Positions 1-43,214 of a stretch of DNA of 43,214 nt are shown piece after piece; position 1 is the stretch's first letter, and the number at the start of each line of letters is the position of its first letter. The notes below the pieces were generated by a model. That model was not told the DNA's origin and searched no databases. It saw only the letters and a list, made by a program, of their open reading frames with translations. Location: the NCBI RefSeq assembly GCF_000482245.1, contig NZ_AWNH01000019.1:32499-75712 (forward strand). Direction: 5' to 3'. The stretch is from Leptolyngbya sp. Heron Island J. Its GTDB lineage: Bacteria; Cyanobacteriota; Cyanobacteriia; Phormidesmidales; Phormidesmidaceae. The position numbers and the translations under genes are program-made.

Positions 1-431
1 TTTTACCAGGTGATTTGCAGCAGAAGGTCGATCCTTATTTGCGACCTTTGTATGATGCACTGCATGAGTTAATTGACCCAGAGCGAATTCCTGGTTTGAT
101 GGAACGCGGCATTATTGAGGTGGCTCCGCTGGCGTATATGCGTGGCCGAACCCTTAGTAATGCATTTGTAATCTTAGACGAGGCGCAAAATACAACGCCT
201 GCACAGATGAAAATGGTGCTGACGCGTTTGGGATTTAAGTCTCGAATGGTGGTTACAGGCGATATTACGCAAACGGATTTACCGAGTGAGCGGCAATCAG
301 GCCTATCGATGGCGATGAAGGTTCTGAGAGACGTTGATGGTATTGCATTTTCGGAATTGACTAAGGCTGATGTTGTGCGCCATCCTCTGGTGCAACGCAT
401 TGTGGCAGCCTATGAAAAATATGAGATGTAG
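1..431 (+). CDS. phoH: PhoH family P-loop ATPase, 3' part (5' cut by window edge)
   Basis: The frame is already open at base 3, reading [20 protein letters not shown], and ends at a TAG at 429-431, so only the C-terminal ~142 residues are present. The Walker B-like segment [17 protein letters not shown] and the following [10 protein letters not shown] are characteristic of PhoH/PhoL ATPases, cytoplasmic P-loop NTPases linked to RNA metabolism and, in some bacteria, phosphate stress. The Walker A half lies upstream of the window. A TTG at 15 could be mistaken for a start, but the conserved residues before it show that the gene begins earlier. Family assignment is firm; the physiological role in cyanobacteria is not known. 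Confidence 0.93.
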
Positions 432-511
432 ATGGGATTCTCCATCTACGAGCTAGATGCTCTAAATTCTTTACATCTGGATGTTGGACGGTACTGAAGG
501 CAGCATTGATT

Positions 512-3500
512 ATGGCGATTCTCCATGGAAGTTGGCTCCCGACACAGCAGCGGTTTTTTGTGTGGGCTGAGACATGGCGCAGGCTGAAAACCTCTGACAG
601 TGAGTGGCGTGTTGAAGCTCATCCTTACTGTTTAACTAAGGATGAGTTTCCAGCGTTGCTGACGTCAGAAAGTCGTTGGGATTTGAGTGTATTGCTAGAG
701 CGCCTTCAGTCTCGTTGGTGTGAGCAAGTGCTGTCAGTGCCGACGGTACTGGAAGATGCTCAGCGATATCCTCAGCTGTCTGGACAGGCACAGAGTCTAG
801 AGGCAGCGACTGTACTCTATCCTTGGCGGGTGTCGGGAGTATTATTGCCTGCGGCGACGGCTCTCAAATTATTGACAGGGGTACCTTTGGGGGCTGGTTC
901 TGGTTTGGTTGGTGGGGATCTGCGCTACTGGTCGCATATGGCGCGTTGGAGTCTGGATTTAATGGCACGTGGCAAGTTTGTGCCTACGGTCAGTGCTGAT
1001 GGTAGCGGCGCGATCGCAACCTGGCAGTTATTACTCAACAGTGCGACTGATCAGGCTCGATTACGGCAGTTTTGCGATCTCATGCCTTTAGTTTGTCGGC
1101 TCTATCAACCCTGCAAACCGCAGCCTCATCAAGCCGCCACATCCAAAACCACCAAAAAGACTAAAACGACCAAAGCTAAATCTAATCAAAGATCAAGTAC
1201 AGACTCCACTAATCTGCCAGTGGTCGTTGATTTTCCAAAGCCCTCATCCCCGTTACTTCAAGAATTCCTGGGGAGCATAGTATCGGCTAAGGTGTGTGAG
1301 TTAGCGCAGATGCAACCCCTGCCTGCCACTGCTCCTCTTAGTAAAGACTTACCACTGCGTGAATGGATAGCCGCCCTGACCCAGGAGAAGAAAAAGCGAT
1401 TTGAATCTACACCAGCAGGGTTAGTTCGTCTCAATGAAGCCCTTAATACCTGGACAGCACCTCTACAAAACCTCACCGCTGATTCTCTAGATTCATTACA
1501 TGTGGGTTTTCGTCTGCTCCCTCCGCCCACGGGCGAACTGGATTGGACGTTGCACTATGGCTTAGAGGCATCTGACGATCAAAACTTTTGTCTTGATGCT
1601 CAAACTATCTGGCAGCACCCAGTGGATCAGCTAAACTACCGTGGGCGTACGGTGGAAGCTCCCCAAGAAAAGCTCTTGGCCGGTTTGGGAAGAGCTGCTC
1701 GTCTGTGTGAGCCCATTAAACAAACCTTGGGAGAGCCCTGTCCAAGAGCTTGCACCCTCGATCCGATTCAGGCTTTTGAATTTATCAAAGCCACGACGAA
1801 TCGTCTGCAGGATAATGGTTTTGGAGTAACTCTGCCGGAGAATCTGGTCGATCCGACTAAGACAAGTGCCAGCCGGTTAGGCTTAAGTGTTAAGGCGATG
1901 GCTCCTCCCCGCAAACAGCAACGCCTGGGGTTACAAAGTCTGCTCAATTTTGAGTGGGAACTTTCTATTGGGGGGCAAAATGTTAGTCAAAGCGAGTTTG
2001 AACAGTTAATTGCCCAGCAAACTCCTCTTGTAGAGGTTAACGGCCAGTGGGTAGAACTGCGTCCTCAAGATGTTAAAGCCGCGCAGTCTTTCTTTACGAG
2101 TCGCCAAACAAAAAATAAGCTGTCTGTCGAAGAAGTATTACGCATCAGCAGTGGTGATGGACAGCTGATTGATAAATTGCCCGTGGTGTCTTTTCAGGCA
2201 TCAGGCAAGCTAGACGAGCTGATTACAACCCTGACAACCGGTAACCAAAGCCTGGAAGAGATTGATGAACCTGATGGATTTGAGGGCAAGCTTCGTCCTT
2301 ACCAGGCACGAGGCGTTTCCTGGCTTTCATTTCTAGAGCAATGGGGCTTAGGAGCCTGTCTGGCCGATGATATGGGTTTGGGTAAAACCATTCAGCTCAT
2401 TGCTTTTCTGCTTAATCTCAAACAGCAGGATGTGTTATCTAAACCAGTCTTACTGATCTGCCCAACATCGGTGCTGAGTAACTGGCAGCGGGAAGTTAAG
2501 CGTTTTGGACCTGACCTCACAACGCTGGTTTACCACGGGGATAAACGCCCCAAGGGCATGACGTTTGTTAAGCAAGCTCGAGGAACAAATTTGATCATCA
2601 CGAGCTATACCCTGGCCCATCGTGACCTTAAAGAACTTAAGCGGGTGGAATGGCAAGGATTGGTGTTGGATGAAGCGCAGAATATTAAAAACTCGGATGC
2701 TAAACAATCCAAGGCTGTACGGGAGTTAGAAAGCGATTTTCGTATTGCTTTAACCGGTACTCCAGTGGAGAATCGGTTGTCTGAACTGTGGTCCATCATG
2801 GATTTTCTGAATCCCAATTATTTAGGCCCCAAAAACTTCTTTCAGCGGCGCTTTGCCACCCCAATTGAGCGTTATGGTGATACCGATTCGCTACGGACCC
2901 TGCGAGGTTTGGTCCAACCCTTTATCCTCAGACGTTTGAAGACGGATCGCAGCATTATTCAAGACTTGCCTGAAAAACAGGAAATGACAGTGTTCTGTGG
3001 ACTGTCTGCTGAACAAGCGAGACTGTATCAAAAAGCTGTGGATGAGGCCTTAGTTGATATTGATGAGGCAGACGGTGTTAAGCGGCGGGGCATGATTTTA
3101 GGCTTGCTGGTCAAACTTAAGCAGATCTGTAATCATCCCGCTCAATATCTCAAACAGGCATCTCTAGGTAAACAGCGCCGTTCTGCTAAGCTGCAGCGTC
3201 TGAACGAGATGCTTGAAGAAGTGATCTCGGAAGGTGATCGAGCCCTAATTTTTACCCAATTTGCTGAATGGGGAAATCTGCTCCAGATGCACTTAAAAGA
3301 GTATCTGGGCGAGGAGGCTCTATTTCTCTACGGCAGTACCTCTCAGCCTGCTCGTGAAGCTATGGTGGATCGCTTCCAGCAAGATCCTAACGGACCAAAA
3401 CTATTTATTCTTTCCCTCAAGGCTGGTGGTGTCGGTCTTAATCTGACCCGTGCCAACCATGTATTCCACTTTGATCGCTGGTGGAACCCGGCTGTGGAAA

Positions 3501-3730
3501 ATCAAGCGACTGATCGCGCCTTTCGGATTGGGCAAACCCGCAATGTCCAGGTACATAAGTTTGTGTGCAGCGGCACTTTGGAGGAGCGCATTAACGACAT
3601 GATCGAAAATAAAAAGGCTCTGGCCGAGCAGGTTGTAGGTGCTGGTGAACAGTGGTTAACGGAACTAGATACAGATCAGTTGCGAGAGCTGTTGCTACTC
3701 GATCGCAAAGCCGTGATTGACGAAAGCTGA
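512..3730 (+). CDS. SNF2/RapA-type DEAD/DEAH-box helicase
   Basis: This is a protein of about 1072 residues. The first 550 or so residues form the SNF2-associated region usual in bacterial members and include a lysine/threonine-rich linker near 1140-1200. The SNF2 ATPase core follows: motif I DDMGLGKT (about residues 618-625), motif II DEAQ (about 720), and helicase motifs V/VI in the C-terminal lobe (SLKAGGVGLNLT, ATDRAFRIGQ). Such proteins translocate on duplex DNA to remodel protein-DNA complexes or recycle RNA polymerase. The ATG at 512 is preferred over an in-frame TTG at 506. The gene follows phoH by about 80 bp and may be co-transcribed with it. Family certain, cellular target unknown. 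Confidence 0.93.
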   Translation: MAILHGSWLPTQQRFFVWAETWRRLKTSDSEWRVEAHPYCLTKDEFPALLTSESRWDLSVLLERLQSRWCEQVLSVPTVLEDAQRYPQLSGQAQSLEAATVLYPWRVSGVLLPAATALKLLTGVPLGAGSGLVGGDLRYWSHMARWSLDLMARGKFVPTVSADGSGAIATWQLLLNSATDQARLRQFCDLMPLVCRLYQPCKPQPHQAATSKTTKKTKTTKAKSNQRSSTDSTNLPVVVDFPKPSSPLLQEFLGSIVSAKVCELAQMQPLPATAPLSKDLPLREWIAALTQEKKKRFESTPAGLVRLNEALNTWTAPLQNLTADSLDSLHVGFRLLPPPTGELDWTLHYGLEASDDQNFCLDAQTIWQHPVDQLNYRGRTVEAPQEKLLAGLGRAARLCEPIKQTLGEPCPRACTLDPIQAFEFIKATTNRLQDNGFGVTLPENLVDPTKTSASRLGLSVKAMAPPRKQQRLGLQSLLNFEWELSIGGQNVSQSEFEQLIAQQTPLVEVNGQWVELRPQDVKAAQSFFTSRQTKNKLSVEEVLRISSGDGQLIDKLPVVSFQASGKLDELITTLTTGNQSLEEIDEPDGFEGKLRPYQARGVSWLSFLEQWGLGACLADDMGLGKTIQLIAFLLNLKQQDVLSKPVLLICPTSVLSNWQREVKRFGPDLTTLVYHGDKRPKGMTFVKQARGTNLIITSYTLAHRDLKELKRVEWQGLVLDEAQNIKNSDAKQSKAVRELESDFRIALTGTPVENRLSELWSIMDFLNPNYLGPKNFFQRRFATPIERYGDTDSLRTLRGLVQPFILRRLKTDRSIIQDLPEKQEMTVFCGLSAEQARLYQKAVDEALVDIDEADGVKRRGMILGLLVKLKQICNHPAQYLKQASLGKQRRSAKLQRLNEMLEEVISEGDRALIFTQFAEWGNLLQMHLKEYLGEEALFLYGSTSQPAREAMVDRFQQDPNGPKLFILSLKAGGVGLNLTRANHVFHFDRWWNPAVENQATDRAFRIGQTRNVQVHKFVCSGTLEERINDMIENKKALAEQVVGAGEQWLTELDTDQLRELLLLDRKAVIDES

Positions 3731-4235
3731 TTTAATGCATGGGGCCAGCTAGTTTAACTGGCTATACGTAAAGTAAATGTAATCAAACCACTGATGCGTA
3801 TAAACTTCTGGTGAGATTTTGGATACGTTTGCTTGCTCCCTGGGCGTTGTGGAGGTTCTCAAAAATCTTGCTATCCATCGTAATTCAGTGTTTTGAGGGC
3901 TACATACGTCAGGATTTTTCCAATAAAACTGTGCCACTGAAAAACCTGGACTAATCCTGATCAGGCTGTTTGACAGCGGTTGATATTTAGTTAGATATGG
4001 CCCTCGACGCAATCTTAGATGTTGCCGATCGGGAATAGCCTTGCTGAGTGATGTAGATCTCAGAGTCACCTTGATGTGAGTCACTTGGGGTTTACCACCG
4101 TCACTCTACGCTAAGTATGGGTGCGTCAGTCTAGCTCACAAGGTTCACACTCGTGCTTGGAGCAAATTCCCAATTTTGCGGTTGTTTACCGCTCTATTGG
4201 CTCGGGCACACTACATCTACGAGGGCTAGACGGCC
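3731..4235. other. Intergenic region upstream of the sigma factor gene
   Basis: About 500 bp without a convincing gene. A minus-strand open frame at 3749-4084 begins only at a GTG and its product resembles no family I know. The segment probably holds the promoter and leader of the sigma factor gene downstream; I see no clear hairpin terminator after the helicase gene. Confidence 0.5.
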
Positions 4236-5540
4236 TTGACTGTTCTTAAAGCTACACCGCCCATGGTTATGGATGCAACGTCTTATCAAACCACTGCAGA
4301 TGCTGATTTGACAGCCCCCAGCTCTGTTGCTCTCGCTACTACCGATCCTGTGAAGGAAGAGCCTAGCGATACTGATATTAAAATGCTGCTGTCGAAGGAT
4401 GATGATGGCGCTGTAGATAATTTAGACGTTGATAAATTAGCGGTTGCCCCCGGACGCCGTACAACTGATTTGGTTCGTCTCTATCTACAAGAAATTGGAC
4501 GCGTACGTCTGCTAGAGCGAGACGAGGAAGTAGCTGAAGCTCAGCTGGTCCAAAGCTATATGAGTCTTTTAGAGCAGCGTAAAGAAGCGGCTGCGGCTGA
4601 AAGTGGAATTTTAGCGACCTATGAACTGCTGTTGGAAACTCGCGATCGCATGGCGGCTCAATTGGGTCATCGTCCTTCTCTAGAGCGCTTAGCTAAAGAG
4701 TGTGACATTGCGTCTGCCGATTTGAAGCCAACCTTGCAGGCGGGTAAACGTCAGTGGGCTGAGCTAGTTGGCATGTCTGTTCAAGCGCTAGACGAAGCGT
4801 GTCATGAAGGAATTCGCGCCAAAGAGCACATGATTAAGGCGAACCTGCGCCTGGTTGTGTCGGTGGCTAAAAAGTATCAAAATCGAGGTCTGGAGCTTCT
4901 AGACTTAATTCAGGAAGGTACTTTAGGCTTGGAGCGTGCGGTTGAGAAGTTTGATCCCACTAAGGGCTATCGATTTAGCACCTATGCTTATTGGTGGATT
5001 CGCCAGGGCATTACTCGGGCGATCGCAACCCAGAGCCGCACGATTCGTCTGCCGGTTCATATCACCGAAAAGCTCAATAAAATCAAGAAAGCTCAACGCA
5101 AGATCTCCCAAACCAAAGGGCGAACAGCCACTGTGGAAGATATCGCTCGCGAGCTAAAGATGACCGCACCTCAAGTGCGTGAGGTGCTTCTCAAGGTGCC
5201 CCGATCTATTTCCCTAGAGACCAAAGTTGGTAAAGAGCGGGATACAGAACTGGGCGACCTTCTAGAGACTGATGCCTTATCTCCTGAAGAGCTGGCGGTT
5301 CGTGATGCTCTGCGTCGTGATTTACATCAGCTTCTAGCTGACTTGACCACACGTGAGCAAGAAGTCATTCGTCTAAGATTTGGTTTGGGCGATGGTGTGC
5401 CTTACTCCTTAGCTGAGATTGGTCGCACCTTGGAACTATCTCGAGAGCGAGTTCGCCAAATTGAATCTAAGGCACTGCAAAAACTGCGTCAGCCTAAGCG
5501 ACGCAATCGTATTCGTGATTATCTAGAAGCCTTGAGCTAG
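4236..5540 (+). CDS. sigC: Group 2 RNA polymerase sigma factor, SigC-like
   Basis: A 434-residue sigma-70 family protein that directs RNA polymerase to promoters. Region 1.2 begins at RRTTDLVRLYLQEIGRVRLL; region 2 contains LDLIQEGTLGLERAVEKFD and YAYWWIRQGITRAI; region 3 follows; region 4 ends in the helix-turn-helix SLAEIGRTLELSRERVRQIE. The RRTTDLVRLYLQEIGRVRLL signature and the acidic variable N-terminus fit the SigC branch of cyanobacterial group 2 factors better than the primary factor SigA. The start is uncertain: TTG at 4236 has a GAGGG 10 bases upstream, while ATGs at 4263 and 4269 lack one. In other cyanobacteria SigC serves stationary-phase, heat or nitrogen/carbon responses; that role is inferred. 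Confidence 0.85.
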   Translation: MTVLKATPPMVMDATSYQTTADADLTAPSSVALATTDPVKEEPSDTDIKMLLSKDDDGAVDNLDVDKLAVAPGRRTTDLVRLYLQEIGRVRLLERDEEVAEAQLVQSYMSLLEQRKEAAAAESGILATYELLLETRDRMAAQLGHRPSLERLAKECDIASADLKPTLQAGKRQWAELVGMSVQALDEACHEGIRAKEHMIKANLRLVVSVAKKYQNRGLELLDLIQEGTLGLERAVEKFDPTKGYRFSTYAYWWIRQGITRAIATQSRTIRLPVHITEKLNKIKKAQRKISQTKGRTATVEDIARELKMTAPQVREVLLKVPRSISLETKVGKERDTELGDLLETDALSPEELAVRDALRRDLHQLLADLTTREQEVIRLRFGLGDGVPYSLAEIGRTLELSRERVRQIESKALQKLRQPKRRNRIRDYLEALS

Positions 5541-5583
5541 TCTCTGTCTGCGAGAGGCGTTTCTCCATACAGCACGTTTTTGA

Positions 5584-5613
5584 GCCGGTGATGTTTACAT
5601 CACCGGCTTTTTT
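5584..5613 (+). terminator. Rho-independent terminator of the sigma factor gene
   Basis: A perfect 10-bp stem, GCCGGTGATG (5584-5593) with CATCACCGGC (5598-5607), closes a TTTA loop and is followed by six T residues. It lies 43 bp after the sigma factor stop codon. Confidence 0.93.
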
Positions 5614-5802
5614 CCGAATAGATATTTTCTTGATAGATGTTGGTACTCTAAGACGGATGTTTTGGGGTTTGGGCGCTGATTGCAAGCGTTACAAACGCGT
5701 ATAACCCTTTCCAGGTAAAGACCTAAGAGTTTCATTAAGTGGAACCCTTGCCTGAAATTGCCAGTCCGATTCATTAAATCTAGTTAACTGCGATCGCAAA
5801 TT

Positions 5803-8427
5803 ATGGCTATTTTTTACGTTCAAGCGAATGCGCCTAATACCAACAATGGTGATTCTTGGGGAACGGCCACTAGTTTGCAGACAGCCTTGGCAAGCGCTAA
5901 TGCTGGAGACGAGATTTGGTTAGCTCAAGGGACCTATAGTCCCGGAAATAACCCTGCGGATACCTTTACCGTCAATCAAGCCGTTCAACTTTATGGTGGT
6001 TTTGATGGTACCGAAGCCACCCGTAACCAGCGGGATTGGCAGGCTAATCAAACAATTATTGATGGTAATGGCGACAATAATACGGTTGTCACCGCCCAGA
6101 GCACTGCGAATGAGGCGCTAATTGACGGTGTCATTATTCAAGGAGGAGATGCCGTTGACGATGGTGGGGGTGTCTACAATCAAGGGGGTGGCAAGCTAAG
6201 ACTACAGAACACAATTATTCGCGATAACCAGGCTGCAGATGATGGTGGTGGGATTCGCAATAATGGTGAGTTAGTCATTATCAATAGTAGTGTCATCAAC
6301 AATACATCCATTGGCACTACAACCACGAGCGGTGGTGGTGGCCTTTTAAATGCCTCTGGTGCATCCGTCACGATTATTAACAGCACTTTCAGTGGCAACA
6401 CGGCACGTAATGGTGGTGGCGTTCGTAACGACGGCATTCTAGATTTAACGAATAGTACCCTCAGCGGTAATATTGCTTCCGAAAGCGGTGGTGGTCTTTC
6501 AAATACCGTTAATGTGGTAGCGCCAGGGATCGTGATCGGTCGTGCAACGGCTACTATTGCCAATAGCACTATTACTAATAATGAGTCTCAAAATGTTAGT
6601 GCACAGCCGAATAATACGGGTGGTGGCGTCGCAAATTTTGGTGTTGTAACAGTCACTAACAGTATTATTGCGGCCAATGTTGATAATGATGACATCGTTG
6701 ACATCAACTTCTTTATTGGTGCTGGTTCCACTACAACGGCTGGTAATAACCTGATTGGCAATGGCGATTCCACGCCTGGCCTGACTAACGGTAGTAATGG
6801 TGATCAGGTAGGTAGTGCTGTCACTCCCCTTGATCCACAGTTGGACACCTTGCAAGCCAACGGTGGCTTTACTCAAACCCATGCTCCATTAGTGGGTAGT
6901 CCAGTCATTGATGCCGGTACTGCCGGTACTGTTCCTGCCGATGCGTTTGACCTAGATGATGATGGCAATGTTGCAGAGGCTATTTCCGTTGACCAGCGAG
7001 GTGTTCCGTTTGCTCGATCAGTCGGCACTACGGTGGATATTGGCGCTGTAGAAGGTTCAGTTGCGCCTGTCGGTATTACAATTACGCCAACCACAGGTCT
7101 TGTGACGACAGAGGCAGGCGCAACCGCCACCTTTACAGCAGTCCTGACCAGTCAACCGAGTGATGTGGTCAGCTTAACTTTCACGAGTAATGATCCTACT
7201 GAAGGGACGGTTATCCCTAACATTACGTTTTCTACAGCTAATTGGGACCAACCCCAAACAGTCACCATTACTGGCGTTGATGACACCGATGATGATGGCG
7301 ATGTTGCTTATATCATCAATACCGATGTGACTAGTACAGATACTCGCTATAGTGCTTTGGTGCCAACGGCAGTAGCTGTCACCAATCAGGATAATGATAC
7401 GTCTTCGGGTGGTCCTGGTAGTTCTAGTAGTTTGACTTCCCAAGATGAACGACTGCTTGTCGGTGGCACTGGCGATGTATCTGTTGAAATTTCCATTAGT
7501 CAAAATGCATCTGAGCAGGTCAGAGAGATCATTGTGTTTGCCACAGATACCAGTGGTGCAGTCAATGGTTTGACCGCCAGTGATGCTGGCTACTTAGAGG
7601 CTGTGCTAGATGCGGCGCAAGTTGTTTTTTCTACTCTAGAAGCAGGAGATATTGCAGACTTTGAACCCCAAAAAACGCTTACCGTAGCGGCTGGTAGCAT
7701 TCTGAAATTTGCCATTATCGATGACGGTAGCTTAGATAGTTTGCGCCGTGGCACGGGCGGCACGATTAACATCACAGGGCTCGATGGCCAGACAGATGTG
7801 GTCGAATTACAGGCCTTGAGTGATGGTTCTATTCAGGCAGGGTTTCGCCAGGGGCAAAGCGGAACATTTGATCAAATAGTGATTAATACCATAGCTGTGG
7901 AGGAGACTTTGCCCATTGGTGCAGGTCTGCAAGGTCTGAGTAATGACTCTGAACTCATTGATTTACGATCTCAGACAGGGACGTTAACAGCCACCATTGA
8001 TATTTACCGTGAAGCCGCATTAGATAATGTGGTCGGTCTGTTTGTTGTGGAAAATGAACAAGGTCAAGTCCGTGATGCTCTGGGGATATTACTCAGCCCT
8101 GGCGATGAGGGCTATGGTGCAGCAGCCTTAGCTCAAAGGGTTAACTTAGAGTTAACCGGCACCAATGGCGAGGCCACACGCTATACCAGTGAGATTCTAG
8201 GTGGGCAGCTTTTATCTACCTTTTTAGTCGTGGATGGCACTGTTGCTGACTTACTAGATAGCGATGTGAGTAATGATCCAGCTATCTACTTTACGCATAT
8301 TGCCGGTAATAGCGATGGGGCAGACCACGTCAGGCTTCTAGGCAACAACGCCTTTGGTTTTGAAGATTTGCCGGGTGGCGGTGATATGGACTTTGATGAT
8401 TTGGTTATGCAAGTTCAGTTTGCCTGA
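5803..8427 (+). CDS. Secreted beta-helix adhesin-like protein with DUF4114 C-terminus
   Basis: An 874-residue, acidic, Asn/Gly/Thr-rich protein with no N-terminal signal peptide. Residues 1-410 read as a right-handed parallel beta-helix: repeated strands such as GGGVYNQGGGKLRLQNTIIRDN, then a DxGAVE end motif. A beta-sandwich repeat follows (about 420-530; TTGLVTTEAGATATFTAVL, WDQPQTVTITGVDD). The end matches DUF4114 (FGFEDLPGGGDMDFDDLVMQVQF), an Asp-rich, calcium-type motif found at the C-termini of large cyanobacterial exoproteins. Lack of a signal peptide plus this tail suggests type I export, but no transporter genes are adjacent. No Shine-Dalgarno precedes the ATG; a HIP1 site lies just upstream. 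Confidence 0.82.
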   Translation: MAIFYVQANAPNTNNGDSWGTATSLQTALASANAGDEIWLAQGTYSPGNNPADTFTVNQAVQLYGGFDGTEATRNQRDWQANQTIIDGNGDNNTVVTAQSTANEALIDGVIIQGGDAVDDGGGVYNQGGGKLRLQNTIIRDNQAADDGGGIRNNGELVIINSSVINNTSIGTTTTSGGGGLLNASGASVTIINSTFSGNTARNGGGVRNDGILDLTNSTLSGNIASESGGGLSNTVNVVAPGIVIGRATATIANSTITNNESQNVSAQPNNTGGGVANFGVVTVTNSIIAANVDNDDIVDINFFIGAGSTTTAGNNLIGNGDSTPGLTNGSNGDQVGSAVTPLDPQLDTLQANGGFTQTHAPLVGSPVIDAGTAGTVPADAFDLDDDGNVAEAISVDQRGVPFARSVGTTVDIGAVEGSVAPVGITITPTTGLVTTEAGATATFTAVLTSQPSDVVSLTFTSNDPTEGTVIPNITFSTANWDQPQTVTITGVDDTDDDGDVAYIINTDVTSTDTRYSALVPTAVAVTNQDNDTSSGGPGSSSSLTSQDERLLVGGTGDVSVEISISQNASEQVREIIVFATDTSGAVNGLTASDAGYLEAVLDAAQVVFSTLEAGDIADFEPQKTLTVAAGSILKFAIIDDGSLDSLRRGTGGTINITGLDGQTDVVELQALSDGSIQAGFRQGQSGTFDQIVINTIAVEETLPIGAGLQGLSNDSELIDLRSQTGTLTATIDIYREAALDNVVGLFVVENEQGQVRDALGILLSPGDEGYGAAALAQRVNLELTGTNGEATRYTSEILGGQLLSTFLVVDGTVADLLDSDVSNDPAIYFTHIAGNSDGADHVRLLGNNAFGFEDLPGGGDMDFDDLVMQVQFA

Positions 8428-8460
8428 TATTCTGCCGTCATCCTATCTACAATAAAAAAT

Positions 8461-8491
8461 AAAAAAGCCAGCAGCTACAACAGCTGCTGGC
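8461..8491 (-). terminator. Rho-independent terminator for the small minus-strand gene
   Basis: A perfect 10-bp stem, GCCAGCAGCT (8467-8476) with AGCTGCTGGC (8482-8491), loop ACAAC. On the minus strand it is followed by a run of six T residues (the A run at 8461-8466), so it serves leftward transcripts. It lies about 40 bp after the stop of the 54-codon gene and confirms that a leftward transcription unit exists here. Confidence 0.88.
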
Positions 8492-8533
8492 TGGACAGGA
8501 GCAATCGCTGGAACAGGAAATCACATTTTCTCG

Positions 8534-8698
8534 CTAGCAGAGATGATCAATAAGTACAGCGACAGTGGAAGCAAAGGCTGTAATGCCGAGCCCGACAAAG
8601 GGATTTTGACCTTGGCTCACGGCAAATGAGGTAATGATGCCTGCACCGAGAGCGGCAATCATAAATGCACCTAACCAATCTTTCTGGGCGTTGTACAT
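8534..8698 (-). CDS. Small single-pass membrane protein, 54 aa
   Basis: An ATG at 8698-8696 opens a 54-codon frame ending in TAG at 8536-8534. The product begins MYNAQKDWLGAFMIAALGAG, continues with an alternating hydrophobic/small-residue stretch (about residues 10-26) and a second hydrophobic segment (35-50), and ends IDHLC. This composition suits a thylakoid or plasma-membrane microprotein. The leftward terminator just downstream (8461-8491) supports it as a real monocistronic gene. I do not recognise the family. Confidence 0.72.
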   Translation of the reverse strand: MYNAQKDWLGAFMIAALGAGIITSFAVSQGQNPFVGLGITAFASTVAVLIDHLC

Positions 8699-8832
8699 AG
8701 GGCGCAGCTAGAGAAGAACTGAACGACTGAGATCAAGCTATCACCACGCTCTAGCCTGCATAAAGTGAAGCGTACATTCTGTAATCAAGATTTAGGGTCA
8801 GAGATGTTTTGTTACAAACTCTCGACACTGTA

Positions 8833-9465
8833 CTACGTACAGACTGTTCTGACTGCTGTGATTAGTTGGCGCACTTTTGCTAAATCCTTATGGCCAGGGG
8901 TGGTTTCTACGCCACTGGATAAATCGATGCCATCGGGTGACAGCAGCGATAGAGCTTTGGCTACATTATCAGGACGCAGTCCGCCAGCTAAAAACCAAGG
9001 TTTTGGCGGATGAAAAGTTTGTAAGGCTTGCCAGTCTAAGGTGTGGCCGGTACCGCCTAGCTGTTGAGGGTGGTAGGCATCCAGTAAAAAGGTGTCAACG
9101 TAGGGGGCATAGTGGTTGACTTGTGCGAGATCCTGAGAATTTCGAATCCGCAGAGCTTTAATCAGTTCTACCTGGGGCATGGCCAACCGAATTTGCTGAC
9201 ATTCGGTCGGGGACTCTTGACCATGCAGCTGTACGCCGCTAAGTTGACCAATGGTTACGGTTTGCTTGATGAGGTCGAGGGAGGCATTGGCAAAGATGCC
9301 AATGCGGTCAACTGGCGGCAGGGCCTGGACAATGGTACGAATTGTCTCTGGGGTGACATACCGTGGAGATTGTTTGACACAAATAAAACCGAGTACAGTG
9401 GCTCCCATGGTTGCGATCGCAACAGCCTGGTCTACTTGAGTGAGGCCACAGATTTTAATCCGCAT
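8833..9465 (-). CDS. trpF: Phosphoribosylanthranilate isomerase
   Basis: A 210-residue TIM-barrel enzyme of tryptophan synthesis that converts phosphoribosylanthranilate to the carboxyphenylamino-deoxyribulose phosphate. The N-terminal [10 protein letters not shown] carries the catalytic Cys, and [17 protein letters not shown] carries the general-acid Asp. [11 protein letters not shown] and [16 protein letters not shown] form the phosphate-binding loops. Length is normal. It stands alone, away from other trp genes, as is usual in cyanobacteria. The ATG at 9465 is supported by the conserved N-terminus. Confidence 0.96.
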
Positions 9466-9676
9466 AGATAAAGATTCGGAAATCCAGTAACGCTATTGGT
9501 AAAGCCTCTCACTAAAATAAAGGCAGTTCTTGGAATTTGGGTAATTCGTAGTCTAAATCACATTCAGCCTCGGGGGTTTCCCTGGCAAAACCTGACACTT
9601 TTGGCTCAGTTATTTTATTAAGACCGTTCTTTAAATCCTCTTCCTGGGTCCCTAGGCATATCAAAGGTATATCACT

Positions 9677-10873
9677 ATGCAATCCGGTTGGCGCGTTGGC
9701 GCAATTTTCGGCATCCCCCTATTCATTGATAGCTCGTGGTTTTTTATCGTTCTCTTGATGACGTTTGCCTACGGCAGCGATCTTCGCAACGATGGATTCT
9801 CCTTCCCGATAGCAACTGTAGTGGGTTTGGTGATGGCGCTGCTGTTGTTTGGTTCTGTCCTGCTCCATGAGTTAGGGCATAGCCTGGTAGCACGACGGCA
9901 GGGGATTCAAGTTAACTCAATCACCCTATTTTTATTCGGTGGTATTGCCTCAATTGATAAAGAATCTAAAACCCCTGGACAGGCATTTCAGGTGGCGATC
10001 GCAGGGCCGATGGTCAGTTTTTTCCTGTTTTTGGCTCTAAGTGCGATCGCCTTAATTTTGCCAGCGCAAACGGTTGTTACCCAGGCAGTGGGGACTATTG
10101 CTCAAATCAACCTGGTATTAACTCTGTTTAACTTAATTCCAGGGCTGCCGTTAGATGGTGGTCAGGTCTTGAAAGCTCTGGTTTGGAAAATTACTGGTAG
10201 TCGGGTTCAAGGAGTGCGTTGGGCTGCCAGGGTAGGTCAGTTACTGGGGTGGATGGCAATTACAATCGGCATATACGCCTATTTAGCGACTCAGCAATTT
10301 ACCTTCCTGTGGTTTTCACTACTGGGGTGGTTTGCGGTGCGTAATGCGGGTGCCTATAACCGAGTCAGTGATTTACAGGATGCGATCGCTAGTCTCAAGG
10401 CGAAGGATGCCAGTGTGCGAGAGTTTAAGGTGATTGATGCGAATTTAACCCTGCGAGAATTTGCTGATAAACAGCTACTCCAGGAAGGCAAGTCTGTGAT
10501 GTATTTTGCGGCTTCAAACGGTCGTTATCGAGGCATGATTTCCCTCGATGATTTGCGTCAAATTGAGCGGAGTCGCTGGGAAAACATGACACTGGCTGAG
10601 TTAGCCCATCCGTTATTAGCACTCCCCCATGTGCGCGAAGAAACGCCGCTATCTAAAGTGATTACAGATCTAGAAGAAAATGAGCTGCGGCGTATCACTG
10701 TCTTATCTCCGGCGGATGCGGTTGCTGGCACCATTGACCGAGGCGATGTAGTACGGGCATTAGCGAGACGACTCAATTTTCCGATTTCAGAAGCCCTTAT
10801 TGATCGCATCAAAGAAGAAGGAGCCTATCCATCTGGACTACAGCTAGCAGCCATTGCAAGAAATGCTGAGTAA
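9677..10873 (+). CDS. Site-2 protease family membrane metalloprotease with C-terminal CBS-like region
   Basis: A 398-residue polytopic protein. The zinc-binding HELGH is at residues 64-68 inside a transmembrane helix, and the third ligand sits in FNLIPGLPLDGG (Asp160). Membrane segments cover about 10-215. The soluble C-terminus from 230 (VSDLQDAIASLKAKDASVRE to IDRGDVVRALARRL) looks like a pair of CBS domains, which bind adenine nucleotides. This is the SpoIVFB-like S2P class with CBS domains, which cleaves membrane-embedded substrates such as anti-sigma factors. The substrate is unknown and no anti-sigma gene is adjacent. Confidence 0.9.
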   Translation: MQSGWRVGAIFGIPLFIDSSWFFIVLLMTFAYGSDLRNDGFSFPIATVVGLVMALLLFGSVLLHELGHSLVARRQGIQVNSITLFLFGGIASIDKESKTPGQAFQVAIAGPMVSFFLFLALSAIALILPAQTVVTQAVGTIAQINLVLTLFNLIPGLPLDGGQVLKALVWKITGSRVQGVRWAARVGQLLGWMAITIGIYAYLATQQFTFLWFSLLGWFAVRNAGAYNRVSDLQDAIASLKAKDASVREFKVIDANLTLREFADKQLLQEGKSVMYFAASNGRYRGMISLDDLRQIERSRWENMTLAELAHPLLALPHVREETPLSKVITDLEENELRRITVLSPADAVAGTIDRGDVVRALARRLNFPISEALIDRIKEEGAYPSGLQLAAIARNAE

Positions 10874-11116
10874 TTTTACGCCTGGGGATGATTACCTAAA
10901 ACTTTTGCTCTAACCGGAGACGACTGTGGAGATTAGCCCTAAAAAAGGAATTTCAGCGATTTGTCTCACTTCTCAATCAATTCCTGCTTTGTATCAGTCG
11001 CAGTCAATGTATGGATATCAGGCCCCTAGACAACCGATAGATTAGCCAAAGTATATTCAGTGATTTGTCCATTGGTTGTTGAGTACGGTGGCAGCTAACG
11101 TATTGTCATAGTTGAA

Positions 11117-12355
11117 ATGGTGCATGGCGATGTCGCTTGCACCTTTTGGTCAGCAACAATTTTTATGAAGCATTGGTTATGTAAATCTGGGTGGCGATTG
11201 CTGCCTGGACTTTTGGTGGCAGGGTTAACCCTGATAGCTGCCCGTACAGATATTGGATTATCTCTTGAGCACAGGATTTATAGTCATTTATTTGGAGTAA
11301 GAGGTGAGCGTCCATGGGATGACCGGGTGACCCTAATTGAAATTGACGGACCAAGCCTGACGGCCATTGGTCAATTTCCCTGGCCCCGTCATTACTACAC
11401 TGACTTACTTAATCGGCTGGCCCTGGCTAACTCCAGCGTGATTGCGTTTGATATTCTGTTTGCAGAATCTACTGATTCTGATCCGGCACTGGCTGAAGCC
11501 ATGGCGCACCATGGCAATGTTGTGCTGGCTACTGCATGGAATGAACAACGGGGGGTGATTGGGCCTAATGCTGATGTGGTGGAGGGTGCGATCGCAACGG
11601 GACATATCCACTACCATGCTGATGCCGATGGCATCACTCGTACCTATCCTTCGAGAATCAATGGTATTCCAGCTTTAAGCATAGCGGCTGTGCAACGCTA
11701 TGCGGACAATCCGACATTGGAGAATAGCGACTTACTAAAGCAAAACCTTTGGCTAAACTGGCGTGGACTTACCCAAAGTGCTCCCCGTTACTCATTCGTG
11801 GATGTATTGAGTGGAGAAGTTCCAGCCTCAACGTTTGCCAATAAGATTGTGTTTATTGGTTTTACAGGTGTTGGTCTCGATGCTATGGCTACACCCTATG
11901 ACCAAACCCCACCCACTGCGGGAGTTTATCAACATATTGTCGCTGCTAATAACTTACTCGCCCAAACTCATCTGAAGCCCATTATTTGGCCTATTTGGGC
12001 AATGTTTATGCTATTGAGCCCAGCTCTGGGTTATTGGCTCTCATATCAGCGTTTAGGAGTTTATGGGCTAGCTAATGTGATTAGCATTGTGGTGTGGGGC
12101 AGTGCGGTGATTTTAGCCTTTAATCATAATTACTGGATGCCTAGCATATTGCCCGTCAGCAGTGTAGTTGCTACTAGCCTTTTGACTAGACTGACGCAAC
12201 GATTGCAAGAAAACGCTGGGCGACAACAGCAATTGTCTAAGCATGCTCAATCCACTGCATTGACACGCAGTTTATCTCTAGAGTCTCCAATGGGTAGCCA
12301 GCAGTCGCAGTCTGCTGACTATGGACTGCCAGGTCGCCTGGATAGATGCAGCTAG
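11117..12355 (+). CDS. CHASE2 sensor-domain membrane protein without an output domain
   Basis: A transmembrane helix near residues 25-42 is followed by an extracytoplasmic CHASE2 domain (RVTLIEIDGPSLTAIGQFPWPR, VIAFDILFAESTDSD, KIVFIGFTGVGLDAMATP). Three hydrophobic segments come next (about 290-365), then a short Gln/Ser-rich tail. CHASE2 proteins normally end in a kinase, adenylate/guanylate cyclase or GGDEF domain; here the frame stops about 45 residues after the last helix. The ATG at 11165 (MKHWLCKSGW) is an equally likely start and gives a better N-terminus. It may be a free-standing sensor or the remnant of a truncated signalling gene. Confidence 0.85.
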   Translation: MVHGDVACTFWSATIFMKHWLCKSGWRLLPGLLVAGLTLIAARTDIGLSLEHRIYSHLFGVRGERPWDDRVTLIEIDGPSLTAIGQFPWPRHYYTDLLNRLALANSSVIAFDILFAESTDSDPALAEAMAHHGNVVLATAWNEQRGVIGPNADVVEGAIATGHIHYHADADGITRTYPSRINGIPALSIAAVQRYADNPTLENSDLLKQNLWLNWRGLTQSAPRYSFVDVLSGEVPASTFANKIVFIGFTGVGLDAMATPYDQTPPTAGVYQHIVAANNLLAQTHLKPIIWPIWAMFMLLSPALGYWLSYQRLGVYGLANVISIVVWGSAVILAFNHNYWMPSILPVSSVVATSLLTRLTQRLQENAGRQQQLSKHAQSTALTRSLSLESPMGSQQSQSADYGLPGRLDRCS

Positions 12356-12363
12356 TCATGGAG

Positions 12364-13095
12364 TTAGGCACAGTATTTTGACTGGGCAAAGACTGTTGCC
12401 TGTTCGATTTCTGTTTGAGACAGTGCAGCTGTCTCAAGGCTAATGCCAAAGACATCCTGAGCAGTATCTGCCAGCGTTTCAGCGATCACCGTTGCCTGTA
12501 AGTTTAACTGGGGAGGTGGTGTGATAGTTGTGCCAAATACCTTTTCAACTAGCTCAGGAGCAGGCATGAGCCGCATGGAGCCGTGTTGCAATATGTACCC
12601 GTCACGATAGAGCTGGGCACTGCCAATAGCTTTGTAACCGCCCTCTACAACTAGATCAGCCGCAGTCGCTGTACCAAAACAGTTAGTAGAGCGCTGGTAG
12701 CTATGCTTATCGGCCCCTAAGTGCAGAGAAACCCCAAGACGTTGCCAGCCTTGGACTAAAAACTGACATAGATGGGCGTAAATATCTCGACGTCGACCAC
12801 TGTATCCAGAGACAATGAGACTGTAGGTTAAATCGCCTTGATGTAGAACCGCCCGACCACCGCTCGGCCGCCGCACTATATCCAGGGTATGCCCTTGCCA
12901 CTTTAGATCATGCCAGCTCGCCGGATAGTGCCGCTGATGATATCCCAAAGAAATGGCAATGGGCCGCCATGTATAAAACCTCAGACATGGCGGCCCATTG
13001 CCTAGACGATGTTGTTCTAACAGCCATTCATCAATCGCCATTTGAGTAAAACCGGAGGCTTCGAGCGAGGGAATTAGCCGCCATGTTTTAGCCAT
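12364..13095 (-). CDS. Lipoate/octanoate transferase family protein (LplA/LipM type)
   Basis: A 243-residue member of the biotin/lipoyl ligase fold. Signature elements are DIVRRPSGGRAVLH (residues 72-85), the lysine loop GGYKAIGSAQ (Lys155) and ILQHGSMRL. Cys139 in TNCFGTATAADLV lies where LipM-type octanoyltransferases have their nucleophile, so the enzyme may move octanoate from acyl carrier protein to lipoyl domains rather than ligate free lipoate. It acts in the cytoplasm on 2-oxoacid dehydrogenase and glycine-cleavage proteins. It begins 3 bp after the stop of the YbjN-like gene, so the two are probably co-transcribed. Confidence 0.85.
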   Translation of the reverse strand: MAKTWRLIPSLEASGFTQMAIDEWLLEQHRLGNGPPCLRFYTWRPIAISLGYHQRHYPASWHDLKWQGHTLDIVRRPSGGRAVLHQGDLTYSLIVSGYSGRRRDIYAHLCQFLVQGWQRLGVSLHLGADKHSYQRSTNCFGTATAADLVVEGGYKAIGSAQLYRDGYILQHGSMRLMPAPELVEKVFGTTITPPPQLNLQATVIAETLADTAQDVFGISLETAALSQTEIEQATVFAQSKYCA

Positions 13096-13098
13096 AAA

Positions 13099-13569
13099 CT
13101 AACTAGCAGGATACTTCTCCTGAAGTACGTCATCCATTTCATCAGCAATGGTCGCGACAATTGTCATCAGTCGAGAAATTTCACCGGGGTTAATATCAGC
13201 CAAAATTCGACTAGCTAGCACTAAAACCTCTTGATTAGAGATGCCGTAGCAGGCCTCAAACGTTTCTCCACAGTTCATTGCCAGCAACTCCTGCATCAGA
13301 GCGGTTTGATTGGCCACTGGTAACTTCAATAAAGGAGACCAGACGGTTAAGGTGTCTTCGTTACCTATGCCTGTAAGTTGTACATACACAGTTACACTGC
13401 CATAGGTAAACTTCCAAAGGTATCCGTCTGCATCGCGACTCACCATGGCATTACCCCCCTGATCGAGGCTGGCAATGACAGTTTCAATCACGTCTACATG
13501 GCTAGCTTCAAAGGTCTCAGTGCCAGCGCTAATCGTTTCACCACCAGTTCCAATATTCAGAGGACTCAT
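13099..13569 (-). CDS. YbjN-like protein
   Basis: A 156-residue acidic soluble protein. The central region (DADGYLWKFTYGSVTVYVQL ... LTVWSPLLKLP) followed by a helical LMQELLAMNCGETFEACYGI fits the YbjN/type III chaperone-like fold that is widespread in cyanobacteria. Its role is unknown; proteins of this fold act as folding or stability modifiers. It is the first gene of a pair with the lipoyl transferase, 3 bp away. Confidence 0.75.
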   Translation of the reverse strand: MSPLNIGTGGETISAGTETFEASHVDVIETVIASLDQGGNAMVSRDADGYLWKFTYGSVTVYVQLTGIGNEDTLTVWSPLLKLPVANQTALMQELLAMNCGETFEACYGISNQEVLVLASRILADINPGEISRLMTIVATIADEMDDVLQEKYPAS

Positions 13570-13749
13570 AGGTTTTACTTACTCCTAATAAATCGCATCG
13601 ATAGTATGAGCATGACAAGCTGCTGTCAGGCAACATATTAACCCAGTGAATATCGTTGGCAAGTTCAGGTTCCTGCTGACAATATTCACTTCACTGTATC
13701 GACGTTTTTCTAGGAAAAGCGCCAGGAGCTGATTTTTTCAGATTCCTAC

Positions 13750-14460
13750 CTAATAGTTGGAGAAAGCAGGCTGGTGGCGAATCAGACTTAAAAACTCCTC
13801 GCGAGTTTTTTGATCATCTTGGAAGACACCAAGCATGGCGCTAGTGACCGTCCAAGAGCCGGGCTTTTGCACACCACGCATAGCCATACACATGTGGCTA
13901 GCTTCCATGACAACGGCCACACCTTGAGGTTCGAGAACTTCACTGATAGCTTCAGCGACCTGGCGCGTTAGGCGCTCTTGCACCTGTAACCGCCGAGAGT
14001 ACATTTCAACAATTCGGGCTAATTTGCTCAGACCGACAACTTTCTGGTTAGGGATATAAGCGACATGGGCTCGTCCCATAAATGGCAGCATGTGATGCTC
14101 GCACAAGCTAAAGAAGTTAATATCACGCACCAAAACCATTTCATTGTGCCCTTCATCAAAGATGGCATTGTTGACAAGGGTTTCTAAGGATTGGGTATAG
14201 CCCTGGGTGAGAAAGCGCATGGCTTCAGCTACACGTTTTGGGGTTTTGAGTAAGCCTTCGCGCTCAGGATCTTCTCCTAATTCAGCCAACATGGTGTGAA
14301 CAGCCTGCATGAGTTTTTCATTATTGGCAGAAGGTTCATGCAGTAAAGCCTCGTGCCCTTGAGTTTTAGACCGATCAGGCCGGACAGATGCTTCTAGTGA
14401 CTTGCCAATCATGCTGCTAGCTTTAGAACCGTTAGTAGAGCTGTTAGTGGAAATGACCAT
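13750..14460 (-). CDS. folE: GTP cyclohydrolase I
   Basis: A 236-residue enzyme that converts GTP to dihydroneopterin triphosphate, the first step of folate and, in cyanobacteria, pterin-glycoside synthesis. Zinc ligands lie in [10 protein letters not shown] (Cys120, His123) and [10 protein letters not shown] (Cys191). [18 protein letters not shown] and the [25 protein letters not shown] active-site region are canonical. The first ~45 residues are a Ser-rich extension with no conserved motif, so a later start is possible, though no better-supported ATG is evident. Confidence 0.96.
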
Positions 14461-14563
14461 GGTGTGGGTGAATTAACGTCTGAATAGTGAGCAAAAAAGG
14501 GGGGCCTGGGCAGGCAAAAATTGGCCAAGCATCCTTGGCCTGATTCAATATGCGTTTAGGGAA

Positions 14564-15292
14564 TCACAGGGCTCCTCCGCTTGGCATAATAGTCAGCTCT
14601 TCGACCACCGCCCCAGGGGGGAGTAGTGCAGTTTGCAAGATGGCATTGGCCACTAAATCAGGGGTCAGCATGCCGGAGCGGTCAAAGTCAGCTTGAACGG
14701 TGTCTGTATCCCAGAGTGGCGTGTTGACGGCTCCTGGCAAAATGGTGACTACGCGGATACCATGCTCGCGTTCTTCTACTGAGATAGCTTTAGATAAGGC
14801 TACAACTGCTGCTTTACTGATGCCGTAAGCACCCCATTCAGGAAAGGCCTGGCGAGCTGCAATTGATGCCACATTGATGATCATCCCGCTGCTGCGCTCT
14901 CGCATGCCGGGCAGTACTGCTTGAATACATTGGAAAACGCTGGTCACATTGAGATCGATGACCTGACACCAATCAGCCAATGGCATTTGGTTGAGTGCAC
15001 CTGTGTAGCCCATGCCAGCGTTGTTAACCAACACATCAACAGGACCAAAAGTTTCTAATATGCCCTCCACTTGCTCCCTGACTTGCTCAATCACACCCAG
15101 ATCAATTGGAAAGCTTTGAGCTTTAACTGGTGCGATCGCACTAATTTCATCTGCCAGTATTTGCAGCTTATCCAACGAACGACTGACCAATGCCACATCA
15201 AATCCGGCTTGAGCAAAGGCCAGGGCAGTAGCACGACCAATGCCAGTGCTAGCACCTGTAATTAATGCGCGACGATTAGGAGCGATGTTCAT
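14564..15292 (-). CDS. Short-chain dehydrogenase/reductase (SDR)
   Basis: About 242 residues from the preferred ATG at 15292 (MNIAPNRRALITGAS); an in-frame alternative at 15316 adds eight residues. The classical SDR signature is complete: TGASTGIG cofactor loop, NNAG, catalytic Ser in NVASIAARQ, and YGISK with the Tyr and Lys. The PGAVNTPLW segment follows. It resembles NADPH-dependent ketoacyl or sepiapterin-type reductases. Location beside folE makes a pterin substrate possible, but the spacing (about 100 bp) and sequence do not prove it. Substrate unknown. Confidence 0.88.
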   Translation of the reverse strand: MNIAPNRRALITGASTGIGRATALAFAQAGFDVALVSRSLDKLQILADEISAIAPVKAQSFPIDLGVIEQVREQVEGILETFGPVDVLVNNAGMGYTGALNQMPLADWCQVIDLNVTSVFQCIQAVLPGMRERSSGMIINVASIAARQAFPEWGAYGISKAAVVALSKAISVEEREHGIRVVTILPGAVNTPLWDTDTVQADFDRSGMLTPDLVANAILQTALLPPGAVVEELTIMPSGGAL

Positions 15293-15586
15293 GCAGAAGG
15301 CATCAATGGAATGCAAGTTAAAAAATCACTTAAAAACAATGTTAACAAATGTTGCGAAGATTGTGGCATTTTAAGTGGAAGAGATTTTTGTAAGCCTGGT
15401 AGAAATTAGGTCTTGCGGGAGTTGCATGCGCAGAGTAACAACTCATTTAGCTCTCATTAATCTTTAATCTTGCTAGAGTGAGGCTAAAAATAGTCAATAA
15501 AAGCATCCAAAAATGTCTTAAAGCTCTCACTGATAAAGTGCGATGGCCCGCATGTCCATTCATCGCAATACTTACCAACGTGCTAA

Positions 15587-16567
15587 TTAAGCGGCTTCGG
15601 AGAAGACACCAATTTGCCGAAACTTACGATAGCGTTCCTGCCGACGTTGTTCTGGTGACATGGCTAACAATGTTTCAAGGTTCTCCAAAAGAGCTGACTC
15701 TAATCCTTCTGCCGCTTTGATGGGATTTGAGTGAGCTCCCCCAGTAGGTTCAGGTAAGAGATGATCCAGAATACCCAGGTTTTGCAAGTCCCAGGCTGTT
15801 ATCTTTAAAGCCTCAGCAGCTTGTGAGGCACGAGATGCATCCTTCCACAGAATAGCAGCACACGCTTCAGGGCTCGCTACGGTATAGACAGAGTGCTCAA
15901 ACATAATGAGCCGATCGCCGACACCAATCCCTAAGGCCCCGCCGGAGCCACCTTCACCAATCACCGTACAGATAATTGGGCTATCGAGACGGAACATTTC
16001 TCTAAGATTATGGGCAATCGCTTCACCTTGTCCCAGTTGCTCCGCTTCTAGTCCAGCCCAAGCTCCGGGAGTATCAATAAAGGTAAAGATTGGCATTTTG
16101 AACCGATTCGCATGTTCCATCAAGCGCATAGCTTTGCGATAGCCTCCTGGAGAGGCCATGCCAAAATTGCGAGCAACATTATCCTTAGTATCTCTACCCT
16201 TTTGATGACCAAGCATGACGACCGAATGGCCGTGGAAACGTGCAATCCCTCCCACCAAGGCTAAATCGTCCTTGCCAGAACGCCGATCACCATGCAGTTC
16301 TATCCATTCCTCAGAAATAGCCTGAATGTAATCTAGCGTACTGGGCCTACGAGGATGACGGGCAACTTGAATCCGCTGGGCTGGTGTCAGACTGGTAAAA
16401 ATCTCTTGTCGCAGTTGCTGGGCACGTGACTCAAGCTGCTGGATTTGTGCTGAAACATCAACATCATTATCCTCCGCCAACGCTCGTATCTGCAGAATTC
16501 GAGACTCTAGCTCGGCCAAAGGCTTTTCAAAGTCGAGCAAAATAGCCCGTCGTTCTGTTGTTGCCAT
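15587..16567 (-). CDS. accA: Acetyl-CoA carboxylase carboxyltransferase, alpha subunit
   Basis: A 326-residue carboxyltransferase alpha subunit, which with AccD transfers carboxyl from biotinyl-AccB to acetyl-CoA for fatty acid synthesis. The N-terminal coiled segment begins [15 protein letters not shown], followed by [33 protein letters not shown] and the oxyanion-forming [14 protein letters not shown]. Length is typical. It lies downstream of ado and aar on the same strand, the order known from Synechococcus elongatus, linking fatty acid supply to alkane formation. Confidence 0.97.
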
Positions 16568-16671
16568 AACAGTTTTAGGTACTCCAGCACTGCATCCACC
16601 CTATCGTAAACTGCCCCCAAAAAACATTGGCTGCCTAGTGAACAGTGATGAGAGATAGTCGATCGATATAT

Positions 16672-17694
16672 TTAGGTTATCAGTAAGGGACGAAAGCCAT
16701 GTTTGACAGAGGCTGCACCAATCTGTTCCATCTTCTCAAGAGTGATCTGATTTCTACCCCAAGAGAAATTAGTGTGACACTTCTCGAACTCTAACAGCAT
16801 TGACTCAGCAAAACAGGCAAATAGCTGTCGAGCCGGTACATCCATGGCCACGATGTGCATAATGCGCCAATCGATATCTAAACTGTGTTCGACAATGCCG
16901 CCCTTAAGTACATGAATGCCAGGGTGATTAAACTTACTGTCAATATTTTTAGGGTAGCCACCGTCAACCATCAGACAGGGCTGCTTCAAAGTGCTGGGAT
17001 CTATGTCAATACCCTTGGGCATGCTCGCCACCCAAACAACTACGTCAGCCAAAGGCAGAGCTTCTTCTAAGCCCATGACTTTACCCATGCCAATCTCGTC
17101 TTTGAGGTTATCTAATCGCTCCCGATTACGGGCGACGAGTAAAAGGTCCTTAACACCAGTGTTGTGGCTTAGCCAGCGACAAACGGCGCTACCAATGTCT
17201 CCGGTTGCACCACATACAGCCACTGTGGCTTGAGTGAGGTCAATGCCATGTTGAGGAGCTGCCTGCTCAACTTGTTGACAGATGATGTAAGCAGTATGTG
17301 TGTTACCGGTCGTGAAACGCCGAAAATCTAGCTCTAAGTTTCGTACGCGACGAATTTGCTCGAGCTTAAAATTCTCAAAAATAATTGAGGAAAATCCGCC
17401 CAAAGCCGTAATATTAATCCCTAACTTCTGAGCCTGCGCCATGGCATTGAGAATTTTGCGAGTGGCTGCTTTAATACGTCGCGTTGCCAACATTTCGGGA
17501 AGAAAGCACGACTCCACGTAGCGTCCCTCAATAACTTGGCCAGTGGCGCTGGTCACCTTAATGTCCTCCACCACAAGGGGAGGAGCGCTGCACCAAAAAT
17601 CCAGACCCTGGTCGCCATACTCTGGGTATCCCAAATCACGGGCGACCGATTGGGCATGATCTAAGCTAGTAAGATGTCCGATTAAGCCAAACAT
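16672..17694 (-). CDS. aar: Long-chain acyl-ACP reductase (alkane pathway)
   Basis: A 340-residue NADPH-dependent reductase that turns fatty acyl-ACP into fatty aldehyde. The start at 17694 ([16 protein letters not shown]) matches the family, whereas an in-frame codon at 17727 only adds a nonconserved extension. The Rossmann loop is [17 protein letters not shown] (about 159-175). Cys294 in LFACFAESM coincides with the thioester-forming Cys of the S. elongatus enzyme. The product is handed to aldehyde-deformylating oxygenase, encoded immediately upstream. Confidence 0.96.
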
Positions 17695-17809
17695 TAGGGA
17701 CGTTTCTATAAAAAACAATCTTAGCAAATTAGACTACAACAAAACGTTACAGTCATGCAGTTCGTAGCGGCACAGCTGTACGGTTGTCCTGGCTGTGCGA
17801 TTGCAATGA

Positions 17810-17843
17810 GAAAGGAGGCTGGTCGCCTGACCAGCCTCCTTTC
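17810..17843 (-). terminator. Strong hairpin between ado and aar
   Basis: A perfect 15-bp stem (17810-17824 with 17829-17843) around a GCCT loop, 15 bp after the ado stop. On the minus strand it is followed by TCATT, not a clean T run, so it could be a weak terminator that lowers aar expression relative to ado, or a 3' end-protecting hairpin. Confidence 0.7.
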
Positions 17844-17858
17844 AAAGATCTAGGAAAC

Positions 17859-18554
17859 TTATGCCATTGCTAGTCCCTGGGCGGAAAGCTTCATAACTTC
17901 GCGACTTGTGAATCCGATATTGCTTAGTGCTTCACCGTAGGTAATCATGAAGTCCTCTACAAGAGCTTCCTTTTCCATGCCTAGAACGGCGGCATCATCA
18001 GCTACTTCGTTTAACATCTGCCAAACCAAAGGCAGGTTTTGACGATTAGCTTCTTCTAATTCAGCCTTTGCTGTTTCAAAGTTAGCTTTGAGCCATTCCT
18101 CGCCAAAATTGAGGTGCATGTACTCGTCTTTGACTACACCCTCAGTGATTTTTCGAGCAAAATCATCGGCTACGGGAATGTAAATGTTATAGGCAGAAAT
18201 AGCAAAGGTTTCAATAATCAGGGACTGAATTAGTAAGCAAGTCACAATCTTGCCCTCATCCCGAGCTTGCCTGAAGTTATCATGCAGTTTGGAAAAGAAT
18301 ATCTTCGCAAACTCCATGTCTGGCGTTACATTCAGGTTTTTGCCACAGGCTTGGAAACCTTTCATGTGACGATTTTCCATGCGAGCTAGCTTAATGAGCT
18401 CATCTTTATGCTCGTTCAGGTTTTCAGCTAACTTTTTGTAGTTATCGTTAGCTTCCAATTCTCCTTCAATGACGATTGCGTTGATGCGACTGTAGGCATC
18501 TTTGTATGCTTCACTCTGAAAATCGAGCGTTGGGCTGGCCTCAAGCTGCGGCAT
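17859..18554 (-). CDS. ado: Aldehyde-deformylating oxygenase (cyanobacterial alkane synthase)
   Basis: A 231-residue ferritin-like di-iron enzyme that converts fatty aldehydes to n-1 alkanes plus formate. All six metal ligands are present at the canonical positions: Glu32 (EGELEAN), Glu60 and His63 ([10 protein letters not shown]), Glu115 (LIIETFAIS), and Glu144 and His147 ([14 protein letters not shown]). Length is standard. The pair ado-aar gives pentadecane/heptadecane in thylakoid membranes. The 354-bp region upstream should hold its promoter. Confidence 0.98.
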
Positions 18555-18908
18555 ATCTGTCCAATTCCTGCATTACAATAACCACTCGCTGTCCATATCC
18601 AAGCTATGGCCTAGCACAATTGCTGCGGTTAACTTAAATATTGACACCTGATTTCACACTTTACACCCTATCAGTATTGTAAAAATGTTTGTGGAACCAG
18701 CTAAAGTGCCGCAACCCTATTTGTTTGCAAGTATTCTAGGATGATCTATTTAGAATTTTTATCTATTAGATTGAAATTGATGCAAGCGATCGCATCAAGG
18801 CCTTGAATGCTGTGATGCTTTTCAGCGCATGCCCACAGTAGGCAATGAATTTAGACGTTATCGCTGTGATTTGTCTGGCTAAATTCTGGCTAAACTTATG
18901 TTGAGGCC
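18555..18908. other. Intergenic region upstream of ado
   Basis: About 350 bp with no open frame of note. It should contain the ado promoter near its left end. A HIP1 octamer (GCGATCGC) is at about 18786. I see no clear terminator for the gene that ends at 18909; the following sequence is AT-rich. Confidence 0.5.
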
Positions 18909-19958
18909 TTAATCAACTTCACCCAAAACTTGGAGCCGAATTGTCTTGGTGGAAGGGCTACTGGAGCTACCGAGCTGAATTTCAATGATTTCATTTGTGA
19001 GCGGGGCTAAAGCACTCAGGAGTGCTCGCAAATTAGGCGTGCTTTCTCCACTATCAACGTAAACCCGTTCTGCGAGCTTATTGAGCCGTCGCCAAGCCGT
19101 GTATAGTTTTGCGGTAGCCTGTTCTAACTGAGTTGCTTGATTGACCAGATCTGCAGTGGAATTTAGGCATCCTACACGTAAAGCTTCTTCCAGGGCCTGT
19201 TCTAAATCGACGACATCTGGGTCAATGGTTTGAACCTGGCTGGCTGCAGCAATGTATTTGGATAGGTAGCGAGCTTCAGAGGTGATTTGCTTAAGGGTAT
19301 CTACATCTGGATTCCGAGCGGCTTCGGTTCGCAAGGTTTCCTGGTGACTAGGGGGAAGTTTTTCCATTTCCTTAACCAGCGGTGTGAGATACCGTGTTGG
19401 AATAGTGTTATTAGCAGCTTTTTCTCTCACCGTTTCGGGAATCAAGTCTGAGGTCATGGCTGTCCATTCATCCGCCAGCTGCTTGACCTCCTTGCGGGTA
19501 ATCTGCTCTCCGCGACGAGCGGCTTCGGTAACCATTTGCTGAACTTCTGGAGCGGCCTGTGATGTTTCGACAAAGGCACGCTTACTGAATTGGTTAACGG
19601 ACTGCTCGTTTAGCAGGCCCTCTTTGAGTAATTCATCGGCACTGTTGCCTAGCTCAATCAATCCATAGGCCTGACTCTTACTGATTTCTCTCTCTTTTAG
19701 CCAATTTAGGAAACCAGTGCCGCGCCCATCGCCGCCTTGCTTTTCGCGATCTCGAACTGCTCTTAAAATACGACCACGCCAAATATCGGTTTGCAAATCA
19801 AATCGGTCACAGACTTGCCAGGCGACATCGATTTGCTGATTAAAATCGTGTTCAGAAATGTTGGCGTCGCTGGGATCGGGAATTTTAAAGTCGAGCGTGA
19901 CGTTTTGGTCTGGGTCGCCTTTGGTGATATCGGCCACAAAATCGGCTGCTCCAACCAT
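18909..19958 (-). CDS. Conserved cyanobacterial-type protein of unknown function with HTH-like segment
   Basis: A 349-residue, charged, largely helical protein without signal or membrane segments. Residues ~60-110 (FLNWLKEREISKSQAYGLIELGNSADELL) resemble a ParB- or DUF3102-like helix-turn-helix segment, and the following text (LNEQSVNQFSKRAFVETSQ, RGEQITRKEVKQLADEW) has the rhythm of ParB-type regulators. The C-terminal half is alpha-helical and ends in a short beta segment. DNA binding is inferred from these resemblances only. It precedes the DUF4112 gene's 3' side by 42 bp on the same strand. Confidence 0.7.
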   Translation of the reverse strand: MVGAADFVADITKGDPDQNVTLDFKIPDPSDANISEHDFNQQIDVAWQVCDRFDLQTDIWRGRILRAVRDREKQGGDGRGTGFLNWLKEREISKSQAYGLIELGNSADELLKEGLLNEQSVNQFSKRAFVETSQAAPEVQQMVTEAARRGEQITRKEVKQLADEWTAMTSDLIPETVREKAANNTIPTRYLTPLVKEMEKLPPSHQETLRTEAARNPDVDTLKQITSEARYLSKYIAAASQVQTIDPDVVDLEQALEEALRVGCLNSTADLVNQATQLEQATAKLYTAWRRLNKLAERVYVDSGESTPNLRALLSALAPLTNEIIEIQLGSSSSPSTKTIRLQVLGEVD

Positions 19959-20000
19959 GTAATTCCTCTATTCCACTGGCAATTTAACAGGCTTATTATC

Positions 20001-20492
20001 CTACAGTTGGAAGACCCAACGCACAAACAGTAGGGAAAGAGTGGCGACTCCGATCACGATGATCAATAGTCCTGCAATTAATACGATCGCAAATAATTTA
20101 TCTGTTCGCCGACTGGGGATAGGCTGGTGAAGATGCCGTTCTAAAAGGGCAACATTACGAGCATTGGCTTTCCAGACAACATCAAATAGGTCTCCAACCA
20201 TCGGGACCGTACCGATCACTACTTCAGTCAGAATATTGAAGCCCATGCGTCCCAGCGTCGCTGCAGGGACGCCTAACCTGGCGGCTTCTGCCACCACATA
20301 GATGGAGATGATTCCTGCCACCAAGTCGCCGCCACCGGGGAGTAGGCCAATGAGAGGGTCCAAACCAACGCGATACCCTATCCCTGGGATTGCGATCGCA
20401 TTATCTAGAACGCGACTAAGGCCACGCAGTCGCTGCAGGGCCAATTGCGAGTTGCGTTCTGCAGCCGTTGGCGGTGAATCAGAGAGGGGCAT
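20001..20492 (-). CDS. DUF4112 membrane protein
   Basis: A 163-residue protein with the DUF4112 pattern: LRGLSRVLDNAIAIPGIGYRVGLDPLIGLLPGGGDLVAGIIS, then LTEVVIGTVPMVGDLFDVVWKANARNVALLERH, and a C-terminal transmembrane helix (about residues 136-160). The glycine- and proline-rich GLDPLIGLLPGGGD loop is the family hallmark. The function of DUF4112 is unknown. It is the first gene of a likely two-gene leftward unit with the 349-residue protein. Confidence 0.85.
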   Translation of the reverse strand: MPLSDSPPTAAERNSQLALQRLRGLSRVLDNAIAIPGIGYRVGLDPLIGLLPGGGDLVAGIISIYVVAEAARLGVPAATLGRMGFNILTEVVIGTVPMVGDLFDVVWKANARNVALLERHLHQPIPSRRTDKLFAIVLIAGLLIIVIGVATLSLLFVRWVFQL

Positions 20493-20714
20493 AAATGATA
20501 ATCACATGCTTTGCAAATCACTAGAATGCTACACGCTTCAATCAATCGAAAGCATAGCTCGCGAAAAACCTGAAATTTTGTCTAGAAAATTGATGCAGCG
20601 TTAGCTTCGGTAACCGTGCCAGCTAACGAACGTTACAAGCTGTTTGAGCCACACATTGCCATCCTGACTTGGTGCATAATGTCACCATCTAAATGACCCG
20701 TCTCTCGTCCAATT

Positions 20715-21170
20715 ATGAAGCAATCTAGAAAAATTTTACGCCGTGCTCTGCTTATTCCCACAACGTTACTAGCGCTTGGCATGCTGAATGCCAGTAAGAG
20801 TGCAATAGCTCAGATATACAATCCTATCGAGCTATCGGGAGAGCGTGAAATTAACGATACGCTTTCTGAAAATGACATTCCCACAGGGGTCGGTGGTTTT
20901 GCCAGAGACTACAGTGTTGAGTTATTTGAAGGTGACCAAATCACCATTGATGTTATTTCAGAGGAGTTCGATACGCTAGTCAGCTTAATTGGAGATGACG
21001 GCACCACTGTCAGCGAAAACGATGATGGTCCAGATGGCTCAACCAATTCATTATTGTTTGCACGCATTTCCAAATCTGGTCAGTACACTGTAAGAGTCAG
21101 GTCCTATGCTGGTCAGGGTGAAGGAGCATTTTATCTGAAGCTGGCTCGCCTCCGAGAGATTGAGGAATAA
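20715..21170 (+). CDS. Secreted PPC-domain (bacterial pre-peptidase C-terminal) protein
   Basis: A 151-residue protein with a positively charged signal peptide (MKQSRKILRRALLIPTTLLA) and likely cleavage after SAIAQ. The mature part is a single beta-sandwich PPC domain: DYSVELFEGDQITIDVISEEFDTLVSLIGDDGTT, NSLLFARISKSGQYTVRVRSY. PPC domains usually sit at the C-termini of secreted proteases; here the domain stands alone, so a binding or carbohydrate-recognition role in the periplasm or outside the cell is likely. No partner gene is adjacent. Confidence 0.85.
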   Translation: MKQSRKILRRALLIPTTLLALGMLNASKSAIAQIYNPIELSGEREINDTLSENDIPTGVGGFARDYSVELFEGDQITIDVISEEFDTLVSLIGDDGTTVSENDDGPDGSTNSLLFARISKSGQYTVRVRSYAGQGEGAFYLKLARLREIEE

Positions 21171-21363
21171 CTGCAGGCATGAATCGCTGCAAAAACAACA
21201 AGTTCTCAGAGGCCTGTAATCCCTTTCTATATTGAAGATTAGGCATCTAGAAACTTGGTGTCGCAGCTAAAGAAAAAAATATCCTGAGTTTTAGCTTGCT
21301 AAGGGTTCCACTCTTTTGCTAACTTGTTTAGGCGCACAAGCGAAGGCAGTCATGCCGCTTGTT

Positions 21364-21436
21364 GCCGGGATAGCTCAGTTGGTAGAGCAGTGGACTGAAA
21401 ATCCTCGTGTCGGCGGTTCAAGTCCGCCTCCTGGCA
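21364..21436 (+). tRNA. tRNA-Phe (GAA)
   Basis: The acceptor stem GCCGGGA pairs with TCCTGGC, with discriminator A at 21436. The D arm is GCTC/GAGC. The anticodon loop CTGAAAA reads GAA. The T arm is GGCGG TTCAAGT CCGCC. The anticodon stem has one T-T mismatch. No CCA is encoded. Confidence 0.97.
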
Positions 21437-21458
21437 TCGCCGGAATACCGGCAGTTGT

Positions 21459-21543
21459 GGGTCGTTGCCCGAGTGGTTAATGGGGGCGGACTGTAAATCC
21501 GCTGGCTACGCCTACGTTGGTTCGAATCCAACACGGCCCACCA
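21459..21543 (+). tRNA. tRNA-Tyr (GTA)
   Basis: The acceptor GGGTCGT pairs with ACGGCCC. The anticodon loop CTGTAAA reads GTA and is flanked by the GCGGA/TCCGC stem. There is a long variable arm, as expected for bacterial tRNA-Tyr. CCA follows the discriminator A and appears to be encoded. Confidence 0.96.
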
Positions 21544-21546
21544 CCA

Positions 21547-21618
<72 letters not shown>

Positions 21619-21766
21619 TTGCAGTTGTGGAATCTGAGCAGCTGAAGGTTCATATTGTGTTTATCTATATATGTCTAGAGATATAGTGCAGGCGCTGTAG
21701 GCTCTTCATCAAGTTTCCTTGTTTTTTGGGGCACGCTACCTGAGATAACCCAAAATCAACCATGCT

Positions 21767-24487
21767 ATGACTTCTCGATCTGAAGCCCTCCAGACGTTCG
21801 TCAATTTCTGTAAGCAGTACATTACTGGTGATGAAAAAAGTGAGGCTCAGACATTTCTAGATCGTTTCTTTCGGGCGTTTGGCCATGAGGGAGCGATGGA
21901 AGCGGGAGCAGTCTATGAAAAGCGAATTCGGAAGGGTAGCAAAAAGGGTAAGACGGGCTTTGCCGACCTGGTTTGGAAGCCTCGCGTTTTGATTGAGATG
22001 AAAAAGCGTGGGGTGGATCTGTCTAAGCACTACTCCCAGGCGTTTGATTATTGGCAGCGGGCGGTACCGAACCGGCCCCGCTATGTGTTGCTGTGCAACT
22101 TTGATGAGTTTTGGGTTTATGACTTTGATATTCAAATTGATACGCCCATAGACCAGGTGCAGCTGGAGCAGCTACCTGACTGTGCTGGCACTTTTGGCTT
22201 TATGGAGGTGAGGGAGCGTAAATCGGTCTTTGGGAATAACCAGGTTGAGGTGACAGAAAAAGCGGCTAGCCGTATGGGGCAGCTGTTTAGGCTGCTACAG
22301 GAGCGGCTCATTTGTGAGGGGGAAGACGATCATCAGCGGGCTGGCCAGATTGCTCAGCGGTTTGTGTTGCAGTGTGTGCTGGCGATGTTTGCAGAGGACC
22401 GGGGGTTATTACCTGAGACGTTGTTTGTGCGGTGTGTTCAAGATTGTCTCGGTGGTGAGAGTTCCTATGACTTGCTTGGTGGGCTTTTTCGGGAGATGAA
22501 TACCTCTGGAAAGACGCCTGCCGGTCGATTTCAAGGAGTGGATTATTTCAATGGTGGGCTATTTAATGAAATTCATCCGCTAGCGCTGACTAAAAAGGAA
22601 TTGAAGTTTTTAGAAATATCTGCTCTGGAAGATTGGAAGAAGGTACGGCCTGCGATTTTTGGCAATATTTTTGAGTCAGCTATTGATCAGAATGAACGCC
22701 ATGCTCATGGGATTCATTACACATCTGAAGCGGACATCATGAAAATTGTTCGTCCGACGATTTCTCGGTATTGGGAAGCTCGAATTGAGCAGGCAAATAC
22801 GATTAAACAGCTTGAATCTTTACAGCTAGAATTGCAAACTTACCGAGTCCTTGATCCGGCTTGTGGGTCAGGGAATTTTCTATATATTGCCTATCAAGAA
22901 CTTAAGCAGATTGAGCAAAACTTGCTGGATAAAATTGCTTCAAAACGACGATCTGATCGTCGTGATCAAATACAAATGGGGTTTGTTACTCCTAATCAGT
23001 TTTTTGGCATTGATAATAATCCGTTTGCTGTGGAATTAGCACGGGTAACTTTGATGATTGCCCGGAAGGTTGCAATTGATCGATTGGGATTATACGAACC
23101 AGCATTGCCATTGGATACTCTTGATCAAAATATTGTTTGCAAAGATGCGTTGTTTACAGAATGGCCTAAAGCAAATGCAATTATAGGAAATCCTCCATTT
23201 TTGGGAGGCAATAGGATTCGTCAAGAATTAGGTGATTCATATTATGAAGAAATTTCCAAAAAGTTTCCACAAGTAAAATATCAAGTTGATTTTTGTTGCT
23301 ATTGGTTCCGTATAGCTCAGCAAAACTTAGCGCCCAAAGGGCGTGGTGGGCTAGTTGGTACAAATACCATTAGTCAAGGGAACAGTCGCTCAGCTTCTTT
23401 GGATTACATGGTAAAAAATGGTAGCCATATTCATGAAGCGATCTCAACTCAAACATGGTCAGGAGAAGCAAAAGTCCATGTCAGTCTTATTAATTGGATT
23501 TACGAAAAACCATTAAAGTTTTATTTGGACAATCAAGAAGTTCGAAGGATCAATGCATCATTACAACCAAACATAGATGTTTCAAAATGTGAAAAACTAT
23601 TATCTAACAGTAATTGGTGTTCTGAGGGAGTCAAACCTACTGGAAAAGACTTTATAGTTACTCATGAAATAGCCCTATCTTGGATAGAAAATGATTCAAA
23701 AAATCAAGATGTGATAAAGCCATTATCTGATGCTGGGGACTTAGCTAAAGCTCCTCATGGCAAGCCAAGTAGATGGATAATTGACTTTAATGAGATGAGT
23801 CTTGAAGAGGCTAGTCAGTATACTTTGCCGTTTGAACATGCAAAGACTAAAGTCAAACCTTATCGTGCAGAAAATAGACAGCCTATTTTGAAGGAACAAT
23901 GGTGGAAATATGAGCGTCGAAGGCCTGCGATGCGGGAAAGAATTTCTCTATTAAAATGCTATTTCTCTGTTCCAGCGCACTCAAAATGGTTTATTTTTCT
24001 TCCAGCACCCACAACATGGTTGCCTAGCAATTCTACAAAAGTTGTTCTTGCAGACGATTTCTATATCCTTGGAATATTATCTTCAAAAATACATAGAGAT
24101 TGGGTTAAAGCACAGAGTTCTACTTTGAAAGGTGATACGAGATACACTCACAAAACCTGCTTTGAAACATTCCCTTTTCCACAAAATCTACTAGCTAAAA
24201 CAGTGGAAACTATTCGTTCTAAGGCCTATAAACTCCATGAGTATCGAAATGGAGAAATGGAGCAAAAGCAGTGGGGTATCACAAAGTTATACAACGAATA
24301 CTTCGACGAACCAGTCAGCCAACTCCATAAACTCCACAAAGAGTTGGATGCCCTCGTCATGGAAGCCTATGGTTTTAATGAGAGTGACGATATCCTAGAG
24401 CGTTTGTTGGAACTCAATCTAGAATTGGCAGCTAAAGAACAACAAGGTGAGCCAGTTGTGGGCCCATGGGCCCACACGGCTGAGTAG
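21767..24487 (+). CDS. Type IIG/IIL (MmeI-like) fused restriction endonuclease-methyltransferase
   Basis: A single 906-residue polypeptide. The N-terminal nuclease has a PD-(D/E)xK-like site (Asp67 in FADLVW, Glu77-x-Lys79 in LIEMKK). A helical linker follows. The N6-adenine methyltransferase core has motif I DPACGSGNFL (363-372) and motif IV NPPF (475-478). The C-terminal ~350 residues should form the target-recognition domain. Such enzymes cut at a distance from an asymmetric site and modify one strand, so no separate subunit is needed, and none is present. Bases ~22850-24250 are visibly AT-richer than the two ends, suggesting a swapped recognition domain or recent transfer. It lies between the two tRNA-Thr 3'-end repeats. 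Confidence 0.9.
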   Translation: MTSRSEALQTFVNFCKQYITGDEKSEAQTFLDRFFRAFGHEGAMEAGAVYEKRIRKGSKKGKTGFADLVWKPRVLIEMKKRGVDLSKHYSQAFDYWQRAVPNRPRYVLLCNFDEFWVYDFDIQIDTPIDQVQLEQLPDCAGTFGFMEVRERKSVFGNNQVEVTEKAASRMGQLFRLLQERLICEGEDDHQRAGQIAQRFVLQCVLAMFAEDRGLLPETLFVRCVQDCLGGESSYDLLGGLFREMNTSGKTPAGRFQGVDYFNGGLFNEIHPLALTKKELKFLEISALEDWKKVRPAIFGNIFESAIDQNERHAHGIHYTSEADIMKIVRPTISRYWEARIEQANTIKQLESLQLELQTYRVLDPACGSGNFLYIAYQELKQIEQNLLDKIASKRRSDRRDQIQMGFVTPNQFFGIDNNPFAVELARVTLMIARKVAIDRLGLYEPALPLDTLDQNIVCKDALFTEWPKANAIIGNPPFLGGNRIRQELGDSYYEEISKKFPQVKYQVDFCCYWFRIAQQNLAPKGRGGLVGTNTISQGNSRSASLDYMVKNGSHIHEAISTQTWSGEAKVHVSLINWIYEKPLKFYLDNQEVRRINASLQPNIDVSKCEKLLSNSNWCSEGVKPTGKDFIVTHEIALSWIENDSKNQDVIKPLSDAGDLAKAPHGKPSRWIIDFNEMSLEEASQYTLPFEHAKTKVKPYRAENRQPILKEQWWKYERRRPAMRERISLLKCYFSVPAHSKWFIFLPAPTTWLPSNSTKVVLADDFYILGILSSKIHRDWVKAQSSTLKGDTRYTHKTCFETFPFPQNLLAKTVETIRSKAYKLHEYRNGEMEQKQWGITKLYNEYFDEPVSQLHKLHKELDALVMEAYGFNESDDILERLLELNLELAAKEQQGEPVVGPWAHTAE
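24458..24475. repeat. 18-bp perfect palindrome at the 3' end of the methyltransferase gene
   Basis: GTGGGCCCATGGGCCCAC is fully self-complementary and encodes part of the C-terminal VVGPWAHTAE. It is GC-rich in an AT-rich neighbourhood, and there is no T run, so it is not an ordinary terminator. Confidence 0.75.
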
Positions 24488-24529
24488 GCTTAACTAATAA
24501 TGAGGGCTGGAGATGTCTGACTTTTTTCC

Positions 24530-24540
24530 TTGAAGGCTTT
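24530..24540 (+). repeat. Direct repeat copy 2, candidate left attachment site of the element
   Basis: TTGAAGGCTTT is identical to the tRNA-Thr 3' end at 21610-21620. It lies 19 bp beyond the last gene of the leftward integrase operon and 42 bp after the methyltransferase stop, exactly where a boundary between two inserted segments would be expected. Confidence 0.55.
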
Positions 24541-24559
24541 TAGCTGAATGAATTTATAG

Positions 24560-24940
24560 TTAAAACGGTGTCCAGCAGGGTAGCCAGTCACCCCAGGCAA
24601 TCAGAAATCCTTGGAATGGCGTCCGGTCTTCAAAGAATTCAGCTAACTCCTCAAATGAGCTGAACCCGTCTGCGATCGCAAGCTGTTCGAGTTCCTCCCC
24701 AATAAGAGGAGTGCTTTTGATTAACACCTGCCTTCCATCAATACTGATAGGCAACACCGCTCTACATGTGGGGTCTGGGTCAATCAGCTTGGAGCAAGCT
24801 TTAGTGCGCATTCCGGTGTACAGCTGAATGGGCTCACCTGCGATCGCATGTCTCGTTTTGCGGGGTGCTCTAATGGTCTGCTGTTTGGCTCCACTTTTGA
24901 TTAGTGGTGCAAATTGCTTTTTGAAGTTGTAAGCAACCAT
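24560..24940 (-). CDS. ASCH-like small protein
   Basis: About 126 residues from the ATG at 24940 (MVAYNFKKQFAPLI); a TTG at 24949 would add three. KSGAKQQTIRAPRK and the later beta strands with CRAVLPISIDGRQVLI fit the ASCH/PUA-like fold often found in phages, where the K-x-x-T-I-R segment is typical. ASCH domains bind RNA or modified bases. The start lies one base after the HNH gene stop (TGA-T-ATG), so the two are translationally coupled. It is the last gene of the leftward operon, next to the putative attachment site. Confidence 0.65.
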   Translation of the reverse strand: MVAYNFKKQFAPLIKSGAKQQTIRAPRKTRHAIAGEPIQLYTGMRTKACSKLIDPDPTCRAVLPISIDGRQVLIKSTPLIGEELEQLAIADGFSSFEELAEFFEDRTPFQGFLIAWGDWLPCWTPF

Positions 24941-24941
24941 A

Positions 24942-25340
24942 TCAACCAACCTCCAGCCTTAATTGACCGCGTCTTTCAAGCTTCAACTGCTTTTTTACAA
25001 ACATTGATGATGGCTGCAGGTCATAGCGGCAATGACACGGTGCACACAGCGCTTTAAGGTTGGTGCGATCGCAATTCTCAGGCCTATGGTCAAGGTGAGC
25101 CACGGTCAGCGTAAATCGTTGAGGGTGAGCCTTGATTTCAGCCTCAGATATAGATATGTGCTCTGGCCAGCTTGAGAATAATTTGTTTATCCCCTCAATG
25201 CGGGCCACAAAATCATCAACTGACTCGCCAGACTTCCGGCAGATTCGTCCGCACTCGTCACACACCCAATAAGCGTCATTTTTGACCCTAAGTGCGATCG
25301 CATCCCAGTTATCGGGATATAAACTCCTATCCATCGGCAT
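24942..25340 (-). CDS. HNH nuclease-like protein
   Basis: A 132-residue protein with a zinc-type pair CDEC (Cys27, Cys30) and an HNH-like core AHLDHRPENCDRTNLKALCAPCH (residues 81-103), including His85, Asn94, Cys99, Cys102 and His103. This arrangement fits an HNH endonuclease of the McrA-like class carried by phages and mobile elements. The start could be residue 1 or Met3. It lies between a 56-aa gene and the ASCH-like gene. A nicking, packaging or defence role is possible; none is shown by the sequence. Confidence 0.75.
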   Translation of the reverse strand: MPMDRSLYPDNWDAIALRVKNDAYWVCDECGRICRKSGESVDDFVARIEGINKLFSSWPEHISISEAEIKAHPQRFTLTVAHLDHRPENCDRTNLKALCAPCHCRYDLQPSSMFVKKQLKLERRGQLRLEVG

Positions 25341-25352
25341 AACAAAGACCTC

Positions 25353-25523
25353 TTAAAACGGAATGTCGTCGTAGGTGGGCTTAGAATCCCCTGTAGATAA
25401 TCGATACAGGCTGATAGGTGGGAAAAAGACGATATAGTATCCCCCATTGGTCATCGGGTTTGGCTCGAACTGAATCGGTGATCGGAGTTCGAGAAACCAT
25501 TTCTTAGGCATTGATATTTGCAT
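25353..25523 (-). CDS. Small protein of unknown function, 56 aa
   Basis: The ATG at 25523 is preceded by AGGAAG at a good distance, which favours it over the frame's earlier start at 25547. The product, MQISMPKKWFLELRSPIQFE to PTYDDIPF, is short and aromatic-rich. It resembles no family I know. Its stop is 12 bp before the HNH gene start, in the same leftward operon. Confidence 0.6.
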   Translation of the reverse strand: MQISMPKKWFLELRSPIQFEPNPMTNGGYYIVFFPPISLYRLSTGDSKPTYDDIPF

Positions 25524-25639
25524 GGTGACTTCCTGCGGGACGGGCAACTACTCAACGTAGTTATGGGGTTTTCATTGATCGCCCTCAACGAAAGAATGAG
25601 GGTTTTAGGTGTGTGACAGTTGGCCATTTCAGGCCGGTT

Positions 25640-25864
25640 TTAGTCCATCGTTCCTGAGCATGCAAATATTGATGCTTTGATCAAGACGTCAATCGGAATT
25701 TCTCTGCCAGGAATATCCATGCTGTCTTCGAGCAATAAAGCTATTAACTTTGCCGTATCCGCAATTAAGACAGCTCTATTACCTACCTCTATCGGAGCAG
25801 CGTTCATATATCGCTGGGTTACTTCAGCACGTGATTTGGAATTAGGTTGATAGTAATTTTCCAC
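25640..25864 (-). CDS. Small protein downstream of the integrase, 74 aa
   Basis: A GTG at 25864 lies two bases after the integrase stop and is preceded by GGAG eight bases upstream. The product begins (M)ENYYQPNSKSRAEVTQRYMN and has a helical middle (LIADTAKLIALLLEDS). The open frame extends back to 25942 inside the integrase gene (ATG at 25912), so a longer form overlapping it is possible. Small proteins next to tyrosine recombinases are often excisionases, but no winged-helix pattern is evident here. Function unknown. Confidence 0.5.
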   Translation of the reverse strand: MENYYQPNSKSRAEVTQRYMNAAPIEVGNRAVLIADTAKLIALLLEDSMDIPGREIPIDVLIKASIFACSGTMD

Positions 25865-25866
25865 AG

Positions 25867-26799
25867 CTAAAACTCCGGTACGCTTACTTGTCTGGACTGA
25901 CTGGCGTAGCATCGCTGAATCATGGCCACGCTGGTTCGACATAAATAAGAGATGTCTTGCTCATCCAGGCCTCTTTTAACTAGCTCGGTGATAAAGGTAT
26001 GCCGTGCGTGATATTCCGAGAAATAGAACGCCACTTTGCGATCGCTTACCAACTTCTCAACAGTGGGCTTCCAGTAGCGGCTTTGAAAATTCTTATAGTC
26101 AAATGGGCCACCTTTGACGGATGAAAGTAGCCACCTGTCAGTTAAGTAGTCCCGGTCAAAGAATTCGCTGCCAGACTCTTGACGCCATAGCTCCCGGAGT
26201 AGCTCCTTTAGCTGGCTATTGCAGGGAAACCGCGTTGAGCGATAGGTCTTAGTGGGTTGCTCAATGCGGGTATCTACCGGCAGTGCTTTATTGATCAAAA
26301 TTTCACTGAAGTCTGAGGCCACATCCCCCCACTTCAAGGCGCTTGCTTCCTCCGGTCTACAACCAGTGAGGAAAAGGAATTTTACCCAGGGAGCATAGAA
26401 CGGATGGTCTCGTTCAAATGCTGAAATGATGGCGACCCGCTCATCGGGCGTGAATGCGGTGTAGTTATCCTCAGCCACCTGGCGGCGTTTACCCCAGTAG
26501 CGGGTGAGGCCGTCAAATGGATTGCTCGGCAAGTCCCCCATGGTGACGGCAAACTTACAGGCGGCGTTGAACTGTTGGATAGTGCGCCTGGTCGTTTCCA
26601 ATGCAAAGTTGTCTAGAAGCCAGGTCCGCATCTCGCGGGCATCGTTGATATCTGATCGTTCTTTCATCATTTTGAGTATCCGTTTTTCAAATTTGGCGTA
26701 GTCTCGAACGACGGTGCTAGGGGCCACGTAGGGAGTTTTGTATTCCACGTATGCAAGCCATATATGCCAAAGCTCATTAGGGGTTATCTGTCGATCCAT
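25867..26799 (-). CDS. Tyrosine recombinase/integrase
   Basis: A 310-residue phage-type integrase. An N-terminal SAM-like core-binding domain (residues ~10-105) precedes the catalytic domain. Catalytic residues: Arg148 in LTGCRPEEASALKW, Arg266 in YHARHTFI, and Tyr298 in IQRCYASQ as nucleophile. The usual Gly-His before the nucleophile is replaced by Cys287-Arg288, and the HxxR box reads Tyr263-x-x-Arg266. It overlaps the end of the primase gene by 23 bp, so it is translated from the leftward operon and not from its own promoter. The putative attachment core is about 1.3 kb downstream. Confidence 0.9.
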   Translation of the reverse strand: MDRQITPNELWHIWLAYVEYKTPYVAPSTVVRDYAKFEKRILKMMKERSDINDAREMRTWLLDNFALETTRRTIQQFNAACKFAVTMGDLPSNPFDGLTRYWGKRRQVAEDNYTAFTPDERVAIISAFERDHPFYAPWVKFLFLTGCRPEEASALKWGDVASDFSEILINKALPVDTRIEQPTKTYRSTRFPCNSQLKELLRELWRQESGSEFFDRDYLTDRWLLSSVKGGPFDYKNFQSRYWKPTVEKLVSDRKVAFYFSEYHARHTFITELVKRGLDEQDISYLCRTSVAMIQRCYASQSRQVSVPEF

Positions 26800-29700
26800 C
26801 TCCCTCCTGTGGTGGCATTATTTGTAGCCCCCCGAGGGCAAATACATCTGTGCGGCCATTTTCCTGATTCCGGACCTTAATCCGTTTCTTGTCTGCAGAG
26901 ATAGACAAAACTTTTGATGGGCGCTGTAATGCGTGCCAACCATCAGCGCTCATGTAGGCCAGGCGAATCTGGTTATCATGTCTGGCTTTATAAGGAATAG
27001 ATCCCTTAGGCAATTTGGTACTGCCGTTTCGACACCACGCTGTTGCTCCAGTGGGGATGACAATGTCCCCTACTTTCGGAATCAGCGGCGGTAGTAGTTT
27101 TTTGCCCTTCCCTTGTGACAGTTGGTCGTTACATTCCTCAACAGAATTTGGTTGCTTTAAAAAGGCCGAATCTTGCTGTGAGACAACTGAGACAGCTGTT
27201 TCTGATTGCTGTGTAATTGTTTCAGCGTTTGTGAGACAAGAATTCGTACCTACGACAGGTGCTTCAAATGAAGGATCTTCGTGGCGTGAAAATATAGACA
27301 CCCTTTCTGGTGTCAACTGCGTCAACTGAGGTTCAAAATCACCCTCTAAGCCTTGCTTGGTATGGGATTGGTCAGTTGACAAAGTGGTGTCAACCGGGGG
27401 AGCCAGTTGACAACTGAAATCTGTCAACTGAGATTCTGAGTGTGTGACAGTTTCAGATTTACCCTGATCACCCTCTTCATTAGTCAGTTGACGTTTTTTA
27501 TTCCAGTTGACATTCAGTTGACATATAGGTGTCAACTGAGATTCTTCAGTGCTGGCAAGAGTTTGAGATTGATCAGCAGAGTCAGTTGACTCAGTTGACA
27601 CTTTTTCTGGAGTTTCAAAATTTTCAACCCGCTCATCAATCTCGATGTACTCTCGAATGAGGTCAATAGGGATAGAAATACACCTGGCAATCCTCCACTT
27701 CGGATCGTCGGTGGCTTTACGGTCAAAAGCTTTCGATACATCCTCATTGCCGTGAAACTTCTGCCGGTCATGCATGTTGGCTCCACGGGCTTTGAGCAGG
27801 TTTTTAAGAATCTGCTTGTTATAGGCCAGCTTTGAGTTCTTATCCACCACATCCCATACCTCGTTGAGGCGGATGGATAAGGCTTTCACCACATCCGAGT
27901 TGTGCTCTGTGGTAAAACGCATGTTCCATTCACCCAGCTTTGCCTGGGACCGGAACATGGATAGACGCTCAATGAAGTCGCGTAGGCTGTCGGTGCTGGC
28001 ATCGGCATCGTTGGCCATGGTGCAGACCTTATCTCTGAGGTAACTCAGTAGGTCAAATTGAGATCGCACCCCAGCCATATCCAGTACAGCGTTGCCGTAG
28101 TGCAGGATGATAGCCAGATTTCTCGCCATCCTGGAATGCGCATGGGGCAAATATGGCGATAGCTGGTCCTCACATTGCCCGATCTCATCCAGGTCTAGAC
28201 CTAGCTTGATGACCTCAGGCAACGCACCACTGGCTTTATCCATAGCCCGCTTCATCTTTCGCCAGTCGTCCTTATTGCCACACTTATCGTTGCAGTCAAA
28301 CCAGAGCAGGATTAACCGGCTCATAGTGGCAGCGTTGGTTTCACCAGCAGCGAAGTTAGACGCCACCATCAAAGCGCTGTGAGGTTTTTGAGCATTAAAT
28401 TTACCGGCATCACCACCACGCACCAGTCGAGGTTTACCGTTGTATAGCCCCTTTAAAAATTCGTCTAGTTCAGGGTTGCGGTGTGGGTCATCCCAGCAAT
28501 GCACCAGGCCGCCGATCAGTTTTAGACGCTCGTAAGCTGCGCTCACTGAAACGTCTTTGAGCATGCCACCGGCCTTATCGGTGTGCATTCCAGAGATAGA
28601 CAACGCACATGCTCCAGCTGTGGTCTTGCCACCACCACCGTCACCGATCAGGTTCAAGATAGGAAAGCTGCCGGTCTGCTCAATAAACGATTGATAGTGA
28701 ACAGCTGCAGCGCCATAGCCCAGGGTTAATAAGGCTGGATAGATATTGACTGAGCCATAGAACCCAATCATTGACTCCACCAATTGCCCCATGGCATCGG
28801 CTGCAGCCGGATTATATTGAGGAACTGGTAACGTGTCGGCCTGGCCGGTGATGCCATCATTCCAAATCCACCGGCTTTGATCTTCGCTAGTGGTTTCGCC
28901 GATCGGTGTGAGCTGAATACTGGGGAATATCCAGTACCCATCAGACTGTTGACCCACCCGTTCAGCTAGCCGGTAGAGTTTGCCGCCCCGACTGTGGTAT
29001 TCATCCAGCCTTACCCTCAGCAGTGCTTTCATCTGATGGTTATTCAACCGGCAGATCAGGGCTCCGCCTAGAGCCCTCTTTAAAGTGTCCTCAAATTTGC
29101 TGACGCTGGTAAAGTCCAGGCTGGGCAGGAATAACCGATGTTGCTGGTGGTCGCCGCTGCGTTTCAACTGCAGGATGAAGCCGCCGCCGTCTGAGCTGGC
29201 CACCTCTTTTTCTATCTGCAAGTCAAAATTAGTGAGCGGTCGAAAGACACTGTATTCATCGTCGCTGTCATCGTCCTTACGCCAATAGCCCAGCTCACCA
29301 TCAACTGAATCTGGAGCCCCCCAACGTAGCCGCCGTTTGATATTGCGTTCTGCCATCTCCGCCAGGTCAATGGCTTCATCAATGGCGTTTTCTAGTCGAA
29401 TAAGGAGTTCATTCGGTGCGATCGCACCCTTATCCACCACATCTTTAATGTCACCACCATGGGGCATCTCTGACCAAATGGTCAGCGGATTGAGTACCAC
29501 GGCTGCGATGCCTTCTTTGCGGCATTCGCGGGTTAAACCGACTGAAAAAGCGGCCTCTCCAGTTAGGTCAAAGTCAGGGTGTATAACGATTAGAGGCTTC
29601 AGTCCTGCATCTTTAGCCATGGCCCAGCTGCCCGATAGTCTGTCGGGGATGTCAGCATATCTGGTCTCACCTCCTTGACAGGTCGTTGCGGTCAGACCCA

Positions 29701-30466
29701 ATGCCCGATATGTTTCAACGGCCTGCTCACCGGCAACGACAAATAGCACCTCGCCACGGGTGATCGCTTCTTTAGCTTCGTTCTCTCTATATAGTGGCCA
29801 GCTGCGTGGCCCCCGACCCATGGCCCAGTCCCCAGCATCCTCATTCCAGTACCAGGGGCGAACCTCCTTAGTTTTGGTGTAGCCCTCAAACCAGGCCCTG
29901 CGATCGCTCCACTGACGACGGACCACTTTGCCGATAGCTTTGTCTGGGTTAAGCGGGTCAGGATACAGATATTCAATCCGCTGGAGCTGGTCACCTGTTT
30001 CTGGATCTTCAACGCAGGGCTTAGCGTTCTTTTCTGGCAGTTCTAGAAATATCTGTGTCCCGCCAGGTGGCGAGCACATCAGTGTTTTCTTCTTCCGACG
30101 TTTTACCTCATGGATGCCTGGGGTGATGCCATCGGCAACGACAACTAGATCACCAGGGGCAATCGTTGGTTTCGGTGTGTCTACTACCCACTGGGGTGAT
30201 TCTTCACTCAGCTCCTTTGGCTGTAGCCTAACCAGTTCTGGGTACTTGCGGCTTCTCCTTCGTTTAGCGCCATCCCTTAAGAACTTAGGGCGGTTGTCCT
30301 TGGCTAAACCTTGGTATGTCCAGCCGTTAGGCGGTCTATTTGGTTCTGTCCATTGGCAGAGAACCATGTCCGGTTTCGAAGGTTCACCAATTAGAAAGCA
30401 GTAAGACTCGCGACCACACAAGGGACAGGCCTCACCCCTACGGGCTTCTTGGGCTATCTTGGCCAT
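26777..30466 (-). CDS. Primase/helicase-like replication protein (DUF3854/DUF927 type)
   Basis: A 1229-residue multidomain protein. A zinc-ribbon-like N-terminus carries Cys14, Cys17 and Cys37. A Toprim-like region follows (FVVAGEQAVETYRALGL, CQGGETR, VIHPDFDLTGE). The helicase-like ATPase has Walker A GDGGGGKTT (about 608-616) and a WDDPHRNPELDEFLKGLY segment. Residues ~930-1150 are a low-complexity, Gln/Ser/Thr-rich linker rich in QLT. The C-terminal domain has small beta elements (VGDIVIPTGATAWCRNGS). Such proteins start replication of cyanobacterial plasmids and satellite elements. Eleven GTCAACTG sites are embedded in the linker. It starts 63 bp after the stop of the preceding gene. Confidence 0.85.
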   Translation of the reverse strand: MAKIAQEARRGEACPLCGRESYCFLIGEPSKPDMVLCQWTEPNRPPNGWTYQGLAKDNRPKFLRDGAKRRRSRKYPELVRLQPKELSEESPQWVVDTPKPTIAPGDLVVVADGITPGIHEVKRRKKKTLMCSPPGGTQIFLELPEKNAKPCVEDPETGDQLQRIEYLYPDPLNPDKAIGKVVRRQWSDRRAWFEGYTKTKEVRPWYWNEDAGDWAMGRGPRSWPLYRENEAKEAITRGEVLFVVAGEQAVETYRALGLTATTCQGGETRYADIPDRLSGSWAMAKDAGLKPLIVIHPDFDLTGEAAFSVGLTRECRKEGIAAVVLNPLTIWSEMPHGGDIKDVVDKGAIAPNELLIRLENAIDEAIDLAEMAERNIKRRLRWGAPDSVDGELGYWRKDDDSDDEYSVFRPLTNFDLQIEKEVASSDGGGFILQLKRSGDHQQHRLFLPSLDFTSVSKFEDTLKRALGGALICRLNNHQMKALLRVRLDEYHSRGGKLYRLAERVGQQSDGYWIFPSIQLTPIGETTSEDQSRWIWNDGITGQADTLPVPQYNPAAADAMGQLVESMIGFYGSVNIYPALLTLGYGAAAVHYQSFIEQTGSFPILNLIGDGGGGKTTAGACALSISGMHTDKAGGMLKDVSVSAAYERLKLIGGLVHCWDDPHRNPELDEFLKGLYNGKPRLVRGGDAGKFNAQKPHSALMVASNFAAGETNAATMSRLILLWFDCNDKCGNKDDWRKMKRAMDKASGALPEVIKLGLDLDEIGQCEDQLSPYLPHAHSRMARNLAIILHYGNAVLDMAGVRSQFDLLSYLRDKVCTMANDADASTDSLRDFIERLSMFRSQAKLGEWNMRFTTEHNSDVVKALSIRLNEVWDVVDKNSKLAYNKQILKNLLKARGANMHDRQKFHGNEDVSKAFDRKATDDPKWRIARCISIPIDLIREYIEIDERVENFETPEKVSTESTDSADQSQTLASTEESQLTPICQLNVNWNKKRQLTNEEGDQGKSETVTHSESQLTDFSCQLAPPVDTTLSTDQSHTKQGLEGDFEPQLTQLTPERVSIFSRHEDPSFEAPVVGTNSCLTNAETITQQSETAVSVVSQQDSAFLKQPNSVEECNDQLSQGKGKKLLPPLIPKVGDIVIPTGATAWCRNGSTKLPKGSIPYKARHDNQIRLAYMSADGWHALQRPSKVLSISADKKRIKVRNQENGRTDVFALGGLQIMPPQEGDGSTDNP
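27312..27599. repeat. Cluster of eleven GTCAACTG/CAGTTGAC sites inside the primase gene
   Basis: Exact 8-mers begin at 27312, 27321, 27373, 27404, 27423, 27485, 27504, 27515, 27531, 27583 and 27592. Four read GTCAACTG on the plus strand and seven read CAGTTGAC. On the coding strand they fall in different frames, giving QLT, (C/R)QL, VN(W) and ST. Protein repeats would keep one frame, so the constraint seems to be on the DNA. Two pairs are spaced 9 bp and one 11 bp. Candidate iterons of an origin, or operator sites. Confidence 0.85.
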
Positions 30467-30529
30467 AATATGTAAGGTTTAGGATTTTCAGGGGCTTTGG
30501 CTAGCCCCAATTCTGTTTGACTAATAGGA

Positions 30530-30778
30530 CTAACTTTGAGGTTGGGTGTCTTCGGAGCCAACCTCTTTTTTTTGGTTGATGAAGTCCTTAAACAGCACCC
30601 CGTCTGCCATCCCGGTGTAGATTCCACGCAGCTCATCGAGCGCATCAGCCGGTAGTCCAAGTTTTTCGAACGATGCGATCGCAGTCCACATGAACCGCAA
30701 TGTGTAGAAGCGTTGTTGGCGGTTCTCTGCTGCCAGCCTGGCTAAAAGCCATAGCGTCTCTACCGAACGATTAGACAT
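30530..30778 (-). CDS. Small protein of unknown function, 82 aa
   Basis: The ATG at 30778 (MSNRSVETLWLLARLAAENR) overlaps the stop of the preceding gene (ATGTCTAA), which argues for translational coupling; an upstream in-frame codon at 30793 adds five residues. The product is alpha-helical, with an acidic tail. No family recognised. It precedes the primase gene in the leftward operon and may be an accessory replication or copy-control protein. Confidence 0.65.
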   Translation of the reverse strand: MSNRSVETLWLLARLAAENRQQRFYTLRFMWTAIASFEKLGLPADALDELRGIYTGMADGVLFKDFINQKKEVGSEDTQPQS

Positions 30779-31007
30779 GGCGTTTGCCCCCACGCAGCAA
30801 GTAGTCAGCTTCTAGTTCAAATGGGTTGAGCACATGGACCTGGGGCCAGCAGAACCAGATCTGGAAGCTATAGCCATAAGCACTTTTGCGTCTCTGGACT
30901 TCAATGGGCCAAATCCACCCAAACTTAGTTTCTCGCCAGCAGGGATGGTTGGTAGTTACCCCCCATACGTAAGTACGTAGATCGTGGATTAATGATTTTA
31001 GGAACAT
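30771..31007 (-). CDS. Small protein of unknown function, 78 aa, first gene of leftward operon
   Basis: The product reads MFLKSLIHDLRTYVWGVTTNHP to DYLLRGGKRHV, rich in Trp and aromatic residues (WGV, FGWIWP, WFCWPQVHV), and is probably a compact beta protein. The final codons overlap the start of the next gene by 8 bp. Upstream lies the 31.0-31.2 kb divergent control region with two inverted repeats. I do not recognise the family; position suggests an early regulatory or replication-accessory role. Confidence 0.6.
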   Translation of the reverse strand: MFLKSLIHDLRTYVWGVTTNHPCWRETKFGWIWPIEVQRRKSAYGYSFQIWFCWPQVHVLNPFELEADYLLRGGKRHV

Positions 31008-31098
31008 AAGTGTCTAAGTAATCTCCGTGGTGAGGTGAAAGGAAAGCGCCGTGACATGTTCGTTTCGTTTGCCATCCCAAAGATGGTTGAGATAATTG

Positions 31099-31133
31099 AC
31101 ACGCGGGACGGTCGGCAAACTTGACCCGCGTGT
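31099..31133. promoter_or_regulatory. Inverted repeat in the divergent control region
   Basis: ACACGCGGG (31099-31107) and CCCGCGTGT (31125-31133) are perfect 9-bp inverted arms with a 17-bp spacer, GC-rich within a mixed region. Placement between the two divergent operons suggests an operator or a structured site. Confidence 0.65.
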
Positions 31134-31150
31134 TGTCTATGGAGTAAGTA

Positions 31151-31187
31151 TCGTAAATCGCGTCGGATTTTCCGTTGCGATTTACGA
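31151..31187. promoter_or_regulatory. Inverted-repeat operator upstream of the HTH gene
   Basis: TCGTAAATCGC (31151-31161) and GCGATTTACGA (31177-31187) are perfect 11-bp inverted arms with 15 bp between them, ending 16 bp before the first possible start of the HTH gene. Arm length and placement fit binding by a dimeric HTH repressor, probably the neighbouring gene product acting on its own promoter. Confidence 0.75.
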
Positions 31188-31235
31188 CATTAATGCTATG
31201 CTATGTCAGGAAGTTCATTTAGGCAAGGAGAGAAT

Positions 31236-31490
31236 GTGATAGGTCAATTTGTTCGAGTCCTTGGCATATCTCAAAGCAAATTGGCTCGGGAATGGGGATG
31301 CACCAAGGACAAGATCAATAGAGCAGCAAACGGTTTTGAACCAACGTTTACTACGGAGGAAATTCAAATTATTGATGCTTGGCTGGAATCAAAGTTTGGA
31401 AAAGGCTGGCGTGACTTGCCAAGTTCTTTCAAGTCAGAGGAGCCTATTGATTTCCTTGTCGAGTTTGAACAAAAAAACGCCGAAGTCTGA
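31236..31490 (+). CDS. Small helix-turn-helix protein, probable element regulator
   Basis: From a GTG at 31236, preceded by AAGGAG at five bases, the product is 84 residues (M/V-IGQFVRVLGISQSKLAREWG). An earlier ATG at 31203 in the same frame lacks a ribosome site. Residues ~8-30 (GISQSKLAREWGCTKDKINRAANG) have the spacing of a Cro/C1-type helix-turn-helix. The acidic C-terminus may dimerise. It follows two inverted repeats in the divergent promoter region, as a repressor that controls its own gene would. DNA binding is inferred. Confidence 0.7.
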   Translation: MIGQFVRVLGISQSKLAREWGCTKDKINRAANGFEPTFTTEEIQIIDAWLESKFGKGWRDLPSSFKSEEPIDFLVEFEQKNAEV

Positions 31491-31530
31491 TCGCTTCGAC
31501 GTATTTGAAATTTGAAAACTGAAGTTAATA

Positions 31531-31566
31531 GCCCTGGGCCGAAGTTTACAGGCCGCAGCCCAGGGC
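31531..31566 (+). promoter_or_regulatory. GC-rich stem-loop in the leader of the 94-aa gene
   Basis: GCCCTGGGC (31531-31539) and GCCCAGGGC (31558-31566) form a perfect 9-bp stem, with an inner GGCC pair and a loop around TTTACA. It lies between the HTH gene and the ribosome site of the next gene (AAAGGAGAG before 31592). There is no T run, so it is more likely a leader structure than a terminator. Confidence 0.6.
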
Positions 31567-31591
31567 AAGTCCCTAAAGGAGAGACCTTTTT

Positions 31592-31876
31592 ATGGTATCG
31601 AACGACAGTGGAAACGTAAGCTCATACGAGCTTTTTCAAGAATTATTGAAAATCAAAACTGAGTACCAGCAGCTCAAAGACCGAATGAGCGTACTCAGTG
31701 AATTGAAAAGAGCTGTGGCTGTTCAGCTAGCTGACAAGTGTGCCTGCCCCAACCCAGAAATTGACCAAATGGGAGTAGTCCGCATCGACGGTCAGTTTTA
31801 CTTTTACAAGCTTTACCTTGAAGACGGCACAGTTGACGAATTTTACGCCGTATCCCAGGTAAACCAAGGCTCCTAA
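31592..31876 (+). CDS. Small protein of unknown function, 94 aa
   Basis: A well-placed AAGGAGAG precedes the ATG. The product has an N-terminal coiled segment (ELLKIKTEYQQLKDRMSVLSELKRAVAVQLADKC) and a C-terminal beta region (MGVVRIDGQFYFYKLYLEDGTVDEFYAVSQV). The Cys pair CACPNPE is noted. A terminator follows immediately. It contains one isolated CAGTTGAC at 31830. No family recognised; it may be a second small regulator of the element. Confidence 0.65.
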   Translation: MVSNDSGNVSSYELFQELLKIKTEYQQLKDRMSVLSELKRAVAVQLADKCACPNPEIDQMGVVRIDGQFYFYKLYLEDGTVDEFYAVSQVNQGS

Positions 31877-31912
31877 GCCCCTATGCAACTCCGAATTGCA
31901 TAGGGCTTTTCT
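31877..31912 (+). terminator. Rho-independent terminator after the 94-aa gene
   Basis: CTATGCAA (31881-31888) pairs with TTGCATAG (31896-31903), and the stem extends outward through GCCC/GGGC with one bulged C. The loop is CTCCGAA, followed by TTTTCT. It begins one base after the stop codon and separates the regulatory genes from the parM unit. Confidence 0.8.
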
Positions 31913-31927
31913 GTGCCTATTGGTGCG

Positions 31928-32110
31928 GCAAATCTGCCTATGTGTGCCACTCAACGCCACATCTGCCACGTCAATAGGTAAGCGTTATTTCTGAATAAAT
32001 CACCTCAATCCATTACATATCAATCATTTCAGGTAAAAACACATGAACACCGCAACACTGGCAAAACTGACTGAACGTGCCACATCTGCCAATTCTGACC
32101 ACATCTGCCA
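31928..32110 (+). repeat. Direct repeats around the parM start, candidate partition site
   Basis: CCACATCTGCCA occurs exactly at 31957-31968, 32080-32091 and 32099-32110, with a diverged copy GCAAATCTGCC at 31928-31938. The last two are inside parM and in different reading frames (encoding ATSA and HICQ), so the sequence is likely kept for DNA binding. Repeats in front of a parM gene are the usual place of a parC-type centromere. Confidence 0.6.
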
Positions 32111-33080
32111 ACCCGTTGGCGCAGACATCGGAAACGGGGCTTTAAAGCTGGTTTCTAGCCATGGTGAATACCGATTAGAGAGCTATGTCACCTATTTAGA
32201 AGAGCGTCTTAGTCTGGGTCAAACCAAGGGCTATGTCGAATATGTCCAGGGGGAACGCTCCGACCTGGAGGGTAAACAGTGGATTGGCGGCATCAATGCT
32301 TATTACCATTCACCCCGTGCCTTGGCCCGCGTCACCGATGACAAAACCGGCAAGATTGACCTGGGTTTGCAGTTGTTATTGAGCGCTCTCTCTTTGCAGC
32401 CTTACCGCTCCGAATGGATGCTATCAATTGCTGTTTCTGTTCACGATGGCGCGACTCTCGGAAAGGGGTTAAAAGAGGCTCTCAGCGGTAGTCATACTGT
32501 TGTCCTCAATGGCAAGCGTTCTAGTGTTGTTGTTGCTGTCAACGGAGTCCTAGAAGAAGGGACTGGGGCGGTTTTAGCCTATAAGTCAAAAGCTGATTTC
32601 ACCAACGCATTGTTATACGATTTGGGCAACGGCACGCTGATTGTCTCTAGCTTCAATGACCTCTCCATGACCGCTCGCAGCTACAGCCAAAACGGGGGTG
32701 TTGAGAGTCTCATTGATGCTATTGCCACCAACGATTTAGTTAGGAGAGAGCTGAAGAGAGAAGGTGATCGCCACCTCATCCGCACCGGCATCGAATCCGG
32801 GCAGTTCACCTACGGCACTCAGTATCCAGAGTGGAAATTTACCGATGCCTATAAGCAAGAGTTACCCCGCTGGGTAGACACCGTACTTAAGCCCATGGTG
32901 CGTCCAACGGAAGATCGGATGGCATCCGCAACGGCTCTGCTCGCCATCGGCGGCGGTGCCTGTCTGCCAGGGATTAAAGGCCTGCTCGCTAAGCGCAATA
33001 TCCAAGTATTGCCCGATCCCCAGTGGGCCAATGCTCGCGGTCTCTACGCCTACGCCCTACGCAAAGTATCCAACCTATGA
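32043..33080 (+). CDS. parM: ParM/StbA-like actin-family plasmid segregation protein
   Basis: A 345-residue actin-fold ATPase. Phosphate-1 motif GADIGNGALKLV (residues 27-38), phosphate-2 motif YDLGNGTLIVSS (about 192) and adenosine motif AIGGGACLPG (about 300) are in the right order and spacing. ParM forms filaments that push plasmid copies apart, through an adaptor bound to a centromere. The next gene starts inside its stop codon (ATGA overlap), the position of an adaptor gene, and repeats flank the parM start. Presence on an integrated element suggests an extrachromosomal phase. Confidence 0.85.
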   Translation: MNTATLAKLTERATSANSDHICQPVGADIGNGALKLVSSHGEYRLESYVTYLEERLSLGQTKGYVEYVQGERSDLEGKQWIGGINAYYHSPRALARVTDDKTGKIDLGLQLLLSALSLQPYRSEWMLSIAVSVHDGATLGKGLKEALSGSHTVVLNGKRSSVVVAVNGVLEEGTGAVLAYKSKADFTNALLYDLGNGTLIVSSFNDLSMTARSYSQNGGVESLIDAIATNDLVRRELKREGDRHLIRTGIESGQFTYGTQYPEWKFTDAYKQELPRWVDTVLKPMVRPTEDRMASATALLAIGGGACLPGIKGLLAKRNIQVLPDPQWANARGLYAYALRKVSNL

Positions 33081-33289
33081 GAATCACCATCGAGAAAGGG
33101 TTTCAGCCCCTCATTCGACAGGTGATGGAGCAAATCGGCGTAGACGATCATCGGCTGGCGCTGAACCACATTTTGGGTACCTATGCCGCCAGCCAAAACC
33201 AGCATCAACCAATCGTGGCTATCCCATCACCTCCACCCGCTCAAACCACTGACGACGACGAATACTCACAACTGGCCGACTGGAGCTAG
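33077..33289 (+). CDS. Small ParR-like candidate adaptor, 70 aa
   Basis: The ATG at 33077 overlaps the parM stop (ATGA). The product begins MRITIEKGFQPLIRQVMEQI and has two short helices, then a Pro/Asp-rich acidic tail (PSPPPAQTTDDDEYSQLADW). Basic N-terminus, helical pair and tight coupling to parM fit a ribbon-helix-helix ParR-type DNA-binding adaptor with an acidic region that contacts the filament. The fold is inferred from pattern and location, not from a recognised signature. Confidence 0.6.
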   Translation: MRITIEKGFQPLIRQVMEQIGVDDHRLALNHILGTYAASQNQHQPIVAIPSPPPAQTTDDDEYSQLADWS

Positions 33290-33302
33290 ACCAAGGCTAA
33301 CT

Positions 33303-33821
33303 ATGAATGCATCTCAAATCCGTCAGCAGCTAGACGACTGGAATGCCCCAGGTGCAACGCTACCCACTGAAACCGAGGTGGAAGAGCTACAGCAAACCTG
33401 GGATGCAATAAAGCCCAGAATTCCCGAAAGCTACTGGCCCATTATCTACGACCGATTCTCATTAGTCCGCAGCAAAAAGAAATTACAACTAACCACCATG
33501 GCAAACCCACTGACTTATTACACTCAAACCCCTGCTATTGATGGTCTGTGCAGCAAATACGGCTCGTACTGGCAAGGATTGACCAATGTAGAGCGACTCA
33601 ATATCGCCTCAGCCATTGCCCAGTCCGTCTTGCACGCCGAAATGGACGTTATCAACGCCCTAACGCATCAAGGGTCTATCTCTTACCTGGCAACGTGTGA
33701 CGGCTTTAGGTTTGAAGACCACGATGAAGTGGTTCGATTACTGAACCAACTCGATACAGAGCTGGATTCCCATCAGGCGATCCATTTGTTAGAGGGCCTC
33801 TATTCAACCATGACCCTTTAA
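33303..33821 (+). CDS. Protein of unknown function, 172 aa
   Basis: The ATG at 33303 opens MNASQIRQQLDDWNAPGATL; the frame is open further upstream to 33183 but overlaps the previous gene. The product is soluble and mostly helical (ETEVEELQQTWDAIKPRIPESYWPII, LNIASAIAQSVLHAEMDVINAL). I recognise no domain. It lies in the rightward operon between the partition genes and the membrane proteins. A stem-loop (GGGATAGG with CCTATCCC, 33837-33867) follows the stop. Confidence 0.65.
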   Translation: MNASQIRQQLDDWNAPGATLPTETEVEELQQTWDAIKPRIPESYWPIIYDRFSLVRSKKKLQLTTMANPLTYYTQTPAIDGLCSKYGSYWQGLTNVERLNIASAIAQSVLHAEMDVINALTHQGSISYLATCDGFRFEDHDEVVRLLNQLDTELDSHQAIHLLEGLYSTMTL

Positions 33822-33901
33822 GGCCCCCCTGCAAACGGGATAGGCAGCCCTATACAAGCCCTATCCCTTGCGTCCCAACACAGGAAGGAACACCGCACAT
33901 T

Positions 33902-34045
33902 ATGCCTTTCAAAACAACTCTCATAATCACTTGCTTTCTACTGTCTGTTGCTGTGGGTTGGGAACTCAGAGGCGTTGCCCAGCCAGCCCTAACCGCGCAT
34001 CGTCGTGCCACCAACCTCGTTGACACCCTAACCTTTTGGGACTGA
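33902..34045 (+). CDS. Small membrane or exported peptide, 47 aa
   Basis: The ATG at 33902 gives MPFKTTLIITCFLLSVAVGW, a short basic N-terminus and one hydrophobic helix, then LRGVAQPALTAHRRATNLVDT and a stop at 34045. An AGGAAGGAAC lies upstream at a suitable distance. The next gene starts 10 bp later. It could be a one-helix membrane subunit, or a signal-peptide-bearing small protein of a transfer or assembly complex. Too short for family assignment. Confidence 0.55.
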   Translation: MPFKTTLIITCFLLSVAVGWELRGVAQPALTAHRRATNLVDTLTFWD

Positions 34046-34055
34046 GGAGCGAGCC

Positions 34056-34598
34056 ATGGACCCTAAACAAGACCCCCTCGCTTGGCTAAGCACGAATGAG
34101 GCTCCTGATAGAGACCGCATTGACCCAGTCACGGACGATGACTTATCCGTGTCTGAAAAAGTAGCAGCCCTCTCTAAAACCGTTGAGCGCCATGGCCTAG
34201 CCCTGGCCAATGTGAGAGCAGCGGTGTCTGATCTGCAGGAATCAACCCGGTCTAACACGGTTGAAATAAAACGGTCGCTTGCCGCCATCAATAAGCAGCT
34301 AAGCCTATTGGAAAAAAGCGAAAAGCTAAGCCAGTCAGACATTGAGGTCATTCAAGGGTCACTCGCTCAGCTAGACGGCCTGGTTGACCTAACCCAAAGC
34401 CAAATCAACGTCTTAACAGCTGAGCAAGGCCATCAGGGAAAGCAGCTAGGGCAGCTAAAACAATTCAGGCTGACGCTCACTCATCTCGTCTTGCTGACGC
34501 TTGCCGGAGCGATGTCCCTGTCTACCCTGCACAACCACTATCGCTCACTTCCATTACGAGACTTCTATCTTGAAAACCGCGATTACGTAAGGAGGTGA
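34056..34598 (+). CDS. Coiled-coil membrane-anchored protein, 180 aa
   Basis: Residues ~25-120 form a long heptad-rich coiled coil (SEKVAALSKTVERHGLALANVRAAVSDLQES, SLAQLDGLVDLTQSQINVL), followed by a transmembrane helix (LTLTHLVLLTLAGAMSLSTL, about 140-160) and a short tail. GAGGAGCGA precedes the ATG. The layout suits a scaffold or spacer protein at the membrane. The last codons contain a perfect Shine-Dalgarno sequence for what follows. Confidence 0.65.
   Translation: MDPKQDPLAWLSTNEAPDRDRIDPVTDDDLSVSEKVAALSKTVERHGLALANVRAAVSDLQESTRSNTVEIKRSLAAINKQLSLLEKSEKLSQSDIEVIQGSLAQLDGLVDLTQSQINVLTAEQGHQGKQLGQLKQFRLTLTHLVLLTLAGAMSLSTLHNHYRSLPLRDFYLENRDYVRR
34589..34596 (+). promoter_or_regulatory. 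Strong Shine-Dalgarno at the end of the coiled-coil gene
   Basis: AAGGAGGT is fully complementary to the end of 16S rRNA and overlaps the final codons of the 180-aa gene. The closest starts open only 9- or 16-codon frames (GTG 34600, ATG 34598); the next real ATG is 63 bases away (34659). Confidence 0.6.
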
Positions 34599-34658
34599 TG
34601 TGCAACCATCACACCCCGTTCAGTCGTTTTGATACGTCGTTTATTTAAACAAACCAAC

Positions 34659-35195
34659 ATGGCATTTAATCTCACCGGCAACTTAGAGCAGGCCCTTGGC
34701 GCAAAAACATCCCTTACCAACGAATCCATCAACCCCAGTAACTTAGAACGCCTAGACTTCACGACGGTCAGGAAGCTACCCGCGAACTTTCTGACAGAAT
34801 GTGGCACCGAAGCCGCCGCCGATCAGTTTATTGACGAGATGACGGCGGAATCCGAACAACTGACCCAAGCGACTCGGGCCATTGAAGCCGCGAGTCACTA
34901 CATCGACTGCCAGCAGGCCTACCAAACAGCTTTACAGAAGCTACGCGTGAAGGTTCAGCGCCTGGAAATCACAATCGAGGAAGCCTACGCCCAGTACCAG
35001 ACCCTAAAACATGTCCTCAATCTCAAGCGGAAAGAAGCAGGCCTGCAACATGCTTCAGATGTGGAACAGGCCAATATCAACTACGCCCAGTTTGATCGAG
35101 GTCTACGGCAAAAGTTACAGGCCAGTACGGACCTGAGCCGCCGTGGCACTCATCAGGGCTCACACCTAAACCGTCAGTTTCTAGCGCTCAACTAA
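34659..35195 (+). CDS. Coiled-coil protein of unknown function, 178 aa
   Basis: The first ATG is at 34659 (MAFNLTGNLEQALGAKTSLT); the frame is open upstream to 34599 with only a TTG at 34629. A coiled-coil middle (TESEQLTQATRAIEAASHYID, VQRLEITIEEAYAQYQTLKHVLNLKRKEAG) suggests an oligomeric, soluble partner. No membrane segment. It lies just before the ATPase unit, and together with its coiled-coil neighbour may form part of a membrane-bound machine. Unrecognised family. Confidence 0.6.
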   Translation: MAFNLTGNLEQALGAKTSLTNESINPSNLERLDFTTVRKLPANFLTECGTEAAADQFIDEMTAESEQLTQATRAIEAASHYIDCQQAYQTALQKLRVKVQRLEITIEEAYAQYQTLKHVLNLKRKEAGLQHASDVEQANINYAQFDRGLRQKLQASTDLSRRGTHQGSHLNRQFLALN

Positions 35196-35231
35196 TCGTT
35201 AGTGGGGGCACCTAGTCCCCCTCAAATTGCC

Positions 35232-35537
35232 ATGAACCTTACTCATCGGTTAGGGGCAAACCTAGCCAAGCACCTGTTTATCATTTGTGCCTCGTCTGCA
35301 GTCGTGCAGCTTGCGGCCCTTTGGTTCCCACTGAAGATTGCACTGATTGCGATTGCAGGGAGTCTATTTTGTATGTTTGTCGGTCTATTTATGCTTCAGT
35401 TTCGGGGCATCATGGGCGGCCATTCGTGGGCGCAGCGGCTCACGTTTGAAGCCAGCACCGTTGGAATTTTGCAGTTTAGCGCTGTCGTCAGTGCCGTTAT
35501 TGTCGGAGGCCTGGTCACATGGGTAGCCATTTTTTAG
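35232..35537 (+). CDS. Small polytopic membrane protein, 101 aa
   Basis: From the ATG at 35232 (MNLTHRLGANLAKHLFIICA) the product has three hydrophobic helices: HLFIICASSAVVQLAALWF, IALIAIAGSLFCMFVGLFML, and LQFSAVVSAVIVGGLVTWVAIF. It overlaps the start of the ATPase gene by 19 bp, so expression of the two is coupled. A membrane channel or anchor subunit of the translocase is a reasonable inference; no family is recognised. Confidence 0.65.
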   Translation: MNLTHRLGANLAKHLFIICASSAVVQLAALWFPLKIALIAIAGSLFCMFVGLFMLQFRGIMGGHSWAQRLTFEASTVGILQFSAVVSAVIVGGLVTWVAIF

Positions 35538-37693
35538 ACACTGATTTACTTTCTCGCGATGTCCGTCACCGCATTGCGCACACCCTAGGACAGCTGATGG
35601 GTGCTTGCTGGGATGCCACCCCTAAGCGAGCCCTCTCCCTTTATGGGGCGGCGATCTCAGGTGCATTTTTAGTGTTTTACCCCGTAGAACGTGGCTTTTA
35701 CTCAAAAACAGGCCTTGAGTATCGCTGGCCCCCCGCCCTAGGGCTCATGATGACCAGTGCAGGCCTCACCCTAATTGGTAGTGCTTACGCCGGGTTAAAT
35801 GCCTATCAAAATGAACTGGATGAAGCCGAAGACGATCATCAGTTTGAGCATCAGCTAAAGCGACAGGCCTATCAAGATGCTGAGGTGAGTCGTGTCTATG
35901 CGGCGGTCTCTGAGGTCAAGCTGCAGAACAACGCCAATCTACCTGACCACATGAAAGAACCCGGACTAGTGGACCCGGCGATCTCGCAGAAGCAGGAGGT
36001 AGAAGAATTTAAAGCCCTAATGGGTGTTGCCGACGGTGAGGACGTACCCGCCGCGACTAAGACCAAAGGGTTTCGACGTGGGACCATAGATGGCTTTGAG
36101 TTTACAACCCGCAAAAACTCAACAACTAAGGCTACAGAGCAGTGCGTCAGTTTGCAGGGAAAGCGGAAATGGTGTGGTGTGTCGATTGAGAATCCGATTC
36201 CCCGCTTCTTGGCCGATGACCGTAGTTTGCTCGGCTACGGTACAACCGGCGTCGGTAAGTCGGCCTTCTTAGAAGCCATCATCAGCGCCGCCTACCAAAA
36301 AGATGAGTCGACTGATTTTGTCGCCTTTGTCCATAAGTCTGGCAATACGGCGCGGGGTGAATCGGTCAGCATGGCAGGTCTAGAAAACACCCAAGACCTC
36401 TACACCGTCACCAACACCATGCACGGTCAAGCGTTGATTAATGCGACGACTCGACTCATGTCTAGGGTGAATACCTTAGAAGCGCTACTTGAAGACGGAT
36501 CACTGGTCCCATCGTTCGTACTGATTGACGAGGGCAACGAAGGTACCAAGGCCCTGGGTAAAGCGGCCCGCAAATATGTCGAGATGAACACGACTGAGGA
36601 TGAGCGAGGTAAACCCATCAAGCCGGACAAACCCAGCTGGCAAGAAGATTACGCCGATTTTATTGAAACTCTGATTGTAGATGGCCGTAGTAAAGCGGTT
36701 CGTGGTGTGGTGTTTGGTCACATGACCACCAATAAGTCAGGCATCACCGCTGAGGCCAGAAGCCAGACATACACCATCGCCCTAGGTCGCAATGGTATTT
36801 ATGGCTCAATTGAAAAGCTGCTATCCGATGCCCGTTACATCACGATGAAAGAGACTCGTGAAACCTTAAAGCAGGAATTCAATACCTACCTCAAAAAACA
36901 CACGGCTAAGGGGTCTCCCGTGAATGTGGTGTTAGCCCTAACCAATATCGGCGGCCAGTGGCGACTGATTGTTCTACCCCAAAGCTGGAATATTCAGCCC
37001 CTCGTTCCCAACGTGGTGAACCCAGCCCTTGATGAGGATTACGGGTTTGAAGAAACGCCGAACGTCGCAGCCGTCACCGAAGTAGCCCCCCGTTTGCCTG
37101 TTGATGCTACCCAGCAGAATGACCCCCTAGCCTGTTACAGTCCGGAGCAAAAGCAGCTGGCTAGCGACTTTTTACAGTGGTTCAAAGCAAACTCTGACAT
37201 TCTCAATGACGGCACCGGATTACTAGACCTAAGAGTCCCACTCCGGTGCTGGGCTGCTGTCACCAGCATGAGTCAATTAGAGATGGTTTTAGAGGTACTT
37301 GAAACCCGTGGTTATGGTGAGTTTCATGAGGACCCTATCACCCACGCACTGTACTGGAGAATGTATAGCCGAACTAAGCGCCAAGAGCAGGCCAAAAAGG
37401 CCAGTCCCCAGTCGAAAGTTGATACTGATAATTTGGATATTCCAGAGGGCATTAGCCTTAAAGCCTTTCGCTACTGTGTGAAAAAACTATTTGAACTTCA
37501 AGTAGGTTCAACATGTACAGTGTCTGACTTTTACCGTAAAGCTACCTCGTTGCGTATCAATCATGAATTAAAAGTAGAAGATGTGCATAGAATGCTGTTA
37601 AGTAATTCACTGAAAAAGGTGATAGAAATCTCTTCAGGCAAGTACCACAGCAAGGTGCAGTTTACGGTCCTGTGGACTCCTCCAACCGAATAA
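35519..37693 (+). CDS. Membrane-anchored FtsK/HerA/TraB-type ATPase
   Basis: A 724-residue protein. Two transmembrane helices lie near residues 40-56 and 73-93, then a coiled linker. The P-loop ATPase has Walker A GTTGVGKS (241-248) and Walker B FVLIDE (333-338), with sensor-like VVFGHMTTNKSG. Residues beyond ~560 form a Gln/Thr-rich spacer and a C-terminal winged-helix-like region (LQVGSTCTVSDFYRKATSLRI), as in the gamma domain of FtsK. Such ATPases pump DNA through a membrane pore in chromosome segregation, conjugation (TraB) or virion packaging. The adjacent repeat array at 37.7-37.9 kb could be its recognition site. Confidence 0.82.
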   Translation: MGSHFLDTDLLSRDVRHRIAHTLGQLMGACWDATPKRALSLYGAAISGAFLVFYPVERGFYSKTGLEYRWPPALGLMMTSAGLTLIGSAYAGLNAYQNELDEAEDDHQFEHQLKRQAYQDAEVSRVYAAVSEVKLQNNANLPDHMKEPGLVDPAISQKQEVEEFKALMGVADGEDVPAATKTKGFRRGTIDGFEFTTRKNSTTKATEQCVSLQGKRKWCGVSIENPIPRFLADDRSLLGYGTTGVGKSAFLEAIISAAYQKDESTDFVAFVHKSGNTARGESVSMAGLENTQDLYTVTNTMHGQALINATTRLMSRVNTLEALLEDGSLVPSFVLIDEGNEGTKALGKAARKYVEMNTTEDERGKPIKPDKPSWQEDYADFIETLIVDGRSKAVRGVVFGHMTTNKSGITAEARSQTYTIALGRNGIYGSIEKLLSDARYITMKETRETLKQEFNTYLKKHTAKGSPVNVVLALTNIGGQWRLIVLPQSWNIQPLVPNVVNPALDEDYGFEETPNVAAVTEVAPRLPVDATQQNDPLACYSPEQKQLASDFLQWFKANSDILNDGTGLLDLRVPLRCWAAVTSMSQLEMVLEVLETRGYGEFHEDPITHALYWRMYSRTKRQEQAKKASPQSKVDTDNLDIPEGISLKAFRYCVKKLFELQVGSTCTVSDFYRKATSLRINHELKVEDVHRMLLSNSLKKVIEISSGKYHSKVQFTVLWTPPTE

Positions 37694-37699
37694 CGCAAA

Positions 37700-37740
37700 C
37701 CTACTGTTTTTGGGGGTAAAACACCCTCAAAAACAGTAGG
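37700..37740 (+). terminator. Long hairpin after the ATPase gene
   Basis: CCTACTGTTTTTG (37700-37712) pairs perfectly with CAAAAACAGTAGG (37728-37740), and the stem continues inward with GGGGT/ACCCT (one G-T pair). No T run follows, so it may act as a terminator or as the boundary of the repeat region just downstream. Confidence 0.75.
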
Positions 37741-38085
37741 TACACAGATACACAAAACCGCTATAACCCCTGTATGTCAGTCGGTGTACCGATACACAAG
37801 CCAATATTCCCCCTGGCGCAAGTACACAGCGCTGTGTACCCTAATTCACCGTAGATCCACAAGAGGTACACAAGCGATCCACAAGCGATCCACAAAAGGT
37901 ACACAGCAACAGATTTATAAGTGAAATCAAATGATTAATGCTTACAGGTGATGGCAATTTAGTGGTTGTTTTATCGGCTTGATTCTGAAAAATAAGTCGA
38001 TAAAACTAGCAGTAAAATTGTTGTTTTGACTGAGATTTCAAACGCCTCTTAGTTGTCAAGGCTGACAACATAAAAACCTAGTCTT
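37741..38085. other. Iteron-like T(A/C)CACA array plus AT-rich stretch, candidate origin or translocase-recognition site
   Basis: T(A/C)CACA boxes begin at 37741, 37749, 37793, 37823, 37856, 37867, 37878, 37889 and 37900, with one inverted box at 37833-37838. The last five are spaced exactly 11 bp. Boxes at 37823/37833 form the 18-bp palindrome GTACACAGCGCTGTGTAC (37822-37839). The boxes match the conserved 3' half of DnaA boxes but not the full TTATNCACA. Next to them (37906-38085) is AT-rich DNA with an inverted repeat GTTTTATCG/CGATAAAAC (37968, 37998) and a GTTGTCA/TGACAAC hairpin (38052-38069). No open frame. Confidence 0.75.
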
Positions 38086-38820
38086 TTAGTCTTTAACACC
38101 CATCACAAAACTGAACAGGCCCACGATTGATATAACGGCCTTACCCCATAGCTCTAATGATTCCGTATCGCCCCCGAATAGGAGCCAGGCCGATGAGATC
38201 GCAATTACCGCAGTTCCTATTAATATTCGCCTCAGCTGCTTGACCTGTTTGCTAAGTGCATTTTTTTGCAGCTTCTGATCACTCAAATCAGCATTGATTT
38301 TTACGATCGCCTGTTTGAGTTCATAGTCTTCCTTGCTGTTAACTTCGAGTCGCTTTTTGAGGTCAGCCACGACCCAGGTCAGTTCATTGACACGTTCGTC
38401 TGCCGTCTTCAGCTCTTGAGCCAAAAACTCGTTATCTAGTCCAAGCGTTACGAATTCCGGGCCATCACCCCCCTGAGCTTCGTACTCAATGTAAAGGTGG
38501 TACCCCTTCACTTCAGGGAACAGCTCAACTTGAATGCCTGGATACAACCTCACTGGGTTGTAGATGCGGCGACTATTAAAAAACAGCCCGTTTGTACTGG
38601 GCTTCCCGTTGCCATCGCGCAACCAAATGTCATCGCCCTCTCGGTAAAGGGTCGCGTGAACTCTGGACAGAGATTGAAAATAAATAGACCGTGGGTCAAC
38701 ACCCACGGCCATTTGATACGTATCGCCCTGACCTTTGCCAATGGTGGCCGGTAGGTTTTCCAGGTCGATGGGCGTTGACTGTTGAGCTCGCCCAGGCCTG
38801 CATTCAACTATTTTCAACAT
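38086..38820 (-). CDS. FHA-domain protein with coiled coil and C-terminal membrane helices
   Basis: A 244-residue protein. The N-terminal FHA domain (LPATIGKGQGD, SLSRVHATLYREGDDIWLRDGNG, PSTNGLFFNSRRI, residues ~20-110) has the Arg/Ser and Asn residues that bind phosphothreonine. A coiled coil follows (FLAQELKTADERVNELTWVVADLKKRLEV to KQVKQLRRIL), then two C-terminal transmembrane helices. No kinase is encoded nearby. It is the last gene of the leftward cassette. A phosphorylation-controlled scaffold at the membrane is a plausible role, unproven. Confidence 0.85.
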   Translation of the reverse strand: MLKIVECRPGRAQQSTPIDLENLPATIGKGQGDTYQMAVGVDPRSIYFQSLSRVHATLYREGDDIWLRDGNGKPSTNGLFFNSRRIYNPVRLYPGIQVELFPEVKGYHLYIEYEAQGGDGPEFVTLGLDNEFLAQELKTADERVNELTWVVADLKKRLEVNSKEDYELKQAIVKINADLSDQKLQKNALSKQVKQLRRILIGTAVIAISSAWLLFGGDTESLELWGKAVISIVGLFSFVMGVKD

Positions 38821-38825
38821 TGAAC

Positions 38826-39248
38826 TTACGGGTTCAAATCCTGCTCCTGATATTCGTCAACGAGGTCATCCACCAGCAGGTCAATGTCCTCGACGATGTC
38901 TTCAATGGGGTCTCGCTGCGGTACCCAATACTCCACCACCACACTCCACCCATCGACCGGCACATACCGGCTGCTTTTGAACTGCACCTCGTGACGGCCT
39001 AAGTCGGGTTCCCAGGGAGACATTACAACCATTTCTGATTGGGGTTTGGGCCAAATGCGAAGCCACCGATTAGAAACAATATTCTGATCGGTGAACTTCA
39101 CCCGCATGTAGCCACGGAAGCCCGCATTTAGCACCGTTGGATTGGTGGAGCTATAGGTCAGCCTTACGTGCTCACCAAAGACGGGGATGGGAATGCTCCA
39201 CAGAACACTCCCGGATACCTGTGCCTGCCCTGCATATTGCCAAACCAT
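38826..39248 (-). CDS. Beta-rich protein of unknown function, 140 aa
   Basis: The ATG at 39248 directly abuts the stop of the preceding gene (TAG-ATG). The first ~110 residues are beta-strand-rich (VSGSVLWSIPIPVFGEHVRL, RGYMRVKFTDQNIVSNRWLRIW), and the end is strongly acidic (DPIEDIVEDIDLLVDDLVDE). No signal or membrane segment. It looks like a small structural or adaptor protein and is unrecognised. The FHA gene starts five bases after its stop. Confidence 0.6.
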   Translation of the reverse strand: MVWQYAGQAQVSGSVLWSIPIPVFGEHVRLTYSSTNPTVLNAGFRGYMRVKFTDQNIVSNRWLRIWPKPQSEMVVMSPWEPDLGRHEVQFKSSRYVPVDGWSVVVEYWVPQRDPIEDIVEDIDLLVDDLVDEYQEQDLNP

Positions 39249-39860
39249 CTAATTAGTGGGAATGCCGAATTCCTGCATGACGGCGGCAATCACAGCGGTT
39301 GGATCAGACGGGATAGTTTCCCCGCTCCAAATGCCAACAAAGGCATAGTCAACCCCATACAGACTTAACGTGAGTGGCCCCAAATTCGGCTCAACAAAGG
39401 AGTCAGACGAACTAACCAAGGTCTCGTTCAGCCAGATATCTTGTCTATCAGGCGAGATATTGGCAGTCAACACCAAGGGTTGATCTGCGGCCATCGGTAT
39501 CCCGGTGCCTAGATATGCCCCGCCTTTATTGACCCGAAAATAGGCAATCTCGTCTGAGAAGACGGTAAAGAGCCGATCAACTGCAGCACTGGAATTACCA
39601 ACGTAGATATCGCCCCTATTGGGCTGGCCAGTGCGAGCCGCCGATAGACGAATGACCAAACTAATCAACCGAGTCGTTGGGACTGAAATCGGCGAAGAGC
39701 TAATCAAGCTAGCGCCATCTTGAGTGGTCAGCCAATCGTCATCCACTTGAATGGACCCGTGTTCTTTATTCAAGTGAATGGACTCACTGTTAAGGGTCAA
39801 CAGGTCTGAGGGTGTCCCGTCAAAAAACGGCCCCGAAACCGAGCTGTACGCTTGCCGCAA
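39249..39860 (-). CDS. Concanavalin/LamG-like beta protein with phage tail-type N-terminus
   Basis: From the first permitted start (TTG at 39860) the product is 203 residues. The frame stays open upstream without ATG, GTG or TTG to 39931 and encodes PQSFLDAFPGGLVFSLRQAYS, a motif that I know from N-termini of phage tail and virion-associated proteins. A GGTGAGG lies five bases before an in-frame ATC at 39908. The body has beta-sandwich texture (RLISLVIRLSAARTG, DEIAYFRVNKGGAYLG, QDIWLNETLVSSSDSF), as in LamG-type domains. Surface attachment or receptor binding is inferred. Confidence 0.65.
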   Translation of the reverse strand: MRQAYSSVSGPFFDGTPSDLLTLNSESIHLNKEHGSIQVDDDWLTTQDGASLISSSPISVPTTRLISLVIRLSAARTGQPNRGDIYVGNSSAAVDRLFTVFSDEIAYFRVNKGGAYLGTGIPMAADQPLVLTANISPDRQDIWLNETLVSSSDSFVEPNLGPLTLSLYGVDYAFVGIWSGETIPSDPTAVIAAVMQEFGIPTN

Positions 39861-39927
39861 CGAAAATACAAGGCCACCTGGGAAAGCATCTAAAAAGCTT
39901 TGGGGGATGGTGACCTCACCCCCTGCA

Positions 39928-40272
39928 CTATGAAAGAGCTACAGCTTCATCCAAGCTATCGCCGATGACCACCTTAGCAACGGCGGTGCCAGTGACCCGT
40001 AACGCTGGATCGCCATCAATGGTCGTCGGTACGCGGTTGATCACTGGGTAGGTAGAGCGGGCATCGTTAGCGTTGTCAGCGTCATATTCAGCAACGGCGG
40101 TCCCTGAAAGTGCATCTAAAAGCTTGATAGCGCCTTCTGCTAATGGGGAGTCCATACCGACTATGTCACCCGTCAGCAGGCTGAAATTAAGGGTGGCATT
40201 GCCACTGCCATCGTCTTCAAAAACGTTGGTGCCCAAGTGGGCGTTCACCATAGTGGGTGTGATGTCTGCCAT
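39928..40272 (-). CDS. Protein of unknown function, 114 aa
   Basis: The product begins MADITPTMVNAHLGTNVFED and is acidic and small-residue-rich (GSGNATLNFSLLTGDIVGM, DNANDARSTYPVINRVPTTI), ending DEAVALS. AGGA precedes the ATG by 10 bases. Regular alternation of hydrophobic strands and an acidic overall charge are what small virion or head-decoration proteins look like, but no family can be named. It sits in a run of five tightly spaced leftward genes. Confidence 0.6.
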   Translation of the reverse strand: MADITPTMVNAHLGTNVFEDDGSGNATLNFSLLTGDIVGMDSPLAEGAIKLLDALSGTAVAEYDADNANDARSTYPVINRVPTTIDGDPALRVTGTAVAKVVIGDSLDEAVALS

Positions 40273-40284
40273 AGTTGAAAAATC

Positions 40285-40578
40285 CTAAATTTGGGTTAGT
40301 CGTTGGTCGTATTCACCCTCATGGATGTATGCATCCAATTGGGTTTCAGTTGCTGGTCGCATCAGGCCATTGCGGCCAAAAATGATGTGCCGTTGGTTTG
40401 AGCTATCACCAAACCTGAGGCTGTCCAAAATGTCAGCGGATGGAGCGTTTAAGGTTTCTGCATACAACGGATGCCCTGGCAGGATAATGCCGCCTTGGGA
40501 TAGCCATCCATTAGAGACCGATTCCTCATAGGTGATCACCACCTCCGGTACCCCATCTGCTGCAATCTCAGTCCTCAT
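40285..40578 (-). CDS. Protein of unknown function, 97 aa
   Basis: The ATG at 40578 gives MRTEIAADGVPEVVITYEES. A glycine-rich middle (SQGGIILPGHPLYAETLN) and a hydrophilic end follow. It is 12 bp from the next gene and 14 bp from the previous one, in a compact operon. I recognise no domain. Confidence 0.55.
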   Translation of the reverse strand: MRTEIAADGVPEVVITYEESVSNGWLSQGGIILPGHPLYAETLNAPSADILDSLRFGDSSNQRHIIFGRNGLMRPATETQLDAYIHEGEYDQRLTQI

Positions 40579-40592
40579 CGTGTGTAGCCCTA

Positions 40593-41231
40593 TTAGTTTG
40601 CTGCGCGTGGATCGTCCGTCACGGCTCTGCCGAAAGCGGCCCAGCCAGCGGGCATATTGTCTACTCGGGTGTGGTCAATAAATCCGATGCTTAAGCCCTC
40701 ATCAGAGCGAGCCCCAAAGACCGAAGCCCCCTCAATCTTGTTGTCACCCTGAATGACATTAGGGTTGTTCAGATCCGCCTGTACATAGGCTGATATCCCC
40801 ATCTCAGCGAGCGTTGCAGCCGTAATCCGGTTGAACTGCTCAGTTTTCATGTCCCACACTTTGAGTAGCTGTGGAGCAATCTCAGCCTTAACCCGTATAC
40901 TTCTAGACCCGCGCCCTAGCTTAGGATTCCGAGTGGAGCCCCGCACTAGTTTCCAGTCAGCGGCAATTGCGCCGTTGATTGACTCCCAATCCACAAACGA
41001 CGTTGTGTTGGTATTGGGACCACCCTGAGCGCCATCTGGGTTTTTAGTCATTCGCCCAGGCTTGGGAGCGGATGCACCATACACGATGATGCCTACAACA
41101 GCAGCCACCTGAGTGTGTCCTAAAACGTTTTGCTCCGCTTCTGTGCAGTTGGTTGCAAAACCATAGTTGATCGTTGAACCATTAAACGGGGTGACAGCAA
41201 CTTTAGTCCTGGCCCCATAGACAGAGCCCAT
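40593..41231 (-). CDS. Protein of unknown function, 212 aa, structural-looking
   Basis: Starts MGSVYGARTKVAVTPFNGST, with GGAG nine bases upstream. It is rich in Gly, Asn and Ala with beta texture throughout (VAAVVGIIVYGASAPKPGRM, IEGASVFGARSDEGLSIGFI) and has one basic segment (RNPKLGRGSRSIRVKAEIAP). No signal or membrane helix. It is the first gene after the 41.2-41.4 kb control region. Composition and position suggest an abundant coat-like or tube protein, but this is inference; the family is unknown to me. Confidence 0.6.
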   Translation of the reverse strand: MGSVYGARTKVAVTPFNGSTINYGFATNCTEAEQNVLGHTQVAAVVGIIVYGASAPKPGRMTKNPDGAQGGPNTNTTSFVDWESINGAIAADWKLVRGSTRNPKLGRGSRSIRVKAEIAPQLLKVWDMKTEQFNRITAATLAEMGISAYVQADLNNPNVIQGDNKIEGASVFGARSDEGLSIGFIDHTRVDNMPAGWAAFGRAVTDDPRAAN

Positions 41232-41243
41232 ACGCCTGTACTC

Positions 41244-41323
41244 CTATCGTGATTTCGTTCGCTACGATAGCAAAAGAATTTTGGTGAAACCACTGCCAGA
41301 TGGGGCGTGTGGTGTATTACACC
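41244..41323. promoter_or_regulatory. Inverted repeats in the control region upstream of the 212-aa gene
   Basis: CTATCGT (41244-41250) and ACGATAG (41264-41270) are 7-bp arms with a 13-bp gap, just upstream of the 212-aa gene start. GGTGTATTACACC (41311-41323) is a perfect palindrome around one base, about 40 bp before the small plus-strand gene. Both look like operator sites. Confidence 0.5.
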
Positions 41324-41360
41324 CCTTAAGGGAGTCTCTTAAGACAATTAGTTTTTAACC

Positions 41361-41564
41361 ATGGTCACAATCGCTTACGCTCGCATGTCTACCTGTAGCC
41401 GCCGGGCGATGCTCCGAACAAAAACCAGGTTTGGGCGGCCCTATCAGTACAGGCCTAGAATCACGCTGGTTAGGCGGCTACAGAATGAGTTGAACATGAC
41501 TCATGTTCAAGTGCTGGATCAAATCCAGAAAGAACGTGAATACCTGATTGCTAGGCAAACCTAA
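41361..41564 (+). CDS. Small basic protein, 67 aa
   Basis: The product MVTIAYARMSTCSRRAMLRTKTRF... is strongly basic, with an RRxxR-rich centre and an amphipathic C-terminal helix (MTHVQVLDQIQKEREYLIARQ). It overlaps the 3' end of the 514-aa gene on the opposite strand by 14 bp. No clear ribosome site. It may be a small DNA-binding regulator of the flanking leftward genes; the coding potential is moderate. Confidence 0.45.
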   Translation: MVTIAYARMSTCSRRAMLRTKTRFGRPYQYRPRITLVRRLQNELNMTHVQVLDQIQKEREYLIARQT

Positions 41565-43095
41565 GGAGTTCGGCGATGTCTGCCTGAAAGTTGCGGGGGG
41601 CCGTATCGCGCCACAGCTCAAAACGCGCTTGCCTATCAATAAAACTACCGTTCACCGAGACCCGCCCTTGATCGGCGGCCAGCACCCGCTGTCGGTTGAC
41701 CACTGTGACGTGACCGGGATACACCCTGGTCACGTTTTTCTGCAACCGGGGGTTTATGATTCGTTCGTCTGCCCGTCGTTCCTCCGTTACGGTGACGGTT
41801 TGAATCACCGAGTTACTGAGGGTCATTACAGCCCTTATTCGGTCTTCTGCTTCGTCTGCGGTCGCACCAAATGCAGACACATATTCGTTTTTGCCTAGCC
41901 GTGCTGTCGCTCGCCATCGTCCCCATAGATACCCATTTGGCCCACCTAAAGCGGCTCTGAGCTGCTGCCAGTCTAAGGCCGAACGTTTGACATCGGGGAC
42001 CGTTATGGTGACCCTTTGTACAGCGTTAGCCCCGACCGTGATGTAGGGAGGAGCATCAACGCTGTATAGCTGGAATTTGATACGTAGACTGAGCTCTTTT
42101 TCTCTGACATAGTCATCAACCGGCGCACCGATCAGTTGCCCCACATCTCGACTCTGAATCAGCTGATGGGATACTAACGCTTGAGAAACGCCCGCTTTAA
42201 CGTGACTTTCGGGACCGGCGAGCACAATTTTCTCACGGTCGTTTGTTCGATCCGGCTGAACTTCTACCACCCGCTCAGCTTCCTGTTGGGCCATTCTCTG
42301 TTGCGCAAACCAGCCATCGAGGGAGTACGCGACAACGTAGCCAGCTTCGATGCAGCTATCAAAGACTTCCTCGATCATTTCCTCAGTGAAGTTTCGCCAA
42401 AAGGCTGAGGGGATGCGCTCCACCTGCTCATCAATCGCGCCATAGATAGTAAAGGGGTTTGCACTTTGTTCGCCCCAGGTTGCCTTAATTTCTTCAGCTC
42501 TCTGAGACCCCAGAATGGTATTAAGAATGGGATTGGAATCTTCTTTCAGCCAGCGCCGGACATTTTTATAAACATCAAAGGCCCCTTGCTGGACTAAATT
42601 TCGAGCGGCGAGCCGGATGGCGAAAGCGGCCTGGCCAATGAACTCATCTATAAATTCCTCGCCAACCTGTTGGGTGACATACAAGGCCATGCGCTCATCA
42701 ATGGCAAACAGCGATGTGGCTGGCAGAACGCCACAGGCTAGGTAACCAATGGTGCTACCCGTGACACTGCCGAGAACCGATCCATAGGCCGTCCATTGAT
42801 TTCTGACTTGCTGGTCTAATGCCTCGTCAGGCCGGTTCCAGTCAAATGAAAAGATTTGAAGCGTACTCTGAAAAAACAGGGTCCACAGGCTTGAGAATGA
42901 CCAAATCATACTGGGTATGGCCTGCAGTACCGCACCCACAGCAAACCCCTTCAGATGGTTGACCAACGACAGTGATCCGGCAGCGGCCCCAGCTGCACTA
43001 AGGCCGCCGCCCGCTTGAAATAGACCGCGTGAGAACTGCCGGGTACGAGCATTGACCCGGCTAAACAGGGTAGCGGCGTTGAGAGATATGCCCAT
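41551..43095 (-). CDS. Large protein with hydrophobic N-terminal region, unknown function, 514 aa
   Basis: Starts MGISLNAATLFSRVNARTRQ, then a Gly/Ala-rich hydrophobic region with several helices (about 32-80 and 97-125), including GSVLGSVTGSTIGYLACGVLPATSLF. The middle is helical and acidic, and the last ~180 residues are beta-rich (VQRVTITVPDVKRSALDWQQLRAAL, VTVTEERRADERIINPRL). The ATG at 43095 overlaps no gene; the preceding gene stops three bases earlier. A membrane-active structural or injection protein fits the texture, but the family is unrecognised. Confidence 0.65.
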   Translation of the reverse strand: MGISLNAATLFSRVNARTRQFSRGLFQAGGGLSAAGAAAGSLSLVNHLKGFAVGAVLQAIPSMIWSFSSLWTLFFQSTLQIFSFDWNRPDEALDQQVRNQWTAYGSVLGSVTGSTIGYLACGVLPATSLFAIDERMALYVTQQVGEEFIDEFIGQAAFAIRLAARNLVQQGAFDVYKNVRRWLKEDSNPILNTILGSQRAEEIKATWGEQSANPFTIYGAIDEQVERIPSAFWRNFTEEMIEEVFDSCIEAGYVVAYSLDGWFAQQRMAQQEAERVVEVQPDRTNDREKIVLAGPESHVKAGVSQALVSHQLIQSRDVGQLIGAPVDDYVREKELSLRIKFQLYSVDAPPYITVGANAVQRVTITVPDVKRSALDWQQLRAALGGPNGYLWGRWRATARLGKNEYVSAFGATADEAEDRIRAVMTLSNSVIQTVTVTEERRADERIINPRLQKNVTRVYPGHVTVVNRQRVLAADQGRVSVNGSFIDRQARFELWRDTAPRNFQADIAELLRFA

Positions 43096-43097
43096 GG

Positions 43098-43214
43098 TTA
43101 TGGTGTGGTGTTGTCACTGCGATCTCTGAGTTGAGGCCCCTGAGTTTGGTCACGACCATAGGGGTTCGATAGCCCAAAGCCTTGTTCTACCTGTCGTAGA
43201 TATTCGTCGAAGTC
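43098..43214 (-). CDS. C-terminal end of an unidentified leftward gene (cut by window edge)
   Basis: The minus-strand frame is open from the window edge to TAA at 43100-43098, encoding DFDEYLRQVEQGFGLSNPYG followed by RDQTQGPQLRDRSDNTTP. Only 38 codons are present, and the gene is too short here to identify. It is two bases upstream of the 514-aa gene, so the structural-looking cassette continues beyond the window. Confidence 0.65.
   Translation of the reverse strand, partial: DFDEYLRQVEQGFGLSNPYGRDQTQGPQLRDRSDNTTP

Follow-up and report, generated by a model that had tools for sequence, protein, structure and literature searches.

In phage lambda, the initiator binding sites lie within the initiator gene, O; they are four long iterons, all in the same orientation, next to an AT-rich stretch, and O is not known to be a helicase. 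The Rep protein of plasmid pSK41 is not known to have a helicase or a primase domain. To our knowledge, origins have been mapped for few of the plasmids and integrative elements of cyanobacteria. According to one account, the iterons recognised by SaPI Rep lie immediately downstream of the rep gene, and Rep reads them by its C-terminal domain, apparently as two hexamers (PMC7581432). A second source places the origin boxes of pSK41 in the part of rep that encodes a linker, which tolerates in-frame deletion, and describes a winged-helix reader (PMC5703833). A third reports that the alpha protein of P4 binds its repeats by a winged helix, that pRN1 has a stem-loop 3′ of orf904, and that the pRN plasmids keep the stem-loop but not its sequence (PMC4234260).

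Here, an array of short sites inside a cyanobacterial rep gene is compared with these systems. It lies in a 43,214-nucleotide stretch of DNA from Leptolyngbya sp. Heron Island J (the window, by which the whole stretch is meant), and is quite probably the replication origin of an integrative element, or an essential initiator-binding part of that origin, placed inside the element's own rep.

An array of octamers within rep

The window encodes Rep, a 1229-aa primase-helicase replication protein (26777..30466, minus strand). An iteron array of 12 sites (11 exact GTCAACTG and one GTCAACCG), defined by counts and by alignment with five relatives, occupies 27312..27599 without a strand of its own; it is dyad-symmetric and lies at 0.82 of the rep ORF, in the linker that joins the helicase region to a small domain at the C terminus. 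The window contains 13 exact copies of GTCAACTG, 11 of which fall within 27312-27599 in both orientations, with starts at 27312, 27321, 27423, and 27531 on the plus strand, and at 27373, 27404, 27485, 27504, 27515, 27583, and 27592 on the minus strand; this recount agrees with the original prediction of eleven exact 8-mers in 288 bp. Because whole-window shuffles average 1.37 copies per window (~0.009 per 288 bp), the chance expectation of less than 0.01 given in that prediction is borne out. The host genome has 264 copies of GTCAACTG in 8.06 Mb; therefore, the octamer is not generally dense in the genome, and a genome-wide repeat family was rejected on the same count.

The twelfth site (GTCAACCG; 27389..27396, plus strand) has the core GTCAAC, and the exact octamer is present here in the relative L041 (L010). 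Six sites form a 5′ half-array (27485..27599, minus strand), with two sites 9 bp apart at its beginning, and six form a 3′ half-array (27312..27430, minus strand) in mirror arrangement, with two sites 9 bp apart at its end. The GTCAACNNNGTCAAC pair is rare, occurring at 3, 3, 4, 4, 7, and 4 places in G000, G002, G004, G005, G040, and G030, of which 2, 2, 2, 2, 2, and 1, respectively, are inside the array. The AT fraction is 0.56 in the window array and 0.49 in the rep gene; no AT-rich unwinding region stands out at the array, and there is no exact DnaA box within 500 bp of it. One exact DnaA box occurs near the array of L127.

Selection at the DNA level

The array is a DNA-level feature under selection. 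The GTCAACTG octamers occupy all three codon phases, with 7 of the 11 read as QL(T), three as ST, and one as VNW. The earlier argument that sites in several codon phases cannot be explained by protein repeats holds as regards the phases, and a protein repeat accounts for part of the array, not all of it. Against the 11 sites observed, synonymous resampling gave a mean of 0.85 and a maximum of 6, synonymous swapping a mean of 1.96 and a maximum of 7, and codon-order shuffling a mean of 0.08 and a maximum of 3 (20000 trials each); as the original prediction implied, shuffled-codon models could not reach eleven sites, the highest null being 7.

Five relatives have Rep proteins 82, 69, 69, 54, and 52% identical to that of the window; in their linkers, the numbers of intact GTCAAC cores, listed in the same order, are 12, 10, 10, 12, and 11. 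Site order is unchanged in all five, and spacing is equal except for a 36-bp mid-array shortening in L050 and L052. The GTCAAC core bases are identical at 72/72, 65/72, 65/72, 67/72, and 66/72 positions (same order), and the other linker bases at fractions of 0.78, 0.52, 0.49, 0.66, and 0.48. For third positions of unchanged amino acids, identity within the cores is 21/21, 16/17, 16/17, 21/21, and 18/18 (same order), and in the rest of the gene it is 0.41-0.54.

L044 and L012 have no exact GTCAACTG and no TG flank, and have 10 GTCAAC cores each; six sites in each are GTCAACCT, two are GTCAATCT, and the remainder have other flanks. Much of the array is altered in concert in these two loci. A QLT peptide that is kept while the DNA sites are lost is the opposite of what they exhibit, in that the peptide reads CQSTVNLKEKSQPI in place of CQLNVNWNKKRQLT, and yet 10 of the 12 GTCAAC cores remain. 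A scan of genome contigs returned a single locus, that of a known relative, Leptolyngbya cf. ectocarpi LEGE 11479, and the window Rep (P0001) had no match among phage records and viral contigs.

Rep domains and the proposed origin

The N-terminal part of Rep (29357..30466, minus strand) has a weak assignment as a zinc-finger and TOPRIM-like primase, which we take it to be on a motif reading; the basis for TOPRIM is a related protein, L039, which gives Toprim_3 at E 0.03, below the cut-off. Residues 520-817 (28016..28909, minus strand) are assigned to an AAA+ (SF3/DUF927-like) helicase from a predicted model and structure comparison. Just 5′ of the array, residues 818-942 (27641..28015, minus strand) constitute a predicted winged-helix DNA-binding domain, the proposed iteron reader, and the linker is followed by a C-terminal Rep domain (26807..27106, minus strand).

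For an AlphaFold model of residues 520-985 (mean pLDDT 77), the best fold match is SCCmec Cch (5dgk_B; Z 22.1, 345 residues, at a high rmsd of 8.2 Å), which is also the top Foldseek match, and the second is SaPIbov1 Rep (8tch_B; Z 18.2, 331 residues, at a rmsd of 10.2 Å, also high); the next fold rows are MCM, at Z 14.6 and less. When modelled alone, residues 818-942 reach a pLDDT of 89 and match, at Z 9.1 (2.6 Å, 92 residues), TcpK, the oriT-binding relaxosome protein of pCW3; the match to residues 400-557 of SaPIbov1 Rep (8tch_B) is modest (Z 6.8, 3.3 Å, 94 residues). Foldseek gave no match below E 1 for the winged-helix domain alone (best E 1.2), and the best E in a sequence search for solved relatives of Rep was 0.21. 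There is no Pfam family up to E 1 for the window Rep, including DUF927 and RepA_N, and no family at all in Pfam or NCBIfam, the DUF3854/CyRepA1 models included; L040, L050, and L053 have a DUF927 match below the cut-off. The array-bearing members of this Rep family (set A, below) align in common over the helicase and the domain after it.

The likely reader of the array is Rep's own winged-helix domain, encoded just 5′ of it. This domain would bind the iterons, and the mirrored six-site halves would seed two oppositely facing AAA+ hexamers; the two hexamers would open the DNA, and the fused primase would then prime synthesis. The position of the array in the linker of the reader's own gene would tie reader to iterons, so that both would change together and confer an element-specific replication specificity. 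The original prediction of replication-origin iterons within a replication gene is supported, and appears to be the best reading of the comparative and structural evidence. Strand asymmetry, which had been suggested for mapping the origin, gives no support: GC skew in five complete plasmids with arrays has no turn at the array, and the skew minima are 5.2, 20.2, 6.5, 10.1, and 1.1 kb from it, the nearest being in a 22.6-kb plasmid.

The alternative that survives best, albeit an unlikely one, is that the array is an accessory site bound by Rep (P4 crr-like, for copy number or handcuffing) and that synthesis starts elsewhere. The P4 crr, the nearest parallel in arrangement and location, has been annotated as a region that is required in cis and is distinct from ori, and the lack of a conspicuous AT-rich element in the array is also consistent with such a role. 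However, P4 has a second cluster at ori, whereas there is no second strong cluster in the window (next best E 0.026).

Layout and folding of the array

In gene orientation, the window array has the layout F0 F9 R61 F77 F88 F107 R169 F188 R203 F219 R271 R280. A mirror partner exists for 10 of the 12 sites, compared with a maximum of 8 in null arrays, none of which (0/500) reached 10. Dyads at P 0.01 or better were found in nine of the 13 arrays tested, with L039 at 0.044; the test was not significant for L128, L137, and L044. The GATCATCA array has the layout F0 F9 R64 F77 F87 F97 R115 R136 R147 F160 R214 R223. In a comparison confined to arrays already seen, at fixed windows chosen from the observed positions, four of the five sites at either end of the window array coincide within 3 bp with those of L126 (P 0.002 and 0.001), although the octamers differ. 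L128 agrees with the window layout at the 5′ end (P 0.015), but not at the 3′ end (P 0.11), and the site positions of L129, L053, L039, L040, and L137 do not match the window beyond chance.

It is very unlikely that the dyad is selected as a hairpin, that is, as a single strand (ssDNA origin, cruciform, or mRNA structure). Single-strand RNA folding of the array gives z values of -6.0 (window) and -11.7 (L126), and the work on pRN plasmids describes a stem-loop conserved without its sequence (PMC4234260), both of which would favour a selected structure. The window array folds to -99.7, and random orientations with shuffled spacers average -85.1; only 0.7% of random orders (window, L126) or 3.3% (L041) reach the observed folding, and therefore the real site order folds better. 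Nevertheless, most of the stability is due to the presence of the octamer in both orientations, and structure alone would not give twelve sites one common 8-mer.

The surrounding element

By sequence, the locus resembles an integrative element whose genes include those for integrase, Rep, HTH, ParM, and an MmeI-like restriction-modification protein. A tyrosine integrase (25867..26799, minus strand) overlaps the rep 3′ end; a small HTH-like regulator (31203..31490, plus strand; phrog_4779, E 1.8e-4) is divergent from rep; and a ParM-like actin ATPase is encoded at 32043..33080 (plus strand). Similarity to the G002 and G004 chromosomes runs to 21619-21620, the end of a tRNA-Thr(GGT) (21546..21619, plus strand), and then breaks; thus, the tRNA is the likely integration site, and the MmeI-like restriction-modification gene adjoins it. 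The integrative reading follows from this break, from a direct repeat in G002 (a ~228 bp copy of the tRNA region at the far end, 20.5 kb away), and, for G004 and G005, from the size of the contigs that carry rep (8.16 and 7.69 Mb, respectively). The other end of the element was not found in the window.

With integrase, HTH, and ParM genes nearby, and with centromeres and arm sites likewise being short repeats, the sites could be bound by another protein of the element, as an HTH operator, a ParM-type centromere, or integrase arm sites; we regard this as highly improbable. G040 and G030 keep the array, and tblastn (E<=1e-4) found no homologue of the HTH protein, the 94-aa protein, the integrase, ParM, or the C-terminal Rep domain in 79 kb around the G040 gene or in 40 kb around the G030 gene (~4 kb on one side), which led us to reject operator, centromere, and arm sites as the common binder. 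Moreover, the parM start carries its own CATCTGCC repeats, and the int arm sites of P4 are a separate repeat set. An HTH homologue is present in G004 and G005 and was not detected in the G002 contig (tblastn, E<=1e-4); no homologue was thus found in the stretches around three of the five array-keeping relatives (G002, G040, G030), and the HTH protein, earlier put forward for binding assays, is disfavoured and unlikely to be a common binder.

Arrays of other octamers in remoter relatives

In more distant relatives, where GTCAACTG is absent, a different octamer often occupies the same region of rep. These include GATCATCA (12 copies) in L126 and L127, GATCACCA (10) in L128, TGTAACCG (7) in L039, a plasmid of Nostoc sp. 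UHCC 0870, and ATGTAACT (8) in L040, the Gloeothece plasmid Cy782205, as well as CAGTAACC (9) in L129, which spans the stop codon, and GGTACCAA (10) in L133, 346 bp after the stop. The scan sought any clustered 8-mer around primase-helicase genes and was tallied at E<1e-6, with a looser limit of E<1e-3; the E-values are crude Poisson estimates, and the cut-offs were chosen after the first scan. HIP1-like octamers were considered and rejected, and 8-mers containing CGATCG were filtered out of later scans, a filter that could hide true arrays.

Set A (18 members of this Rep family) comprises 17 long-match places of a profile search plus L040, with the UHCC 0870 plasmid counted once, and contains the close pairs L044/L012 and L126/L127. 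A 3′-end array is present in 12/18 at E<1e-6 and in 15/18 at E<1e-3; ten of the 12 are intragenic, one lies across the stop, and one is downstream. Set B comprises 40 DUF3854/CyRepA1 genes hand-picked for spread among the matches listed, of which L146 and L180 are cut at the 3′ end (38 uncut) and two more have <700 bp downstream; 0/40 have an array at E<1e-6, and 1/40 at the looser limit has a weak one, 690 bp downstream. Set C comprises 20 other primase-helicases, namely weak profile matches and hand-chosen genes, with L054, L055, and L061 added after their arrays had been seen, L140 (no cluster listed) left out, and the weaker profile-search places mostly left out; 10/20 have an array at E<1e-6 and 12/20 at the looser limit. 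Carriers in set C include the AAA_25 types L054, L055, L061, and L187, the DUF5906 types L191 and L192, and the VapE types L136 and L193; the L061 array, at 0.93, is placed relative to a partial gene whose 3′ end is cut. Elsewhere in the sequence scanned, clusters at E<1e-6 numbered one for set A (352 kb), three for set B (377 kb), and one for set C (317 kb), and there were none in 2982 kb of null sequence.

When the 12 loci that lacked a strong array were rescanned at looser settings, the scan found AGTTACC (8 copies) ~280 bp downstream of the gene in L134, AAGTTACC (5 copies) downstream in L132, and weak clusters only in L144, L188, and L189. There was nothing in L138, L142, L143, L190, or L194, nor in L130 and L131, two of the 18 family members. 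P4 served as a positive control at slightly relaxed settings (window 400, minimum 4 copies): its ori was found with 8-mers (E 8e-7), and its crr, which stayed at E 0.07 with 8-mers, was found only with 7-mers (E 2e-6). Phage N15 repA, which holds an internal origin, served as a second positive control and gave no 8-mer array; thus, the scan does not define origins. L193 combines a VapE helicase, a DUF3854 domain, and an array, so the presence of DUF3854 is in itself no bar to an array.

The unrelated helicases of L061 (AAA_25) and L193 (VapE) have arrays with a similar GTTGACA core; therefore, the domain that reads the array may differ from one Rep to another. This recurrence in unrelated rep genes would also fit a cyanobacterial host factor that recognises GTTGAC and loads enzymes of replication or repair at it, a reading to which we give still less credence than to the readings above, because many arrays use other 8-mers and the L044/L012 flank changed in concert; in addition, with ~20 motifs to compare, chance alone should give some pair a 6-mer in common (an estimate, not a computed value). 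A QLT low-complexity peptide repeat that incidentally repeats the DNA can be dismissed, given that, although seven of the 11 sites read QL(T), the sites use three codon phases and both orientations, recoding nulls reach at most 7 sites against the 11 observed, core third positions are frozen across relatives, and the stop codon precedes the array in L133 and L137 and falls within it in L129.

Beyond the origin reading of the window array, we tentatively propose, with slightly less than even confidence, that one class of intragenic origin is common to the plasmids and integrative elements of cyanobacteria. This would consist of a dyad of ~12 sites of 8 bp each (six per hexamer) in a primase-helicase linker, found in several unrelated helicase families (SaPI/Cch-type, AAA_25, DUF5906/D5, VapE), with the plan kept while the 8-mer swaps at all sites in concert with its reader, making rep an indivisible replication identity cassette. 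If so, the origin could be read directly from the 3′ part of rep in several Rep families, and one short segment would hold both initiator and origin. Relatives with the same layout and different 8-mers would make initiator-iteron co-evolution directly testable, and codon-optimising such rep genes may destroy the origin.

Comparison with known systems

A literature search found no title or abstract opening on such arrays in cyanobacterial rep genes, within a coverage that mostly leaves out subscription journals, and the word 'iteron' was not found in the main text of three CyRepA papers. CyRepA1/DUF3854 proteins resemble the window Rep as cyanobacterial plasmid primase-helicase Reps, and L132 has a DUF3854-type N-terminus joined to the helicase of the present family; unlike them, the window Rep has no match to their models, and none of the 40 DUF3854 genes has an array at E<1e-6.

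The original prediction named lambda O as the precedent; nearer ones are the Rep-ori of SaPI/SCC, the alpha-crr of P4, and the pSK41 origin inside rep. Lambda O shares initiator sites inside the initiator gene, as proposed for the window array, but the latter has twelve 8-bp sites in both orientations and no AT-rich stretch that stands out. The RepA_N plasmid pSK41 is alike in having origin boxes in rep linker DNA and a winged-helix reader (predicted in the window Rep), and unlike in its different protein family, its four boxes, and its N-terminal reader; the window Rep lacks a RepA_N domain. With P4 alpha-crr/ori, the locus shares a multifunctional primase-helicase and 8-bp repeats in both orientations at the gene 3′ end, including a 9-bp pair: the 8-bp crr repeats, beside the alpha gene, have the layout F0 F9 R52 R70 F84 with such a pair. 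The P4 repeats differ in being GGTGAACA, in lying outside the gene, and in forming two clusters (crr, ori), whereas the window has another 8-mer and a single strong cluster.

The self-loading helicases SaPIbov1 Rep and SCCmec Cch share with the window Rep a predicted AAA+ helicase and winged-helix fold, a DNA-binding domain (predicted in the window Rep) directly after the helicase, and multiple short iterons at the rep 3′ end. Unlike the SaPI iterons, which are downstream of rep, the window array is intragenic, at 0.82 of the ORF; the window Rep also combines primase and helicase in a single protein, continues past the array with another C-terminal domain, and is without a Pfam DUF927 match. 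As suggested by sequence comparison and predicted structure, the array most likely functions as an origin that lies within rep and is read by the winged helix of Rep, which would make it a new variant of the SaPI/P4 Rep-iteron type.

Rep Modules and Element Boundaries

Primase modules seem to have been swapped among Reps, as in the hybrid Rep of locus L132 (7751-10774), the N-terminal part of which is similar to many CyRepA1 plasmid proteins, and the middle to the SaPI/Cch-like helicase family. In Leptolyngbya cf. ectocarpi (G002), the related element is bounded on both sides by direct repeats containing tRNA-Thr (contig C212, 4977-5203 and 25437-25756). In the window, a gene for an MmeI-like fused restriction-modification enzyme (Pfam MmeI domains; 21767-24487) lies directly 3' of tRNA-Thr, within the region that starts at the break of similarity to related chromosomes.

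Repeat Arrays Within and Outside rep Genes

The DUF5906 Reps of L192 and L191 have arrays inside the gene (10008-10291 and 9972-10279) that are strictly inverted, with the repeat orientations RRRRRRRFFFFF and RRRRRRFFFF. An ATPase-like ORF of 723 aa (window 35519-37693) has a second short array close to its 3' end; the repeat unit of this array is GTCCACAA or GGTCCACA in three loci (L041, 4432-4656; L047, 11303-11504; L045, 3166-3332), and the window has a weak version (37740-37906; four copies of CTGTGTAC, E 0.026). Around the parM start, CATCTGCC repeats (window 31960, 32083, and 32102) are possibly ParR binding sites. L055, which also carries a Rep gene, has a separate cluster of eight copies of ACGCCGAA outside long ORFs (18501-18608).

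Among the 40 DUF3854 control loci, three carry direct repeats, all in one orientation, a short way upstream of rep: GGGTTCTA (six copies; L166, 6126-6431), AAAGTACT (six copies; L179, 6353-6670), and CGTATCAC (five copies; L159, 3749-4041). These repeats, situated 5' of rep, resemble classical upstream iterons.
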